Below are positions 1 to 57,385 of a DNA stretch of 57,385 nt, piece by piece; positions within the stretch are counted from its first letter, which is position 1; every line of letters starts with the position of its first letter. The stretch comes from a virus, in IMG/VR virus record IMGVR_UViG_3300030106_000856, positions 1-57,385 of that record; one strand, given 5' to 3'. The notes under the pieces are model-generated. The model was not told the DNA's origin. It was given only the letters and a program-made list of their open reading frames with translations, and made no database searches. Position numbers and translations under genes: made by a program.

Positions 1-98
1 AATATTTGTTAGCAAATTGCTAACACCAAGACTAGATAATTGCTTATCTAGTTTCGCCAAAATTTCATTGGCTCATCAGTTGGTTTATCTTAGATGTT
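1..98. repeat. Terminal direct repeat, left copy
   Basis: The first 98 bases are identical to 57287-57384; base 99 (G) differs from base 57385 (T). This is what an overlapping assembly of a circular or circularly permuted genome gives, with a unit length of about 57,286 bp. The repeat cuts through the intergenic region between the minus-strand genes at 85-393 and 56188-57258 and contains a whole hammerhead ribozyme. A true short terminal repeat cannot be excluded from sequence alone. Confidence 0.93.
25..84 (-). ncRNA. Hammerhead ribozyme HH2 (type I), between 85-393 and the MoxR gene
   Basis: Read on the minus strand, all hammerhead parts are present in order: stem I strand ACCAA (80-84), core CUGAUGA (73-79), stem II (56-72, GCCAA paired with UUGGC), GAA plus A15.1 (52-55), stem III (32-51, eight pairs closed by loop GCAA), cleavage triplet GUC (32-30) and stem I strand UUGGU (29-25). 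Stem I is open, so this is type I. The predicted cut lies between 30 and 29. The ribozyme begins directly after the TAA of the upstream gene (85-87), so that mRNA would end in the ribozyme's own stems. A downstream hairpin (7-25, UGUUAGCA with UGCUAACA) would then sit at the 5' end of the MoxR mRNA. The identical copy at 57311-57370 is the same locus. Confidence 0.92.
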
Positions 99-393
99 GG
101 GATAGTGAATTATAGTTATCATTAATAAACATATCGCATACTTCTACTTTCCTATCTAAGAACATTTTTTTAGACCCATATCCGCATCCAAAATGATATG
201 GACTAACAAGATTTTTTTCTTGTTTCCATTTTTGTTTTTTGGATTTCCAACGAGCAATTTCTAAAACATAGTGAACTGCTTTTTGCTTTTTGTTTGGTTG
301 TGCAACTTCACAAAAGTCAAAAACATATTGAGGAATATCCTCGTACTTCATTTCTAAAATTGCTGTAGCAAAGTCTATAAAAGTCGTTTTCAT
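85..393 (-). CDS. Hypothetical protein, 102 aa, first gene of the ribozyme operon
   Basis: I do not recognise a family. The start is the ATG at 391-393, which follows the SD hairpin at 402-415; an upstream in-frame extension would read through that SD and the ribozyme region. The protein is basic in the middle (a Lys/Trp/Gln-rich stretch near residues 47-60) and has three Cys. No signal peptide or membrane segment is visible. It is the first cistron of the minus-strand operon that continues across the contig junction into the MoxR ATPase gene. Its stop codon abuts hammerhead HH2, so cleavage would separate it from the ATPase message. Confidence 0.8.
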   Translation of the reverse strand: MKTTFIDFATAILEMKYEDIPQYVFDFCEVAQPNKKQKAVHYVLEIARWKSKKQKWKQEKNLVSPYHFGCGYGSKKMFLDRKVEVCDMFINDNYNSLSQHLR

Positions 394-401
394 AATCAAA
401 A

Positions 402-415
402 GACCCTCCAAGGTC
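402..415 (-). promoter_or_regulatory. Shine-Dalgarno hairpin, loop UUGGAG, for gene 85-393
   Basis: Minus strand: GACC, loop UUGGAG, GGUC, followed by the ATG after eight nt. The SD core GGAG is presented in a hexaloop. The stem is four pairs here and five in the sister elements. The loop is exactly complementary to the loop of the leader hairpin at 464-481. Confidence 0.7.
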
Positions 416-469
416 AGTTTCTTGCATCCCATAATTAGGATGCTCATCAGCTTGTTAATTCAAGGACTG
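415..469 (-). ncRNA. Divergent hammerhead-like ribozyme HH1 (type III), 5' leader of the operon
   Basis: Minus strand: stem III strand CAGU, triplet GUC (467-465), stem I CUUG/CAAG with a six-nt loop (464-451), core CUGAUGA (450-444), stem II GCAUCC/GGAUGC (443-424), then GAA and the stem III partner ACUG (418-415). It departs from consensus by two extra A residues (422-423) between stem II and GAA, and stem III is only four pairs, so activity is uncertain. The predicted cut lies between 465 and 464 and would release only the first ~18 nt of the transcript. It takes the same place relative to its gene as the five better ribozymes. Confidence 0.6.
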
Positions 470-481
470 TTGGAGCAGTCC
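464..481 (-). promoter_or_regulatory. Leader hairpin with anti-SD loop CUCCAA
   Basis: Minus strand: GGACUG, loop CUCCAA, CAGUCC, a perfect six-pair stem. The predicted transcription start lies at 480-482, so this hairpin would be the very 5' end of the operon RNA. Its hexaloop is the exact complement of the UUGGAG loops of the SD hairpins of six operon genes. Its 3' arm also forms stem III of HH1, so the hairpin and the folded ribozyme are alternative structures. Confidence 0.6.
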
Positions 482-486
482 CAAAA

Positions 487-516
487 GTTATATATCTTTA
501 AGTAAGTCCATATCAA
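487..516 (-). promoter_or_regulatory. Sigma70-like promoter for the ribozyme operon
   Basis: Minus strand: -35 TTGATA (511-516) and -10 TATAAC (487-492) with an 18-nt spacer, or TATATA (489-494) with 16 nt. Transcription would begin at about 480-482 in the GGG at the base of the leader hairpin. This is the only convincing promoter I see upstream of the first operon gene. Confidence 0.55.
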
Positions 517-519
517 TTT

Positions 520-870
520 TGTATCAATGGCAAAAAGATAATTTCCTTTTGGATTTATGAGTCTTGCTTCATCACTTTGTCACTTAGCTTTACACTCTCT
601 CACACTAGCCACTTTCTTAGGCGGATTTCAGATAGAGCTTCTCGGAGAACCTACTCTAACTTACTGCTAGAACCTCTTACCTTTAATCCTTTAGAGAACC
701 CATTGGGCGGTAGCTACAGTTTAGAGACATAATCGTTTTGGTCTGTAATGAAAAGTTTAATCTATCTTGCACATCATTTCAAACACTTTATTAATTATTT
801 ACCAGTTCATTATTTTTGCTATCGTTTTGTGAGCATTATATTTTCTCCATACATGAGATAAGATTTCAGT
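520..870. other. Intergenic region between the divergent ribozyme operon and terS
   Basis: No convincing gene is visible. The region 590-760 is less AT-rich than its surroundings and contains, on the minus strand, three GGTTCT-type segments and several short inverted repeats, but I could not fold it into a tRNA or a known RNA. One copy of TATTTACCAGT lies at 796-806. A weak plus-strand promoter for terS may lie at 816-842 (TTGCTA, then TATATT). Confidence 0.4.
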
Positions 871-1347
871 ATGAGCAAAGAAGAGAAACCAAAATTAAAA
901 GTAGTAAAACAAGATAAAGATTTAACGATTAAGCAACGCCAGTTTGTGGATGAAATTATCAAGGGAAAGTTAGGTAGTTATAAAGAAGCATATGCAAAGG
1001 TTTATGATGTTGAATTAACCAAGACTGGGAAGATACCAAAATGGGTAGAAGTCGAAGCAAGTCGTTTAGTCGCTAACCCTAAGATAGCACTAAGCATACA
1101 AAAGGCTATCCAAAGAAAAGAGCAGTCATCAGTTGCTACATCGCTAAGGACTAGGAACTATGTCATAGACCAACTTTATCGTGAGTCCAAAGAATCTGAT
1201 TCTGATTCAGCTAGGATTCGAGCATTGGAATTACTGGGTAAGAGCGTATCGTTATTTAGTGATGTCGTTGAAACCAAAGAAGCGAGAACAAGTGATGAAG
1301 TCGAGCGAGACATTGAAGAGCGTATTGAAGCATTACTTAATAAATAG
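871..1347 (+). CDS. terS: Terminase small subunit (TerS)
   Basis: 158 aa, the usual size for this family. An N-terminal helix-turn-helix-like region opens with LTIKQRQFVDE (about residues 18-28), followed by a SYKEAYAKVY segment and an A-RLV-NPKI motif (about 64-75), as in phage small terminase subunits that bind the packaging site. The C-terminus is acidic and coiled, fitting oligomerisation. It sits directly upstream of the large terminase gene, separated by an unusual 540-bp gap that may hold the packaging site. The SD is weak (GAGATAAG, about 10 nt before ATG). Confidence 0.85.
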   Translation: MSKEEKPKLKVVKQDKDLTIKQRQFVDEIIKGKLGSYKEAYAKVYDVELTKTGKIPKWVEVEASRLVANPKIALSIQKAIQRKEQSSVATSLRTRNYVIDQLYRESKESDSDSARIRALELLGKSVSLFSDVVETKEARTSDEVERDIEERIEALLNK

Positions 1348-1889
1348 AGGACTAACACAGTTATCAATGAATATCATTCAATTAAATAGAATATGATGTT
1401 CGAATGATGCGATCAAAAATGTTTTCGAACATCTTATTCCAGACCTTTTAATAAAATCCTAATTAATACTGTTAACTCAATGTTTTTTGAGACCCAAAAA
1501 ATGACTATATATAATGCAAAAAGATGACCCCACCCCCCCCCAAAAATAGTCAGCGGTACCTGACTATCTTATATACATAGTGATTTACACAGGATATTAC
1601 CTATTTTCATGTACCCCCCCCTATATATTGCATTTTGATAGCGTTTTTTGTAAGATATTATTAGAATTTTTGTAGAAAACATCTAAGGGACCCTAGAATC
1701 CCCATATTATTTTGCAAAAATAGTTGTTTTTTATGTGAAGATGTGCAATTATGTTAAAATCTAGCGTGATTTACATCCAGTAGGTACCTACTTGTAAAGT
1801 ATTTACTTGCTAAGTGCCATTAAGTGGTGGATATTTAGTAAGTTTTTAATTTTAGAGGGTATTTACTTACTATCTAGTATAGGAGATGT
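1348..1889. other. Non-coding gap between terS and terL (possible packaging and control region)
   Basis: No gene is visible in about 540 bp. It holds two poly-C tracts (1528-1541, interrupted once, and about 1614-1621), unusual in this AT-rich genome. There is a perfect eight-pair hairpin ATAGTCAG/CTGACTAT (1546-1567), flanked by A5 so that it could terminate minus-strand transcripts. A promoter-like segment with TTGATAGC and TATTAT lies at about 1637-1662, and a TGTTAAAAT extended -10 near 1752-1760. Dyad elements follow just before terL. Position between terS and terL would suit a pac site, but this is inference. Confidence 0.45.
1779..1879. promoter_or_regulatory. Cluster of AGTA..TACT dyads upstream of terL
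   Basis: Three palindromic elements precede terL: AGTAGGTACCTACT (1779-1792), AGTATTTACT (1798-1807) and TACTATCTAGTA (1868-1879), the last ending just before the SD AGGAGA. Closely similar dyads precede the primase-helicase gene (48263-48330). They look like operator sites for a dimeric or multimeric repressor; the ribbon-helix-helix protein at 50551-50814 is one candidate. Confidence 0.5.
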
Positions 1890-3386
1890 ATGAGTAACCA
1901 AATATTAAGCCAAGTAAAGAACCTTTCTTTAGATGAAAAGAGAGAGTTACTAGGTTTATTGGATGAATTAGAGGAAGCAAAGGCTCGTGAGAAGTGTGCA
2001 GACGACTATATGCACTTTGTTAAAGAGATGTGGAGTGCTTTTATAGAGGGTCCGCATCATAAAATCATGGCTGATGCCTTTGAGCGTGTTGCTAATGGCG
2101 ATTTAAAGCGTTTAATTATCAATATGCCACCTCGACACACTAAATCCGAGTTCGCATCTTATCTTTTACCTGCTTGGTTCTTAGGAAGTAAGCCAGAAAA
2201 GAAGATAATTCAAACCGCACATACTGCAGAACTAGCTGTAGGCTTTGGTAGAAAGGTTAGAAACCTTGTGGGAAGCAAAGATTTTAAGCGTATATTCCCC
2301 AATGTTAGTTTGCAGTCGGATTCCAAAGCTGCGGGTCGTTGGAATACGAACAAAGGCGGTGAATATTTTGCGATTGGTGTAGGTGGTGCTGTTACTGGTA
2401 AAGGTGCAGACCTGCTTATCATTGATGACCCGCACTCAGAACAAGAAGGAGCTTCAGCAGACATCAATGTCTTTAATCGTACCTATGAATGGTACACATC
2501 TGGTCCTAGACAGCGTTTACAGCCTAATGGTGCAATCGTTGTAGTAATGACAAGGTGGCATAATAAAGACCTAACTGGACAAGTTGTAGATGCTAGTATA
2601 AAGCGTGGCGGAGCCGACCAATGGGAAGTTATAGAGCTACCTGCAATATTACCTTCTGGAAAGCCTTTATGGAGTGCTTTTTGGAAATTAGAAGAATTAG
2701 AAGCTTTAAGAGCTGAACTGCCTAATTCTAAGTGGATGGCTCAGTATCAACAAGACCCTACTTCTGAAGAAAGTGCTCTTGTTAAGCGAGAATGGTGGAG
2801 AACATGGGATGGTATAAATCCACCAGATTGTGAGTTTATCATTCAATCATGGGATACAGCCTTTCTTAAAACACAAAGAGCTGACTATTCAGCTTGTACC
2901 ACATGGGGAGTATTTTATAAAGAGAATGATGAAGGACTTGTTGCTCCACAACTAATACTACTAGATGCTTATAAAGAGCGTTTAGAATTCCCAGATTTAA
3001 AGAAAACAGCTTTAGAAAAGTACAATGCTTATAAGCCTGATGCTTTTATTGTAGAAGCTAAAGCAGCAGGGATGCCTCTTATATTTGAATTAAGAGCAAC
3101 TGGTATTCCTGTACAAGAATATACACCTAGTCGTGGTAATGACAAAATATCAAGAGTAAACGCTGTATCAGACCTATTTGCTTCAGGAGTTATTTGGGCA
3201 CCTGCAACTAGATGGGCAGAAGAAGTTATAGAAGAGTTTGCTGGATTTCCTAATATGGAACATGATGATTTAGTTGATAGCAGTACACAAGCATTATTAA
3301 GATTTAGGCAAGGTGGTTTTGTTCCTCTTGATTCAGATGAAGAAGATGAGCCACTAGAACACAATAGAACAGCAGATTATTACTAG
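1890..3386 (+). CDS. terL: Terminase large subunit (TerL), packaging ATPase/nuclease
   Basis: 498 aa, a full-length TerL. The ATPase half shows a Walker A-like PPRHTKSE (residues 80-87) and Walker B LLIIDDPHSE (about 174-183). The C-terminal RNase H-like nuclease shows SWDTAF (about 320-325) and the late acidic motif HDDLVDSS (about 457-464). It cuts concatemeric DNA and drives it into the prohead through the portal. The ATG has a good SD (AGGAGA, three nt upstream). The portal gene follows after nine nt. The PPRHTKSE type often belongs to headful packagers, which fits the apparent circular permutation. Confidence 0.96.
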   Translation: MSNQILSQVKNLSLDEKRELLGLLDELEEAKAREKCADDYMHFVKEMWSAFIEGPHHKIMADAFERVANGDLKRLIINMPPRHTKSEFASYLLPAWFLGSKPEKKIIQTAHTAELAVGFGRKVRNLVGSKDFKRIFPNVSLQSDSKAAGRWNTNKGGEYFAIGVGGAVTGKGADLLIIDDPHSEQEGASADINVFNRTYEWYTSGPRQRLQPNGAIVVVMTRWHNKDLTGQVVDASIKRGGADQWEVIELPAILPSGKPLWSAFWKLEELEALRAELPNSKWMAQYQQDPTSEESALVKREWWRTWDGINPPDCEFIIQSWDTAFLKTQRADYSACTTWGVFYKENDEGLVAPQLILLDAYKERLEFPDLKKTALEKYNAYKPDAFIVEAKAAGMPLIFELRATGIPVQEYTPSRGNDKISRVNAVSDLFASGVIWAPATRWAEEVIEEFAGFPNMEHDDLVDSSTQALLRFRQGGFVPLDSDEEDEPLEHNRTADYY

Positions 3387-3395
3387 GAGATTAAA

Positions 3396-5867
3396 TTGGC
3401 TATAGAAAAACAATACGAACCTGCTACGCCAATAGATGGTCTAGTAGAAATGGAACCAGAATCAGGTTTAGATATAGAAATAGAAACTACTGAAACTGAT
3501 GATGGTGGCATGATTATTGACTTTGACCCAAATTCATCACAAATGAATAATGCTGATTTTAACTCCAACTTAGTAGATTTTATAGATGAAGATGAATTAA
3601 CCTCTATAGGTAATGAGTTAATAAGTGCATTTCAAGCAGATAAAGATTCTAGGTCAGAATGGGAAGAAACCTATGTAAAAGGCTTAGACCAACTAGGTTT
3701 AAAGATAGAGGAAAGAACTACTCCTTGGAATGGAGCTTGTGGTGTATTTCATCCTATGTTAAGTGAAGCTGTAGTAAAGTTTCAATCACAGGCTATATCT
3801 GAGATATTTCCTGCTTCAGGTCCAGTAAGAACTAAAATAGTTGGTAATATTGATTCTGCTAAAGAAAAACAAAGTCAAAGAGTACAAGATTATCTTAATT
3901 ATCTTTTAACTTATGAAATGACTGAATACAGAAGTGAAACAGAAAAGATGTTATTTTCTTTACCACTTGCAGGTTCAGCATTTAGAAAAGTTTATTTTGA
4001 CCCAACATTAAATAGACCAAGCGGTATATTTGTACCTGCTGAAGATGTTGTAGTTAATTATGGTGCAAGTGATTTAGAAACTTGTGAAAGAGCTACTCAT
4101 GTAATGAAAAAGTCATCTAATGATATTAGAAAGATGCAAGTTAATGGATTTTATAGAGATATAGAATTACCAGATGCAACACCAACATCTTCTGATATTA
4201 CTAAAAAATATAATGAGATGACTGGTGAATCAGAAAGCTATAGCTATGATACAAGACATACTGTCTTAGAAATGCAGGTTGATTTAGATTTAAAAGGCTT
4301 TGAAGATAAAGATGCAAATGGTCAAGATACAGGAATAGCATTACCTTATGTAGTAACTATAGACCATCCTTCTGGAATTATTCTTAGTATTAGAAGAAAC
4401 TATTATGAAGATGACCCTGCTAAATTAAGAAGGATGCATTTTGTTCACTATCAATATCTACCAGGACTAGGGTTTTATGGCTTTGGATTAATACATATGA
4501 TTGGTGGATTAGCAAAATCTGCTACATCTATACTTAGACAATTAGTAGATGCAGGTACTTTAAGTAATTTACCTGGTGGTTTAAAAGCTAGAGGATTGCG
4601 TATAAAAGGAGACGATAGTCCCATTATGCCTGGAGAGTTTAGAGATGTAGATGTGCCAGGTGGTGCTATAAGAGATAATATTACTTTCTTACCTTATAAA
4701 GAGCCTTCAGGAACATTATTTTCTTTATTAGGCAATATAGTAGAAGAAGGTAAAAGGTTTGCAAGTATTGCAGATATGAAAACAGCAGACATGAATAGTC
4801 AAGCACCTGTAGGCACTACACTAGCATTACTAGAAAGAAACATGAAAGTAATGTCAGCAGTACAAGCTAGATTACATTCTTCTATGAAAAGAGAGTTTGA
4901 AATATTAGTTGGTGTAATTAAAGACTTTACAAATCCTGCTTATCCATATGAAGTAAAAGAAGGACAACAAATTAAATTACAAGATTTTGATGCTAGAGTA
5001 GATGTATTACCTGTATCAGACCCAAATGCTGCAACTATGGCACAAAGAATTATGCAGTATCAAGCAGCTATGCAATTAGCACAACAAGCACCACAACTAT
5101 ATGATTTAGGTCAACTACATAGACAAATGCTTGAAGTATTAGGCATTAAAGATGCAGAAACTATTATACCTCTACAAGATAAAGTACCACCAGTTGACCC
5201 AGTTACTGCAGTACAAAATATTATTAATGGTAAGCCTGTACAAGCATATGAGTTCCAAGACCATGAAGCTCATATCAATACATTAGCGGCTGCACAACAA
5301 GACCCAAATATACAAGCAAAAGTACAACAAAGTCCTAATGCACAAGTTATACAAAGTGCTGGTTCTGATTATATTATGCAACATTTATCATTACAGTTTA
5401 GAGACCAAGTTGAAAGAGAAATGGGTGTAGAGTTACCTCCAGTAGGTGAACCACTACCAGCAGATGTAGAAAAGAGATTATCTACACTTATTGCTGAAGC
5501 TGCTCAAAGAGTAGCAAGTACTAATGCTGCACAAGCAGAACAACAAAGAATACAACAGCAACAGCAAGACCCATTAATACAAATGAAAGAAAGAGAAGTT
5601 GCTATTAAAGAAGCTGAAGTTCAAAGAAAAACACAAGAAGGTCAAGCTAAGATACAACTAGATACTGTTAAAGCAATGAACAATAAAGAGCTAGAAGAAA
5701 AAAGAATTGAAGCTCAACAAGAAACAAGTGGTTTAAAAATAGGACAGCAAATTGCTAGTGATTTGCTAGATAGAGAAGAAAGAGCAGAACAAAAAGTATT
5801 AGATGATTATAAAACAGGTATTGACATTGCTAAAAATATAGTAGAAGATAGCAAATTGAATGAGTAA
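3396..5867 (+). CDS. Portal protein
   Basis: 823 aa. Assigned as portal from its position directly after TerL, its size and the overall pattern: an acidic N-terminus, a long conserved body (residues ~90-560) and a Gln-rich, strongly coiled C-terminus (about 690-823). The start is a TTG (3396-3398) with the SD AGGAGA six nt upstream; no ATG fits as well. The dodecameric portal is the DNA channel and terminase docking site. The gene overlaps the next small gene by eight bases, suggesting translational coupling. The long C-terminal helix may be a barrel like that of podovirus portals (inference). Confidence 0.88.
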   Translation: MAIEKQYEPATPIDGLVEMEPESGLDIEIETTETDDGGMIIDFDPNSSQMNNADFNSNLVDFIDEDELTSIGNELISAFQADKDSRSEWEETYVKGLDQLGLKIEERTTPWNGACGVFHPMLSEAVVKFQSQAISEIFPASGPVRTKIVGNIDSAKEKQSQRVQDYLNYLLTYEMTEYRSETEKMLFSLPLAGSAFRKVYFDPTLNRPSGIFVPAEDVVVNYGASDLETCERATHVMKKSSNDIRKMQVNGFYRDIELPDATPTSSDITKKYNEMTGESESYSYDTRHTVLEMQVDLDLKGFEDKDANGQDTGIALPYVVTIDHPSGIILSIRRNYYEDDPAKLRRMHFVHYQYLPGLGFYGFGLIHMIGGLAKSATSILRQLVDAGTLSNLPGGLKARGLRIKGDDSPIMPGEFRDVDVPGGAIRDNITFLPYKEPSGTLFSLLGNIVEEGKRFASIADMKTADMNSQAPVGTTLALLERNMKVMSAVQARLHSSMKREFEILVGVIKDFTNPAYPYEVKEGQQIKLQDFDARVDVLPVSDPNAATMAQRIMQYQAAMQLAQQAPQLYDLGQLHRQMLEVLGIKDAETIIPLQDKVPPVDPVTAVQNIINGKPVQAYEFQDHEAHINTLAAAQQDPNIQAKVQQSPNAQVIQSAGSDYIMQHLSLQFRDQVEREMGVELPPVGEPLPADVEKRLSTLIAEAAQRVASTNAAQAEQQRIQQQQQDPLIQMKEREVAIKEAEVQRKTQEGQAKIQLDTVKAMNNKELEEKRIEAQQETSGLKIGQQIASDLLDREERAEQKVLDDYKTGIDIAKNIVEDSKLNE

Positions 5868-6063
5868 TGATATTAATGAGCAATCACTATCTACCTTTTT
5901 AATTAAAAAATTAAGAGATATGATGCATGAATGTTCAGACCATATCTCAACAGGAAGTTGTAAAGACTTTTCTGAATACAAAAAATTGACAGGAGTTATA
6001 GAAGGATTAGCTCTTGCGGAGCGTGAAGTTCTTGATTGGAAAGAACAACACTTAAAAGAATAG
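5860..6063 (+). CDS. Hypothetical protein, 67 aa
   Basis: Small, mostly helical, acidic protein (for example KLRDMMHECSDHIS near residues 17-30). Its ATG overlaps the end of the portal gene by eight bases, so it is probably translationally coupled. A small helical protein after the portal is common in such phages, but I cannot name a function. Confidence 0.75.
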   Translation: MSNDINEQSLSTFLIKKLRDMMHECSDHISTGSCKDFSEYKKLTGVIEGLALAEREVLDWKEQHLKE

Positions 6064-6091
6064 GAACTCGACACCTTATGTCGTGCAAAAT

Positions 6092-6496
6092 ATGGATAAA
6101 GATAAAAAAGTAAATATCCCAAAACCAGAAAGCGTTAAAAAACCTGAGCCTACTGCTGAGGTTAAAAGCCAACTACCAATGCCTAAAGGATGGAAAATAC
6201 TTATTGCTATGCCTGAAGCTAAAGAAACTACAGATGGTGGCATTATCAAAGCTAGTCAAACTAGAGTTGATGAAGAAACATCAAATATTTGTGGTTATGT
6301 TTTAAAATTAGGTAAAGAAGCATATGTTGATAAAAAAAGATTTCCAACTGGACCTTGGTGTAAAGAAGGTGATTGGGTAATATTTAGAGCTTATTCAGGT
6401 ACTAGAATGAAAATGTATGGTAAAGAGTTTCGTTTAATTAATGATGATACTGTGGAAGCAGTAGTCGATGACCCAACAGGAGTAGTTAGAGCATGA
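6092..6496 (+). CDS. GroES-like co-chaperonin protein
   Basis: 134 aa. A Lys/Pro-rich N-terminal tail (to about residue 30) is followed by a GroES-like beta fold: PKGWKILIAMPEAKETTDGG resembles the GroES opening strand and mobile loop region, and DWVIFRAYSGTRMKMYGKEF the closing strands. Such proteins may replace host GroES in capsid folding, as T4 gp31 does; the gene lies among portal, scaffold and capsid genes. ATG 6092 is chosen; an upstream GTG (6083) is also in frame. Between AGGA (6062-6065) and the start lies a CGAC/GTCG hairpin that could bring SD and start together. Confidence 0.7.
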   Translation: MDKDKKVNIPKPESVKKPEPTAEVKSQLPMPKGWKILIAMPEAKETTDGGIIKASQTRVDEETSNICGYVLKLGKEAYVDKKRFPTGPWCKEGDWVIFRAYSGTRMKMYGKEFRLINDDTVEAVVDDPTGVVRA

Positions 6497-7530
6497 GTGA
6501 AAGTATAGAACAAGTAATAGATACAAACGCAGAACCTGTATCAGAACAAACATCAGAAGATAAATTTTTTGGTGTAGCAAGTGAAATTAATACTTCTTCT
6601 CCAAAAGATATTGAAGTAGAAGTTATTGATGAAAGACCTGAAGAAGATAGAAGAGCTCCTAAAGTTGAAACTAAAGAACAATCTGTTGATGATGAAACTT
6701 TAGATAAAGAAATAGCAGATTATAGTAAAGCTGCTGGTGATAGAATTAATAAAATAAAATATGAATATCACGAAGAAAGAAGAGCTAAAGAAGCTGCTTT
6801 AAGAGAATCACAAGAAGCTACTAGAGTATTAAAAACTTTAATTAGTGAAAATAAAAAATTACAAAGTGTAGTTGACCAAGGTGGAGATGTATTAAATCAA
6901 CAAGCGTTACATAATGCACAATGGGCAAAATATAATGCACAAGAAAAATACAAAAAAGCATATGAAGAAGGTAATGCTGATGGAATGGCAGAAGCACAAG
7001 CTGAAATAGCAAATGCTACATTAGCAGAACAACAATCAGCTAATTATGCAGAACAGCTACAACAAAATGTTGCATCTAATTTTGTAGAGCAACAACCTAT
7101 GCAATCACAAGTACAACCACAACAAAAAGTTACAGACCCAGATATGGATGCTTGGTCGAAAAAAAATCCATGGTTTATGGGTACTGAACCAATACACAAA
7201 GAAATGACATCATATGCTATGTATATAGACCAATCTTTACAAGCTAATGGTATTGACCCTGCAAAAGATAGTCAGAAATATTATTCTGAAGTTGATGCAG
7301 GTATGAGAAAACAATTTCCAAGTTTCTTTGGTGTTACACAACAAACTGCGGAAGCAGAATCAGTTGTAGAAACACCTAGAAGGCAGGTAGTAAATCCTGT
7401 AGCACCCGCAACGAGGAATAGCGGTAAACCTCCTCGCAAAATACATCTGACTCAAAGCCAAGTTGCTCTCGCAAAGCGACTTAATATAACGCCTGAGCAG
7501 TATGCAAATCAATTATTAAAGGAGTCTTAA
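6493..7530 (+). CDS. Scaffolding (capsid assembly) protein
   Basis: 345 aa, very acidic in the first 80 residues, then a long coiled-coil (about 75-175) and a Gln-rich stretch (about 175-215), ending in a basic, probably capsid-binding tail (residues 290-345). Composition and position between portal and capsid genes are typical of scaffolding proteins, which shape the prohead and leave before packaging. The start overlaps the preceding stop by four bases. Sequence conservation in this family is low, so the call rests on context. Confidence 0.75.
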   Translation: MSESIEQVIDTNAEPVSEQTSEDKFFGVASEINTSSPKDIEVEVIDERPEEDRRAPKVETKEQSVDDETLDKEIADYSKAAGDRINKIKYEYHEERRAKEAALRESQEATRVLKTLISENKKLQSVVDQGGDVLNQQALHNAQWAKYNAQEKYKKAYEEGNADGMAEAQAEIANATLAEQQSANYAEQLQQNVASNFVEQQPMQSQVQPQQKVTDPDMDAWSKKNPWFMGTEPIHKEMTSYAMYIDQSLQANGIDPAKDSQKYYSEVDAGMRKQFPSFFGVTQQTAEAESVVETPRRQVVNPVAPATRNSGKPPRKIHLTQSQVALAKRLNITPEQYANQLLKES

Positions 7531-7531
7531 A

Positions 7532-8035
7532 ATGTCTGAACAAGATAATAAAGAACTTGAAAATACTGAAGAGTCAGTAGAGCGTACCCCTAGGGAAATA
7601 GAAAGCCGAGAGGCTGCTCAACGAGTACAAAGTTGGGAAAATCCATCAAACTTACCAAATCCAACACCACAAGAGGGATGGGTCTTTAGGTATATTAGAA
7701 CTAGCCTTTTAGGTCAAACTGATAATCCTAATGTATCAAGAAAATTGAGGGAAGGATGGCAACCTTGTAGATTAGAGGACCACCCAGAACTTCAAATTCA
7801 TATGATGGACCACAATTCTGAATGGTCAAAGAAAGGTAATGTTGAAATTGGTGGACAACTGTTATGTAAGATGCCAGAAGAAAAAGCGAAAGCTAGAGAT
7901 GAATATTTTTCGGAATTAGCACAATCTCAAATGGAATCTGTCGATAACACTTATTTTAAGGACCAAGATTCAAGAATGGCTACCAAACAAGTTTTTGAAA
8001 GAAAATCACGAACAACATTTGGTAAAGATTCATAG
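7532..8035 (+). CDS. Hypothetical head-region protein, 167 aa
   Basis: Acidic, no recognised domain. An N-terminal charged stretch (1-45) precedes a conserved-looking core containing GWVFRYIRTSLLGQTDNPNV (about residues 49-68). It starts one base after the scaffold stop with a good SD (AAGGAG). Its place between scaffold and decoration/capsid genes suggests a head-assembly or minor capsid role; nothing in the sequence proves it. Confidence 0.75.
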   Translation: MSEQDNKELENTEESVERTPREIESREAAQRVQSWENPSNLPNPTPQEGWVFRYIRTSLLGQTDNPNVSRKLREGWQPCRLEDHPELQIHMMDHNSEWSKKGNVEIGGQLLCKMPEEKAKARDEYFSELAQSQMESVDNTYFKDQDSRMATKQVFERKSRTTFGKDS

Positions 8036-8073
8036 TATCTTGATATATTAATATTTTTTTTTAGGAGAAAATT

Positions 8074-8661
8074 ATGGCATCAAGTGCAGCTCCACATGGA
8101 GCCAGACCAGTTGGTACTGTAGTTGGAAGTCCCTATCAAGGAAAAGTTACACATTACAAAATTAAAAATGCGTATGGTACATCCATATTCTATGGCGATT
8201 TCGTAAAGTGGGGTGATGATAACCCTAATACCACTATCCAAAAAGATACTGGTACAACATCTTTAACACCTATTGGTGTGTTCCTTGGTTGTGCTTACAC
8301 AGACCCAAATACAAACCAATTTACGCCAAATCAATATTATCCAGCATCAACTGCTGCAGATGATATTGTAGCTTATGTTGCTACTGACCCATTTATACTT
8401 ATGCAAATGCAATGTGATGGTGCAGCCGACCAAGATGACCTTGGTAAGAACTGTGCTGTTGTGCAAACTGCAGGAAGTACATCAATAGGTACTAGCAAAA
8501 ATTCGGTTGATATATCTACTGTAGCAACCACTAATACACTACCTGTAAAAATCGTTGACTTTGTTGACGGACCAGATAGTGCGATTGGTGATTCTTTCAC
8601 AGATGTATTAGTAATGTTTAATGTCGGACACCAGTTGTTAAATACAACAGGTATAGGTTAA
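8074..8661 (+). CDS. Probable head decoration / capsid-associated protein
   Basis: 195 aa, beta-rich, Thr/Ser/Gly-rich with an aromatic-rich core. It precedes the major capsid gene by 12 nt and has a strong SD (TTAGGAGAAAATT). Small beta proteins in this position are often capsid-stabilising decoration proteins. The A/T-rich stretch at 8038-8063, with TTGATATATTAATATT, may carry a promoter for this and the capsid gene. Confidence 0.6.
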   Translation: MASSAAPHGARPVGTVVGSPYQGKVTHYKIKNAYGTSIFYGDFVKWGDDNPNTTIQKDTGTTSLTPIGVFLGCAYTDPNTNQFTPNQYYPASTAADDIVAYVATDPFILMQMQCDGAADQDDLGKNCAVVQTAGSTSIGTSKNSVDISTVATTNTLPVKIVDFVDGPDSAIGDSFTDVLVMFNVGHQLLNTTGIG

Positions 8662-8673
8662 GGGAGATAAATT

Positions 8674-9588
8674 ATGGCAGCTATTTCAAGAGCTAACGAG
8701 TTAAAACAACTCTTACCTGGTCTTAACGCATTATTCGGAGAAGAATATAATCGTTATGAGAACGAGCACGAAGAAATCTATGTAACTGAAAACTCAGAAA
8801 GAAGTTTTGAAGAAGAGTTAAAGTTATCTGGTTTTGGAGCAGCTCCAGTCAAAGATGAAGGTTCTGCTATCGTTTACGATACAGCACAAGAATCTTTTGT
8901 CGCAAGATATACTCACGAAACTATTGGTTTAGGATTTAGTATTACTGAAGAAGCTATGGAGGATAATCTCTATGTATCAGTATCAGCTAGATATACTAAA
9001 GCATTAGCTAGAGCTATGTCTTATACAAAGCAAGTAAAAGCAGCGTTTCCATTAAATAATGGATTCTCAACTACTTTTTCTTCTGGTGATGGTGTCGCTT
9101 TATTTAGCACAGCTCACCCGCTTGTAAACGGCAGTACCAATAGTAATAGACCATCAACAGGTGCAGACTTAAATGAAACATCTTTAGAAGATGCAATCAT
9201 TCAAATCGGCAAATGGACTGATGAAAGAGGTCTAAAAATTGCAGCAAAAGCTAGAAAGCTTATTATTCCTAGTGATTTACAATTTGTGGCAACTAGATTG
9301 TTACAAAGTGATTATAGAGTAGGAACTGCTGACAATGACATAAATGCAGTAAAAACTAATGGTGTGATACCAGAAGGTTATTCAGTTAATCATTATTTAA
9401 CTGATACAAATGCTTTCTTTATCACAACAGATGTTCCAGATGGAATGAAGCATTTTGTTAGAGCTCCTATGACTACTACTATGGATGGAGACTTCGATAC
9501 TGGTAATGTTAGATATAAAGCGAGAGAAAGATATTCTTTCGGTGTATCTGACCCACTAGGTATCTTTGGTTCACCAGGTAGTTCGTAA
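8674..9588 (+). CDS. Major capsid protein
   Basis: 304 aa. HK97-fold capsid features by pattern: a helical N-terminal arm (residues 1-30), a central region with long helices, and a C-terminal segment ERYSFGVSDPLGIFG. Motifs such as AKARKLIIPSDLQFVATRLL (about 188-207) are typical of Mu/T7-like phage capsid proteins. It is followed at once by a strong terminator (9597-9622), consistent with a highly expressed final gene of the head transcription unit. Confidence 0.9.
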   Translation: MAAISRANELKQLLPGLNALFGEEYNRYENEHEEIYVTENSERSFEEELKLSGFGAAPVKDEGSAIVYDTAQESFVARYTHETIGLGFSITEEAMEDNLYVSVSARYTKALARAMSYTKQVKAAFPLNNGFSTTFSSGDGVALFSTAHPLVNGSTNSNRPSTGADLNETSLEDAIIQIGKWTDERGLKIAAKARKLIIPSDLQFVATRLLQSDYRVGTADNDINAVKTNGVIPEGYSVNHYLTDTNAFFITTDVPDGMKHFVRAPMTTTMDGDFDTGNVRYKARERYSFGVSDPLGIFGSPGSS

Positions 9589-9596
9589 GAACTGTT

Positions 9597-9622
9597 AAGG
9601 GGAGCACACGCTCCCCTTTTTT
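9597..9622 (+). terminator. Rho-independent terminator after the major capsid gene
   Basis: AAGGGGAGC, loop ACAC, GCTCCCCTT, then a run of T: a nine-pair GC-rich stem plus U tract starting nine bases after the capsid stop codon. It is the strongest terminator on the plus strand. Confidence 0.93.
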
Positions 9623-9638
9623 ATGTTATATTACAAAT

Positions 9639-9697
9639 CTAGGTATTTTATTAACACATCTATCGACTGACCTAGCAGACAAGCCAAGACGATAGAT
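9639..9697 (+). promoter_or_regulatory. Interleaved inverted repeats (possible H-type pseudoknot) in the leader of gene 9719
   Basis: Two perfect inverted repeats interleave: CTAGGT (9639-9644) with ACCTAG (9670-9675), and ATCTATCG (9658-9665) with CGATAGAT (9690-9697). The order 1-2-1'-2' is that of a pseudoknot with connectors of 13, 4 and 14 nt. It lies between the capsid terminator and the SD TTAGGAG of the next gene. It could be a cis-acting RNA or two overlapping DNA operators. I do not recognise a riboswitch class. Confidence 0.5.
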
Positions 9698-9718
9698 ATT
9701 TTCTTTTAGGAGAAAAAA

Positions 9719-10243
9719 ATGGCAAATACATCTTTTAATGGACCAGTAAGGTCTGAGAATGGCTTTAAAGTCATTTCAAAAAATTCAAGCACAGGAGCTA
9801 TATCTACATCTTTTACTTTAGATGGTTCAGGTATGCAAATAGCACCTGTAGCTTTAGCTGATACTACAGCTATTTCATTAACAGCAGCAACACATGGTGG
9901 TAGAGTATCAGTTGTTCCTGCATTATCAGCTAACTGTACATTAACTCTACCTTCACCTTCAGAAGGAGTTTACTTTAAACTTATTTATGGTGGTGCAGCA
10001 GAAGAAACAGAAAATTTAATTATTAGCACAGGTTCTAATACTAATTTTTATATAGGTGGTATTATTCATTTAGATTCAAATGCAGATAATGTTTCTGTAT
10101 ATTCTGATGGTGATTCTAATTCTATATTAACTCTTACAGATTTTGGTCTGTTTGAAATCAATATATTAGCTAAAGATTCAACTAACTGGTATATCTGGGG
10201 TAACCAAGAAGGTGCAGATGTTCCAGCGTTTTCTGACGCATAG
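9719..10243 (+). CDS. Probable virion structural protein, 174 aa
   Basis: Beta-rich, Ser/Thr/Asn/Gly-rich, no charged helices: the composition of small fibre or decoration proteins of marine phages. The N-terminus (NTSFNGPVRSENGFKVISK) resembles the attachment-type start of particle surface proteins. Strong SD (TTTAGGAG). It is the first gene after the capsid terminator and so probably needs its own promoter; the structured leader upstream may control it. Confidence 0.6.
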   Translation: MANTSFNGPVRSENGFKVISKNSSTGAISTSFTLDGSGMQIAPVALADTTAISLTAATHGGRVSVVPALSANCTLTLPSPSEGVYFKLIYGGAAEETENLIISTGSNTNFYIGGIIHLDSNADNVSVYSDGDSNSILTLTDFGLFEINILAKDSTNWYIWGNQEGADVPAFSDA

Positions 10244-10252
10244 GAGTAAATT

Positions 10253-10660
10253 ATGGCTGATGCAGTAACTTCACAAACCATAATAGATGGTGAAAGAAAT
10301 TGCGTTATGAAATTTACCAATGTCAGCGATGGCACAGGAGAATCAGCAGTAGCCAAGGTAGATGTATCTGCCTTGGCTTCTAACTCAGCAGGTACAGCTT
10401 GTTCTGAAGTTAGAGTAATGCGTGTTAGCCATGCTATCGTAGGTATGTCTGTTCAATTATTTTTAGATGCTACAAGTAATGTTCTTTTAATGGAACTTGC
10501 TGAAAGTAGTAATGGACATATGGATTTTAGAGATTTTGGTGGATTACCAAATAATGCAGGTAGTGGTAAAACAGGAGATATTCTTCTTACTACTAAAGGA
10601 CACTCTTCAGGAGACACTTATTCTATTACTTTAGAAATGATAAAAGTGTATTCTGATTAA
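10253..10660 (+). CDS. Probable virion structural protein, 135 aa
   Basis: Beta-rich with a Ser/Gly/Thr bias; contains a GHMDFRDFGGLPNN segment (about residues 83-96). Nine nt after the preceding gene, SD AGGAG. No domain is recognised; a structural role is inferred from the neighbours. Confidence 0.6.
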   Translation: MADAVTSQTIIDGERNCVMKFTNVSDGTGESAVAKVDVSALASNSAGTACSEVRVMRVSHAIVGMSVQLFLDATSNVLLMELAESSNGHMDFRDFGGLPNNAGSGKTGDILLTTKGHSSGDTYSITLEMIKVYSD

Positions 10661-10672
10661 TTAGGATTTATT

Positions 10673-10978
10673 ATGGCAAATTATATAATATCAGAAACAG
10701 GTGAATTTCCACCGCAATATAAAGTTTTAGAAGCTTCAGATGATGGTATATGGAGACCAGTATTTGGTCCAGACCCAGATTTAGCAGATGCACAACGCAA
10801 ATGTGATGAAATGAATGGTGTTAGAGCTAGAGATGACAAAGGTCATTATGTAGCTGATGACCCATCAACTCCTGATGTAAATGAAGCTTATGTTGGTGGT
10901 AAAAAACCAAAAAAGAAAACAACTAAAAAACCCGCAGCTAAAAAAAGAGGGCGACCTAAAAAAGCTGCATCTAAATAA
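10673..10978 (+). CDS. Small protein with a Lys/Pro-rich, histone-tail-like C-terminus
   Basis: 101 aa. Residues 1-70 form a small acidic domain; residues 75-101 are a Lys/Ala/Pro tail containing KKRGRPKKA, an AT-hook-like GRP core. Such tails bind nucleic acid without much specificity. It opens a run of four small, very basic genes (10673-11887), which may encode DNA-condensing proteins packed in the head. That role is inference. Confidence 0.65.
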   Translation: MANYIISETGEFPPQYKVLEASDDGIWRPVFGPDPDLADAQRKCDEMNGVRARDDKGHYVADDPSTPDVNEAYVGGKKPKKKTTKKPAAKKRGRPKKAASK

Positions 10979-10989
10979 AGGAATTAATT

Positions 10990-11298
10990 ATGGCAGCTAA
11001 AAAATCAAAATATGGCATGGCTGGTGGTAAAAACACCAAATATGGTATGAAAGGTGGCAAGAATACCAAATATGGTATGGCTGGAGGCAGACAACCAAGA
11101 GCAACTGAAATGGGAGCTGAATCTAACAAACAGTATGTTAAAAGAATGTTTAGTATGGGTATGAATACTAAAATGACTAATGATATGCCCATGGAAAATA
11201 AAGGTTATGCTGCAGGTAAAAAAGTTATGATGAGAACTAAAGGTGGCATGAAAGGCGGTAGAAATACTAAATATGGCATGAAAGGTGGTAAATCCTAA
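10990..11298 (+). CDS. Gly/Lys repeat protein, 102 aa
   Basis: Low-complexity protein with at least five copies of a TKYGM-(K/A)-GG(K/R) unit: four near the N-terminus (residues 5-36) and two at the C-terminus. The DNA repeats are degenerate, so the repetition is selected at protein level. Strongly basic; function unknown. Similar GGK-type repeats occur in marine phage virion proteins, and the (x)GGKTGY motif of three internal virion proteins here is distantly alike. Confidence 0.7.
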   Translation: MAAKKSKYGMAGGKNTKYGMKGGKNTKYGMAGGRQPRATEMGAESNKQYVKRMFSMGMNTKMTNDMPMENKGYAAGKKVMMRTKGGMKGGRNTKYGMKGGKS

Positions 11299-11308
11299 CT
11301 AAATAACT

Positions 11309-11599
11309 ATGCCAATAAGAAAAAAGGCAAAAATGCCGCCTAGAAATAAAAAAAACTTTAGACCAACTAAGTCTGGTGCTGGTATGACTAAAGCAGGAGT
11401 TAAAGCTTATAGGCGTTTAAATCCTGGTTCTAAATTAAAAACAGCAGTAACAGGTAAAGTTAAAAAAGGTAGTAAGGCAGCAAAACGCAGAAAATCTTAT
11501 TGTGCTAGGTCTTTAGGACAACTTAAACGCAGTTCAGCTAAAACTAGAAACGACCCTAATTCAAGAATTAGACAAGCTCGTAGAAGGTGGAAGTGTTAA
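11309..11599 (+). CDS. Small basic protein, 96 aa (cyanophage-type conserved family)
   Basis: Very Lys/Arg-rich throughout, with the conserved-looking core GMTKAGVKAYRRLNPGSKLK (about residues 25-44) and KRRKSYCARSLGQ (about 60-72). From memory, such proteins are shared with T4-like cyanophages and carry a DUF label. DNA binding is likely from charge, but the actual role is unknown. Confidence 0.72.
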   Translation: MPIRKKAKMPPRNKKNFRPTKSGAGMTKAGVKAYRRLNPGSKLKTAVTGKVKKGSKAAKRRKSYCARSLGQLKRSSAKTRNDPNSRIRQARRRWKC

Positions 11600-11887
11600 T
11601 TGAGAAAGCGTAGAGACCCTAAAGTAGGAACAGGTAAAAAACCTAAAGGCTCAGGTCGTAGGTTATATACTGATGAAAACCCAAAAGATACAGTTAGTAT
11701 TAAATTTAAAACTCCAGCAGATGCTAGAGCAACTGTAGCAAAAGTTAAAAGAATAAATAAACCTTTTGCTCGTAAAATACAAATATTAACTGTATTAGAA
11801 CAAAGAGCTAAAGTTGCAGGTAAAACTCAACAAGCAGCTATAGCTAAAAAAGGTAAAGAAGCAATTAGAAAAAAGAAAGGTAAATAA
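11600..11887 (+). CDS. Small basic protein, 95 aa (cyanophage-type conserved family)
   Basis: Contains PKGSGRRLYTDENPKDTVSI (about residues 13-32) and a KVKRINKPFARKIQILTV-type segment, both familiar from conserved hypothetical proteins of marine myoviruses. The start is TTG (11600-11602), immediately after the preceding TAA, so translation is probably coupled. Basic; probably nucleic-acid-associated. Confidence 0.7.
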   Translation: MRKRRDPKVGTGKKPKGSGRRLYTDENPKDTVSIKFKTPADARATVAKVKRINKPFARKIQILTVLEQRAKVAGKTQQAAIAKKGKEAIRKKKGK

Positions 11888-12582
11888 TGGCAACAAGTGG
11901 AACAACAGCATTTACATTAGATTTAGGCGATATTATGGAAGAAGCCTATGATATATGTGGTAGTGAAATGCGTTCTGGTTATGATTATAAAGGAGCTAAA
12001 AGAGCTCTTAATCTTATTTTTTTAGAGTGGCAAAATAAAGGTTTAAATCTTTGGAAAATAGAACAAGCTACACAAACACTAACTGCTGGTACAAATACAT
12101 ATACTTTAGAATCTAGTGCTTTAGAAGTTGTAGATGCTTTTATAAGAACTGATGCAGGTGATACAGATAATCAATTTGACCAAAGATTAAATAGAATATC
12201 AAGAACAGAATATAATCATCAAGCTAGTAAATTACTGCAATCCAAACCAACACAATTTTTTGTAGATAAAGGTACAAGTTCTAATAGTATAGTGTTATGG
12301 GCAACTCCTGATTCTGCAGAAATATATACTTTAGTTTATGACTATATCCAAAGAATAGAAGATGCAGGTAATGTAGCAAGTAATAATGCAGATGTACCTA
12401 GTAGATATTTACCATGCCTTACATATGCTTTAGCTTTTAATTTAGCTACTAAAATACCTGAAGCACAAAATAGAATAGGTATAATTAAACAAAGATATGA
12501 TGAACTTTGGAATGATGTTAGTGATGCTGATAGAGAAAAAGCACCTGTAAAATTTGTTCCTGATATGAATGTATATAGATGA
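11887..12582 (+). CDS. Head-tail connector/adaptor protein (P22 gp4-like, by pattern)
   Basis: 231 aa. The opening segment with GDIMEEAYDICGSEMRSGYD (about residues 13-32) and the following helices (RALNLIFLEWQNKGLNLW) match the common marine podovirus connector pattern, which seals the portal after packaging. It is followed by a second adaptor-like gene (12893). ATG overlaps the preceding stop. The exact family cannot be confirmed without a profile search. Confidence 0.65.
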   Translation: MATSGTTAFTLDLGDIMEEAYDICGSEMRSGYDYKGAKRALNLIFLEWQNKGLNLWKIEQATQTLTAGTNTYTLESSALEVVDAFIRTDAGDTDNQFDQRLNRISRTEYNHQASKLLQSKPTQFFVDKGTSSNSIVLWATPDSAEIYTLVYDYIQRIEDAGNVASNNADVPSRYLPCLTYALAFNLATKIPEAQNRIGIIKQRYDELWNDVSDADREKAPVKFVPDMNVYR

Positions 12583-12893
12583 GTTACGCTGCAGGAAAAA
12601 AAGCTTTAGGCGATTGTGATAGATGTGGATTTACCTATAAGTTAAAAGATTTAAAATATGAAATAGAAGATGGTATTCGTAATGGATTAAGAGTTTGTGA
12701 TGATTGTTTTGATATAGACCATCCACAATTAAAGATTGGTGAGATAGATACATCAGATAATCAAGCGTTATATAATCCAAGACCTGATAGAGGTAAAAAA
12801 TCATCTACTGAATATTATGGTTTTGACCCTGTAGCAGGTACAGGTTTAGTTTTAAGAACAAAAATAGGAACAGTTAAAGTGAGTACAGAATAA
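12579..12893 (+). CDS. Zinc-ribbon protein, 104 aa
   Basis: Two CxxC knuckles, CDRCGF (about residues 13-18) and CDDCFD (about 44-49), spaced about 30 residues apart, form a rubredoxin-like zinc ribbon. The domain is followed by DHPQLKIGE and a Pro/Asp-rich tail. Conserved proteins of this kind lie next to connector genes in many marine phages. It overlaps both neighbours by one to four bases, so it is part of a tightly coupled run. Role unknown. Confidence 0.75.
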   Translation: MSYAAGKKALGDCDRCGFTYKLKDLKYEIEDGIRNGLRVCDDCFDIDHPQLKIGEIDTSDNQALYNPRPDRGKKSSTEYYGFDPVAGTGLVLRTKIGTVKVSTE

Positions 12894-13534
12894 TGGCTTG
12901 GACATTTACAACATTAAAAACAGCAATACAAGACTATACTAATAATACAGAAACTACTTTTGTAAATAATTTAGATGAATTTATTGTTAATACAGAAGAT
13001 AGAATACAAAAACTTGTATCATTACCAGTATTTAGAAAAAATGTCACAGGTACTTTAACATCTGGTAATCAGTATTTATCAACACCTACAGACTTTTTAT
13101 CTTCACATTCATTAGCAGTAGATAATAGTGGTTATGAATATTTATTATTTAAAGATGTAGCTTTTATAAGAGAAGCATATCCTAATAGTTCTACAACTGG
13201 TGTTCCTAAATATTATGCTAGATTTGATGAAGATAGTTTTATTGTAGCACCAACACCTAATGCAAATTTTACAGCAGAACTACATTATGAATATAGACCA
13301 ACATCTATTACAACAAGTAGTGATGGCACAAGTTATTTAGGTACAAATGCACCAGATTGTTTATTATATGGCTCATTAGTTGAAGCATATACTTTTATGA
13401 AAGGAGAAGCTGATGTTATGGCTAACTATGATAAAAGGTTTCAAGAAGCTATAGCAAGGTTAAAAGTATTTGCCGAAGGTAAAAATACTAAAGATAATTA
13501 TAGGACTGGTCCTGTAAGACAACAGGTAACATAA
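12893..13534 (+). CDS. Phage adaptor protein (SU10 adaptor-like)
   Basis: 213 aa. The N-terminus (TFTTLKTAIQDYTNNTETTF) and the segment with FIVNTEDRIQKLVSLPVF, then a beta-rich centre and C-terminal helices (KRFQEAIARLKVFAEGKNTK), match adaptor proteins that form the ring between portal and nozzle in SU10/P22-type tails. Its place after the connector and before tail genes fits. The family name is from memory of the pattern. Confidence 0.68.
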   Translation: MAWTFTTLKTAIQDYTNNTETTFVNNLDEFIVNTEDRIQKLVSLPVFRKNVTGTLTSGNQYLSTPTDFLSSHSLAVDNSGYEYLLFKDVAFIREAYPNSSTTGVPKYYARFDEDSFIVAPTPNANFTAELHYEYRPTSITTSSDGTSYLGTNAPDCLLYGSLVEAYTFMKGEADVMANYDKRFQEAIARLKVFAEGKNTKDNYRTGPVRQQVT

Positions 13535-13824
13535 TGTTTAGTGTAGATATAACAAGTAATGTTGGTGATATAAATGTTAAGACTACTAATAACAAAGGTT
13601 TAAGTCCTGAATACTGGACTGAAAGAATTATAGATAGATTAATATCTATTAGTGATAATGCTGACCCTATGGTTAAAGCACAAGCACAAGCATTTAAAGA
13701 TAGTATGACACAAGTTGTACTTTTATATTTAAAACAAGCTATAGCTAGTGATAGAGCTACTGTAGCAGGATTATTACAAAAACAAGGTCATAAAGACATG
13801 GCTGATATTATAAGGAGACTTTAA
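13534..13824 (+). CDS. Hypothetical neck-region protein, 96 aa
   Basis: Acidic, mainly helical after residue 25 (SPEYWTERIIDRLISISDNA). Both ends overlap the neighbouring genes by one base. I see no known domain. Context suggests a small assembly protein of the connector. Confidence 0.7.
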   Translation: MFSVDITSNVGDINVKTTNNKGLSPEYWTERIIDRLISISDNADPMVKAQAQAFKDSMTQVVLLYLKQAIASDRATVAGLLQKQGHKDMADIIRRL

Positions 13825-14255
13825 TGGCAATTTCACAAGCAATGTGTACTTCATTTAAAAAAGAATTATTAGAAGGTGTACATAATTTTAAAAATAGTGG
13901 TGGTAGTACTTTTCAATTAGCACTATATACAAGTTCAGCATCATTAGGTGCTTCTACTACTGCATATACTACTTCTAATGAAGTTAGCGGAACAGGTTAT
14001 ACAGCTAAAGGTGGCGAACTAACTAGAGTTGACCCATCAACTTCAGGCACAACTGCTTTAACAGACTTTGCAGATTTAACATTTAGTACAGCTACTATAA
14101 CTGCTAATGGAGCTTTAATATTTAATGATAGTGCTTCAGGAGACCCAGCAGTTGCTGTATTAGCTTTTGGTGGCGATAAAACATCAACAGCAGGAGATTT
14201 TACTATACAGTTTCCTACAGCAGATGCTTCAAATGCTATTATAAGAATAGCTTAA
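13824..14255 (+). CDS. Probable tail/virion structural protein, 143 aa
   Basis: Begins with a helical segment (AMCTSFKKELLEGVHNF) followed by a Thr/Ser/Ala-rich beta domain with TFQLALYTSSASLG. This layout is seen in small marine phage structural proteins next to tail fibres. No enzymatic motif is visible. Confidence 0.62.
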   Translation: MAISQAMCTSFKKELLEGVHNFKNSGGSTFQLALYTSSASLGASTTAYTTSNEVSGTGYTAKGGELTRVDPSTSGTTALTDFADLTFSTATITANGALIFNDSASGDPAVAVLAFGGDKTSTAGDFTIQFPTADASNAIIRIA

Positions 14256-14261
14256 TAGCCT

Positions 14262-14957
14262 ATGGCTAATATAACTGGTTGGGGTCGAGGGACCTGGGGA
14301 CAACTTACTTGGGGTGAACCTATACCAGTTGTTGTTACTGGAGTTGCAGGAACTACTGCACTTGGTAGCGAAACAGTAATAGCAAAAGCTTTAGTTAGTG
14401 TAACTGGAGTAAGTGCAACATCAGCACTTGGTAGCGAAACTGTTATTGGTGTAGCTAATATATCTGTTACAGGAAATGTAGGTACATCAGCTTTAGGTAG
14501 TGAAACAGTTGCAGCAAGTGCAAATACATCTACAACAGGATTAGCAGGTACATCAGCACTTGGTAATGCTATTACAGCAGGTGCTGCAGTAACAGGCGTA
14601 TCTGGTTCTGCTTCAGTAGGAACACTTGGTGATGAATCAGTTTCTGCAGGAGCTACTGTATCTCCTACAGGTTTAAGTGCTACAAGTTCATTAGGAACAG
14701 TTAGTACAATAAGTGTTAATATATTATCAGTTACTGGTTTAGTAGGTACAACAACACTAGGTGATGAAACAGTAATAGCTAAATCAGTTGTTGATATAAC
14801 AGGAGTATTTGGTATTGGTCAAATACAAGGTGTTAATATTTGGACTATTATTAATGATACACAAACACCAGACTATCAAGATATATCAACTACACAAACA
14901 GCAAGTTATTCAGAAGTTTCTACTTCACAAACTCCAGATTGGAGTGAAGTAGCTTAA
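14262..14957 (+). CDS. Repeat-rich virion protein with tandem SALGSETV units
   Basis: 231 aa. After GWGRGTWGQLTWGEP (residues 5-19), six to seven units of roughly 22-25 residues repeat a pattern V-TG-x-G-TSALGSETV (about 25-185). The C-terminus has three Thr/Ser-Gln-T repeats (DTQTPDY, TTQTASY, TSQTPDW). The units are probably beta strands of an elongated particle-surface protein. It precedes the tail fibre gene. Confidence 0.68.
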   Translation: MANITGWGRGTWGQLTWGEPIPVVVTGVAGTTALGSETVIAKALVSVTGVSATSALGSETVIGVANISVTGNVGTSALGSETVAASANTSTTGLAGTSALGNAITAGAAVTGVSGSASVGTLGDESVSAGATVSPTGLSATSSLGTVSTISVNILSVTGLVGTTTLGDETVIAKSVVDITGVFGIGQIQGVNIWTIINDTQTPDYQDISTTQTASYSEVSTSQTPDWSEVA

Positions 14958-14976
14958 TTAATAAAAGGGAAAAATT

Positions 14977-17172
14977 ATGGCAAGTTCATATGTAAATGAT
15001 TTAAGATTAAATGAAATGGCTACTGGCGATGCTAGTGGAACATGGGGTGATACTACAAATACAAATTTAGAACTAATTGCAGAAGCTTTTAGTTATGGCA
15101 CGGAAGCATCTTTTAGTTCTGATGCTGATGTTACAACTACTATAGCTGATGGAGCAACAGACCCAGTAAGAAGTCTTTATTTAAAAGTTACTTCATCTGG
15201 TAGTTTATCTGCAACAAGAACACTTACTATTGCACCTAATACTGTATCTAAAGTATGGATTATAGAAAATGCAACATCAGGTTCTCAATCAATAAACATA
15301 TCACAAGGTAGTGGTTCTAATGTAACAATACCTTCTGGTAAAACTAGAGTAGTTTATTCTGATGGAGCAGGTTCTGGAGCAGCAGTTATAGATGCTTTTG
15401 CTGCATTAAATTTACAAACAAGTGGTATCATTGAAACCAGTTCTTCCATTCAAACTCCTCTTATAGAATATACTGATGGAGATGATGCCATGACCATAGC
15501 TGATGGTGGGCAAGTAACATTTGCACAAAGTATTATAGGAACACTTGGTACAGCAGCACAACCAAATATTACAAGTCTTGGAACTCTTACAACACTTACA
15601 GTAGATGATATAACTATAAATGGTTCTACTATTTCTGATGCAGGTGATTTTACACTTGATGTTGGTGGAGATATTAGTCTTGATGCAGATGGTGCAGATA
15701 TAAAATTATTAAATGGTGGAACACATTGGGGTTCTTTATATACTAATGCAACACCTGCTAATTTATATTTACAAAACATGATATCTGATGGTGATATTTA
15801 TTTATCAGGTAGTGATGGTGGTTCAAATATAAATGCTCTAGTTCTTGATATGTCCCAAGCAGGTGCAGCTACTTTTAATGGAAACTTAACTGTAGATGGA
15901 GCAGATGTAACCATTACTTCAAATATAATTCATGCAGGAGATACAGATACATTTTTTGGATTTAATGATGCAGACACATTTAGAGTTGTTACTGGTAATA
16001 GTGAGAGAATTCGTATTGATAGTTCAGGAAATGCTATGTTTGGAACTACACAAAATATAGCAAACACAGATGCTAATGATACTGGAGGTAGTGCAGCTTT
16101 CTTTGGCATGTCGGCAAGTCAAACTGGAACTGGAGTACATATATCTTCAAGAAGAGCTGCTCCTTTAGTCTTAAATAGAATGGCAAATGATGGTGATATA
16201 ATCACTATAAATCAAGCTGGTTCAACAGTTGGTTCTATTGTTTCTGATGGCGACGATTTAATACTTGATGTAGTAGGAGATATTATTCTTGATGCTGATA
16301 GCGGAGCTTTTAGATTTAAGGACGCAGGAACAACTTTAGCTACCTTTACTTCTGATAGTGGTAGCATGGTTTTGTACAATGCTACATCTGATAAAGACTT
16401 AATCTTCAAAGGAAACGATGGTGGTTCTACTATAACTGCCCTCACCCTTGATATGTCAGATGCAGGTGCAGCTACATTTAATAGCAGTATAACTGTAGCA
16501 AACACTATTTCAATAAGCAGTTCTAATGCATCAGCATTTATACAAGCTAGTGATAATGTTTTTCAGTTTGGAACAAGTAGTGATGACCCTGTAGTATTTT
16601 TTGCAAATAATGCTGAAAGAATGCGTATTAATTCAGATGGAAAAATTGGCATGGGAGACCAAGGGTCTAGTCCTAGTGCAATTCTTGAAGTTAATGATGA
16701 TGGTTCTGACCCTATATTCTCAGTGCATAAAAATTCTACTGGTGTTTCTGATGCTGTGGTAATAAGACATGGTAGAGGTTTGAGTGGATTTAGTGGCACT
16801 GGTATTGATTTTCAAAGAAACGATGGCACAACTGTTGGAACTGTTGTTATAGGATTTAGTTCAACAGCTTACAATACATCATCAGACTATAGACTAAAAG
16901 AAAATGTAACCTACACTTGGGACGCAACAACAAGACTAAAACAATTAAAACCAGCTAGATTTACTTTTAAAGATGATACTAGCGATTTAGTTGATGGATT
17001 TTTAGCACATGAAGTTTCAAGTATAGTACCTGAGGCAATTACAGGTGAAAAAGATGCAGTTGATAGTGAAGGCAATCCAGAATATCAAAGCATAGACCAC
17101 AGCAAATTAGTTCCACTATTAGTAAAAACAATACAAGAACTAGAGGCAAGAATAACAGCTTTAGAAAGTTAA
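14977..17172 (+). CDS. Tail fibre with C-terminal S74 autochaperone domain
   Basis: 731 aa. The N-terminal part is repetitive and beta-rich, with near-duplicate GDISLDADGADI/GDIILDADSGAF and MSQAGAATFNG/MSDAGAATFNS units (residues ~220-310 and ~425-500). The last ~110 residues are an intramolecular chaperone of the peptidase S74 type: SSDYRLKENV (about 629-638) carries the catalytic Ser of the family, and the domain ends in a coiled coil. In known members this domain trimerises the fibre and cuts itself off. It is probably the host receptor-binding fibre. Confidence 0.88.
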   Translation: MASSYVNDLRLNEMATGDASGTWGDTTNTNLELIAEAFSYGTEASFSSDADVTTTIADGATDPVRSLYLKVTSSGSLSATRTLTIAPNTVSKVWIIENATSGSQSINISQGSGSNVTIPSGKTRVVYSDGAGSGAAVIDAFAALNLQTSGIIETSSSIQTPLIEYTDGDDAMTIADGGQVTFAQSIIGTLGTAAQPNITSLGTLTTLTVDDITINGSTISDAGDFTLDVGGDISLDADGADIKLLNGGTHWGSLYTNATPANLYLQNMISDGDIYLSGSDGGSNINALVLDMSQAGAATFNGNLTVDGADVTITSNIIHAGDTDTFFGFNDADTFRVVTGNSERIRIDSSGNAMFGTTQNIANTDANDTGGSAAFFGMSASQTGTGVHISSRRAAPLVLNRMANDGDIITINQAGSTVGSIVSDGDDLILDVVGDIILDADSGAFRFKDAGTTLATFTSDSGSMVLYNATSDKDLIFKGNDGGSTITALTLDMSDAGAATFNSSITVANTISISSSNASAFIQASDNVFQFGTSSDDPVVFFANNAERMRINSDGKIGMGDQGSSPSAILEVNDDGSDPIFSVHKNSTGVSDAVVIRHGRGLSGFSGTGIDFQRNDGTTVGTVVIGFSSTAYNTSSDYRLKENVTYTWDATTRLKQLKPARFTFKDDTSDLVDGFLAHEVSSIVPEAITGEKDAVDSEGNPEYQSIDHSKLVPLLVKTIQELEARITALES

Positions 17173-17187
17173 ACTAAGGAGAATAAT

Positions 17188-17535
17188 ATGGCAATAGGAT
17201 ATACTTGGGATTGTAAAACTTGTGATACATACCCAACAAAAAGTAGTAAATCTAATGTGGTGCATAATGTACATTGGAGACTTACTGCAACAGACGACAC
17301 TAATAAAGACAGCAATGGTCATAACTGGACAGCATCTTGTTATGGTACACAAGCATTAGATACATCTGATTTATCTAGTTTTAAAAATTGGTCTAGTCTT
17401 ACTAATAGTGATGTACAAGCATGGGTAGAGGCTGCATTAGGTAGCGATACAGTAACTAATATGAAAGCATCATTAGATGCAAATATAGCTGAAAAAGTTA
17501 CGCCTACATCTGTACAAAAAACACTAAGTTCTTAA
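17188..17535 (+). CDS. Hypothetical protein after the fibre gene, 115 aa
   Basis: Contains CKTCDTYPTK (residues 9-18), a single CxxC, then a Trp/His-rich beta segment and a C-terminal helix with DVQAWVEAALGSDTV (about 74-88). SD AAGGAG. Similar proteins sit beside marine phage tail fibres; a fibre accessory role is only inferred. Confidence 0.65.
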   Translation: MAIGYTWDCKTCDTYPTKSSKSNVVHNVHWRLTATDDTNKDSNGHNWTASCYGTQALDTSDLSSFKNWSSLTNSDVQAWVEAALGSDTVTNMKASLDANIAEKVTPTSVQKTLSS

Positions 17536-17543
17536 TTAATAGA

Positions 17544-17573
17544 TTTCACTTTGATAGCAAAGTGCATTATAAT
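17544..17573 (+). promoter_or_regulatory. Promoter P1, near-identical to the promoter at 51118-51147
   Basis: TTTCACTTTGATAGCA (17544-17559), then TGCATTATAAT (17563-17573). It carries a consensus -10 TATAAT (17568-17573) with TTCACT 17 nt upstream. A perfect inverted repeat CACTTTG/CAAAGTG (17547-17564) lies inside. The same block recurs at 51147-51118 on the minus strand. It would start transcription at about 17580, 18 bases before the next gene. Confidence 0.65.
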
Positions 17574-17597
17574 TAATACTTATTTATAGGATTAATT

Positions 17598-17804
17598 ATG
17601 TCAAAAAAAGAAATAAAATTAACAAATGCACAGAAATATTGTCAAGCTCAAATTGATGATTTAAATCAAAAATTAGCTACTTTAAATTTTCAAATAGACC
17701 AAGTCAAAGCAAGTTTATCTGTATTTACTAATCTTTATGCTGAAGAAACAGCTAAAATAAATAATAACTCTAAAGAGGGAGAAACAAAAAATGATGATAC
17801 TTAA
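17598..17804 (+). CDS. Small coiled-coil protein, 68 aa
   Basis: Heptad pattern over residues 10-55 (AQIDDLNQKLATLNFQIDQV), no membrane segment. First gene behind promoter P1, SD AGGATTAATT. It overlaps the next gene by 14 bases. A lysis- or virion-accessory role would suit the small membrane proteins that follow; unproven. Confidence 0.65.
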   Translation: MSKKEIKLTNAQKYCQAQIDDLNQKLATLNFQIDQVKASLSVFTNLYAEETAKINNNSKEGETKNDDT

Positions 17805-17952
17805 TATATTTACATGGATTTGCACAATTATAGCTATTGCATCTTTTATTGCAGCAATAACTCCTACACCACAAGGAAACTGGTGGTTAAGCAATTTATA
17901 TAAAGTTGTTGACTGGTGTGCTTTAAATATAGGCAAAGCCAAAGATAAATAA
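17791..17952 (+). CDS. Small membrane protein, 53 aa
   Basis: Starts MMILNIFTWICTIIAIASFI: one N-terminal transmembrane helix (about residues 5-24), then a Trp-rich amphipathic part and a short Lys tail. SD AGAGGGAG nine nt upstream. Both ends overlap neighbours. Holin or spanin-like accessory roles are possible; I cannot choose. Confidence 0.6.
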   Translation: MMILNIFTWICTIIAIASFIAAITPTPQGNWWLSNLYKVVDWCALNIGKAKDK

Positions 17953-18134
17953 TGACAACAATTAAAGATGCTTTAAATGCTATAGAATCACATGAAAAAG
18001 AATGTGCAGCAATATATAAAAGTATAGATAAACGCTTAGAAGATGGCTCTAAAAGATTTGATAAATTAGATAATATGATTTGGGCAGTTTATCCTTTTAT
18101 TGTTGGTGTAGTATTTTTAGCGAGGTTTATATAA
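17952..18134 (+). CDS. Small tail-anchored membrane protein, 60 aa
   Basis: Residues 1-40 are a charged helix (SHEKECAAIYKSIDKRLEDG); residues 42-59 a C-terminal transmembrane segment (MIWAVYPFIVGVVFLARF). The layout is that of small phage proteins near lysis genes. One-base overlap with both neighbours. Confidence 0.65.
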   Translation: MTTIKDALNAIESHEKECAAIYKSIDKRLEDGSKRFDKLDNMIWAVYPFIVGVVFLARFI

Positions 18135-18316
18135 TGGGTAGAGCAAAAAAATCAACAGTAAATAAAGCTGGTAATTATACTAAACCAGGTATGCGTAAGC
18201 GTATATTTAATAGAATAAAAGCTGGTGGTAAAGGTGGCAGACCTGGACAATGGTCAGCAAGGAAAGCACAAATGTTAGCAAAAGCTTATAAAAAAGCAGG
18301 TGGTGGATATAAATAA
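18134..18316 (+). CDS. Small basic protein, 60 aa
   Basis: The ATG at 18134 overlaps the previous TAA; a longer in-frame reading would lie inside the preceding gene. Arg/Lys/Gly-rich, with KPGMRKRIFNRIKAGGKGG (residues 17-35) and a C-terminal KKAGGGYK. From memory, close relatives are common in pelagiphages and cyanophages. Nucleic acid binding is likely from charge; role unknown. Confidence 0.72.
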   Translation: MGRAKKSTVNKAGNYTKPGMRKRIFNRIKAGGKGGRPGQWSARKAQMLAKAYKKAGGGYK

Positions 18317-19000
18317 ATGGCTTATCTTATAAGCAATATACCTCATTTTAAATGCTGGGTAAGAAAAGAATTTACAGCAAATCATCAAAAATATCATGGA
18401 GAATATTTATCAGCATTAGCTATAGCTGTAAATACTATTCCAGATAGGTCATTAAGTTTTCAAGTAGTTTTTACAGGCTGTGAAGCAGAAGATGATAATT
18501 CTAATATTCATGGTGGAGCTATGTGGGCAAGGATGCCTATACAAGCTTTAGTTGCAGATATTCCTGTAGAAGAATGGGCATTACCTATGGAGGACCATTT
18601 AGCACAACCTTGGGATTGTGAATCAAGAAATCATTCTGTTGTAGTTATAGATAGAGTAAGTTCTAGTCCTTGGTTATGTAAAATAGATAATAATTTTTAT
18701 ACTGGTAAATATTTATTTACAGTTGATTATACGGGTAATTCTATTGCAGATTGTCCTGCACAACACAAACAATCTCATGTGTTATATATAACTGAAGATT
18801 GTGAATGGAAAGGTAATTTTGTAGCATTACCTAATAATAGAGTAAGAGCTACAAGTCCTGCTTTATGGGTAACAGGAGAAGGAGCACCAGATTTTTCTCC
18901 ATCACAACATTTACATTCAGCAGAAGGACATGAAAGTTATCTTGACCCATTAATAACATTTAATAATTTATATAGTGAAGGATTTACAGAAGAAGAATAA
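18317..19000 (+). CDS. Conserved hypothetical marine phage protein, 227 aa
   Basis: Contains HFKCWVRKEF (about residues 9-18) and an AMWARMPIQALVADIP segment (about 73-88), with many Trp, Cys and His. It resembles a conserved protein of marine T4-like phages with no known function. No signal peptide. It lies in the run of small basic genes, each separated by zero to one base. Confidence 0.7.
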   Translation: MAYLISNIPHFKCWVRKEFTANHQKYHGEYLSALAIAVNTIPDRSLSFQVVFTGCEAEDDNSNIHGGAMWARMPIQALVADIPVEEWALPMEDHLAQPWDCESRNHSVVVIDRVSSSPWLCKIDNNFYTGKYLFTVDYTGNSIADCPAQHKQSHVLYITEDCEWKGNFVALPNNRVRATSPALWVTGEGAPDFSPSQHLHSAEGHESYLDPLITFNNLYSEGFTEEE

Positions 19001-19242
19001 TGCCATTAAAAAAATCTCAAAAAAGTTTAAAAAGATGGACAAGTCAAAAATGGACTACTCCTAGTGGAAAGAAATCATCTGAGACAGGTGAAGTATATGC
19101 TCCAAAAGCACAAATAGATAGATTAAAATCTACACCAAAAGGAAGAAGAAAACTTGCAGCAGCTAATAGAAAAAAAAGAGCAGCTACAAGAGCAGGTAAA
19201 CAACACGCAAAACATGGTTTGCATAAAGGAAAAAAAAGATAA
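19000..19242 (+). CDS. Small basic DUF-type protein, 80 aa
   Basis: Begins KKSQKSLKRWTSQKWTTPSG and has SSETGEVYAPKAQIDRL (about residues 26-42), a pattern found from memory in conserved viral and plankton genes (DUF5872-like). Highly basic C-terminus. Function unknown. Confidence 0.7.
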   Translation: MPLKKSQKSLKRWTSQKWTTPSGKKSSETGEVYAPKAQIDRLKSTPKGRRKLAAANRKKRAATRAGKQHAKHGLHKGKKR

Positions 19243-19622
19243 TGGCTAAATCACCAGATGCATTTGTTTATAATGCTACATTAGAAAGAGTTGTAGATGG
19301 AGATACATTTGATTGTTGTCTTGATTTAGGCTTTGATGTAAAGCTTCATAAACAGCGTATTAGACTTGCAGGTATTGATACACCTGAAAGTAGAACTAGA
19401 GATTTAGCAGAAAAAAAATTAGGACTTGCTGCAAAAGAAAGGTTAAAAGAACTTTGCATAGGAAAAATAAAAGTTAAATCTTTAGGTAAAGGTAAATATG
19501 GTCGTATATTAGGCATACCTTATACAGAAGATGATAGAGATATGTGTCAAGTATTAATAACAGAAGGTCATGCTGTAGAATATGATGGAGGAAAAAAGAA
19601 AAAAGTTTGGGGTGATTATTAA
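19242..19622 (+). CDS. Staphylococcal-nuclease-like (thermonuclease) protein
   Basis: 126 aa with the complete SNase active-site pattern: D21 in VVDGDTFD, R41, D46, T47 and E49 in RIRLAGIDTPES, and R88 in KGKYGR, spaced as Arg35, Asp40, Glu43 and Arg87 in the Staphylococcus enzyme. It would cut DNA or RNA using calcium. There is no signal peptide, so it acts in the cell or is carried in the virion. A role in host DNA breakdown or DNA entry is inferred. It overlaps both neighbours by one base. Confidence 0.85.
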   Translation: MAKSPDAFVYNATLERVVDGDTFDCCLDLGFDVKLHKQRIRLAGIDTPESRTRDLAEKKLGLAAKERLKELCIGKIKVKSLGKGKYGRILGIPYTEDDRDMCQVLITEGHAVEYDGGKKKKVWGDY

Positions 19623-19972
19623 TGGAATCAGCCGTTACTTTAATACAAGAAGTTGGTTTTCCTATTGCAGCAGCTCTTGGTCTTGGTTGGTTTATTTATA
19701 AACTTATAATGCGTATTGTTGATGGTATGGAAACTAAATTAGATACTGTTGATGAAAAGGTTGAAAGTCAAATAGCAGCATTGGAAGAAAGACTAGGCAC
19801 AAAACTTGACTCACAACATGGAATATTAGTAGCATTAATAGATAGAGTGCGTAGTTTAGATAATGAAATAATACGACAAGACACTTTAGTTAAAACTATA
19901 TTAGGAGTACCACAACTTATAGATAGCAATAAAATTGCTAAGGCGGATAGAGATGACCAAAGAAAAGACTGA
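19622..19972 (+). CDS. Membrane protein with coiled-coil tail, 116 aa (holin-like)
   Basis: One N-terminal transmembrane helix (residues ~10-31) is followed by a long coiled coil (VDEKVESQIAALEERLGTKL, about 41-60). Many phages carry such a protein near lysis genes, sometimes called holin or holin partner. It overlaps the start of the CsgF-like gene. Function not proven. Confidence 0.65.
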   Translation: MESAVTLIQEVGFPIAAALGLGWFIYKLIMRIVDGMETKLDTVDEKVESQIAALEERLGTKLDSQHGILVALIDRVRSLDNEIIRQDTLVKTILGVPQLIDSNKIAKADRDDQRKD

Positions 19973-20438
19973 CAATATTTGGATTTATAGAATAGCAGGA
20001 TTGCTTGGTGTTTTTTTTCTTCTTGTAATTTTAACAAACCCTTTATGGGCAGATGAAATAGTTTTTAAATTTAAAAATCCTAGCTTTAGTGGAATAGGTA
20101 CATCAGCACATTATTTAACTATTGAAAATCAAGAGTTTAATCGTAAAGAAGCACTTAAAGCTGAAATAAAAGCTTTACAAGAACAAATAGAAAGAGATAA
20201 AGAAAATACAACATTAGCTAGGTTTATAAGAAATTTAGAATCAAGAATTTACGCACAACTATCAAGACAACTTGTAGAAAATTTATTTGGTGAAACACCA
20301 AGCACAGAAGGAACTCTAACACTAGAGGGAAATACAATTACATACAAAGTTGTAGATGGGATAATAACATTAACTATAACGGACCAAAATGGAAATATTA
20401 CGACAATTTCTTTGCCTGTCGGTAATTTTACTTTCTAG
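19953..20438 (+). CDS. csgF: CsgF-like curli assembly protein
   Basis: 161 aa. After an N-terminal signal segment (residues ~14-33, ending LWA before DE), the mature protein opens with IVFKFKNPSFSG, matching the CsgF N-terminus that plugs into the CsgG pore. The C-terminal half (EGTLTLEGNTITYKVVDG, ITLTITDQNG) matches the CsgF beta domain. It would act in the periplasm and outer membrane. ATG 19953 is chosen over an upstream TTG (19935). First gene of the cassette, overlapping csgG by 50 bases. Confidence 0.85.
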   Translation: MTKEKTDNIWIYRIAGLLGVFFLLVILTNPLWADEIVFKFKNPSFSGIGTSAHYLTIENQEFNRKEALKAEIKALQEQIERDKENTTLARFIRNLESRIYAQLSRQLVENLFGETPSTEGTLTLEGNTITYKVVDGIITLTITDQNGNITTISLPVGNFTF

Positions 20439-21243
20439 CTGTGCTGTATTAAATGAAAACAAAGATTTAGCATTAACAAAAAATATTGAATCTAGTGCAA
20501 TATTAGATTTACAATCAGAAGAACTTAAAAATTTATCTCCTGCAAAAGTAAAACCTTCTATAGCTGTATATCCAAATAGCTTTAGAGATTTAACAGGACA
20601 AAGAAAAAGTAATAGTTCTTTTGCTTTATTTAGTACTGCTATAACACAAGCTCCAGAAGCTTTTTTAATTAGAGCATTAAAACACGCAGCAAATGGAGAA
20701 TTTTTTACAGTTGTTGAAAGAGTTGGTTTAGATAATTTAACCAAAGAAAGACAGTTAATAAGAAGTACAAGACAAGAGTTTAAAGAAGATAATAAGATGC
20801 AACCCTTATTATTTGCTGGACTAATCATAGAAGGTGGAGTAATTAGCTATGAAGCTAATCTTAAATCTGGAGGATTAGGTGCTAGATATTTAGGAATAGG
20901 TACTAGCAAACAATATAGAGAAGATACAGTAACTATATCATTAAGGTTAGTTTCAGTATCTACTGGAGAAGTATTAATAGAAACTTTAGTATCTAAAAGT
21001 ATTGTCTCTACAAATATATCGCAAGACATTTTTCGTTTTATTGAAGCTGGAACAGAATTAGTAGAAGTTGAAGGTGGTATTGCAGAAAATGAAAGTGTTT
21101 CTATAGCTTTGCAAAAAGCAGTAGAAACAGGTATTTTAAATATAATTTATACAGGAATCGAGAGAGGTTATTGGAAATATGATGAAATTAAAATTAATGA
21201 GCCTGATTGTGATGCTGAGTGCATTGCCAATATACGGGGCTGA
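20389..21243 (+). CDS. csgG: CsgG-like curli secretion channel lipoprotein
   Basis: 284 aa, close to E. coli CsgG (277). A lipoprotein signal ends in LLSSC with the lipidated Cys at position 18. The body has the CsgG pattern: KPSIAVYPNSFRDLTGQRKS near residues 55-74, then a long helix region, LLFAGLIIEGGVISY, and TVTISLRLVSVSTGEVL. CsgG forms a nine-subunit outer-membrane pore that exports curlin. Some marine phages carry csgF/csgG; having a curlin-repeat gene beside them is the notable point. Confidence 0.9.
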   Translation: MEILRQFLCLSVILLSSCAVLNENKDLALTKNIESSAILDLQSEELKNLSPAKVKPSIAVYPNSFRDLTGQRKSNSSFALFSTAITQAPEAFLIRALKHAANGEFFTVVERVGLDNLTKERQLIRSTRQEFKEDNKMQPLLFAGLIIEGGVISYEANLKSGGLGARYLGIGTSKQYREDTVTISLRLVSVSTGEVLIETLVSKSIVSTNISQDIFRFIEAGTELVEVEGGIAENESVSIALQKAVETGILNIIYTGIERGYWKYDEIKINEPDCDAECIANIRG

Positions 21244-21895
21244 TAATGAAATATATGTTGACCAATCTGGTGCAACAGCAAATATAGATTTAGAACAATT
21301 AGGTAATTCTAATATTATAGGCGGATTAAATGCTGTAGCTGGAACATTAACAGCATTAGACCTAGATGGTTTAAATCTTACTTTAGATATAAATCAAATA
21401 GGTAATAGTAATAAATTTCTTGGAGATATTCTTGGAGATAACATTACAGGTTTTTTTGAATTTGATGGAGATAGTAATACATTTACTATTCAAGGCGACC
21501 CAACAGATACTTATGGCATTGATAGTTCTAATTATAATGTAACTACAACAGGTAATTCTAATACTTTTACTTTAGATACAGGTACATCTGCATTAGCAGC
21601 TACATTAGATTTAGATTGGATTATACAAGGCGATAGCAATACATTTGACTTTGATATTAATTATGATGGTGCAACCAACTATGTAGATGTAGATGGAGAT
21701 AGCAACACAGTAAACTTTACAGGAAGCGGATATGCAGGTGGATATTTCTATCTTGACCAAACAGGAAACAGCAGAACATTTAATGTTACACAAGGTTCAA
21801 CATTGGTTCCAGATTGGCTTAAAATTACATCTGTTGGCAATAGTGGTACTGTGTGCGTTGTTCAAAACGACCAAGGTACAAGCACAAGCTGTTGA
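21179..21895 (+). CDS. Curlin-repeat (CsgA/CsgB-like) secreted protein
   Basis: 238 aa. Sec signal peptide (MSLIVMLSALPIYG, cleaved before AD) then about eight repeats built on GNSN or GDSN followed by a hydrophobic strand (for example LEQLGNSNIIGG, INQIGNSNKFLG, IQGDSNTFDF), the curlin pattern that stacks into an amyloid. The C-terminus has two Cys (VCVVQ and TSC). It is the likely cargo of the CsgG/CsgF pore. It overlaps csgG by 65 bases and the FecR-domain gene by 113. Confidence 0.85.
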   Translation: MMKLKLMSLIVMLSALPIYGADNEIYVDQSGATANIDLEQLGNSNIIGGLNAVAGTLTALDLDGLNLTLDINQIGNSNKFLGDILGDNITGFFEFDGDSNTFTIQGDPTDTYGIDSSNYNVTTTGNSNTFTLDTGTSALAATLDLDWIIQGDSNTFDFDINYDGATNYVDVDGDSNTVNFTGSGYAGGYFYLDQTGNSRTFNVTQGSTLVPDWLKITSVGNSGTVCVVQNDQGTSTSC

Positions 21896-22922
21896 TATTG
21901 GAGATATATCTGAACTAAATGGTAATGCCCAAATAGTAAGAGATAAATCTTATGAAGCAGATTTAAAATTTGCTATACAAAGTAATGATGAAGCTATTAC
22001 TACTAATGGCAGAATGGCAATAACATTTCTTGATGACTCAACTGTAAAATTAACAGAACATTCACAATTAGTAATTGATGAGTATATTTATGACCCAGAC
22101 CCATCAAAAGCAAAAATGGCTCTTACCTTTGGTCTTGGAACAGCTAGATTTATTACAGGTAATTTAAATCGTATAGATAAACAAAATATAGAATTAAAAA
22201 CACCTACAGCAAATATAGCTATACGAGGAACTGATTTTACAGCTACAGTTGATGAACTTGGGCGTAGCCTTATAATTTTGTTACCAGACGCTCTAGGACT
22301 TTCTAGTGGCGAAATAGAGGTAGTTACAGCTATGGGGACTGTAATACTAAACAAACCCTACGAAGCCACTACAGTAAGCGTATTTGAGTCTGCTCCAACT
22401 AAACCTGTAATTTTAGATTTATCTTTAGATATTATTGACAATATGTTAATTGTTACACCGCCTAAAGAAGAAGATGTAATAGAAGAAAAAAGTACAACTT
22501 CACAAACAGATAGTGTATTAGATTTTAATGATTTAGATATAGATTATCTTGCAGAAGATTATTTAAAAGATGATAGTTTAGAGTTTACAGAATTAGATAT
22601 AAATTATCTTGATGTTAATTTTCTTGAAGATTTATTAAATGTGCTTGATGAGTTAGATATACAAGAAGAAGAGGACCAATTAGCTGAAGCAACATCAACT
22701 CAAATAACTGGCACTTTATTAGGTAGAGACCCTGATACACAAATAATTACACTAATACAAGGTGATGTAATTAAATTACAAAGAAGTGTAAGTGAAAGTA
22801 TACAATTAAATATTGATACAAATGGCTCATATACAGTTATTTTTATACAAGATGGTATATCAAATATAGTAAAAATTAATGGTGGTGGAGATTCTATAAT
22901 AACTATAAGGCAAAGTAATTAA
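21783..22922 (+). CDS. Exported FecR-domain protein
   Basis: 379 aa from ATG 21783, chosen because a Sec signal peptide (residues ~12-34, ending VQAQA) then starts the protein. Residues ~35-200 form a FecR domain (NGNAQIVRDKS, MAITFLDDSTVKLTEHSQLV, TPTANIAIRGTDF). The following part is Asp/Glu-rich with repeats like LDIDYLAEDYL and LDINYLDVNFL (about 255-290). FecR domains act as periplasmic sensors. In bacteria such genes often sit beside CHASE2-cyclase genes, as here, which suggests a sensor pair. Confidence 0.8.
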   Translation: MLHKVQHWFQIGLKLHLLAIVVLCALFKTTKVQAQAVDIGDISELNGNAQIVRDKSYEADLKFAIQSNDEAITTNGRMAITFLDDSTVKLTEHSQLVIDEYIYDPDPSKAKMALTFGLGTARFITGNLNRIDKQNIELKTPTANIAIRGTDFTATVDELGRSLIILLPDALGLSSGEIEVVTAMGTVILNKPYEATTVSVFESAPTKPVILDLSLDIIDNMLIVTPPKEEDVIEEKSTTSQTDSVLDFNDLDIDYLAEDYLKDDSLEFTELDINYLDVNFLEDLLNVLDELDIQEEEDQLAEATSTQITGTLLGRDPDTQIITLIQGDVIKLQRSVSESIQLNIDTNGSYTVIFIQDGISNIVKINGGGDSIITIRQSN

Positions 22923-24676
22923 TGAAAAAATTAATATTTCCAATAATTATATTATTAGTATTGCCTCTATTATTTCAAAGTACGCCTACAGAAATATTAA
23001 AACTAAAAATTTTTGATGCTTTTATAAAAACTCCAGAAGCTTCAGGTAACTTTGTAATACTTAATATAACAGAAGAAGATATAGAACGAGAAGGTGGTTA
23101 TCCATTACCTAGACAAAGATTAGCTGAAATACAATTAGATATTATAGGCAAAGGTGCTTTAGGTGTAGGTTGGGTTATATCTTTTCCACAACCAGATAGA
23201 ATGGGTGGTGATGAAGATTTTGGAAGGTCTTTAGGATATGCACCAAGTGTAATAGCTATGTTTGAAGATGGTAAAGGTAATTATCCTAAACCAACAGGAA
23301 CTGTAGTGAAAGGTGAGGATAATGGTGGTATAGTATCTTTGGGAGTGAAACAAAACCATCCTCTATTAGCAAATAATACGCTATCTGGTTTAGCTATTGC
23401 TCCCACCGAAGTTGACCAACTTGTAAGAAGAATACCTCTTTTAGTAAAAACACCTGATAATAATTGGATTCCTAGTTTTGGTACACAAATATACAAAGCT
23501 TTGTTTGGTGTAAAAACATATATTATAAAAACTAATGATAATGGTATAGAAGAAATATCAATACGAGGAATACCACCTGTTAAAACAGATAGTCTTGGTC
23601 GTAAATGGATTAGTTGGATAGATACAGAACAAACTAATTTACAAGAAATGAATGTAAATGGTAAATTTGTTTTTATTGGAGTTACGGCTAATGGAGTAAT
23701 GCCACAAATTGCAACACCTGTTGGATTATTAGAACCACATAAAATACAAGCAGCATTAGCAGAAAGCATATTAATAGAAAATAGTCCTTATATACCTGAC
23801 TGGGCATTAGCTGTTGAAATATTAATTTTAGTGATAACAGTAACTTTGACTTGGTTATGTGTAAATATTTTTGGAATAACTAGAGGAATAGTATTTACCA
23901 GTCTATTATTTTTTTTAACAATATTTTTTGGACACTATTTAATACAGCGTGGATTGTTAATAGATGTTAGTTGGACTTTAATTTCACAATTTATTACTGC
24001 ATCAATAGGATTTTATTTAAGATTTAGAGAACAATACAAATTAAGACAACAAATTAAAAAACAGTTTGAACATTATCTTGACCCAAGACAAGTTAAAAAA
24101 CTACAAGATAATCCTGAATCTTTAGTACTAGGTGGAGAGCGTAGATATTGCACTTTTTTATTTACGGATGTTAGAGGTTTTACTGCTATGTCAGAAAAAC
24201 TAGAACCAGAAGAAGTAACTAAAATTATGAACAAAGCTTTAACTATACAAGCTGATGCAGTTAAAAAGTACGGGGGTATGGTAGATAAATATATAGGCGA
24301 TGCCATGATGGCAATATTTAATGCTCCAATAGATTTAATTAATCACGAAAGCGTAGCAGTTTTATGTGCAAATGAAATACAAGAAAATATTAAAAAAGCT
24401 AATCTTGGTGTAGAAATTGGTATAGGAGTAAATACTGGATATGCTGTTGTAGGTAATATGGGTAGCGAAACTAGATTTGATTATACTGCTATTGGTGATG
24501 CAGTTAATCTAGCATCAAGATTAGAAAGTTCTACAAAAGAAGTCGGTAAAGATATAATTATTGGATATAATACTATTAAGACTGAAAATTTTAGTTCTGA
24601 AATAATATTAGAAAAACTAAAAAATATATATGTAAAAGGTAAAAAAGAACCAATACAAATATATACAATTAATTAA
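22922..24676 (+). CDS. CHASE2-domain adenylate cyclase (class III)
   Basis: 584 aa. A transmembrane helix (1-22), an extracytoplasmic CHASE2 sensor domain (about 25-285), three transmembrane helices (about 290-368) and a class III cyclase (about 400-584). Metal-binding Asp residues lie in FTDVRGF (~414-420) and YIGDAMMA (~457-464). The purine-specifying pair is Lys in VDKYIGD and Asp in DYTAIGD, the ATP-type combination, and the transition-state N and R are in NLASR. It should make cAMP in response to a periplasmic cue. The start overlaps the FecR-gene stop. A cAMP-making enzyme on a phage is unusual. Confidence 0.9.
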   Translation: MKKLIFPIIILLVLPLLFQSTPTEILKLKIFDAFIKTPEASGNFVILNITEEDIEREGGYPLPRQRLAEIQLDIIGKGALGVGWVISFPQPDRMGGDEDFGRSLGYAPSVIAMFEDGKGNYPKPTGTVVKGEDNGGIVSLGVKQNHPLLANNTLSGLAIAPTEVDQLVRRIPLLVKTPDNNWIPSFGTQIYKALFGVKTYIIKTNDNGIEEISIRGIPPVKTDSLGRKWISWIDTEQTNLQEMNVNGKFVFIGVTANGVMPQIATPVGLLEPHKIQAALAESILIENSPYIPDWALAVEILILVITVTLTWLCVNIFGITRGIVFTSLLFFLTIFFGHYLIQRGLLIDVSWTLISQFITASIGFYLRFREQYKLRQQIKKQFEHYLDPRQVKKLQDNPESLVLGGERRYCTFLFTDVRGFTAMSEKLEPEEVTKIMNKALTIQADAVKKYGGMVDKYIGDAMMAIFNAPIDLINHESVAVLCANEIQENIKKANLGVEIGIGVNTGYAVVGNMGSETRFDYTAIGDAVNLASRLESSTKEVGKDIIIGYNTIKTENFSSEIILEKLKNIYVKGKKEPIQIYTIN

Positions 24677-24684
24677 GGAATAAT

Positions 24685-25164
24685 ATGAAAGCATTATTAA
24701 AAAATATAGTTGGAGCTGTAGCTCCTACACTTGGAACAGCAATAGCTGGACCTATGGGTAATATGGCTTTAGGTAAAATAGCTGAAGTATTAGGTTGTCC
24801 AGCAGACCAAAAATCTGTAGAAAAAGCAGTACAAAATGCAACACCAGAACAAATGATTGAGCTTAAAAAAGCTGAACAAGAGTTTGAAGTTCAAATGAAA
24901 GAGCTAGATGTAGATGTTTTTAAACTAGAAGCTCAAGAAAAACAACATGCTAGAGGTATATTTAGCAAAGATTGGACAGCTAGAATTATAGGTTTATTTA
25001 CCATAGGTGGATTTCTTGGTTATATATTTTTAGTAACTCTACAACCACCTGAACAAAACTCCGAAGCACTTATAAATTTAGTGTTAGGTTATTTAGGAGG
25101 ACTTGCAAGTGCCATTATTTCGTTTTATTTCGGAGCATCTCATACAAACGACAAAGGAGAGTAA
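24685..25164 (+). CDS. Holin-like protein (GTA_holin_3TM type)
   Basis: 159 aa. A short N-terminal hydrophobic stretch (GAVAPTLGTAIAGPMGNMAL), a charged central helix (residues 50-95), and two C-terminal transmembrane helices (about 97-120 and 132-150) preceded by SKDWTARIIG. This is the layout of three-segment phage holins. It lies directly before the lysozyme gene. Confidence 0.72.
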   Translation: MKALLKNIVGAVAPTLGTAIAGPMGNMALGKIAEVLGCPADQKSVEKAVQNATPEQMIELKKAEQEFEVQMKELDVDVFKLEAQEKQHARGIFSKDWTARIIGLFTIGGFLGYIFLVTLQPPEQNSEALINLVLGYLGGLASAIISFYFGASHTNDKGE

Positions 25165-25165
25165 G

Positions 25166-25609
25166 ATGAAAATATCACAAGAAGGTTTATCTTTAATAAA
25201 AAAATTTGAGGGTTGTGAGTTAGAAGCTTATAAGTGTGCTGCAGGAGTATGGACTTATGGTTGGGGTTCAACAAAAGGTGTGAAAGAAGGAGATACAATA
25301 ACACAAGAAGAAGCAGATAAATTGCTTGTAGAAGAAATGTCGGAATATGAGGGTTATGTAAATGATTTAGTTAAAGTAGACTTAAAACAAAATGAGTTTG
25401 ATGCTTTAGTGTCTTGGGTCTACAATCTTGGACCAAATAATTTATCTTCAAGCACATTATTACAAAGGCTAAATAATAAAAATTGGGATGATATTCCTAA
25501 TCAAATAAAACGCTGGAATAAAGCTGGTGGTGAAGTCAAGCAAGGATTAGTAAGAAGAAGAGAAGCAGAAGCTTTGCTATTTGAAGGCAAAGAATGGCAT
25601 GAGGTTTAA
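25166..25609 (+). CDS. GH24 lysozyme (endolysin)
   Basis: 147 aa from ATG 25166, which follows the SD AAAGGAGAG; a longer reading would lie in the holin gene. GH24 pattern: E15 in KKFEGCELEAY, C24 in YKCAAGVW at the place of T4 lysozyme Asp20, and T30 at the place of Thr26. Asp-to-Cys here is known from other phage lysozymes, and D20C in T4 lysozyme is reported active. No signal anchor is visible, so the upstream holin probably releases it. Cleaves peptidoglycan at lysis. Confidence 0.9.
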   Translation: MKISQEGLSLIKKFEGCELEAYKCAAGVWTYGWGSTKGVKEGDTITQEEADKLLVEEMSEYEGYVNDLVKVDLKQNEFDALVSWVYNLGPNNLSSSTLLQRLNNKNWDDIPNQIKRWNKAGGEVKQGLVRRREAEALLFEGKEWHEV

Positions 25610-27468
25610 TGATGCCATTAGCAAAATATGTATTTAAACCAGGAATAAATAAAGAAGGTACTAACTATAGTAATGAAGGTGGTTGGTTTGATGCAGATAA
25701 AGTTAGATTTCGTAAAGGCAGACCTGAAAGAATAGGTGGTTGGCAAAAACAAAGCACAAATAGATTTATTGGCACAGGAAGAAAAATTTATACATATAAA
25801 TCTTCAGATGGTTCTAATTATATAACTCTTGGTACACATCAAAAATTATATGTATTAGAAGGTAGTCAATATGCTGATATAACACCTATTAGAAGTACAA
25901 CATCTGCAGGAGATGTAACATTTGCAGCAACAGATGGAAGTACAACTATTACAGCTACAGATACTTCTCATGGTGCAGCAGAAGGAGATTTTGTTACATT
26001 TAGTAATGCTGCTAGTCTAGGTGGTAATATTACTGCTGTAGTTTTAAATCAAGAGTATCAAATAGATAGTGTTCCAACTGCTAACACATTTACTTTTACA
26101 GCTACTGCAACTGCTAATTCAAGTGATGAAAGTGGTAATGGTGGTAGTTCTACAGTTGGTACATATCAATTAAATTCTGGTTTAGATTCATATGTACAAT
26201 CTACAGGTTGGGGTGCTGGTACTTGGGGTTCAGGAACATGGGGTTCATCTACATCATTATCTTTTACAAATCAGTTAAGATTATGGTCTATAGACAATTT
26301 TGGAGATGATGCTGTATTTAATCCTAGAGCTGGAGGTATATTTTTTTGGGATGAATCATCTGGTACAAGTACAAGAGCTGTAAATGCTACAAGTTTAGCA
26401 GGAGCTAGTGATGTTCCTACTACAGCTTTACAAGTTATGGTATCTGATGTAGATAAACACGCTATAGTTTTTGGATGTAATCCTATAGGCTCTTCTACAC
26501 TAGACCCTTTATTAGTAAGATTTTCTGATAAAGAAAGTATTACAGATTGGACACCTACAGCTATTAATCAAGCAGGTGGAGTTCAGCTATCAATGGGTTC
26601 TTCAATAATTGGAGCTTTACAAACAAGACAAGAAATACTTATTTGGACAGATGTCGGAATAGTTTCTATGAGATTTGTTGGAGCACCTTTTGTTTTTTCA
26701 TTTAATGAAGTAGCACATGGTCCCTCTTTAATATCTCCAAATGCAGCAATAAATGCTAATAATAGAGTTTATTTTATGGATAATGGAGGATTCTATGTAT
26801 ATTCAGGTTCTGCACAAAGATTACCATGTACAGTTTTAGATTATGTTTTAAGTGATTTAAACTTAGGACAAGCATTTAAAATATTTGGTGCAGTAAATGA
26901 TAGTGCTAATGAAATTATGTGGTTTTATCCATCAAAAAATAGTGATGAAATAGATAGATATGTAATGTTTAATTATTTAGAAAATGTTTGGTCTATTGGC
27001 ACAACATCAGATAACTTTGTAAGAACTGCTTGGGATGAAGCATTAATATTAACTAATCCAATAGCAGCAAGTAAAAATGATGGTGATAATAATAATAACT
27101 ATATTTATGCACATGAAATAGGTCATGGAGATGATGGTAATAATTTTACAGCTTTTATAGAATCTAGTGATTTTGATTTAGACCCAAATGGAGATAAATT
27201 TATAGCAGTAAATAAAATAATACCTGATGTACAATTTAGAGACCAACAATCTACTGCTGATAGTGTAACTATAACAATAAAAGGTAGAGACTATCCTTTA
27301 GAAGATTTATCTACTTTATCTACTGTATCAGTAACACCAGCTTCTACATTTACAAATACACGAGCTAGAAGTAGACAATGTGCAATAAGAGTATCTAATT
27401 CATCAAATGATTATGGCTGGAGACTTGGTGATTTAAGATTAGATATAAGACCTGATGGTAAAAGATAA
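25609..27468 (+). CDS. Tail accessory/hub protein (P22 gp10-like stabilisation protein)
   Basis: 619 aa, largely beta. The N-terminal DADKVRFRKGRPERIGGWQK (about residues 28-47) and central IIGALQTRQEILIWTDVGIV, VYFMDNGGFYVYSGS and FNYLENVWSIGT segments match the beta-propeller tail hub family of P22 gp10. It would plug the portal and carry the fibre. Inserted low-complexity Thr/Ser part at about 100-210. Starts on the last base of the lysozyme stop. Confidence 0.75.
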   Translation: MMPLAKYVFKPGINKEGTNYSNEGGWFDADKVRFRKGRPERIGGWQKQSTNRFIGTGRKIYTYKSSDGSNYITLGTHQKLYVLEGSQYADITPIRSTTSAGDVTFAATDGSTTITATDTSHGAAEGDFVTFSNAASLGGNITAVVLNQEYQIDSVPTANTFTFTATATANSSDESGNGGSSTVGTYQLNSGLDSYVQSTGWGAGTWGSGTWGSSTSLSFTNQLRLWSIDNFGDDAVFNPRAGGIFFWDESSGTSTRAVNATSLAGASDVPTTALQVMVSDVDKHAIVFGCNPIGSSTLDPLLVRFSDKESITDWTPTAINQAGGVQLSMGSSIIGALQTRQEILIWTDVGIVSMRFVGAPFVFSFNEVAHGPSLISPNAAINANNRVYFMDNGGFYVYSGSAQRLPCTVLDYVLSDLNLGQAFKIFGAVNDSANEIMWFYPSKNSDEIDRYVMFNYLENVWSIGTTSDNFVRTAWDEALILTNPIAASKNDGDNNNNYIYAHEIGHGDDGNNFTAFIESSDFDLDPNGDKFIAVNKIIPDVQFRDQQSTADSVTITIKGRDYPLEDLSTLSTVSVTPASTFTNTRARSRQCAIRVSNSSNDYGWRLGDLRLDIRPDGKR

Positions 27469-27671
27469 TGGCACATTCTAAAACTGTAGCATTACCAATA
27501 CCAGAATTAGAATATAACCCTAATACTGAAGCAGTTACTAGAAGAATTGTAGAACAAGCATTACAAGATTTAGCTATTGAAATAGATAGGTTAAGTAGAT
27601 TACAAGATGTTAATTCAAGTAAAGCTATAAAAAGACATCAATTTTTATTAATGGGAATGAAACATGGCTGA
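27468..27671 (+). CDS. Hypothetical small protein, 67 aa
   Basis: Contains ELEYNPNTEAVTRRIVEQAL (about residues 13-32) and a helix; typical small protein between tail hub and fibre-like genes in marine podoviruses. No domain is known to me. It overlaps the next gene by eight bases. Confidence 0.68.
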   Translation: MAHSKTVALPIPELEYNPNTEAVTRRIVEQALQDLAIEIDRLSRLQDVNSSKAIKRHQFLLMGMKHG

Positions 27672-28005
27672 TAATTTAAAAGTTTTAGGTCAAGTTGACC
27701 CAGCAGCAACAACAACAACTACACTCTATACTGTGCCAGATATGACACAAACAACAGTTAGTTCTATAGTTGCAGCAAATAGAACAGGTTCTGCAATAAC
27801 ATTTAGATTAAGTGTTCATGTAGCAGGAGCATCTGCTGATGATAAACAATTTCTTTATTATGATAAATCAGTAGCAGCTAATGATTCATTAGCAATAGTT
27901 TTAGGTATTACATTAAATCAAACAGATGTAGTAAAAGTTTACACAAGTGCAGTTGACATGAGTTTTAATATGTTTGGCTGTGAAACAAAAGAGGAAGATA
28001 GATAA
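27664..28005 (+). CDS. Small virion structural protein, 113 aa
   Basis: Beta-rich with the motif LGQVDPAATTTTTLYTVP (about residues 8-25), commonly seen in small structural proteins of tailed phages. Overlaps its neighbours by eight and one bases. Role inferred from composition and position. Confidence 0.65.
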   Translation: MADNLKVLGQVDPAATTTTTLYTVPDMTQTTVSSIVAANRTGSAITFRLSVHVAGASADDKQFLYYDKSVAANDSLAIVLGITLNQTDVVKVYTSAVDMSFNMFGCETKEEDR

Positions 28006-29585
28006 TGGCAAAAGAAAATAAAAGTAAAATTTCAAATGCTCAGATAGATGAGTTTATTCAGTATTTATTTACGCCACAAGAAGATATAACTTTAAGAAGA
28101 ATGGGTGCTCTTGAAAGAGGATTAAAAGGTCTTGGTTATAAAAGAGGTGATTTATATAGTGGTTTAATTGATAAACCAGATACTACAAACCCATTAATAA
28201 GAGCAGTAGAATCTGAAGGTTTAGGAGGATTTAATTTATCTAGTTTTGTTTTCTTAGCAGAAAAAGCTGGAAACTTAAATGCTAAACAAGTAAAAAAAAT
28301 AGATGAAGCAATTTATTTTGCTACTAATAATCCATTTCTTGACATAAGATTTGGAGGAGGAGAATCTGCTGTCCCTGGTAAACAAAGATTAGGTACAGTA
28401 GAACGACCAGATTTATTTCCTATTTTACAAGCAGAAGATGCTAGAGCAGATAAATTTGGTCCTAAATATTTTTCATCTGCTCAACCAGAAATAAATGATA
28501 TTATGAACAAATATCAAAATCGTGAAATTTCAGAACAAGATGCTATTAATCAAATTAATGCTGAATTAAGTAAAGCATCTAAAAAAGATTTACCTAAAAT
28601 AGCAAGAGAATCTGCTAATCCTTTTCGTTTTGATGATACTCCTTTTAATGTAATTTCAGCACCTCGTCCTGACAGATTAAGTGATGATGCAAGAAGAATT
28701 GTTCGTGATACTTTAGGTGATAGTGTATATTTATCAAACTTAGAGCCAAAAGATATTAAAAAGAAAATACAACTTTTAACTGATTATGGTTTTAGTATAG
28801 AAGATATTGCTAGTGTTATGACATCTCGTGAATATAAAGATTTTTCACAAGATATACCAAGTGGCTTATCAAAAGAAGAACAAAAAGCTGCAATAAGCAA
28901 ATTAAGAACAGCAGCAGAAGTAGATGCTTTAGGCAATATGTTAGCTGGTTATTATATTGCTGAAGCACCTGAATCTACACGCACACCTCCAAAATTAATA
29001 AATGTAGAACCACAATATGGAGAACCTGAAAGAGCTAAAATAAATGCATTAATAAGAAGCGGTTTATCAGAAGAAGAAGCAAAAAAACAAGTAATGCCTT
29101 TTACACCAGGATATTCATTTTATGACATACCTGGTGAATCAGTAGAAGGATATTATACACCAAGTGGAGAAAGGAGACCTTATCTTGACCCTGTATATCC
29201 TGAAGGTTATGCAGAATTTAAAAAACAAATTCGTCCAAATGACCCTGATGTAGGTTTTGATGTATCTATGGAAAGAAGAGATATTGAAGATTATTTAAGA
29301 AGTCAATATCCAGATTCTGTAACAGTACCAGGACAACCTTTTGGTTATAATCCAGATATAGAATTTTTTTACAGACAAGCATATTTTAATGAACCTGATT
29401 TTGACCAATTTAAATATAGAATTAGTCCAGAATTACAAAAACTTATAGCAGCTAATCCAGAACTTGCAAAGTTATATCCAGGTGTAGCAGAAATGACTGC
29501 AGCTACATATAAAGCAAGTGGTGGCAGAACAAGTTATAAGTCTGGTGGTTTAACAAAATTAGTAGAACAAAAATTAAATAAATAA
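28005..29585 (+). CDS. Hypothetical internal virion protein, 526 aa
   Basis: No known domain. Mostly charged helical and disordered segments; the C-terminus ends KASGGRTSYKSGGLTKL, containing a GG(K/R)T(S/G)Y motif that recurs in the proteins at 29594 and 33794. It opens the run of genes leading to the giant ejection protein, so an internal or ejected virion role is inferred. Confidence 0.65.
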   Translation: MAKENKSKISNAQIDEFIQYLFTPQEDITLRRMGALERGLKGLGYKRGDLYSGLIDKPDTTNPLIRAVESEGLGGFNLSSFVFLAEKAGNLNAKQVKKIDEAIYFATNNPFLDIRFGGGESAVPGKQRLGTVERPDLFPILQAEDARADKFGPKYFSSAQPEINDIMNKYQNREISEQDAINQINAELSKASKKDLPKIARESANPFRFDDTPFNVISAPRPDRLSDDARRIVRDTLGDSVYLSNLEPKDIKKKIQLLTDYGFSIEDIASVMTSREYKDFSQDIPSGLSKEEQKAAISKLRTAAEVDALGNMLAGYYIAEAPESTRTPPKLINVEPQYGEPERAKINALIRSGLSEEEAKKQVMPFTPGYSFYDIPGESVEGYYTPSGERRPYLDPVYPEGYAEFKKQIRPNDPDVGFDVSMERRDIEDYLRSQYPDSVTVPGQPFGYNPDIEFFYRQAYFNEPDFDQFKYRISPELQKLIAANPELAKLYPGVAEMTAATYKASGGRTSYKSGGLTKLVEQKLNK

Positions 29586-29593
29586 GGAAACTT

Positions 29594-32134
29594 ATGGATA
29601 TAAGACAACAAACTAAAAATGTAGCAGCACAAGGTCGTTTTGGAGATTCTATGCTTCTTCATGTAAATCCTGCAGAAGTTAAAGGTTTAGCACAAGCCAT
29701 GCCAATAACAGTTAATCCTCAAACAGGACAACCTGAAGCTTTCTTACCTTTCTTAGCACCAGTATTAGGTGCAGCAATAGCACCTACTATTTTAGCTGGA
29801 ACAGGTTTATCAGCAGCAGCTATGGCAGGTATAGGAGCAGGTTTAGCTACATATGCACAAACAGGTGGTTCTGGTTCTAAAGCATTATTATCTGGTCTTA
29901 CAGCAGGATTAGGAACTAGAGGTGCAACTAATGTAGCAATGGATATGCCAACAACAGTAACTACTACACCACCAGCTCCTGTAGTTGGACCACCAGCTCC
30001 TCCAGTTACAACTACATTGCCACCAATAACAAGAGAAACTGCAACTTTAGGTGATATAGGTGGAAGATTATTTAGTGGAGGTTTTGATGAAGGTGTAAAA
30101 AATATAGCTTCTGCAGCTATGACACCTAGTGGAGTATTAGCAGGAACAACAGCAGGTACTAGTGCTGTACTAAGTTCACAAGAAGAATTTGAAAGACAAA
30201 TGGCTGAACTTGCAGCAGATAATGAAGAGCGTAAAAAAAGAATGTATGAAATGTATCCTGAACAAATACCAATAGCTTCAGGTGGTAGTACAAGTTTTGC
30301 AGATGGTGGTAAAACAGGATATAGAAGAGGTCAAAATGTTTATTATGACCCAAGACAAACTAATGATTTTAATCTAGGTTCTGGTGCATATTATGAACCT
30401 GGTGGTCGTTCACAATTTATGGCAAGAAGAGCTAGACCTATAACACCTGGTTTTATGCCAGGTTTTTCTCCTGAATTTCGTTATTTTCAAGGAGATGACC
30501 CAACAACATATTTAACAAGATATGCTAGAGATATAGGTCAAGGTGGTCAAAGCGACCCATTCAGTAGTATATATAGTCCTCAACCACAATATACAAATAT
30601 GGGTGGTAGCAGACCAATTATGCCTTTACAACCACCATTTATGGGAGGTAGAGGTTATAGACCATTTACACCTAGATTTGGAGGATTTGGTAATCCATTT
30701 ATGCAAACTCCAAGTTATCAAAGTTTTTATGGCAATCCTCAAATGGGTAGTATGTATAATCCATATGCAAGATTTAATACACAACCTATACAACCATATT
30801 TTCCACAACCCTATAACCCCCCTGTAAATACACCACCTCCTAGCGATGTTCCCCCTCCTAGTGATGGTGGTGATTTACCACCTCCAGATGGACCTTTAGT
30901 TCCTCCTATTAATGATAATATAGGTCGTAAAGGTAGAACTAAAATAGGACAACCTGTTGCACCACCAGATAATTTTATTACTCCTGGACCTGTAGGAACT
31001 GGACCTGTAAATCCACCAATAACACCTGAACCAACAATAACCTTACCTATTGAGGGTGGTGCAGATGTAACAATACCTGACTTTACAAAAATAAATACTC
31101 CTAATCCTAGAGATAACTTTATGTCTATAGGTGGACCAGGTGGCGGATATACTTCTAATGAAGTTATAGGTGCAGGTGGTGGACCTAATTTTAGAAGAAT
31201 AGGTAATTATAATATAGACCAAATGAGAGATAATTTACCTGTAAATCCACCAAGAATAGGTAATTATGATTTAGAAAGAAAGCCTCCAGTCAGAATTGCT
31301 AATTATAATACAGACCGAATGAGAAATAATTTACCTGTAAATCCACTAGTTACAGATATGGAATCTAGAATATCTCCAGAAGATTTAAAGTTTGTAAATA
31401 CTACTCAGGGTCCAAAAGATACTACTATGGGAACACTAACACCACCCTCACCAGCAGCACCAGGTAATACACCTATGACACCACAAACAGGATTTAAACC
31501 TATGGGTGGTATGCCTATGTTTGGTGCACCTATGTTTTCAGGTGGTAGAGATACTAATGTAGAAGTAGATAAACTACCTGAAGGATTAAAAGCCATGTAT
31601 GATTCTGGACCAAAAGGTAGAGAAGGTGTAGAAAAAATTGCAGCTAAAACTAATAAGTTTCAAGAAGGTCAAGATGTAAATATTCAAATGCCTGTTGAAA
31701 AATCAACAGATATGATGATGCAAGACCCTATAGTAAAAGAAACTATACAGTTCATTCTTGGTGAAACAGATAATAGTGATATTGTTAATGAGTTTATTAT
31801 TAAGTATGGACAAGAACAATTTATGATATTAAGAAATATGATATTAACACAAGCTGCAGGTAATCCAAATGTACAAACAGAAGGATTAATACGAGGTTTT
31901 GGTAAAAGTGGCATGGAAGATGATTTACCTATGAATATAGGAAATAAACCAATAGCTGCTGTATCACAAGATGAATATATTATTCCAGCAGATGTTGTAT
32001 CTATGTTAGGAGATGGCAGTTCTGATGCAGGTTCTAAACAACTAGATAGTATGTTAGATAGAGTTAGAATGGCTAAAACTGGTGGTAAAACACAAGCAAA
32101 GCCTATTAATCCAAATGAAGTATTACCAGCATGA
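29594..32134 (+). CDS. Pro/Gly-rich internal virion protein, 846 aa
   Basis: A hydrophobic Ala/Gly-rich segment (residues ~50-110) could insert into membranes. Then come a FADGGKTGYRRGQ motif (~235-247), a long Pro/Gly/Asn-rich disordered middle (~270-600) and a folded acidic C-terminus with DEYIIPADVVSMLGDGS (about 793-809). Large disordered virion proteins with such a C-terminal motif occur in marine podoviruses. Probably ejected with DNA; no catalytic motif is seen. Confidence 0.65.
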   Translation: MDIRQQTKNVAAQGRFGDSMLLHVNPAEVKGLAQAMPITVNPQTGQPEAFLPFLAPVLGAAIAPTILAGTGLSAAAMAGIGAGLATYAQTGGSGSKALLSGLTAGLGTRGATNVAMDMPTTVTTTPPAPVVGPPAPPVTTTLPPITRETATLGDIGGRLFSGGFDEGVKNIASAAMTPSGVLAGTTAGTSAVLSSQEEFERQMAELAADNEERKKRMYEMYPEQIPIASGGSTSFADGGKTGYRRGQNVYYDPRQTNDFNLGSGAYYEPGGRSQFMARRARPITPGFMPGFSPEFRYFQGDDPTTYLTRYARDIGQGGQSDPFSSIYSPQPQYTNMGGSRPIMPLQPPFMGGRGYRPFTPRFGGFGNPFMQTPSYQSFYGNPQMGSMYNPYARFNTQPIQPYFPQPYNPPVNTPPPSDVPPPSDGGDLPPPDGPLVPPINDNIGRKGRTKIGQPVAPPDNFITPGPVGTGPVNPPITPEPTITLPIEGGADVTIPDFTKINTPNPRDNFMSIGGPGGGYTSNEVIGAGGGPNFRRIGNYNIDQMRDNLPVNPPRIGNYDLERKPPVRIANYNTDRMRNNLPVNPLVTDMESRISPEDLKFVNTTQGPKDTTMGTLTPPSPAAPGNTPMTPQTGFKPMGGMPMFGAPMFSGGRDTNVEVDKLPEGLKAMYDSGPKGREGVEKIAAKTNKFQEGQDVNIQMPVEKSTDMMMQDPIVKETIQFILGETDNSDIVNEFIIKYGQEQFMILRNMILTQAAGNPNVQTEGLIRGFGKSGMEDDLPMNIGNKPIAAVSQDEYIIPADVVSMLGDGSSDAGSKQLDSMLDRVRMAKTGGKTQAKPINPNEVLPA

Positions 32135-32610
32135 ATGAAGTAGCAGAAAAATTAAAATTAGAAATAGAAAATAATTTTGATATATCTCTTGTACCAAGTG
32201 ATAAATTAACTTTAGTATGGGAAGATTGTGAAAAACATTTACAAAAATCTTGTAAACGCTCTAATGGAAGAGCTTTGCCACAAGATATATTTTATGATTG
32301 TTTAAATCAAAAAGCTTCTCTATGGATTATCTTTGATAAAGAAACATTAGACATATTTGGATGTGCAATAACTCAAATAGCTATATATCCAACTGGAAAA
32401 AAAATGTTAAATATAGACCATATAGGCGGTAAAAAAATGGACGAATGGATTGATAGAGGTCTTGAAGTTATTAATAATTGGGCAAAAAGTAATGAATGTG
32501 TTGGTATTGAAGGTATAGGCAGACCAGGTTTTTGGAACTGGATAAAAGATAGAAAAGGTTGGGAAAAAACAGCAATATTTTTTGAATATGAGTTTAAGGA
32601 GAATAAATAA
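32131..32610 (+). CDS. GNAT-fold-like virion protein (T7 gp13-like by context)
   Basis: 159 aa. The strand-helix pattern, with LWIIFDKETLDIFGCAITQI (about residues 67-86), MLNIDHIGGKKMDEWIDRGL and CVGIEGIGRPGFWNWIKDRK, resembles the acetyltransferase-like fold of small T7 gp13-type proteins coded just before internal core proteins. An acetyl-CoA loop is not clear, so enzymatic activity is doubtful. Four-base overlap with the preceding gene. Confidence 0.6.
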   Translation: MNEVAEKLKLEIENNFDISLVPSDKLTLVWEDCEKHLQKSCKRSNGRALPQDIFYDCLNQKASLWIIFDKETLDIFGCAITQIAIYPTGKKMLNIDHIGGKKMDEWIDRGLEVINNWAKSNECVGIEGIGRPGFWNWIKDRKGWEKTAIFFEYEFKENK

Positions 32611-33794
32611 TGGGCGGAAGAAGTAGAAGTACACCAGCACCAACTGAAACAAAAGTAACTCAAAGTAATTTACCAGAATATGTACAACCATATTTTGAGA
32701 GACTTTTACAAAGAGGAGAAGCTGAATCTAATCAACCATATATACCATATGGTGGAGAAAGAATAGCTTATTTTTCTCCTGATGAGTTAGCATCACAGGG
32801 TATGACTAGAGGTTATGCCCAAGCAGGTACACCTCCAGAATATCAAATAGCATCTAATAGAGCAATGATGATGGGTGGACCATATGGTTCTGGTTATCAA
32901 GCTGGTATGTTTGACCCTGGTTATCAAGCAGGAATGATAGGACAAGGTTATCAATCTAGGGGATTTGGACCAAGATTTGATACATTAGATTATGAATCTA
33001 ATATCAATAGATTTATGAATCCTTATCAACAAAATGTTACAGATATAGCAAAAAGAGAAGCTATAAGAGCTTCTGAAATGATGGGTGATAAATCATCAGA
33101 TGCAGCAACAAGAGTTGGTGGTTTAGGTGGTTATCGTGAAGGTATTATACAAGCAGAAAGAGAGCGTAATTTAGCACAACAATTAAGCGATATACAAACA
33201 AAAGGTAGTTTAGGTGCATATCAATCAGCACAACAACAATTAGCAGCAGAAAGACAAGCACAATTAAGTGGACAAAAGTTAAATTTACAACAATATATGG
33301 CTGAAGAACAAAGTAGGCAAAGAGAAACACAATTACAAACACAAAGATATCAAGCTGCTGAATCAGCAAGACAACAAGCAGCAAAACTTGGTTTAACAGC
33401 ACAACAACAAGAAGAAGCTGCTAGACAAGCACAAGAAAAATTTGACCAATCAGCTTATGATATGTCTCAAAGATTTGGTCTTGCATCTATTGATGCTCTA
33501 AGAAATGTTGGTGGAGATATACAATCTGATGTTAGAGAAAGAATTGCTGCATTACAAGGTATAGGTGCACAACAAAGAGCTATGCAACAAGCATCTTTAG
33601 ATTTAGGTTATCAAGATTTTTTAAGACAACAAGGTTTTGGTCAAAGACAATTAGGTTTCTTAGGTGGATTATTACAAGGTATACCTGTAGCACCAGAACA
33701 ACAAATAAGTACTTATCAACAACAACCAGGATTATTTCAAACTGCATTAGGTACTGGACTACAAGGTCTTGGTTTATATAAAGGAATGGCATAA
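32610..33794 (+). CDS. Gln/Ala-rich internal virion protein, 394 aa
   Basis: An N-terminal Gly/Tyr-rich region with repeated GYQAGM units (about residues 94-110), then a long Gln/Ala-rich helical coil (about 180-300) and a Gly-rich tail. Such proteins precede the large ejection protein in many marine podoviruses. It probably forms the internal core or a trans-envelope tube (inference). Confidence 0.65.
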   Translation: MGGRSRSTPAPTETKVTQSNLPEYVQPYFERLLQRGEAESNQPYIPYGGERIAYFSPDELASQGMTRGYAQAGTPPEYQIASNRAMMMGGPYGSGYQAGMFDPGYQAGMIGQGYQSRGFGPRFDTLDYESNINRFMNPYQQNVTDIAKREAIRASEMMGDKSSDAATRVGGLGGYREGIIQAERERNLAQQLSDIQTKGSLGAYQSAQQQLAAERQAQLSGQKLNLQQYMAEEQSRQRETQLQTQRYQAAESARQQAAKLGLTAQQQEEAARQAQEKFDQSAYDMSQRFGLASIDALRNVGGDIQSDVRERIAALQGIGAQQRAMQQASLDLGYQDFLRQQGFGQRQLGFLGGLLQGIPVAPEQQISTYQQQPGLFQTALGTGLQGLGLYKGMA

Positions 33795-35200
33795 TGGCAA
33801 ATTTAGTACAATTATCAAATGATTTAGAGTTTGTTCCTAAACAACAGCTTATACAAATGTCGCAAGACCCTAACACAACTTATCCATCTTTTTTAGTATT
33901 AAGTGAAATACAAAGGCGTACACAAATGGAAAAAATGTATGCTGCTCAACAACCAAAACCAGAAACTACAGTTGCTGAAGAATTAATAGCTGAATTTTCT
34001 GGTGGTCAAGGTTTAGGAGCTATGGCTCAACCACCTAGTACACTAAATGCTTTCCAACTAGGTGGCACGGAGGACATGGCTCCGCCCTCTCCTATGCAAA
34101 TGATGGCTAGTGGTGGTAAAACTGGTTATGCAGAAGGTCAAATAACAGGTAGTTATGGTGGATATAATCTTGATGCTTATCCTACACAAGAAGAACTTGT
34201 TGAAGCAAAAAGAAAACAAGATGAATTAATAGCTAGTGGTAAATTAACAGCAGAAAATAAAGGTTTTTTTGAAGAAAGATATACTATGGAAGATGGTAGT
34301 ATAGATTATGCTACTGCAGCTTTAGATGGTATAGATGCTATTACAACTGCAGCTTTAGTAATTCCTCTTGCTGGTTTTGGAATAAAAACTGGTGTTACTG
34401 CATTAACAGCAACAGGTAGAGGTTTATTAGGTGCATATAGAGCTGGTAAATTTAAACCAGCAATAGAAGGAAGTAAAAAACTTTTTCAAAAAACATATAC
34501 AAGACCTAATCCTGCATATAAAGATGCCGTACCATATGGAGGAAAAATGATAAATCCTACAACAGGAGCTGAAGTATCGCAAAGAATTTTTTCTCCAACT
34601 AGAGCAACATTTTCTGGTCTTGGAGTTGCACCATTTTTAGGTCAAATGGGTTATGCTGCATTTACAGGAAGTGATGAAGCTGATATAGACCCATTGCGAG
34701 TAGATACAGAAAATGAAAGTGCAAAAAATAAAATAAATAATGATTTAATTACTGGTGAATTAAATGCAGATAATCAAGATAAAGGATTATTTGGAAGATT
34801 TAAAGACTTTGCAAAATCACCTGATAATGCAGACTTATTAATAGCATTAGGTGGAGCTATAGGTTCAGCAAGAAGTCCAGCAGAATTATCTAGTAATATA
34901 TCTAATGCTTACTTTGGATTAAAAAATGCAGCAGATGAAAAACAATATAGAGGATTGCAAGGTAAATTAATAGATGCACAAATAAAAAATATAGAAACTA
35001 GTATAGCTGGATTGCCTCTTAAAGAACTACAAACTTCTGCACAATTAATACAAGATGGTTTAGAAGCAGGAACTGTAGATAGAGAAAAAGGTATTCAAAT
35101 GTTAGAAACAATATTTGCAAGAATACAGATGTTGCAAAAATTAACAGAAACTGGACTGCCTACTGAAGATGAGGACCCTTTAACTAAATATAAAATTTAA
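33794..35200 (+). CDS. Internal virion protein with hydrophobic segment, 468 aa
   Basis: Contains an MASGGKTGYAEGQ motif (about residues 104-116), a hydrophobic stretch ITTAALVIPLAGFGIKTGVT (about 182-201) that may cross membranes, and a C-terminal coiled coil. Just two bases separate it from the giant gene. An ejection-core role is inferred. Confidence 0.65.
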   Translation: MANLVQLSNDLEFVPKQQLIQMSQDPNTTYPSFLVLSEIQRRTQMEKMYAAQQPKPETTVAEELIAEFSGGQGLGAMAQPPSTLNAFQLGGTEDMAPPSPMQMMASGGKTGYAEGQITGSYGGYNLDAYPTQEELVEAKRKQDELIASGKLTAENKGFFEERYTMEDGSIDYATAALDGIDAITTAALVIPLAGFGIKTGVTALTATGRGLLGAYRAGKFKPAIEGSKKLFQKTYTRPNPAYKDAVPYGGKMINPTTGAEVSQRIFSPTRATFSGLGVAPFLGQMGYAAFTGSDEADIDPLRVDTENESAKNKINNDLITGELNADNQDKGLFGRFKDFAKSPDNADLLIALGGAIGSARSPAELSSNISNAYFGLKNAADEKQYRGLQGKLIDAQIKNIETSIAGLPLKELQTSAQLIQDGLEAGTVDREKGIQMLETIFARIQMLQKLTETGLPTEDEDPLTKYKI

Positions 35201-35202
35201 CA

Positions 35203-38200
35203 ATGAGTATATATAAAGCACCAGATGGAAGCGGAGATAAATATCGTATTCCTTCTGACCCAGATGAAAGAGCTAAGTTTGTTGCTGCTGTTAAAGAAAA
35301 ATATGGAGAGGATTTAGACCAAACTAATGTTTTAATGCAAACAGTTGAATTTGGAAAAGCTATTCCAAGAGGTATTGCAGGATTAGCTTTAGATGTTCCT
35401 AAAGGTATAGTTGGTTTATTTGATATAGGTAATGATAGTGGTTTATATAAAGGTTTACAAAGAGCAGAAGATTATTTAAGACAAGATTCTTCTTTAGCAG
35501 CAGACCCTAGATATTATGATAAATTTTCTACTAAATTAGGAGAAGGTATAGGTTCATTTGTACCATTTTTAGGTGCAGGTAAAATAGGTCAAATTTTATC
35601 TAAAAGACCAGGAGCTAGAACAGGATATTTATCTCCTATGTACACAACACCAACAGCTTTAGCTATACCTACAGGTATATCAGCACAAGGTGATAGATTA
35701 CAAATGGCTAGAAACATGGGTGAAGATGTAAGTGGTTTAACTGAAACTACTGCTGAACTCTTTGGTGGTCTTATAGGTATAACTGAAGTATTACCTGTTG
35801 CTAATATATTAGGTAAAGTTCATAAAAACGCACCATTATCTGCCAAACAAAAATTAGCATCAGCATTACAATCAGGTGCTGCTGAAGGTGGACAAGAAGT
35901 AATTGCAAGTATATTGCAAGATTTAACAGCAAGAGGATTTTATAGCGAACAACTTCCTATCGGCGAAAGTTTGTTTGAAGAGTTTACTATTGGTGGCATT
36001 ATTGGTGGTGTTGCTGATTTAGTAGTAACTAGTATGGCTGGTAGAAAGTCTATTGCTAAGAAATATGCAGAAGAAGATAATTTAAGAGCTGAAGAAACTA
36101 AAAATAAAATATTAAATGCAAAAAAATCAGAACTTGCATTAGAACAAGGAACTTTAGAAGAAATACAAGAGATACCTACAGTAGAAGTTCCTGAATTAAA
36201 ATTACCATTAGGGTTTGAAACAGAACCACAAATAGAAATAATTATGACACCGCAAGAAAAATTTGCAGTCGTAGATATTACAAATCCTGATTCTCCTAAT
36301 CAAATAGATTTAAAAAATACACCTGTAGAAGCTGTTGAAATTAAAGAAAAATTATTAAAAAACTTTGAAGTAAGAAAATTAAAAAAACAATTAGATAATG
36401 ATATTTATAATCTTGGCTTAATTAATAGTTCTACTGCCTATGATATAGGTTTAAGTATAATTAATAATAAATCTTCTGATGTAACAGCTAATCAGATATT
36501 AAATAGTTTAAGTCAAAATAGTAATACATATAATAAATTACTAGAAAAAATTAAAAAATTTACTACTGATACAGGTAAATCTAGTCGTAGTTATCCTAGA
36601 TTATCTATGACAGAAGTTAAAAGTTTATTAACACCTAAAGAGTTTAATAAATTTGCATCTGATTATGCAAGATTAGTATTTAGAGCATCTGAAAAAAAAG
36701 GCATACCTTCTATTATTTCCGATAAAGATAAACCTAATACAACTATTAAATATATAAAAGAATTAGCTGCATCAAAAAATATAGACTTAAATACTAAATC
36801 ATCTGCTGTAAGATACGCAGCAGAAAAATACACAGGTACTGCTGACTTCAAAAATATGAACAAAGGTCAAAAAGAATTATTTTTGGCTAAACTTCATTCC
36901 CTTCCTAAATTTAATCAAAAAACAAATTTCCCAGACTATAGACCTAGAAATTATTCTGCACAAGATATGGCAGATTTTGTTGCTGAAATGAAAAGCAATA
37001 ATATGACTTTTAATAAACAATCTTTAAAACAAATAGGTAAAAGTGAACAGTTTTTAGATGATTTAATTTTTAGTGGTAGAGCAGAAAAAATAGAAGGCAC
37101 TAATGATTATAGAATTAGAAATAATTTTGAGTTTGATATAGCAAGAAGAGCAGAAGGATTTAATGAAACACCAGAAGAATTTGGTGCAAGACTTACTGCA
37201 GAAGGTAAATTAAGTTCAGAAGTTATTAATAAATTAGTAGAACAAGAAAAAATAAGACAAGAAAAATTATTACCTCCTGCAGAAATAATTCCTAAAAGTA
37301 TTAATTATGCAGAATCTATACAACAAGGTAAAACTAATAAATTTGCTAAAGAAATAAGAAAAATATTAAATGCTAGAGGTCTTAAAGAAACTGGTATTAT
37401 TATAAGTGATGACATACTTTCTACTACTACATTAGTAGATGTTGATGGCGAAATAAAATTTGACCCAAGTCAAGTAAGAGCAACAGAAACACAAGGAGCT
37501 GTAAAAGGACAATATGATAAGAATACAGATACTATATTTTTATCTTTAAACGCAGTAAATCCTGATGGTAATGCTACTGATTTAGAAATACAAGAAAGAC
37601 TTAATAAAGTATTAGACCATGAAATGATTCATGCTCTTCGTGCAAAAGATTTAATTAAAGAAAAAGAGTATAAATATTTAAGTACACTAGTTAAAAAAAG
37701 AAAATTTCCTGGTACTGAAATGACTTTTTATAAAGAAGCTGCAATTAGAACTGCACAAGAAAGAGCAGGACGACCTAGAGCAGTACAAGAAGAACATATT
37801 GTAGAAGAAGCTATAGCTGAATTATTTAGAAATAGAAATTTAATAACTAATAATCCTCCAAAAGTAGAAGGTATTTTTAATAAGATTGTTGAGTTCTTTA
37901 GAGCTATGGGTCAAGCCATGAGTATTTCAGGTTATAAAGATGCTACACAAATATTTAATGATATAGAATCTGGCAAAATTGGAACAAGAGAAAGAGATGT
38001 AATAAGGAGCACAAGACTAGGAGATAGAATAGCTCCTGAAGATATACCTACATTTGCTAGAGGACCTAGAGATGAAACATCTGGTCATGTAGCTGATTAT
38101 GTACCTGCACAATATGGTCCACCTGCACATGACTTAACAGTTATACCTAGTGAAGAGTTTACTCCAGAAGGTTATTCTATCTTTGGTGCTGATTTAGATT

Positions 38201-41200
38201 ATAACAATTTAAGAAAATTTAGTAACAGAAGAAAGAGCATAGACCTTGAAGAGCAAAGATTTTTAAATAAACTAAAAGAAATTAGAGGCAATCCAAATGC
38301 AGAAATAACTATGTATCAAGCTGCACCACAAAGAGATTTACGAGAAGGAGATATTATTACTCCATTTTTAAGCGAAGCACAATATCTTGTTGATGAATCT
38401 AAAATTACAAGAAAAGAAATAAGAGAAGCAGATAAAGCTAGAAGAAGAGCAGAAGGAGTTGTTAATTTACAACAAGAAAAAAACTTTGAAGCAATGGATA
38501 GAATTATGGATATATTTAATATGCCTGATGTAACTCCATCAAAGGTGCATACTTACAAGTTAAGAGCAGGTGATATTCGTTGGGATGGTAATAATGGTTG
38601 GGCACGATGGGGTTATTTCCCAAGAATAAAACCCGTAGATGATATACCTACTTTTAGTAGAGAAGCAGACCAAGCTTACTTTGATAGAGAAAAAAGAAAA
38701 AGAACAATATCTAATTTAGAATCAAGTATAGAGTTTAAACAAGCACAGCTAGATGCAGAAAGAGGCACTATGACAGATTCTAGTGCTAAAAAATTAGAAA
38801 GAGAAATAAAAAATCAAAAACAAAAAATAGCTGAGTTAAGAGCTGGAGATTTACCTACATTTAGTAGAACTAATTTAATACCAGAAGATATTGAAGTTCC
38901 TTTTGATTGGGCGAGTAATAATCGTTTTGAAACTGGTGCAATATTAGACCAATTAATAAAAAGTAGAATAAGCGGTACTAGAGATAATCCAGGACCACTT
39001 AAAATGGCTATAGTTGATGCATTTAAAGGTAAAAATAATAGACCTTTATTAAAAGCTAGTAAAAAGTTTTTAGAAAAATTTACAAATAAAAAAGGTAATT
39101 TAGTTTTATTTAGAACTTTAAATATTCCTGAAGGTGAAAAAATTAAAAACTATGGACAACTTCCACAAGATTTATTTGCAAGTACAACATTAGATAGCAG
39201 ACAAGCATTAAAAATAGGTCGTAATTTATTTACAAAAGCACAAAGTCAAGGTGCAACATGGAATCCTGAAATACTTAGATATGAAGTTCCTATGAGTAAA
39301 GTAAAAGGTTATGTGCCTATGTTATTAAAAGCTATGGAATCAGATTTTATTGCAGAATTTGAAAGTGATATGGCTGGTTCAGGAATCATGTCCCAAGAAG
39401 AATTAGATGCAGCAATAGAAGAAGCAGATGCAAAAGGAGATTTCTATAAATATCAAGGAGAACAAACAACAGAAGAATTATTAGCCGATGCTATGTTTGA
39501 ATATAATGGATTTCAAGAAGAAGCAGAAGTTCTTGCTGACCTTCGTGGCATCAAACCAACATATCAATACTCTCCTGCAACTAAAGATAGACAAGCTAGT
39601 TTAATTAATGATGTGCCTTTATTTAGTAGAGGTAGAAGAGATGATACAGGTACTAATGCACAAGAAAACATACAGTTAAGAGAAGCATTAGCACAAGCTG
39701 AAGAAACAGTTAAACAAACACCTAGGGGTTCAATACCTTATTATAATTTAAATGCCTCAGATACAGCCTTAAAGATTGCTATAGACTTTAATAAAGATTT
39801 ATCTGCTAAAGCACCAGATGATATACCTAATTTTTCAAGACCTTTAATTGATACATTACCAGAAAATTTACAAGAGTTTATTAGAAGAACAGGTGGAGAA
39901 GTATTACCTGACCAATCTTGGGGTGCAAGAACAATAGAAGTTGTTAAAGACCCTATAACAGCTATTAAAAACTTTTTTATTAATTTTAGACAAAGATATA
40001 TTGACCAATATGATACTGTTACTAAAACATTATTAGCTGGTAAAACTAAAGAATTTTATCTTAACAGAATAAATCCAAAAACTAAAAAAACATATACAGA
40101 ACAAGAAGCAGAAGCAGCAGCAAAAGAAGTAACACTTGCTAATATGTATGCAGAGTCAGGTGCAGAACAAGCATTAAGAATGTCTGATAAATCAAGAGGT
40201 GTATATCAAGGTATGCTTACTAGAGGTTATGCAACTGATGTAATAGATGGCGTTGATTCTTTAATTCATACTGTGCCTTTAGAACTTGTTGATGCTAACG
40301 GAAATCTTACTGGTGAAACAGGTGGTCTTATACAAATTCTTGCACCATTATTTTCTAATACTGAAGTTAATTTAGAAGCTGTATTTAAAAGTTATGCTAT
40401 GTTGCGAAGAGCAAAAAGTCTTGATGCAAATGGTTCAGAAATAGATACACCAGTAAAACCTGAAGATTATCCTCTTATTGAACAAATAGAACAACAATAT
40501 CCTGAAGTAATAGAAACTTATAATAATTATCAAAATTGGAATAATAAATTAATAAAACTTGCAGAAAAAAAAGGTATTTTAAGTGCAGACCAATCTGCAT
40601 TATGGAGAGAACATTCTTCTTATTATCCTTTTTATAGAAGTATGATTGATGATAGTGGTATAAAAGGACCTAGAATTGCAAGTGGTTCATTACCAGGAAA
40701 TCCATTAGATATACAAATGAAAGGTTCAGAAGATATTGTTGATGTTGACCCAATAGAAGCTATATCAAGAAACTCATTATCTATACTTACAGCAACACTT
40801 AAAAATGATGCTATGGGTAAAATAATTAGAGACCTAGAAACAATGGGATTAGCTCAAAAAATATCTGCAAAAAATGCAGGTAAAGTTGATAGTTTATTCT
40901 TTTTTGAAGATGGCAACAAACAACATTATCAAGTAGATGACCCTAGACTGGTCTATAGTTTACAGAATGTTGGAGGAGTAGCTCCAGGTGCTATAGGAAA
41001 ATTTTTAGCAGTACCAGCAGGATTACTTAGAGATACAGTTACAAGAGACCCAGGTTTTGTTGTTATAAATATTTTAAGAGATACCTTATCTTCTGCTGTA
41101 ACAAGTGGTGCACCATATACGCCTATCATTGATTCAGTTAAAAATATGTTTGGTAGTATGGAACAATTAGAACAGTTTGGTGTTCTTGGTGGCTATGATT

Positions 41201-42630
41201 ATTCTGTTGATGAGGGTAGTGTAAAACAGTTTATTACTAGAACTATGCGACAGAAAGGACTTACACCAAATAATAGTATGTCTCCTACAAGTGCTTTCTT
41301 TAAACTATGGGATAGTCTTGGAGCACTTACTACTAAATCAGATGGTGCAACTCGTAAAGCAGTTTATGATGGTGTTTACAAAAAATTAAAAGAACAAGGT
41401 TTATCAGAAGCAGTTGCACAATCAGAAGCAGCTTATCAAGCACAAGAAATAATTAACTTTGGAAGGCGTGGTTCTGATTCATTGTTTAGAATTATTACTG
41501 CTGCAATACCATTTTTAAATGCAAGAATACAAGGTCTTGATGTTTTATATAGAGGATTATCTGGTCAATATTCTGCTGTAGAAAAACAACAAACTGAAGA
41601 ATCACTAAAAGAAGTACAATCAAGAATATTTAGAAGAACATTTTTTAGAGCAGGTTTGCTTGTAGGTTTAACAGCACTTTACTATATGATGGTAAGTGAT
41701 ACAGATGAATATAAAAATCTTAAACGAGAAGTAAGAGATGATAACTGGGTCATGCCTATAGGCAATGGCAATGCAGTTAAGATACCTATTCCATTTGAAG
41801 TAGGTATGTTATTTAAAGCTATACCAGAAAGAATATTTGATATGACTATGGGAGATGATGCTTTTACAAGAAAGTCTGTTGATGAAGCTATAACATCTAC
41901 AACAAGACAATTAGGCACTTCATTAAATATACCATTTTTTCAACCTGGTGGTGGAATACAATTAATAAAACCTATTGCAGAAGTAGTAAATAATAGAAAT
42001 ACTTTTACTAATACAGAAATAGTACCCTACTATCAACAAAAGAAAGAGCCTGGACTACAATCAAGACCAACTACCAATGAATTTGCAAGAATAATAGGAG
42101 AAGCTCTTAATATATCTCCTGCAAAAATAGAACATATTATGAGAGGTTATACAGGTACACTTGGTGGATATGTATTAACTGTTATAGATGCTATTACTAG
42201 AGGAGCGACAGGAAGTCCTTTGATACCTTCCAACTATCAACTAAATAAACTACCAGTCTTTAATAGACTATTACTAGATTTAGATAAGTCTGGTGGTTAT
42301 CAACAACAATTTTATGAGTTAAGAAATGAGGTTGACAGGGCAGTAGCAACTATCAACTCTCTTCAAGCACAACAACGATTTGATGAACTAGCAACTTATA
42401 GAAGTAATATGCAAGGTGTGTTGAATGTTAAAGGACAAGTAAGAGCGATTGAAAGATATTTAGATAATTGGAGAAAGCGTAGAGATAGAATTTTACAAGA
42501 TGAAAATCTATCAATAACAGTCAAATCTGATTTGATTAGAGAACTAGAACTAGAAAGAGATATGAGATTAGCTATGGTGCCCGAATTGAGAAAACAAGCT
42601 AACATTCCTGTTTTCAGTCTTAACCTCTAA
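35203..42630 (+). CDS. Giant polyvalent ejection protein with zinc-protease and ART-like regions, 2,475 aa
   Basis: Glycine-rich hydrophobic segments near residues 50-75, 113-131, 180-205 and 260-285 may insert into membranes. A zinc-protease motif HEMIH lies at 806-810, with a possible third ligand in EEHIVEEAIAEL (~863-874). Two ADP-ribosyltransferase-like stretches lie at about 1035-1070 (ITMYQAAPQ, LREGDIITP) and 1300-1400 (LVLFRTLN, FASTTLDSRQAL). The C-terminal 900 residues resemble the LPD38-type domain of phage polyvalent proteins. A (D)(I/L/V)PxFSR-like motif recurs near 946, 1146, 1215, 1469 and 1539, with IPVFSLNL at the end. Such proteins enter the cell with the DNA. Confidence 0.82.
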   Translation: MSIYKAPDGSGDKYRIPSDPDERAKFVAAVKEKYGEDLDQTNVLMQTVEFGKAIPRGIAGLALDVPKGIVGLFDIGNDSGLYKGLQRAEDYLRQDSSLAADPRYYDKFSTKLGEGIGSFVPFLGAGKIGQILSKRPGARTGYLSPMYTTPTALAIPTGISAQGDRLQMARNMGEDVSGLTETTAELFGGLIGITEVLPVANILGKVHKNAPLSAKQKLASALQSGAAEGGQEVIASILQDLTARGFYSEQLPIGESLFEEFTIGGIIGGVADLVVTSMAGRKSIAKKYAEEDNLRAEETKNKILNAKKSELALEQGTLEEIQEIPTVEVPELKLPLGFETEPQIEIIMTPQEKFAVVDITNPDSPNQIDLKNTPVEAVEIKEKLLKNFEVRKLKKQLDNDIYNLGLINSSTAYDIGLSIINNKSSDVTANQILNSLSQNSNTYNKLLEKIKKFTTDTGKSSRSYPRLSMTEVKSLLTPKEFNKFASDYARLVFRASEKKGIPSIISDKDKPNTTIKYIKELAASKNIDLNTKSSAVRYAAEKYTGTADFKNMNKGQKELFLAKLHSLPKFNQKTNFPDYRPRNYSAQDMADFVAEMKSNNMTFNKQSLKQIGKSEQFLDDLIFSGRAEKIEGTNDYRIRNNFEFDIARRAEGFNETPEEFGARLTAEGKLSSEVINKLVEQEKIRQEKLLPPAEIIPKSINYAESIQQGKTNKFAKEIRKILNARGLKETGIIISDDILSTTTLVDVDGEIKFDPSQVRATETQGAVKGQYDKNTDTIFLSLNAVNPDGNATDLEIQERLNKVLDHEMIHALRAKDLIKEKEYKYLSTLVKKRKFPGTEMTFYKEAAIRTAQERAGRPRAVQEEHIVEEAIAELFRNRNLITNNPPKVEGIFNKIVEFFRAMGQAMSISGYKDATQIFNDIESGKIGTRERDVIRSTRLGDRIAPEDIPTFARGPRDETSGHVADYVPAQYGPPAHDLTVIPSEEFTPEGYSIFGADLDYNNLRKFSNRRKSIDLEEQRFLNKLKEIRGNPNAEITMYQAAPQRDLREGDIITPFLSEAQYLVDESKITRKEIREADKARRRAEGVVNLQQEKNFEAMDRIMDIFNMPDVTPSKVHTYKLRAGDIRWDGNNGWARWGYFPRIKPVDDIPTFSREADQAYFDREKRKRTISNLESSIEFKQAQLDAERGTMTDSSAKKLEREIKNQKQKIAELRAGDLPTFSRTNLIPEDIEVPFDWASNNRFETGAILDQLIKSRISGTRDNPGPLKMAIVDAFKGKNNRPLLKASKKFLEKFTNKKGNLVLFRTLNIPEGEKIKNYGQLPQDLFASTTLDSRQALKIGRNLFTKAQSQGATWNPEILRYEVPMSKVKGYVPMLLKAMESDFIAEFESDMAGSGIMSQEELDAAIEEADAKGDFYKYQGEQTTEELLADAMFEYNGFQEEAEVLADLRGIKPTYQYSPATKDRQASLINDVPLFSRGRRDDTGTNAQENIQLREALAQAEETVKQTPRGSIPYYNLNASDTALKIAIDFNKDLSAKAPDDIPNFSRPLIDTLPENLQEFIRRTGGEVLPDQSWGARTIEVVKDPITAIKNFFINFRQRYIDQYDTVTKTLLAGKTKEFYLNRINPKTKKTYTEQEAEAAAKEVTLANMYAESGAEQALRMSDKSRGVYQGMLTRGYATDVIDGVDSLIHTVPLELVDANGNLTGETGGLIQILAPLFSNTEVNLEAVFKSYAMLRRAKSLDANGSEIDTPVKPEDYPLIEQIEQQYPEVIETYNNYQNWNNKLIKLAEKKGILSADQSALWREHSSYYPFYRSMIDDSGIKGPRIASGSLPGNPLDIQMKGSEDIVDVDPIEAISRNSLSILTATLKNDAMGKIIRDLETMGLAQKISAKNAGKVDSLFFFEDGNKQHYQVDDPRLVYSLQNVGGVAPGAIGKFLAVPAGLLRDTVTRDPGFVVINILRDTLSSAVTSGAPYTPIIDSVKNMFGSMEQLEQFGVLGGYDYSVDEGSVKQFITRTMRQKGLTPNNSMSPTSAFFKLWDSLGALTTKSDGATRKAVYDGVYKKLKEQGLSEAVAQSEAAYQAQEIINFGRRGSDSLFRIITAAIPFLNARIQGLDVLYRGLSGQYSAVEKQQTEESLKEVQSRIFRRTFFRAGLLVGLTALYYMMVSDTDEYKNLKREVRDDNWVMPIGNGNAVKIPIPFEVGMLFKAIPERIFDMTMGDDAFTRKSVDEAITSTTRQLGTSLNIPFFQPGGGIQLIKPIAEVVNNRNTFTNTEIVPYYQQKKEPGLQSRPTTNEFARIIGEALNISPAKIEHIMRGYTGTLGGYVLTVIDAITRGATGSPLIPSNYQLNKLPVFNRLLLDLDKSGGYQQQFYELRNEVDRAVATINSLQAQQRFDELATYRSNMQGVLNVKGQVRAIERYLDNWRKRRDRILQDENLSITVKSDLIRELELERDMRLAMVPELRKQANIPVFSLNL

Positions 42631-42948
42631 CATAGCCATATCCTTTTCTTCTTTTAATGGTTTTAATGTAAAGAAGTCTTTATATTGTGGATGTCTAGCG
42701 TGGAATAAACGGGCATAGAAACAGATGTAGTCATTACTTATCTTAAAGTCTCCACCTTTAGTTTCTATCTCATTGTGCCAACGAATACGATTGATTATCG
42801 CCCAATGCGAGTACTTTTTCCTACCACTATTGATAGCCTCTAATGTGTATTGCTCAAACTTATCCCAAACTTGTGGGTTTTTTTTGTGCCAATTCCACCA
42901 CTTTCTTTTTCGTTTATCCAACTTTTCTTGTAGCATATCTTTTAACAT
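42568..42948 (-). CDS. Hypothetical phage protein, 126 aa, last gene of the recombination operon
   Basis: The core NPQVWDKFEQYTLEAINSGR (about residues 24-43) with SHWAIINRIRWHNE and ISNDYICFYARLFHARHPQY is a pattern I know only from unnamed phage proteins. Basic N-terminus. The gene converges on the giant gene and overlaps its 3' end by 63 bases. Its SD GGAGG lies in a small hairpin (TTTCC, loop TCGGA, GGAAA), similar in idea to the SD hairpins of the ribozyme operon. Confidence 0.72.
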   Translation of the reverse strand: MLKDMLQEKLDKRKRKWWNWHKKNPQVWDKFEQYTLEAINSGRKKYSHWAIINRIRWHNEIETKGGDFKISNDYICFYARLFHARHPQYKDFFTLKPLKEEKDMAMLEVKTENRNVSLFSQFGHHS

Positions 42949-42969
42949 CTGTTTTCCTCCGAGGAAACC

Positions 42970-43035
42970 ATTGACTGGTAAATATTTTTATCGCTGCTGG
43001 TTCAGGCTGCAAAAAAATATTATTTACGAGTCAAT
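42970..43035. promoter_or_regulatory. Long imperfect hairpin at the end of the Ref-like nuclease gene
   Basis: ATTGACT (42970-42976) pairs with AGTCAAT (43029-43035); inside, GTAAATATTTTT pairs with AAAAAAATATTATTTAC and GCTGC with GCAGC-type bases. It includes one TATTTACCAGT copy (minus, 42974-42984) and one near copy (43021-43031), and overlaps the nuclease stop codon. Likely an mRNA 3'-end structure or weak terminator. Confidence 0.55.
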
Positions 43036-43336
43036 CTTCATCTAACAATTTATTAACTTGTTCTAATAATTCTTCTTCTGTTCCGTAAGCATCTTCAAAT
43101 CTTTTCTTATATGGATGTCTGCTTATAGGTCTAAATCTATTGCCTTTACGATGATGTTCAAAGCAAAGAGGTAATACTTTAAAATGTGAATTAGCTTTTG
43201 TCTTACCCTCTATGTGATGTATTTCAGCAGGTGTTATAAATCCATTAGTATTTCTACAAACAATGCAACCTAATTGGCTTACCTTGTCCATGTGTTCAGC
43301 TTCTTTCTTTGTTGGCTTTCTTCCCTTTATGGACAT
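43031..43336 (-). CDS. HNH nuclease, Ref-like (RecA-dependent nuclease family)
   Basis: 101 aa from ATG 43336; a TTG at 43366 would add ten residues. The pattern EAEHMDKVSQLGCIVC (about residues 12-27), then TPAEIHHIEGK (about 36-46), PLCFEHHRKG (about 57-66) and a C-terminal FEDAYGTEEELLEQVNKLL matches phage P1 Ref and relatives: an HNH-type zinc-bound nuclease acting with RecA on D-loops. It fits the neighbouring recombination genes. Overlaps the 41-aa gene upstream by 41 bases. Confidence 0.82.
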   Translation of the reverse strand: MSIKGRKPTKKEAEHMDKVSQLGCIVCRNTNGFITPAEIHHIEGKTKANSHFKVLPLCFEHHRKGNRFRPISRHPYKKRFEDAYGTEEELLEQVNKLLDED

Positions 43337-43421
43337 TCTTTTTCTTTTTCCCAAATATCTTTTCAAAGTTTTCGTTAAACTTATCTTTGTCGTATGGTCT
43401 TTGTTTGCTACCTTTTGTCAT
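43296..43421 (-). CDS. Tiny conserved basic phage protein, 41 aa
   Basis: Starts MTKGSKQRPYDKDKFNENFE, a motif I have seen in short proteins beside NinG or Ref-like genes in many phages, and ends in a Lys-rich tail. Its ATG overlaps the stop of the preceding gene (ATGA) and its end overlaps the nuclease gene in another frame. Function unknown. Confidence 0.7.
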   Translation of the reverse strand: MTKGSKQRPYDKDKFNENFEKIFGKKKKNVHKGKKANKERS

Positions 43422-43756
43422 GCTCCATATCTCTTTCTTTCTTCTCTAGCATTAACCATCTTAGTTCTCCATTCTTCAAACCCAACTTCTAATGATTTTA
43501 GTTCTACTTTAACAGCACTTAATTGACCTTTGGCAACTGCAATAGCTAACCTAGATTGATAAACCTCATCTTGATTTTCTGCGTAGTTATCTTGACCACT
43601 TGCAGTTTTAATGCCCTCAGATAGAGCAACAGCCTTACATAAGGCTATTACTCTTTTCTCATCTGCTTGTGATTTTAACAGTTCGTATTCAGCTTTCTGC
43701 ATTAAAGGAGCTAAATCCCTTATCTTATTCTGCCAACTCTCTATCTGTTCATCCAT
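43418..43756 (-). CDS. Hypothetical coiled-coil protein, 112 aa
   Basis: Almost wholly helical with a heptad pattern (LMQKAEYELLKSQADEKRVI near residues 18-37; LSAVKVELKSLEVGFEEWRT near 80-99). SD TTAGAGGGAG. Recombination-operon context; no domain is recognised. Confidence 0.7.
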   Translation of the reverse strand: MDEQIESWQNKIRDLAPLMQKAEYELLKSQADEKRVIALCKAVALSEGIKTASGQDNYAENQDEVYQSRLAIAVAKGQLSAVKVELKSLEVGFEEWRTKMVNAREERKRYGA

Positions 43757-43846
43757 TTACAAACTCCCTCTAAATAAATAAAACAATGCTTTTAATCTCC
43801 AATCAGATAAATGGCGTAAGTGTACTGGTATCTTTCTTCTATCCAA
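43757..43846 (-). CDS. Possible micro-protein, 29 aa (TTG start)
   Basis: A very good SD (GGGAGG, five nt before TTG at 43846) opens a frame that ends exactly where the next gene's ATG begins (TAAATG). Sequence begins MDRRKIPVHLRHLSDWRLKA: basic and amphipathic. Position and SD support it; the length gives no other evidence. Confidence 0.45.
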   Translation of the reverse strand: MDRRKIPVHLRHLSDWRLKALFYLFRGSL

Positions 43847-43847
43847 T

Positions 43848-44099
43848 TTAACCTCCCATACTATTATAATTTTTTAAATCTTTTTCATGTAAATCTTCGA
43901 TATACATAAATAAATGTTTTGGCTCACAATAATCCCAAGTTTTGTCTTTGTATAAAATTAAATACATCTCTTGCTCTCTTGACCATTCAATTTGCGTTTC
44001 GCTATTTTCAAACCAATAACTATCATGCACTTGATGTTCGTTAAAATCTTCAACAATTTCATCTACAATTTTTTGTTTTTCTTTTGCTTTTATTCCCAT
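43848..44099 (-). CDS. Hypothetical protein, 83 aa
   Basis: Charged helix (KAKEKQKIVDEIVEDFNEHQ) followed by an aromatic-rich acidic part with many Trp and Tyr. SD GGGGAAAA. No family recognised. Confidence 0.68.
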   Translation of the reverse strand: MGIKAKEKQKIVDEIVEDFNEHQVHDSYWFENSETQIEWSREQEMYLILYKDKTWDYCEPKHLFMYIEDLHEKDLKNYNSMGG

Positions 44100-44109
44100 T
44101 TGTTTTCCC

Positions 44110-44253
44110 CTATAAAATACTAAATGCTATTAAAACTAGAATTACTGCTATTGGTTTTAGCACATACCAATTAAGTCTAAACATAAAACTTGCATCCGCT
44201 TGTCGCTTAAATTCTTGTCTAAATAATTTCCATTCTTTTTTAAACTTACTCAT
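44110..44253 (-). CDS. Small tail-anchored membrane protein, 47 aa
   Basis: A basic N-terminus (SKFKKEWKLFRQEFKRQ) and one C-terminal transmembrane helix (VLKPIAVILVLIAFSIL, about residues 31-47). Its ATG overlaps the upstream TAA (TAATG). Membrane localisation is clear, role unknown. Confidence 0.6.
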   Translation of the reverse strand: MSKFKKEWKLFRQEFKRQADASFMFRLNWYVLKPIAVILVLIAFSIL

Positions 44254-44513
44254 TATTCAACCCCCATCTTGTTTTTAAAGTGTTCGTTTCTTTCATCTTC
44301 AATCTTCATAAACAAATAGTCCATTAGATTTTCATGTGCTGTAGTTCCAAAACCAGTATCTACTTTTTTAATTTGTTCCATCAAAGTCCTGTACGCAGAC
44401 ATGAACTCAAAAAATATATACTCGTCAATATTTTCTTCAATCTCTACAACGAAGTCTTTGCCGTAAGTATATTTATTACAGCTATTTTTGTATTCTACTT
44501 TTCCCTTGCTCAT
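44253..44513 (-). CDS. Hypothetical protein, 86 aa
   Basis: Acidic, with DFVVEIEENIDEYIFFEFMS (about residues 20-39) and a C-terminal helix. It overlaps the 49-aa gene upstream by 32 bases in another frame; SD AGAGGTAAAG. No family recognised. Confidence 0.65.
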   Translation of the reverse strand: MSKGKVEYKNSCNKYTYGKDFVVEIEENIDEYIFFEFMSAYRTLMEQIKKVDTGFGTTAHENLMDYLFMKIEDERNEHFKNKMGVE

Positions 44514-44631
44514 CTTTACCTCTCATAAATTTTTGTTTCTGTTCTATTTCTTTTATTAAAGCTACCTCCAAGTCTAGCTTTTTAACTTTTTTCATAGCAT
44601 CTTGTAATGCTTTTCTAAACGCTTCAGACAT
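44482..44631 (-). CDS. Small helical protein, 49 aa
   Basis: MSEAFRKALQDAMKKVKKLD begins a coiled-coil-like helix. Strong SD GAGGAGG seven nt before ATG and a start 13 nt after the SSB-like gene support it. The 3' end overlaps the next gene. Confidence 0.6.
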   Translation of the reverse strand: MSEAFRKALQDAMKKVKKLDLEVALIKEIEQKQKFMRGKDEQGKSRIQK

Positions 44632-44643
44632 ATCTCTACCTCC

Positions 44644-44955
44644 TCAAAATGGAATGTCATCATCAGTAAAGGTGTCAACATCATCTGCTTTGTCCTCTAC
44701 TGGCTCTTCTTTAGGCTCTTCTTTCTTTTGTGGAATGTCTAATCTAGCGTACTTGTATTCGTTGCCATTCTTAGAAGTTCTATTCCACAAAGCTACTCTT
44801 AGTTCTCCAGTACCGCCATCTTTAACAATACTAACTAATTCTTTTAACATATCTCTACTAATCTCTACCTTTCCAGTCCAATCGGGTTGTTTGTCATTCT
44901 GTTTGTAGTTATTAGTGTAGATTGCTCCATCACTTTGGTTTTTGTTATCGTACAT
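44644..44955 (-). CDS. Single-stranded-DNA-binding-like protein
   Basis: 103 aa. A compact beta part (WTGKVEISRDMLKELVSI, ELRVALWNRTSKNGNEYKYA) is followed by a Glu/Lys/Pro linker and an acidic tip ending DTFTDDDIPF, the typical C-terminal tip by which SSBs recruit repair proteins. It lies immediately after the annealing-protein gene, as in phage recombination operons. An OB fold is likely but not proven. Confidence 0.68.
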   Translation of the reverse strand: MYDNKNQSDGAIYTNNYKQNDKQPDWTGKVEISRDMLKELVSIVKDGGTGELRVALWNRTSKNGNEYKYARLDIPQKKEEPKEEPVEDKADDVDTFTDDDIPF

Positions 44956-44957
44956 AA

Positions 44958-45674
44958 TTATTCCTCCTTTAGGTTTGCTACGATTTGTTTTAGTTCTGTA
45001 TCTAAATCCTCTTTCATCTTGGGAAAGTTATCCCTTAATGTTGCTAAGTCTTTAGTGTTAGTTTTATAGTAAGATGTCATAGCTTCTTTGGTTTTGTTGA
45101 GTTTTGCTAAGTCTAAGAAACTCTTAGTATATAACTCCGCCCACGCTTCCGTGCCATAACCTGCATCTGCTTCAACATCTTCTGTTGGTTTTTCTACTGG
45201 TTTAGATGTTTCTTCTACAACATTCTTTAACTCAGTAATAGGTTTTTTCTTAACAGGCTCTTTATCTGCACTAGGCACATCCTCTCCTGCATAGATGTAA
45301 TGACCAAGACCATACATGGCTAAACACTTAACCAAGCATCGCATCTTAGTATCATTAACTTGTCTTGAATTTGGGTTTTGTACTGCATTGTTCTTGTAGT
45401 CCATAACACTTAGTGTCATTTCTCTATTTAAGTTATCTATAGATACTCTACATCTAACTTCTGCTGTACCATCGGGGTATTTGACATAAGGCACATCGCC
45501 CTCGCCTTGATAGAATAAGTATTGTGCCTGTGGATAATGTTCTTGTAGAACACCCCACGCCCACGCCCAAGATAGATAAGATAAGTTCATCTTCTTTTCT
45601 ATTTTATCAGAACAATCTATCTTAGATAGGTTGTCCCATACTTCTTTATATGTAAGTTCTTTATTATCAGCCAT
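44958..45674 (-). CDS. Single-strand annealing protein, Sak3/DUF1071 family
   Basis: 238 aa. The family signature is clear: MNLSYLSWAWAWGVLQEHYP (about residues 29-48), YPDGTAEVRCRVSI (about 66-79) and KMRCLVKCLAMYGLGHYIYA (about 109-128). These phage proteins anneal complementary single strands in recombination, like RecT or Erf. The C-terminal half is charged and helical. SD AGGAGGAAGC. The neighbouring exonuclease and SSB make a complete Red-like module. Confidence 0.85.
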   Translation of the reverse strand: MADNKELTYKEVWDNLSKIDCSDKIEKKMNLSYLSWAWAWGVLQEHYPQAQYLFYQGEGDVPYVKYPDGTAEVRCRVSIDNLNREMTLSVMDYKNNAVQNPNSRQVNDTKMRCLVKCLAMYGLGHYIYAGEDVPSADKEPVKKKPITELKNVVEETSKPVEKPTEDVEADAGYGTEAWAELYTKSFLDLAKLNKTKEAMTSYYKTNTKDLATLRDNFPKMKEDLDTELKQIVANLKEE

Positions 45675-46020
45675 TATTTGCTTCCTCCTTTACTGGAAAC
45701 AGATAATCACAATGCCACTCTAAAGTATCGTAAGTAATACCCAATGTTGCATCATGTTTTCTTTCTGCATAATCTAAAACTTCCATGCACTCATCATCAG
45801 TCAAATCGGGTCTAATGTTTTTTATATCATCTATTTCCCAAATAATAACTATAGAATTGCTATCATCATAACCATATCCATAGTTCTTTTTTTCTTTCAC
45901 TATATTCCAAGCATCATCTAATTCTTTTTGTGCTTTTTTATCAGAAGATATACCCTCTTCTGCATAAAAACTCAAAGCATTTTCGATAACTTCAATAGCT
46001 TTTTTTACTTCAATATTCAT
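45667..46020 (-). CDS. Hypothetical acidic protein, 117 aa
   Basis: Helical acidic protein with NIRPDLTDDECMEVLDYAER (about residues 68-87) and an aromatic end. It overlaps the exonuclease gene upstream and the annealing-protein gene downstream by four to eight bases, so it is co-translated with them. Function unknown; a regulatory or accessory role in recombination is possible. Confidence 0.68.
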   Translation of the reverse strand: MNIEVKKAIEVIENALSFYAEEGISSDKKAQKELDDAWNIVKEKKNYGYGYDDSNSIVIIWEIDDIKNIRPDLTDDECMEVLDYAERKHDATLGITYDTLEWHCDYLFPVKEEANNG

Positions 46021-46904
46021 TTGCTTTCCTCGTTATATTGATTACAAAATTCAGCCACATCACAATAGTTAGCACATCTAACGCACTCGCCTTTGGCTTC
46101 TACGACTTTCAGTAGCTTACTATCTTTATGACCACCTATATACTCATCAGCTTCTTCTTGGGTATCAAGCACTCTAACAGCAGTCTTTCTACCTTTCTTT
46201 TCCACTCTATAAGTATCTTTTCTTCTCCACCTTTCTTCATCAGTACACAAAGGCAACTCATCATTGATGAGATACTGCACTTCTGCTTCTTGGTGAATTG
46301 AAACTCTTTCTTCGATAAAGGCTTGTTGCTCTTCATCGCTCCATAAATCTATGTTTAAAACTGTGATTGGGGATGGCGGGTAATCCCCACCACTACGCAA
46401 GTACTGATTTCTGTTCCAGTCTCTCGCTATCGCAATAATATTTAACTGGTCAATAGTTTTTCCTGTGTTTTGCCTGTACAGATACGCATATATATTAAGC
46501 TGTTGTTCCCAATCTTTCTTGCCATCTTGCAAAGCAGACACGATAGACCAAGCAGAAGTTATCTTGTAGTCTTTTAATATGTTGTTTTTAATATCTATGC
46601 TGTCTGTCTGACCGCTTATTGTCCAATCTTTTACTATTGCATACATTCTTTGTTCTGTAATAGTGTCCTCGTTCTCCTCGTTGGCTCTTTCTAATATAGT
46701 GTGGACTGATTGACCTAACAGTTTCCATATCTCATCTGATATATCTATAGTTAATTCTTCGTAATGTTCTTGTGCCAACAATCTAATCCTTGGTGGTTGT
46801 AATAGACCAGTAGCAGATATGGTAGCTTTACCCCTACTGTAGCTATCATTATGTACCGCATTGATTATCTCTTGCGGTACATTGTGTTTATTGGTGTACT
46901 TCAC
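46017..46904 (-). CDS. PD-(D/E)XK exonuclease, RecB/Cas4-like
   Basis: 295 aa, GTG start (46904). Nuclease core: WTISGQTDSIDIKNNILKDY gives the G-x-D and D-x-K-type active site (about residues 94-117), followed by the QLNIYAYLYRQ helix (motif QxxxY, about 133-143). The C-terminus has four Cys in CVRCANYCDVAEFC, as in iron-sulfur Cas4/AddB-type nucleases. It would resect ends for the annealing protein. Confidence 0.82.
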   Translation of the reverse strand: MKYTNKHNVPQEIINAVHNDSYSRGKATISATGLLQPPRIRLLAQEHYEELTIDISDEIWKLLGQSVHTILERANEENEDTITEQRMYAIVKDWTISGQTDSIDIKNNILKDYKITSAWSIVSALQDGKKDWEQQLNIYAYLYRQNTGKTIDQLNIIAIARDWNRNQYLRSGGDYPPSPITVLNIDLWSDEEQQAFIEERVSIHQEAEVQYLINDELPLCTDEERWRRKDTYRVEKKGRKTAVRVLDTQEEADEYIGGHKDSKLLKVVEAKGECVRCANYCDVAEFCNQYNEESK

Positions 46905-47040
46905 TTCTTCTTATCTTTTCTTTTAGTCTCGCTACATCTACTTCCATACAGAAAACTGTATCTTGCATTTGCTGTACCATTTGTTTACTTTCTTTTAGTA
47001 CATTCTTTGCTTCTTCTAATCGCTGTTCTAAAGTTTGCAT
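46888..47040 (-). CDS. Small coiled-coil protein, 50 aa
   Basis: MQTLEQRLEEAKNVLKESKQ begins a continuous heptad coil; overlaps the exonuclease start by 17 bases. The SD is weak. Context in a tightly packed operon and good coding pattern support it. Confidence 0.6.
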   Translation of the reverse strand: MQTLEQRLEEAKNVLKESKQMVQQMQDTVFCMEVDVARLKEKIRRSEVHQ

Positions 47041-47048
47041 TTTAATCT

Positions 47049-47291
47049 TTACAGTCTCCATATACCTACTCCATCTTCTAATTGCCTAACAGTAAATTTA
47101 TAACTAGGGTTTTTGTGTGTAAACCTTAAACAGTAGTTTCTAATTATCTTTACCTCAGAAGCTATCTTAGACTTCGCTAGAGGGACTTTTATAGTCTGAC
47201 CCTTGTTCATGTCCTCCAAAGGTAAATCATACTTTCTAGGCTTTCCTACTCCTTTTGGTACAGGTATGCCATCTTCTATTTTAAATTGCAT
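47049..47291 (-). CDS. Conserved hypothetical protein, 80 aa
   Basis: Contains GIPVPKGVGKPRKYDLPLED (about residues 8-27) and VRQLEDGVGIWRL at the C-terminus, a pattern I know from small proteins in marine phages and prophages. SD AAGGAGGACAATAA, overlapping the stop of the preceding gene. No function known. Confidence 0.72.
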   Translation of the reverse strand: MQFKIEDGIPVPKGVGKPRKYDLPLEDMNKGQTIKVPLAKSKIASEVKIIRNYCLRFTHKNPSYKFTVRQLEDGVGIWRL

Positions 47292-47453
47292 TTATTGTCC
47301 TCCTTTTGGTAAAAAATTCAATTTAGCTGATAAGCCTTTTATGTAGTTAGCATCTACATTAAGCATACTACTTATATGTGCTAACTGTTGTGGTGTGATT
47401 TTGTCTAACAAGATTTGTAGTAGAAGTATTTCTTTTTCATCTAATGTTGTCAT
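47292..47453 (-). CDS. Small helical protein, 53 aa, first gene of the recombination operon
   Basis: MTTLDEKEILLLQILLDKIT starts an all-helical protein resembling a small HTH-like domain (QQLAHISSMLNVDANYIKGL), but the match is not strong. SD AGGAAAGC. It lies downstream of the long leader region 47454-47977. Confidence 0.65.
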   Translation of the reverse strand: MTTLDEKEILLLQILLDKITPQQLAHISSMLNVDANYIKGLSAKLNFLPKGGQ

Positions 47454-47977
47454 ATGCTTTCCTAAAAAATGCTAGTTTTTTATTAGAGACTTTGAAACTA
47501 GCAAAACAGTTGCCTCGCAATGCTGTGTTTTGTTATTTATCGACATTGAAACACCCTCGCACATGAGGAAAAATCAGTCTAGTAAGGCGTTGTTCATATT
47601 ACCTAGCCTATATGCAAAGCGTGTATTATCAACGAACCCTTGGCGTAATACATTCCAAGTTATCCCTATACTTTGCTAGGTGGTAAAACTGGATTTATAC
47701 TTTCATAGCTATCCACTTTTCCGCTAACCTTACTGACATAAAATACTTTTGCTTTTGTACTCACTTGCCATATTGTAATCATCATTGTTTTAGTGTCATT
47801 TAATCCCTAAAAAACTATACAATATTCGCCAGACGCTACTTTTCCAAAAGTTTTACATCTCGACATCTACAAATTCATCACTATAAAGAAAGTTGTTTGA
47901 ACTTGTATTCAGTTGATGTCATATATAAGTGTAGATGATGTGTTGATAATGTCAAGAGTTTATTGTAATATATTTTT
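47454..47977. other. Divergent intergenic region with several hairpins
   Basis: About 520 bp between the minus-strand recombination operon and the plus-strand primase operon. Four hairpins lie at 47471-47591: GCTAGTTT/AAACTAGC, a bulged CAAAACAG/CTGTGTTTTG, GTGTTTT/GAAACAC, and CCTC/GAGG. The second and third share a strand, so they are alternatives. A 39-codon minus-strand frame (MMITIWQVSTKAKVFYVSKV...) and a 24-30 codon one (MSINNKTQHCEATV...) are present but unproven. It resembles a structured leader, not a gene. Confidence 0.4.
47943..47971 (+). promoter_or_regulatory. Sigma70-like promoter with no room for a leader
   Basis: TTGATA (47943-47948), 17-nt spacer, TAATAT (47966-47971). The expected start site is 47977-47979, and the ATG of the next gene is 47978-47980, with no SD upstream. 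The mRNA is predicted to be leaderless. Confidence 0.65.
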
Positions 47978-48271
47978 ATGCAACAGACTGACTACATAAA
48001 TTCAGATACAGACCAAAAAACTTTAGATGGTTTAGTAGTCAAACAAGCAGTAAGAGATGTAGCTAGTAAACATCCAAAAATTTCTAGTGAAGCCTTATTA
48101 TACTTTATGTCTGATGATTTTTCCAATTTGTGTGAGCGTAATGACATCAATTCTGATGGCATTTTCAATGCAATAAAGGAGTTAAATACTTATCCAATAC
48201 TATCTAAGAAAAGACTTGCAGAAGATGTCTGCGATATGGTTGATGAGTATTTTGGTATATATAGTAGGTAG
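47978..48271 (+). CDS. Hypothetical acidic helical protein, 97 aa
   Basis: Helical, acidic, with VKQAVRDVASKHPKISSEAL (about residues 22-41) and DDFSNLCERNDINSDGIFNA (about 47-66). No SD precedes the ATG, which sits at the predicted transcription start. Its stop codon lies inside the first operator-like dyad of the next gene. No known family. Confidence 0.7.
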   Translation: MQQTDYINSDTDQKTLDGLVVKQAVRDVASKHPKISSEALLYFMSDDFSNLCERNDINSDGIFNAIKELNTYPILSKKRLAEDVCDMVDEYFGIYSR

Positions 48272-48330
48272 ATACTTACTATATTTTAATATTAAGTAGT
48301 ATCTACTACATAGTAAGTATATACATACTA
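48263..48330. promoter_or_regulatory. Cluster of AGTA..TACT dyads upstream of the primase-helicase gene
   Basis: AGTAGGTA/TACTTACT (48263-48280), AGTAGTATCTACT (48295-48307) and the near-perfect TAGTAAGTAT/ATACATACTA (48311-48330), followed by the SD TAGGAGG. The same kinds of dyad precede terL (1779-1879). Probable shared operators. Confidence 0.5.
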
Positions 48331-48343
48331 TAGGAGGTAAGAG

Positions 48344-50113
48344 ATGTATGTCAATAGTGAAATGGATAAAAGAGATTTTTTAAGTCATGTAAATAATCAG
48401 CCAAGGACAAGCGGTATGAAACTTGGTCAACATAAAATATCTTGTCATGTATGTCAAAACCAAAGAAGTAAAAACAAACAAGACAAACCTTTATCAGTAA
48501 ACATAGAAGCTGATAAGGTCATATATCATTGTCATCATTGCGGTATCAATGGTTTAGTTTCAAGGAGAGAGGATTTTAAAATGAAAGTAGTAAAACAAGA
48601 AGTAAAAAAACCAGTAGAAGTTCCAGAAAATATATCTAATGGTAAAGCTAGTGATTGGTTGCAGGAAAGAGGTATAAGTATTACAGCCTCCGAGACAGCA
48701 GGATGCATCCTGACGGAAAAAAAATATAAACCAGTCATAGGTTTTTCTTTCGTTAGCGATGGAGAGGTTGAAGCAGTTAAGTATAGAAGTGCAAATGGAA
48801 GCAAGAGTTTTTGGTGGGATGGGAACGCTCAAAAGCTGTGGGGTCAACAGGTTTATGATAGCAAATTGCCAACATTAAAAAGCACAATCATCATAACTGA
48901 GGGAGAAATGGACACACTAGCTATCAAAACAGCTTTTGAGGGTGTGATGAATGTAGATTGCTATTCTGTTCCCAATGGAGCTCCAAACAAGATTACTGAT
49001 AACAAGATAGACCCAAGCGAAGATGGTAGATTTAAGTATGTATGGAACGATAGGGATAAGTTTGAGAATGTTGAAAGGGTTATTCTTTGTACAGATGCAG
49101 ATGAAAACGGAAACATACTAGCAGATGAATTAGCTAGAAGATTAAATAAAGCTAGATGTTATAGAGTAGATAACCTAGACTGTAAAGATGCTAATGATGT
49201 TCTATTAAAACACGGAGCAGAAAAGCTAAGAGATGTCGTGCTAAATGCTGAGCCAATACCTTTACATGGTTTAAATAACCTAGACCATTATGCAGATGAG
49301 TTTCAAAGTTTATATGATAAAGGTATGCCAAGCGGTGTATCTACAGGATATGCAAGTGTTGATGAGATATTTACTTTATCTACAGGCAATTTAGTTGTGT
49401 GTACTGGTCATGCGGGGGATGGTAAATCAGCTTTCATAGACCAATTAGTGGTTAATGTCGCAAGGAACAACGGGTGGAAAACTTGTTTCTGTTCTTTTGA
49501 AAAGCCAGTTCAACTTCATGCAGTTCAGTTGTCTCAAATCCTTGTAGGTAAGCCATTCTTTGAGGGTACTAATATAAGAATGACCCAAGAAGAAAAAGAC
49601 TTTGCGGAGACTTGGATAAGAGAACACATACTATTTCAAGACTATCAAGATGGTGGGTTGCCAACAATAGAAGCTATCTTAGAAAAGGGAGCAAGTGCAG
49701 TTATGAGATATGGCATAAGAGTATTAGTCATAGACCCATTTAACTTTATACATACTGAACATACTGGATTAGAAACTGATATGGTTAGCGAAATGCTAAC
49801 AAAAGTGCAGTTATTCGCAAAGCAACATGATGTATTGGTGTTCTTTGTCGCACATCCTACAAAGCCTTTCATTAGGGATGGCAAAAAGAATGTTTGTACT
49901 GGTGTTGATGTAGCCAAATCTTATGCTTGGTTTAGTAAAGCTGATACTGGATTGACTGTTTATAGAGGAGAAGAGGGAGTTGAGATACATAACTGGAAAG
50001 CTAGATGGGGTTGGCAAGGTAAGTTAGGAAGTGTTAATATGTCCTTTAATCCAGTAAATGGGAGATACGCAGAAATTGAAGAAGTTGATGATAACTTTGA
50101 CTGGGAGTTCTGA
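48344..50113 (+). CDS. DNA primase-helicase (T7 gp4/Twinkle-like)
   Basis: 589 aa. A zinc ribbon with CHVCQNQ (about residue 34) and CHHCG (about 63); a Toprim domain with IITEGEMDTLA (~182-192) and ILCTDADENG (~246-255); and a RecA-like DnaB-type helicase with Walker A GHAGDGKS (355-362) and Walker B VLVIDPFN (~461-468). It primes and unwinds at the fork. No phage DNA polymerase was found, so it probably works with the host replicase. SD AGGAGGTAAG. Confidence 0.93.
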   Translation: MYVNSEMDKRDFLSHVNNQPRTSGMKLGQHKISCHVCQNQRSKNKQDKPLSVNIEADKVIYHCHHCGINGLVSRREDFKMKVVKQEVKKPVEVPENISNGKASDWLQERGISITASETAGCILTEKKYKPVIGFSFVSDGEVEAVKYRSANGSKSFWWDGNAQKLWGQQVYDSKLPTLKSTIIITEGEMDTLAIKTAFEGVMNVDCYSVPNGAPNKITDNKIDPSEDGRFKYVWNDRDKFENVERVILCTDADENGNILADELARRLNKARCYRVDNLDCKDANDVLLKHGAEKLRDVVLNAEPIPLHGLNNLDHYADEFQSLYDKGMPSGVSTGYASVDEIFTLSTGNLVVCTGHAGDGKSAFIDQLVVNVARNNGWKTCFCSFEKPVQLHAVQLSQILVGKPFFEGTNIRMTQEEKDFAETWIREHILFQDYQDGGLPTIEAILEKGASAVMRYGIRVLVIDPFNFIHTEHTGLETDMVSEMLTKVQLFAKQHDVLVFFVAHPTKPFIRDGKKNVCTGVDVAKSYAWFSKADTGLTVYRGEEGVEIHNWKARWGWQGKLGSVNMSFNPVNGRYAEIEEVDDNFDWEF

Positions 50114-50606
50114 AACATTACAGATTAATGATTTAGGCAGTCCATACTTACATCTACGAAACCAAGTTGCAATAACTAGAATTGGTAAAAGCAAGGTTGG
50201 AAGAGCAATCGTGTTCGACCAACATATCATAGATAAATCTTATTTAGATAACAAACTAACAGCACAACAACATAATGTATGCAATCGCTACTTGGAATTA
50301 ATATCAAAAAGCGGAGTTTTTCCACACAGTTCTGCAAATGGAAAAGAAATATTTACCAGTCATAGTTTTTCCAAGCCTTTGCCAAGGGCGGTCATGTTAT
50401 CGAGAGTTCAAAAAAGAATAGTGAGTGAGTGTGGGCATGAGAGAGAGAAGATTTTCTGGCGAATAATGGTTGACAATCCTACAGAAATTAACAAAACCAA
50501 GGAGTTAGTAATGCAAGAATGTTCTAATGCACTACTAACATACTGGTATCTTAATCAGAAAAATCCTGTTTCCTTGTTTCAGCAATCCCTTGCAAACCAA
50601 GTTTAG
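50088..50606 (+). CDS. Hypothetical protein, 172 aa, overlapping the primase-helicase end
   Basis: ATG 50088 (after GAAGAAG) is preferred; a frame opening at 50058 also exists. The gene overlaps the helicase end by 26 bases, and its 3' end overlaps the minus-strand RHH gene by 56. Basic, with ITRIGKSKVGRAIVFDQH (about residues 30-47) and helical PRAVMLSRVQKRIVSECGHE (about 98-117). No family recognised; replication context. A TATTTACCAGT copy (50350-50360) occurs inside it. Confidence 0.65.
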   Translation: MITLTGSSETLQINDLGSPYLHLRNQVAITRIGKSKVGRAIVFDQHIIDKSYLDNKLTAQQHNVCNRYLELISKSGVFPHSSANGKEIFTSHSFSKPLPRAVMLSRVQKRIVSECGHEREKIFWRIMVDNPTEINKTKELVMQECSNALLTYWYLNQKNPVSLFQQSLANQV

Positions 50607-50814
50607 TATCGTAGTTATCGCTATTGATAGTTCCGCTAAATATAGCTTTACCCTCTTGTTCAGCAGTATCTTCTTCTACAGTAAGTCCTTTCTCATCTGC
50701 CAAACTATGTATCATGTGAATAATTTGTTTGTTGAGTGAGCGACTTTCTTTCTTAGCTAGAGAATGTGCCAATTCATAGGTTTCTTCTGAACATCTAATG
50801 AATAGACTTTTCAT
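50551..50814 (-). CDS. Ribbon-helix-helix (Arc/MetJ-type) DNA-binding protein
   Basis: 87 aa. The N-terminal strand KSLFIRC, then helix EETYELAHSLAKKE, turn SRSLNKQ and helix IIHMIHSLADEKG fit a ribbon-helix-helix domain (residues ~2-40). The C-terminal half is acidic. ATG 50814 is chosen because AAGGA lies eight nt upstream. RHH proteins bind palindromic operators as dimers, so it is a candidate regulator of the dyad clusters here. It overlaps the upstream gene by 20 bases and the plus-strand gene by 56. Confidence 0.7.
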   Translation of the reverse strand: MKSLFIRCSEETYELAHSLAKKESRSLNKQIIHMIHSLADEKGLTVEEDTAEQEGKAIFSGTINSDNYDTKLGLQGIAETRKQDFSD

Positions 50815-51109
50815 GTTTATCATCCTTATAAATTATCTGCGGACTGTCTTGCACTTCTGCAATAGCAACACTTTCCCTACCTACTTGATAATACCTATCT
50901 TCTTCTAATTGCTTGATAGCACTTTCGATTAACCATTCGTTAGACATAATCAAAGGGTCATCTAAAAGAGATATGGCAAAAGCAAGAGCGTTTAGTTCAG
51001 TCTCAAATATCCATACGAAATGTCGCCATTTAGCACTAGATTTAGTTGAGTGAACATTACTTGGCTCGGGTATATCTAAGTGATATGTGTGTCTTATTAC
51101 CGCATACAT
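50795..51109 (-). CDS. Hypothetical protein, 104 aa, predicted leaderless
   Basis: Aromatic-rich N-terminus (MYAVIRHTYHLDIPEP), a WRHFVWIFETELNALAFAIS segment (about residues 28-47) and an acidic end. No SD precedes the ATG, which lies nine bases from the -10 box of promoter P2, so the mRNA is predicted to be nearly leaderless. Function unknown; co-transcribed with the RHH gene. Confidence 0.68.
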   Translation of the reverse strand: MYAVIRHTYHLDIPEPSNVHSTKSSAKWRHFVWIFETELNALAFAISLLDDPLIMSNEWLIESAIKQLEEDRYYQVGRESVAIAEVQDSPQIIYKDDKHEKSIH

Positions 51110-51117
51110 AAGCTACT

Positions 51118-51147
51118 ATTATAATGCAAAATGCTATCAAAGTGAAA
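51118..51147 (-). promoter_or_regulatory. Promoter P2, near-identical to P1
   Basis: Minus strand: TTTCACTTTGATAGCA, three variable bases, then TGCATTATAAT; -10 TATAAT at 51118-51123. It differs from P1 (17544-17573) only in those three bases between the blocks. It drives the 104-aa and RHH genes. Confidence 0.7.
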
Positions 51148-51154
51148 TACATAT

Positions 51155-51170
51155 TGTTCCACATGGAACA
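51155..51170. promoter_or_regulatory. parS-like inverted repeat
   Basis: TGTTCCACATGGAACA: seven-base arms TGTTCCA/TGGAACA around CA. The bacterial parS consensus is TGTTTCACGTGAAACA. It lies seven bases upstream of the -35 region of P2. It may be an operator or a site for host ParB; no parB is in the window. Confidence 0.5.
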
Positions 51171-51375
51171 TTTACCCTACTGCTGTATTATTAAACACCA
51201 CAGGTTGTACAACACAGCCGTAGGATTTTATATAAATATTTACCAGTCTATTGTTTTAACTAAGGAGCTAGTGGGTTCCAGCTAAAAAAAATATTTACCA
51301 GTCAATTTTTTCTGATGGAACTGAGAGGTGTCGTTTGAAACTATAAGGACAACTATCACTAGACTATCACTTGAA

Positions 51376-51412
51376 GAAAAAAAAAGGGAAGCAGTCTTTT
51401 CGACTGCCTCCC
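51376..51412 (-). terminator. Rho-independent terminator (minus) with no gene in front
   Basis: Minus strand: GGGAGGCAGTC, loop GAAAA, GACTGCTTCCC, then T9. Eleven-position stem with one mismatch. No convincing minus-strand gene lies between it and the terminator at 51692, so it may end an untranslated RNA from the origin region. Confidence 0.85.
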
Positions 51413-51502
51413 TACCTTGGAGGTAATATAGTAAATGAACTTACATTCTATATTTCATGTTGGTAATCACAATATAATATAAAAGATAGCATATTGCAAG
51501 AG

Positions 51503-51534
51503 TTATACACAACTTTTCCACAGATTTATCCACA
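51503..51534 (+). promoter_or_regulatory. Three DnaA boxes in tandem
   Basis: TTATACACA (51503), TTTTCCACA (51514) and TTATCCACA (51526): all fit TTWTNCACA, in the same direction, with starts 11 and 12 bases apart, about one helical turn each. This suggests host DnaA loading at a phage origin. Confidence 0.75.
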
Positions 51535-51691
51535 GCCAAAAAACCAGTAAATATATATAATTTACAGCATATTCAATCATGTGTTCATGTCCTCAAATTT
51601 GACACCACGCAACACCAGAAAAAACAATATACCAGTAAATATTTTTTATTATCACCTGACCACGCTGTTCCATATCCTCTTTTTTTAGACC

Positions 51692-51734
51692 AAAAAAAAA
51701 GGCGGGACACCACCTTTTACAGTAGCATCCCGCC
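51692..51734 (-). terminator. Rho-independent terminator of the ribozyme operon
   Basis: Minus strand: GGCGGGA ... TCCCGCC followed by T9. It starts seven bases after the stop codon of the last operon gene (51741-51893). Confidence 0.93.
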
Positions 51735-51740
51735 TTAATT

Positions 51741-51893
51741 TTATTCTTCAGTTTCTTCTAAATGATGAATTAAAGCATATAATCCCGCCTTTACTCCGCT
51801 ATGTTCAGCTTTAGTATGGCTATCATTTACCCATTCATCATCTGCAATAATATCTTCTGCGATATTTTTAATTCTATCTAAGTCGATATTCAT
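51741..51893 (-). CDS. Small acidic protein, 50 aa, last gene of the ribozyme operon
   Basis: MNIDLDRIKNIAEDIIADDE starts an acidic helical protein ending in a Glu-rich tail (HHLEETEE). Its ATG overlaps the upstream stop (ATGA), so translation is coupled. It is directly followed by the operon terminator. No family recognised. Confidence 0.7.
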   Translation of the reverse strand: MNIDLDRIKNIAEDIIADDEWVNDSHTKAEHSGVKAGLYALIHHLEETEE

Positions 51894-52159
51894 TCTTGTA
51901 CCTCAACTTCTATTATTTGATTATCACTTGTAAATCCAAGATGTTTTGGAAAGGGTAAATTCATATCCGCCCTTTCTTTGTATAAAACATCTTGCACTTT
52001 GTGATTAATCGAAACCAAAGTATTAAAATATTTAACTAGAGATAAATCAACATCTGATTTTTCATCTAATTGCCTATTAATCTTTGTATAGATTTCGTTG
52101 CAAGTTCCTATGTTTACTTTCAAAGTAAATTCTAACAATTCTCTATTAGTCATTTTCAA
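51890..52159 (-). CDS. Hypothetical helical protein, 89 aa
   Basis: Frame MKMTNRELLEFTLKVNIGTC..., helical to residue ~65 and ending in acidic VEVQE. It overlaps the upstream gene by 14 bases and the downstream gene by four. No ribozyme separates these last three cistrons. Function unknown. Confidence 0.7.
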   Translation of the reverse strand: MKMTNRELLEFTLKVNIGTCNEIYTKINRQLDEKSDVDLSLVKYFNTLVSINHKVQDVLYKERADMNLPFPKHLGFTSDNQIIEVEVQE

Positions 52160-52478
52160 ATTCTCCAGTTATATCAACTTGACAATCATCGCCATATTCT
52201 GTCCCTTTAAAGACACCCCATATTTTGATTTTGTTAAGAAGTTCATCATCAGTAAATCTCTCATCAGACCATTCAACATATGCAGTTAAGTTATTGAATG
52301 TATCTAAAGAATGTCCCTCTTTTTTTCTTGTTGATTTTACTAAATCATAACAATCACATTCTAAATAAACACTTCTAACTTCTTCATCAGTAAGTTTTAC
52401 ATTAGATGTAATTTGATAATGCCTAGAATCTTGGGAATATTCCTCAATGTCATAAACATATTCATTTTCATTTTTCAT
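52146..52478 (-). CDS. Hypothetical acidic protein, 110 aa
   Basis: Start at ATG 52478, six nt from the SD hairpin 52485-52500; a longer reading would run through the ribozyme. Acidic with many Tyr and Asp (DIEEYSQDSRHYQITSNVKL, about residues 9-28), LTDEEVRSVYLECDCYDLVK and a C-terminal VDITGEFEND. Looks like a small beta-alpha protein. First gene behind ribozyme HH6. Confidence 0.75.
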   Translation of the reverse strand: MKNENEYVYDIEEYSQDSRHYQITSNVKLTDEEVRSVYLECDCYDLVKSTRKKEGHSLDTFNNLTAYVEWSDERFTDDELLNKIKIWGVFKGTEYGDDCQVDITGEFEND

Positions 52479-52484
52479 AATAAT

Positions 52485-52500
52485 TACCCCTCCAAGGGCA
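52485..52500 (-). promoter_or_regulatory. Shine-Dalgarno hairpin, loop UUGGAG, for gene 52146-52478
   Basis: Minus strand: UGCCC, loop UUGGAG, GGGUA (pairs U-A, G-U, then three C-G). ATG follows after six nt. Confidence 0.72.
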
Positions 52501-52512
52501 GTTAAATTTAAT

Positions 52513-52573
52513 AAAACTGTTTCATGCCTTTTGGCAATCATCAGTAGAAAATACGCATTTTCTATACAGTTTT
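52513..52573 (-). ncRNA. Hammerhead ribozyme HH6 (type III), upstream of gene 52146-52478
   Basis: Minus strand: stem III AAAACUGU/ACAGUUUU (52566-52573 with 52513-52520, eight pairs), triplet GUA, stem I UAGAAAAU/AUUUUCUA with loop GCGU (52545-52564), core CUGAUGA (52538-52544), stem II UGCC/GGCA with loop AAAA and a U-U step (52524-52537), then GAA (52521-52523). The cut is predicted between 52565 and 52564. It would leave the ribozyme on the 5' end of the downstream mRNA. Confidence 0.92.
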
Positions 52574-52722
52574 GCAAAAATTGACTTCGTGAGACTTCGC
52601 CTATTGCAAATTTAAGAAGAGGGTAAGGGCATAAGATACCCCAAAAAACCCCCCTCTTAAATCAGCTCAAAAAATTACCATCTCGGTTTGAGATGATAAA
52701 ATATTTACCAGTCTATTATTTT
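52574..52722. other. Structured spacer between gene 52723-53505 and HH6
   Basis: No gene. Holds the terminator-like hairpin CATCTC/GAGATG with T6 (52669-52695, minus strand) and a TATTTACCAGT copy (52702-52712). A longer inverted repeat, ATTTAAG-AGAGGG with CCCTCTTAAAT (52610-52623 and 52652-52662), encloses a short G/C hairpin. A direct repeat GACTTCG lies at 52583 and 52593. These could form the 3' end of the upstream mRNA. Confidence 0.5.
52669..52695 (-). terminator. Weak terminator-like hairpin after gene 52723-53505
   Basis: Minus strand: CATCTC, loop AAACC, GAGATG, then GTAATTTTTT. Six pairs and a U tract a few bases later; probably partial, since HH6 and three genes lie beyond. Confidence 0.5.
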
Positions 52723-53505
52723 CTAGGCTTTTTTCTTCCTTGGCTTAGGATAGATTTCAGAAGTTCCAAATAACAACTGTTTCTCTTCCGCAGTTCCAAA
52801 GTGAACAATAGCCTTAAATAATCTCTTGGCGATAGACTGAATACACAAATTCCTAAGTTCTCCAGTCTTGGTATATCGTGGTTGCAATCTAACAATTTCT
52901 TTAATCGTAGGTTGCTTTTCCTCATCCCTCCACAATGCCAAGGCTTGATTGTGAAGAGTAGCAAACATACCACTTTTAAATCCGCAAAAAAGATTATCCT
53001 CTTGTAATACAGAATATCCTTTTATTGACATTCCTAAAATATCTAAATCAGAATATCTATATTTGCCTAGGCTAGTCCAATCAATCTCAAATTCATTCGA
53101 TTGATTTTTACTAACGCAATCTTGCATAGCGGATTTCATTTTAGTATTGACATCAGAATTAGTCTTTAAGACTTTCTTAATAGTCTTGTTTATTGGTTTA
53201 GTTTTTTTAGTAAAAACATCAACAACATTAGCACTAATAACTGGCTTAGAATTAGAATTTAATCCTAGTTCATTAGCCATATCTTGCAAAAGTTTCCCTT
53301 TGCTTTCATGCTCATTAAGTAATCCTTTGACTACCAACTTTTCTAAATCTTTTTCAGATTGAATAATTTCTGCTAAGACATAAAAAAGTTGTTTGCCAAC
53401 ACCAATACCATATTTAGTCTCTAAGTTTCCTAACCAAATTTTCGTTTCATCAGAAACTACAGTAGAAACTGGAGACCCCGTTAGTTTATTATGATTATTT
53501 TGCAT
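52723..53505 (-). CDS. Hypothetical protein, 260 aa, of the ribozyme operon
   Basis: ATG 53505 follows the SD hairpin 53513-53528. Residues 1-60 are helical, 65-130 Lys/Asn-rich and probably flexible, and 150-250 a compact domain with LDILGMSIKGYSVLQEDNLF and GFKSGMFATLHNQALALWRD. Ends in a Lys/Pro-rich tail (PKPRKKKA). No family recognised. Its fixed place beside the MoxR/VWA genes suggests a shared function. Confidence 0.75.
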   Translation of the reverse strand: MQNNHNKLTGSPVSTVVSDETKIWLGNLETKYGIGVGKQLFYVLAEIIQSEKDLEKLVVKGLLNEHESKGKLLQDMANELGLNSNSKPVISANVVDVFTKKTKPINKTIKKVLKTNSDVNTKMKSAMQDCVSKNQSNEFEIDWTSLGKYRYSDLDILGMSIKGYSVLQEDNLFCGFKSGMFATLHNQALALWRDEEKQPTIKEIVRLQPRYTKTGELRNLCIQSIAKRLFKAIVHFGTAEEKQLLFGTSEIYPKPRKKKA

Positions 53506-53512
53506 AATAAAT

Positions 53513-53528
53513 TGTCCCTCCAAGGACA
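53513..53528 (-). promoter_or_regulatory. Shine-Dalgarno hairpin, loop UUGGAG, for gene 52723-53505
   Basis: Minus strand: UGUCC, loop UUGGAG, GGACA: five Watson-Crick pairs. Confidence 0.75.
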
Positions 53529-53541
53529 GTTAAGGTTAAAA

Positions 53542-53596
53542 TTCTGATTTCATGCTTTTGCAATCATCAGCCAAGATACACATCTTGATATCAGAA
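53542..53596 (-). ncRNA. Hammerhead ribozyme HH5 (type III), upstream of gene 52723-53505
   Basis: Minus strand: stem III UUCUGAU/AUCAGAA (53590-53596 with 53542-53548), triplet AUA (cut after 53589), stem I UCAAGAU/AUCUUGG with loop GUGU (53571-53588), core CUGAUGA (53564-53570), short stem II UGC/GCA with loop AAAA and a U-U step (53552-53563), then GAA (53549-53551). Same plan as HH6 with different paired bases. Confidence 0.87.
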
Positions 53597-53605
53597 ATTT
53601 GATGC

Positions 53606-53643
53606 GGGGAGAAAAAATATTTACTGGTAAATAATTTTCCCCC
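53606..53643 (-). promoter_or_regulatory. 3'-end hairpin after the metallopeptidase/VWA gene
   Basis: Minus strand: GGGGGAAAA pairs with TTTTTTCTCCCC around the dyad TATTTACCAGTAAATA (53618-53633). It lies between the VWA-gene stop (53661) and ribozyme HH5, so it would cap the 3' end of the upstream mRNA after cleavage. Confidence 0.65.
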
Positions 53644-53660
53644 ACACCTATTTGTTGCGA

Positions 53661-54989
53661 TTAAAACCTAGAGAAATCGATAGCAACTTTTTCCCCAAAA
53701 GGGAGTTCATCGCTATAGTAATTTTCTCCGCCACTTAACGCCCATATGACTGGGACATTAGGCTCAACTTCTTCAGAACAATATCCGTAAGCATCCGTAA
53801 AGTAGATAAACGCTATCACTTCATCCGTGTTATCAGTATAGTCATTGAATAAGTTAAAAGGCGGGTCAAAACGAGTTCCACCGCCACCACGGGCAACGAG
53901 TTCCAACTCTTCACAATCTAAGTCGTACTCATCCCACCATTCGCCTTTAGAATTTTTGCGGACAGAAGTATCGCAATAGCAAACTCTAATTTTATTGATA
54001 CCGCAATCTTCCGCAAGGGCATTGATTTCAGTAGCAAAAACATTGAGTTCCTCTTGGCATACGCTTCCGCTTGTATCTATAGCAATCGCAAGTTCGCCAC
54101 CTTGTGGCTCTTTGTCTTTGCTTGGCAAGTTAATCCCCCTCCAAGAATGTCTTTTATTCAATCTTGTCCATGTGGGGTTAGTAGCAATAGCACTTTGCAA
54201 TAAGTCTCGCATCACATCTACCCAGTCAACATAACTTTCATTAAGCTGTTTCATGGCATCGCCAAAACCTCCGCATCCCTCATCGCTCATACCTTCTAAT
54301 TTGTCAGCCATTGCGATAGTTCTTTGCAACTGTTCTTGTAAATCAGCCATTTCACTAGGAGATAATTCTTTGCCCTCATCATTCGTTGGCATCCATACTT
54401 CGCCACTTGGTAATTCAACATCAGCAAGTTTCTCTTCGAGACTTTTACCTTGTCCATTTCCAGTAGCATCAGCATCGACATCTTCGTTAGTATCAGCATC
54501 AGCATCCGCATCCGCATCGCTATCAGAATTGTCATCGTTAGAGTTAGACTTTAAATCTTCAAGGGCATCGTTTAAAGCATCTTCATCATTCGATAAAGTT
54601 CTATAAACTTGCTCCGCACTTTGTCCGTGATACTTCCTATCAAGTAGTCCCTCTTCTGGTAATTGCATATGTAAATCGTATGCTATCCAAGAGTTAATTA
54701 CATAGTCAGTAGCTATGTTCCAAAGTTCGTGATTTCTATTCCCTTTTCTAAGAGGATGTTCCCAAATAACATGACTAGCTTCGTGTACTAATACCGCTTG
54801 GATTTCCTCATCTGTTATTGATTTAACAAATTCATCATTCCAATAAATATTAATGCCGTCAGTAGCCATTGTTTGGCATCGCTCATTGTTCTCAATCAAA
54901 GTAAGTTTTAATAACATGGTTGCCATTCCAACATTACCTTTCATAAGTTTTGCTCTAGCTTTTATTATTCGCTCTTCACTATTCAACAT
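53661..54989 (-). CDS. Metallopeptidase-like/VWA protein (DUF2201 type)
   Basis: 442 aa from ATG 54989. The N-terminal part has a zinc-peptidase motif HEASH (69-73) in AVLVHEASHVIWEH and a following ELWNIATDYVIN segment. The middle is an Asp/Ala acidic linker (about 155-180). The C-terminal half is a VWA-like domain with the MIDAS motif IDTSGS (~300). Such proteins pair with MoxR AAA ATPases, whose gene lies two cistrons upstream; the VWA part usually recruits a target. The target here is unknown. Confidence 0.85.
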   Translation of the reverse strand: MLNSEERIIKARAKLMKGNVGMATMLLKLTLIENNERCQTMATDGINIYWNDEFVKSITDEEIQAVLVHEASHVIWEHPLRKGNRNHELWNIATDYVINSWIAYDLHMQLPEEGLLDRKYHGQSAEQVYRTLSNDEDALNDALEDLKSNSNDDNSDSDADADADADTNEDVDADATGNGQGKSLEEKLADVELPSGEVWMPTNDEGKELSPSEMADLQEQLQRTIAMADKLEGMSDEGCGGFGDAMKQLNESYVDWVDVMRDLLQSAIATNPTWTRLNKRHSWRGINLPSKDKEPQGGELAIAIDTSGSVCQEELNVFATEINALAEDCGINKIRVCYCDTSVRKNSKGEWWDEYDLDCEELELVARGGGGTRFDPPFNLFNDYTDNTDEVIAFIYFTDAYGYCSEEVEPNVPVIWALSGGENYYSDELPFGEKVAIDFSRF

Positions 54990-54993
54990 AATT

Positions 54994-55009
54994 AATTCCT
55001 CCAAGAATT
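54994..55009 (-). promoter_or_regulatory. Shine-Dalgarno hairpin, loop UUGGAG, for the VWA gene
   Basis: Minus strand: AAUUC, loop UUGGAG, GAAUU: five pairs. Identical to the element before the MoxR gene. Confidence 0.72.
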
Positions 55010-55021
55010 TTATTTATGAGT

Positions 55022-55076
55022 TTCTGTTTCGACTGTTTTCAGTCATCATCAGTTGGGACTACATCCCAAGACAGAA
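55022..55076 (-). ncRNA. Hammerhead ribozyme HH4 (type III), upstream of the VWA gene
   Basis: Minus strand: stem III UUCUGU/ACAGAA (55071-55076 with 55022-55027), triplet GUC (cut after 55070), stem I UUGGGA/UCCCAA with loop UGUAG (55053-55069), core CUGAUGA (55046-55052), one extra U (55045), stem II GACUG/CAGUC with loop AAAA (55031-55044), then GAA (55028-55030). The extra U after A9 is the only departure from consensus. Confidence 0.88.
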
Positions 55077-55116
55077 GCGAGAAAAAAATATTTACTGGTA
55101 AATAGTTTTTCCCCGC
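55077..55116 (-). promoter_or_regulatory. 3'-end hairpin after gene 55128-56093
   Basis: Minus strand: GCGGGGAAAAA pairs with TTTTTTCTCGC (with G-U pairs) around the dyad TATTTACCAGTAAATA (55089-55104). It starts 11 bases after the stop codon and directly precedes HH4. Confidence 0.65.
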
Positions 55117-55127
55117 AACTCATCAGC

Positions 55128-56093
55128 CTACTTTTTAGAATACATATTATCTAAAAATCCGCCTTTTAAATCATCGACACTAGAAGTTAAATCATCAGCC
55201 AACTGTTTTCTTTTGTTGGCTGTATAATCATCATCTTCTCGAAGAGCATCGACATCATTAATTTTTGCAAAAACGCTAACTAAATTTTGATGTGCTTCCG
55301 TTATCTTTTTGTCATTCCCTAGAATGTCAGAATTGATACTTGGGAGCGTATCTAAAAATTGTCTCAACTTATCGAATGATGATTTCTTAAAGAAACCTCC
55401 ACCCTTAGTTTTTGGGTCGTATGATTTTAGCTTATCAGCTAAATGCTCAACACTTTCCAAAAGAGTCTCGACTGTAGTTCTAGTTATCGCTTCTACATTT
55501 TTGGTCGCCCTTTTCAATGCATCGTTCTCAATCTTCTTGCGAAGTTTTTCCGATACACCAATACGAATATCGTTGCTACTAAATTGTGGGACTGTGCCAA
55601 GTTCAAAATCAAATTTAAACTTATGCTCAATCTCTTCTTTAGTAGGATAATCAGACAACTTAAAAGCATTACCAAGAGCGTATTTATTTTGCTCGATTAA
55701 ATCATCGTAGCTATCAAGAAATTGTTTAACTTCTTTATCAAAATCCGCCTTAGCTTCATTCACTTTATCAACAAGGTTATCCAGTTCTTGGTTGGGACAT
55801 AATCTCCACCCACTTAAAACTTTTCCCTCGTAGTCGCTAGTATTATCATCCCAAGGAACAGTTAAAGGATAAAAATAATTATTCCTAAACTGATTGATAA
55901 TTCTACGAAAATATTTATTCGTTTCTTTACCAAAAATATACTTAGCGACATGAAGCGAATTTTCATGTGCTTTTTGGTCTATTGCTAAACCCTCTTTTAA
56001 ATTCTTATCTGATTTAATACCGCTTGGATGCTTCGTTGTAAGTCGCACTAAAGTAGCATTTTCAGATAGAGTATTTACATTATCTTTTTTCAT
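55128..56093 (-). CDS. Hypothetical protein, 321 aa, between MoxR and VWA genes
   Basis: ATG 56093 follows the SD hairpin 56101-56116. Largely helical and charged; FYPLTVPWDDNTSDYEGKVL (about residues 75-94) and LDNLVDKVNEAKADFDKEVK (about 103-122) stand out. It may match the DUF3150-type proteins that accompany MoxR/VWA pairs in phages, but I cannot confirm this. Probably a partner of the ATPase-VWA system. Confidence 0.75.
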   Translation of the reverse strand: MKKDNVNTLSENATLVRLTTKHPSGIKSDKNLKEGLAIDQKAHENSLHVAKYIFGKETNKYFRRIINQFRNNYFYPLTVPWDDNTSDYEGKVLSGWRLCPNQELDNLVDKVNEAKADFDKEVKQFLDSYDDLIEQNKYALGNAFKLSDYPTKEEIEHKFKFDFELGTVPQFSSNDIRIGVSEKLRKKIENDALKRATKNVEAITRTTVETLLESVEHLADKLKSYDPKTKGGGFFKKSSFDKLRQFLDTLPSINSDILGNDKKITEAHQNLVSVFAKINDVDALREDDDYTANKRKQLADDLTSSVDDLKGGFLDNMYSKK

Positions 56094-56100
56094 AATTTTA

Positions 56101-56116
56101 AGACCCTCCAAAGTCT
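56101..56116 (-). promoter_or_regulatory. Shine-Dalgarno hairpin, loop UUGGAG, for gene 55128-56093
   Basis: Minus strand: AGACU, loop UUGGAG, GGUCU: four Watson-Crick pairs and one U-G. Confidence 0.72.
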
Positions 56117-56123
56117 GTTTATT

Positions 56124-56187
56124 ACCAAGACTAGATAGCAAAAATGCTATCTAGTTTCGCCAAAATTTCATTGGCTCATCAGTCGGT
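56124..56187 (-). ncRNA. Hammerhead ribozyme HH3 (type I), between MoxR and gene 55128-56093
   Basis: Minus strand: stem I ACCGA/UUGGU (56183-56187 with 56124-56128), core CUGAUGA (56176-56182), stem II identical to HH2 (56159-56175), GAA and A15.1 (56155-56158), stem III CUAGAUAGCA/UGCUAUCUAG (56131-56154, ten pairs), triplet GUC (56131-56129). Cut predicted between 56129 and 56128. Compared with HH2, stem I keeps pairing through an A-U to G-U change, and stem III is longer with other bases near the loop. It begins directly after the MoxR stop codon. Confidence 0.93.
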
Positions 56188-57258
56188 TTATATTTCTAAG
56201 TCTTGGTTATCAACTTTGAATTTAGAATATACATCGCACTCTTTGAGTTCGCTTCTAAGTCCAGTAATTTTTCTAACAAAGAATATAGAAAATTCTACAG
56301 TCGAAAATTGCTTCACATAATTTAAAGCATTTTCAAAGTAGTCATATATGTTTTTGTCATCCGCTTGTGCAATCGCTGTAGTTAGAGCAATCGTAGTCGC
56401 ATAACAAAGACCCGCTTCATCAATCAATTCTACTTCATCGCCTTTACATATTTTTGATATGTTTGGCACATCATTTTGAAGTGAAATAAAATTCATCAAT
56501 TCAATGGCACACTCTTGACCAACATCGCCCTCGAAGAGTTTTTGTCTCAACTCTTTAGGCGGGTTAGTTTTTAGTGTATCGCTTAACCTTACCCAACTTC
56601 TTGGACTTGGTTGCGGGTCATTACACTTTGGGTCAAAGTTCCAAAGTAGCTGTGGCATAAATCTAATTAAACCTTGAACATTCAAGTCAACATCGTTGCT
56701 ATCAGCCCAGTCTAACCAGTCGTTTACATCGTGAGTAAACTGAATAGCGGTAGTCCTATCTTGACAATGTCTAAGGACTTTATTCGCTCCGCTTCTATCA
56801 GTATGTCTATTACCCGCTAGGACAATTTTCCACCCACTAGGAAAAACATAATCGCCAATTTTTCGCTCATCGTTTTTTCCTTTTGGGTCGAGTAATTGAC
56901 CTATCGTTGCTTGGACTGAAGAATGTGCTTGTGCAAATTCATCCAAGAAAAATAGACCCTCGCCACTCTTAGGCAAATTACCTAAAAATGCTTTCTTTTG
57001 TTCCCCCGTATCTTCATCTATATAAGGGAGACCGCCTAAGTCGATACTTTCAACTAATCCTAAACGAAAAGAGATAAATCCAAATTCATCTTCTTTTGGC
57101 TTCGTGTCATCAGTTAAAGTTCTACCATTCGCAAGTTCCTCCGCAATCTCTTTAACGATAGCGGATTTACCAACACCAGTACCACCAATTAAGAATGGAA
57201 TATTACTTCCTTTCAAAATATGTAGGCATGATTTTTTTGCTTCACTAGGTTTAAACAT
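56188..57258 (-). CDS. MoxR-type AAA+ ATPase (CobS/RavA-like)
   Basis: 356 aa from ATG 57258, after the SD hairpin. Walker A GGTGVGKS (25-32), Walker B GLFFLDEFAQA (~100-110), sensor-1 ILAGNRHTD (about 145-155) and a DRTTAIQF arginine region. MoxR ATPases are chaperone-like and usually act with a VWA protein, coded here at 53661-54989. Cyanophage CobS genes are related. Hammerhead ribozymes lie on both sides of the gene. The biological target in the infected cell is unknown. Confidence 0.9.
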   Translation of the reverse strand: MFKPSEAKKSCLHILKGSNIPFLIGGTGVGKSAIVKEIAEELANGRTLTDDTKPKEDEFGFISFRLGLVESIDLGGLPYIDEDTGEQKKAFLGNLPKSGEGLFFLDEFAQAHSSVQATIGQLLDPKGKNDERKIGDYVFPSGWKIVLAGNRHTDRSGANKVLRHCQDRTTAIQFTHDVNDWLDWADSNDVDLNVQGLIRFMPQLLWNFDPKCNDPQPSPRSWVRLSDTLKTNPPKELRQKLFEGDVGQECAIELMNFISLQNDVPNISKICKGDEVELIDEAGLCYATTIALTTAIAQADDKNIYDYFENALNYVKQFSTVEFSIFFVRKITGLRSELKECDVYSKFKVDNQDLEI

Positions 57259-57262
57259 AATT

Positions 57263-57278
57263 AATTCCTCCAAGAATT
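57263..57278 (-). promoter_or_regulatory. Shine-Dalgarno hairpin, loop UUGGAG, for the MoxR gene
   Basis: Minus strand: AAUUC, loop UUGGAG, GAAUU, then ATG after four nt. Confidence 0.72.
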
Positions 57279-57286
57279 TTAAGTTT

Positions 57287-57384
57287 AATATTTGTTAGCA
57301 AATTGCTAACACCAAGACTAGATAATTGCTTATCTAGTTTCGCCAAAATTTCATTGGCTCATCAGTTGGTTTATCTTAGATGTT
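57287..57384. repeat. Terminal direct repeat, right copy
   Basis: Identical to bases 1-98. The last base of the window (57385, T) does not match base 99 (G). Confidence 0.93.
57311..57370 (-). ncRNA. Hammerhead ribozyme HH2, right-end copy
   Basis: Same sequence as 25-84, present twice only because the contig ends overlap. In the circular genome it lies between gene 85-393 and the MoxR gene, with its cut 58 bases upstream of the MoxR ATG. Confidence 0.92.
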
Positions 57385-57385
57385 T

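Follow-up and report, generated by a model that had tools for sequence, protein, structure and literature searches.

Kissing hexaloops are familiar from TAR/TAR* and from ColE1 RNAI/RNAII. Among ribozymes, the type III hammerhead of bacteria and phages is the closest described system (Perreault et al. 2011, PMC3088659), and bacterial and prophage loci with several hammerheads have been described (PMC3088659). What such hammerheads do in bacteria and phages is treated as an open question in published accounts (PMC6155905, PMC3088659). Wieland and Hartig (2008, as described in PMC5052635) engineered a hammerhead riboswitch that masks the Shine-Dalgarno (SD) sequence, and twister versions carry SD and anti-SD in P1 or P3 (PMC5052635). 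As far as that account goes, these engineered systems hold SD and anti-SD in a ribozyme stem, self-cleavage frees the SD, and control is by an aptamer.

The phage module analysed here is predicted to work with the same elements. Unlike its artificial counterparts, it is natural, has no known ligand, and comes with a leader hairpin that competes and with a non-coding RNA upstream. It shares with the type III hammerhead the CUGANGA and GAA core, the A15.1-U16.1 pair, the GUC triplet, three covarying stems, the phage setting and the occurrence of several hammerheads per locus (PMC3088659). It differs in that AA always separates stem II from GAA, that A6 is often followed by an extra A, that stem III has 3–5 bp and is extended by SD pairing, that loop I AAUUAA is conserved, and that Rfam models do not match it. 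We found no report of a natural hammerhead with an SD in a stem or an anti-SD, or of the AA insertion, in the open-access literature, which makes for a weak absence. In more than 100 related modules the predicted cut site is tied to the following gene's ribosome-binding site, which offers a concrete, testable role for a hammerhead. The module would be a natural counterpart of the engineered SD-masking ribozyme, and phages could use it to part a structured RNA from an mRNA.

Results

The phage operon and relatives of its first module

The window, by which we mean the whole 57,385-nt stretch analysed, is a phage record (IMG/VR virus record IMGVR_UViG_3300030106_000856; 33.6% G+C). Its ends (1-99 and 57287-57385) repeat each other over 98-99 bases, consistent with a circular or terminally redundant genome, and a minus-strand operon spans their junction (Table 1). 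This operon comprises a 102-aa gene, an AAA ATPase, a DUF3150 protein, a metallopeptidase/VWA protein (DUF2201) and smaller genes. Each of its first six genes is preceded by a hammerhead-like core and has its SD within the loop (UUGGAG) of a short hairpin; HH1 is the first of these six cores, ahead of the 102-aa gene. The window holds 41 occurrences of TTGGAG versus 26 expected, an excess that, taken by itself, is weak evidence for an anti-SD match. A CsrA-like protein might conceivably bind the GGA of the SD hairpin loops.

Table 1. Predicted and annotated features of the window
Feature	Position	Strand	Remarks
First operon gene, behind HH1 module	85..393	-	102 aa, no family match
SD hairpin of 102-aa gene, GACC-UUGGAG-GGUC	402..415	-	loop 411-406
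Core GAA and stem III 3' strand	415..421	-	ACUG 418-415 pairs with 469-466
AA insertion between stem II and GAA	422..423	-	invariant in HH1-type modules
Stem II GCAUCC/GGAUGC	424..443	-	
Core CUGAUGA	444..450	-	
Stem I CUUG/CAAG	451..464	-	conserved loop AAUUAA
Predicted hammerhead cut	464..465	-	C465 (C17 of GUC) / C464
Leader hairpin GACUG-CUCCAA-CAGUC	465..480	-	3' arm doubles as stem III strand
Anti-SD hexaloop CUCCAA	470..475	-	
Predicted structured non-coding RNA, ~280 nt, upstream of cut	465..747	-	no ORF of at least 60 aa, no Rfam match
Long-range helix, 3' arm CUUUUGG	481..487	-	ends directly before leader hairpin
Long-range helix, 5' arm CCAAAAG	546..552	-	
Hairpin at 5' end of upstream RNA, AGAC-(CAAAACGAUUAU)-GUCU	725..744	-	
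Predicted promoter TTGAAA-17-TAAACT	754..782	-	position kept in relatives
Terminase small subunit	871-1347		
Terminase large subunit domain	1890-3386		
Portal	3396-5867		
Primase/helicase	48344-50113		
SD hairpin UGCCC-UUGGAG-GGGUA	52485..52500	-	loop 52495-52490
SD hairpin UGUCC-UUGGAG-GGACA	53513..53528	-	loop 53523-53518
SD hairpin AAUUC-UUGGAG-GAAUU	54994..55009	-	loop 55004-54999
SD hairpin AGACU-UUGGAG-GGUCU	56101..56116	-	loop 56111-56106
AAA ATPase gene	56188-57258	-	
SD hairpin of AAA ATPase gene, AAUUC-UUGGAG-GAAUU	57263..57278	-	loop 57273-57268

Searches of IMG/VR contigs with the ATPase, the leader and two core patterns that leave the leader free yielded at least 124 distinct modules related to HH1. 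Such modules occur in many uncultivated phages, mostly marine, and the genes downstream of them differ between phages. In bacterial and archaeal genomes (257 Gb) there were five pattern matches, all of them chance sequences lacking GUC or AAGAAAC; hence, the core pattern is specific to viral contigs. Neither the leader nor the 102-aa gene was matched by blastn in named phages.

Predicted transcript start and upstream RNA

A preliminary description of this DNA had placed the transcript start at 478-486, directly at the leader hairpin, and had expected cleavage to free an 18-nt RNA. The CUUUUGG immediately 5' of the hairpin (487-481) turns out to belong to a covarying helix. Its counterparts in relatives, the seven bases ahead of the leader hairpin, pair with a strand that lies 60-110 nt farther upstream (native 6.2 bp versus 4.5 with swapped arms, p=0.0001), as in GCAAAAG/CUUUUGC (L013), CUCAAGA/UCUUGAG (L057), CUCUAAG/CUUAGAG (L084), UCCAAGG/CCUUGGA (L129) and CUCAAAG/CUUUGAG (L227). 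Of 21 relatives, 15 have a promoter-like site (score at least 9/12) about 300 nt upstream, and none has one just before the leader. The promoter proposed earlier, TTGATA/TATATA before the leader, was rejected, as no -35/-10 pair of at least 9/12 stands there in any of the 21, in a scan that demanded T at -10 position 6 and so excluded TATATA. Given a covarying helix that reaches up to the leader hairpin and a conserved promoter about 300 nt upstream, transcription very probably starts near 747 and not at 478-486. Cleavage would then free a structured RNA of about 280 nt, of which the leader is most likely the 3' end, and an 18-nt RNA is not expected.

The hairpin at the 5' end of this RNA also covaries in relatives (AGAC/GUCU, AGUC/GACU, AGCC/GGCU). 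ARAGORN found no tRNA or tmRNA, so by that test the upstream RNA is not a tmRNA; nothing supports its identity as a group I intron, RNase P or GOLLD. The ~280-nt RNA precedes the module in at least 33 module sequences, and unrelated RNAs occupy the same place in other contigs.

The leader hairpin and its anti-SD loop

The minus strand at 481-464 reads GGACUG-CUCCAA-CAGUCC, as had been described. Only the 5-bp GACUG/CAGUC part (480-476/469-465) is kept in relatives; a sixth pair, G481-C464, could form only at the expense of stem I (C464-G451), to which C464 belongs after the cut, and of the upstream helix. The loop CUCCAA is exactly complementary to the UUGGAG loop of each of the six SD hairpins, again in agreement with the preliminary description, and the hairpin adjoins the predicted cut of HH1. 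Conservation in related contigs, suggested then as a check, is seen here: in 84 of the 124 modules listed, CUCC lies in the loop of a hairpin (at least 4 bp) that ends at the cut or beside it. When the leaders of related contigs are grouped into 28 independent clusters, 11 of these have a hairpin (at least 4 bp, CUCC in the loop) that adjoins the cut (500 shuffles: mean 0.11 clusters, maximum 2). The anti-SD-loop hairpins have 22 distinct stems, all of them fully paired, versus 62% paired when arms are swapped. Among the stems are GACUG/CAGUC, GACUA/UAGUC, GACUU/AAGUC, GACUC/GAGUC, GACAC/GUGUC, GACAGU/ACUGUC, GACAAU/AUUGUC and ACCCAC/GUGGGU. Since the 5' arm of the leader lies outside the hammerhead, this covariation supports the hairpin itself.

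One could suppose that the hairpin is mainly a cap that protects the 3' end of the cut upstream RNA against 3' exonucleases and holds this RNA and the ribozyme apart, and that the anti-SD loop is minor. The hairpin does follow directly on the upstream RNA's covarying helix, its end coincides with the cut, its 22 stems covary, and other intergenic regions of the operon also have a hairpin before the hammerhead. However, a cap explains neither the retention of CUCC despite changing stems (11/28 clusters versus 0.1 expected) nor leaders such as that of L137, which have no stable hairpin and yet are a perfect complement of the SD. We therefore regard the cap as an unlikely main function.

Predicted pairing of the leader with the SD

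The longest Watson-Crick match between a leader and its own SD averages 5.18 bp over the 28 clusters, compared with 3.88 bp for shuffled leaders (maximum 4.25 of 200) and 4.80 bp for swapped partners (p=0.028). Own SDs also match better than other SDs of the same contig (5.67 versus 5.40, p=0.034). Specificity for the own partner is statistically modest because GGAG is common to nearly all SDs. The slightly better own-SD fit is what pairing in cis predicts, and trans pairing is compatible with it. Individual cases, with matches specific to the module's own SD, are more informative: leader CUCCGU with SD ACGGAG (L051), ACUCCAA with UUGGAGU, an SD that lies outside any hairpin (L007), and UCCUCCU with AGGAGGA (L230). 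SD and anti-SD sit on opposite sides of the predicted cut and are able to pair. In four contigs (L137, L211, L228, L235) stem III UUCCUCCUCG/CGAGGAGGAA runs unbroken through the whole SD, which supports the earlier proposal that the short stem III can be extended through the gene's own SD. About one quarter of the 28 leader clusters lack an anti-SD (e.g. L047, L061, L068, L139), usually with a stem III of 4-6 bp; an anti-SD is therefore not essential to the ribozyme.

The preliminary description had also proposed control of translation by kissing loops, in cis or in trans. Comparison of the sequences suggests that cis pairing of leader and SD is conserved, whereas exact loop-loop kissing is not. 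The complementarity kept across relatives is not loop-exact: many leaders have the loop CCUCCA, with 5 nt in common with the UUGGAG SD loop, AUGGAG SDs stand opposite several CUCCAA leaders, the SD hairpin is missing from L007-type modules, and the L137 type forms a continuous helix. The locus resembles TAR/TAR* and ColE1 RNAI/RNAII in that two hairpin loops with complementary 6-nt sequences are present in the window. It differs from them in that relatives do not keep the loops exactly complementary and that a contact in trans is hypothetical. Two observations had been named in advance as speaking against the proposal. A transcript start outside 478-486 is strongly inferred here, and independent variation of the two loops is seen in part.

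Control in trans, possible but without specific support, can be stated more fully: the released RNA of ~280 nt, with its 3' anti-SD loop, would repress several phage or host mRNAs through loop-loop or loop-SD pairing. Loops of six nucleotides are capable of kissing, as in TAR/TAR*, CUCCAA matches all six SD loops, and leaders are able to pair with most other SDs on their own contigs. Yet the fit is slightly better to the own SD than to the rest, modules of the CCUCCA and L007 types no longer have exactly complementary loops, and no 18-nt RNA is expected. On balance, trans repression appears quite unlikely as the main role.

The hammerhead-like core

The CUGANGA core, the GAA and the A15.1-U16.1 pair are present in the window and in all aligned modules, and G16.2-C15.2 and U16.1-A15.1 show no variation (39 of 39). 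Retrieval of the modules relied in part on core strings, but not on GUC or stem III. The cleavage triplet, which the two core-pattern searches did not impose, is GUC in 122 of the 124 modules listed and GUU in two. Among the modules listed, stem I is always paired, and stem II pairs fully in all of 16 arm types except one that occurs once. Stems I, II and III covary in 39 diverse modules (95% of cells paired versus 76% shuffled; covariation score 0.515 versus 0.160 shuffled, slid controls ≤0.11). Stem III is open, as in a type III hammerhead, and short, with 3-5 pairs of its own, and is only 86% paired over five positions.

A hammerhead is expected to have GAA directly after stem II, with no core insertion; in HH1-type modules AA intervenes. 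It was found (as AAGAAAC) in 90 of 91 modules retrieved without requiring it and is visible by eye in the remaining one, where stem II has no clean arm. In 29 of the 124 modules listed, including L006, L015, L019, L023 and L027, A6 of the core is followed by an additional A (CUGAAUGA or CUGAACGA); insertion at this place is reported to reduce activity (PMC3088659). Because of these insertions, we call the HH1 type a hammerhead-like variant, with the core, triplet and stems of a hammerhead and a cleavage predicted from its sequence. Rfam searches of the window and of 400-900, at gathering scores and with E up to 5, gave no hammerhead match at HH1. In 14 related loci Rfam matched only the other, type II hammerheads of L211. 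Together, the AA before GAAAC and the conserved loop I AAUUAA possibly mark a distinct hammerhead variant missed by Rfam. A conserved AA insertion would widen the known range of hammerhead cores, and current RNA-family models miss the AA variant.

These insertions, with AA in all modules and an extra A in some, and the failure of Rfam to recognise HH1 would fit a module that no longer cleaves, whose leader, hammerhead-like scaffold and SD hairpin would trade pairs as a switch without catalysis. Such a switch would have no need of C or U as H17, however, and GUC or GUU is present in all 124 modules listed; CUGANGA, GAA and A15.1-U16.1 are conserved as well. Loss of catalysis thus seems improbable. 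Kissing loops alone were dropped as the main model since loop exactness is not conserved.

Discussion

We propose, with a probability of roughly one half, that HH1 and its relatives are cis-acting, hammerhead-like self-cleaving modules lying downstream of a structured non-coding RNA and ahead of an operon's first gene, in which stem III is extended by SD:anti-SD pairing and cutting detaches the anti-SD. Cutting and the start of translation are probably linked. The proposal builds on what the aligned sequences conserve, namely the helices, the core, the GUC, the hairpin, the anti-SD and its complementarity to the SD. From these, a likely order of events may be reconstructed. Stem III, with 3-5 pairs of its own, would be extended by the leader anti-SD CUCCAA and the gene's SD UUGGAG; the SD would thus form the outer part of a short stem III, in competition with the leader hairpin. 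The SD hairpin (402..415) and stem III plus SD:anti-SD are mutually exclusive, as they share G415, and forced folding places two exclusive structures within a few kcal/mol of each other in most representatives. In the first fold, leader hairpin and SD hairpin would both form, stem III would be broken, the ribozyme off and the SD in a loop. In the second, the hammerhead would form, the SD would be masked, and a cut after GUC could occur. Such a cut would detach the anti-SD from the mRNA. The upstream product could close its own 3' end as the GACUG-CUCCAA-CAGUC hairpin, and the mRNA product would start with a 5'-OH and stem I and expose the SD. Cleavage and ribosome binding would in this way be competitors, and the cut would part the upstream RNA from the mRNA. 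The two cut products are still predicted to co-fold with mildly favourable energy; hence, release of the SD is not assured and is the weakest step.

A bolder version of this proposal is possible, if doubtful: the modules may be a natural family of translation-gated ribozymes, in which the SD completes the catalytic fold and cutting happens only when no ribosome is on the SD. The same cut would free a structured phage RNA with a 3' anti-SD loop that may act in trans, and the core would be a previously undescribed hammerhead variant with an obligatory AA.

Further predicted ribozymes and repeats in the operon

The minus strand has further cores, one per operon gene, at 25-98 (repeated at 57311-57385), 56124-56213, ~55020-55075, 53540-53600 and 52515-52575. 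The RAGATH-1 hammerhead model (RF03152) matches weakly at 25-98, 56124-56213 and 57311-57374 (27-28 bits, far below its gathering score of 56), HH1 itself being unmatched. Relatives such as L005 and L006-L014 retain further operon cores with altered stems, even of swapped types; the core before the DUF3150 gene is of type I in the window and of type III in L005. An extra CUGAUGAG at 55126 (minus strand) lies directly 3' of the DUF3150 gene and upstream of the hammerhead at 55052, with no evident GAAA partner. Repeated ACCAGUAAAUAUUU / ACUGGUAAAUAUUU motifs occur at 50300-55100 of the window (minus strand), several of them in long intergenic hairpins just before hammerheads. In L211 (4028-5285, minus strand), four Rfam type II hammerheads follow the HH1-type module, apparently ahead of genes with GAGGAGG SDs, and this contig is apparently a second phage lineage carrying a ribozyme series.
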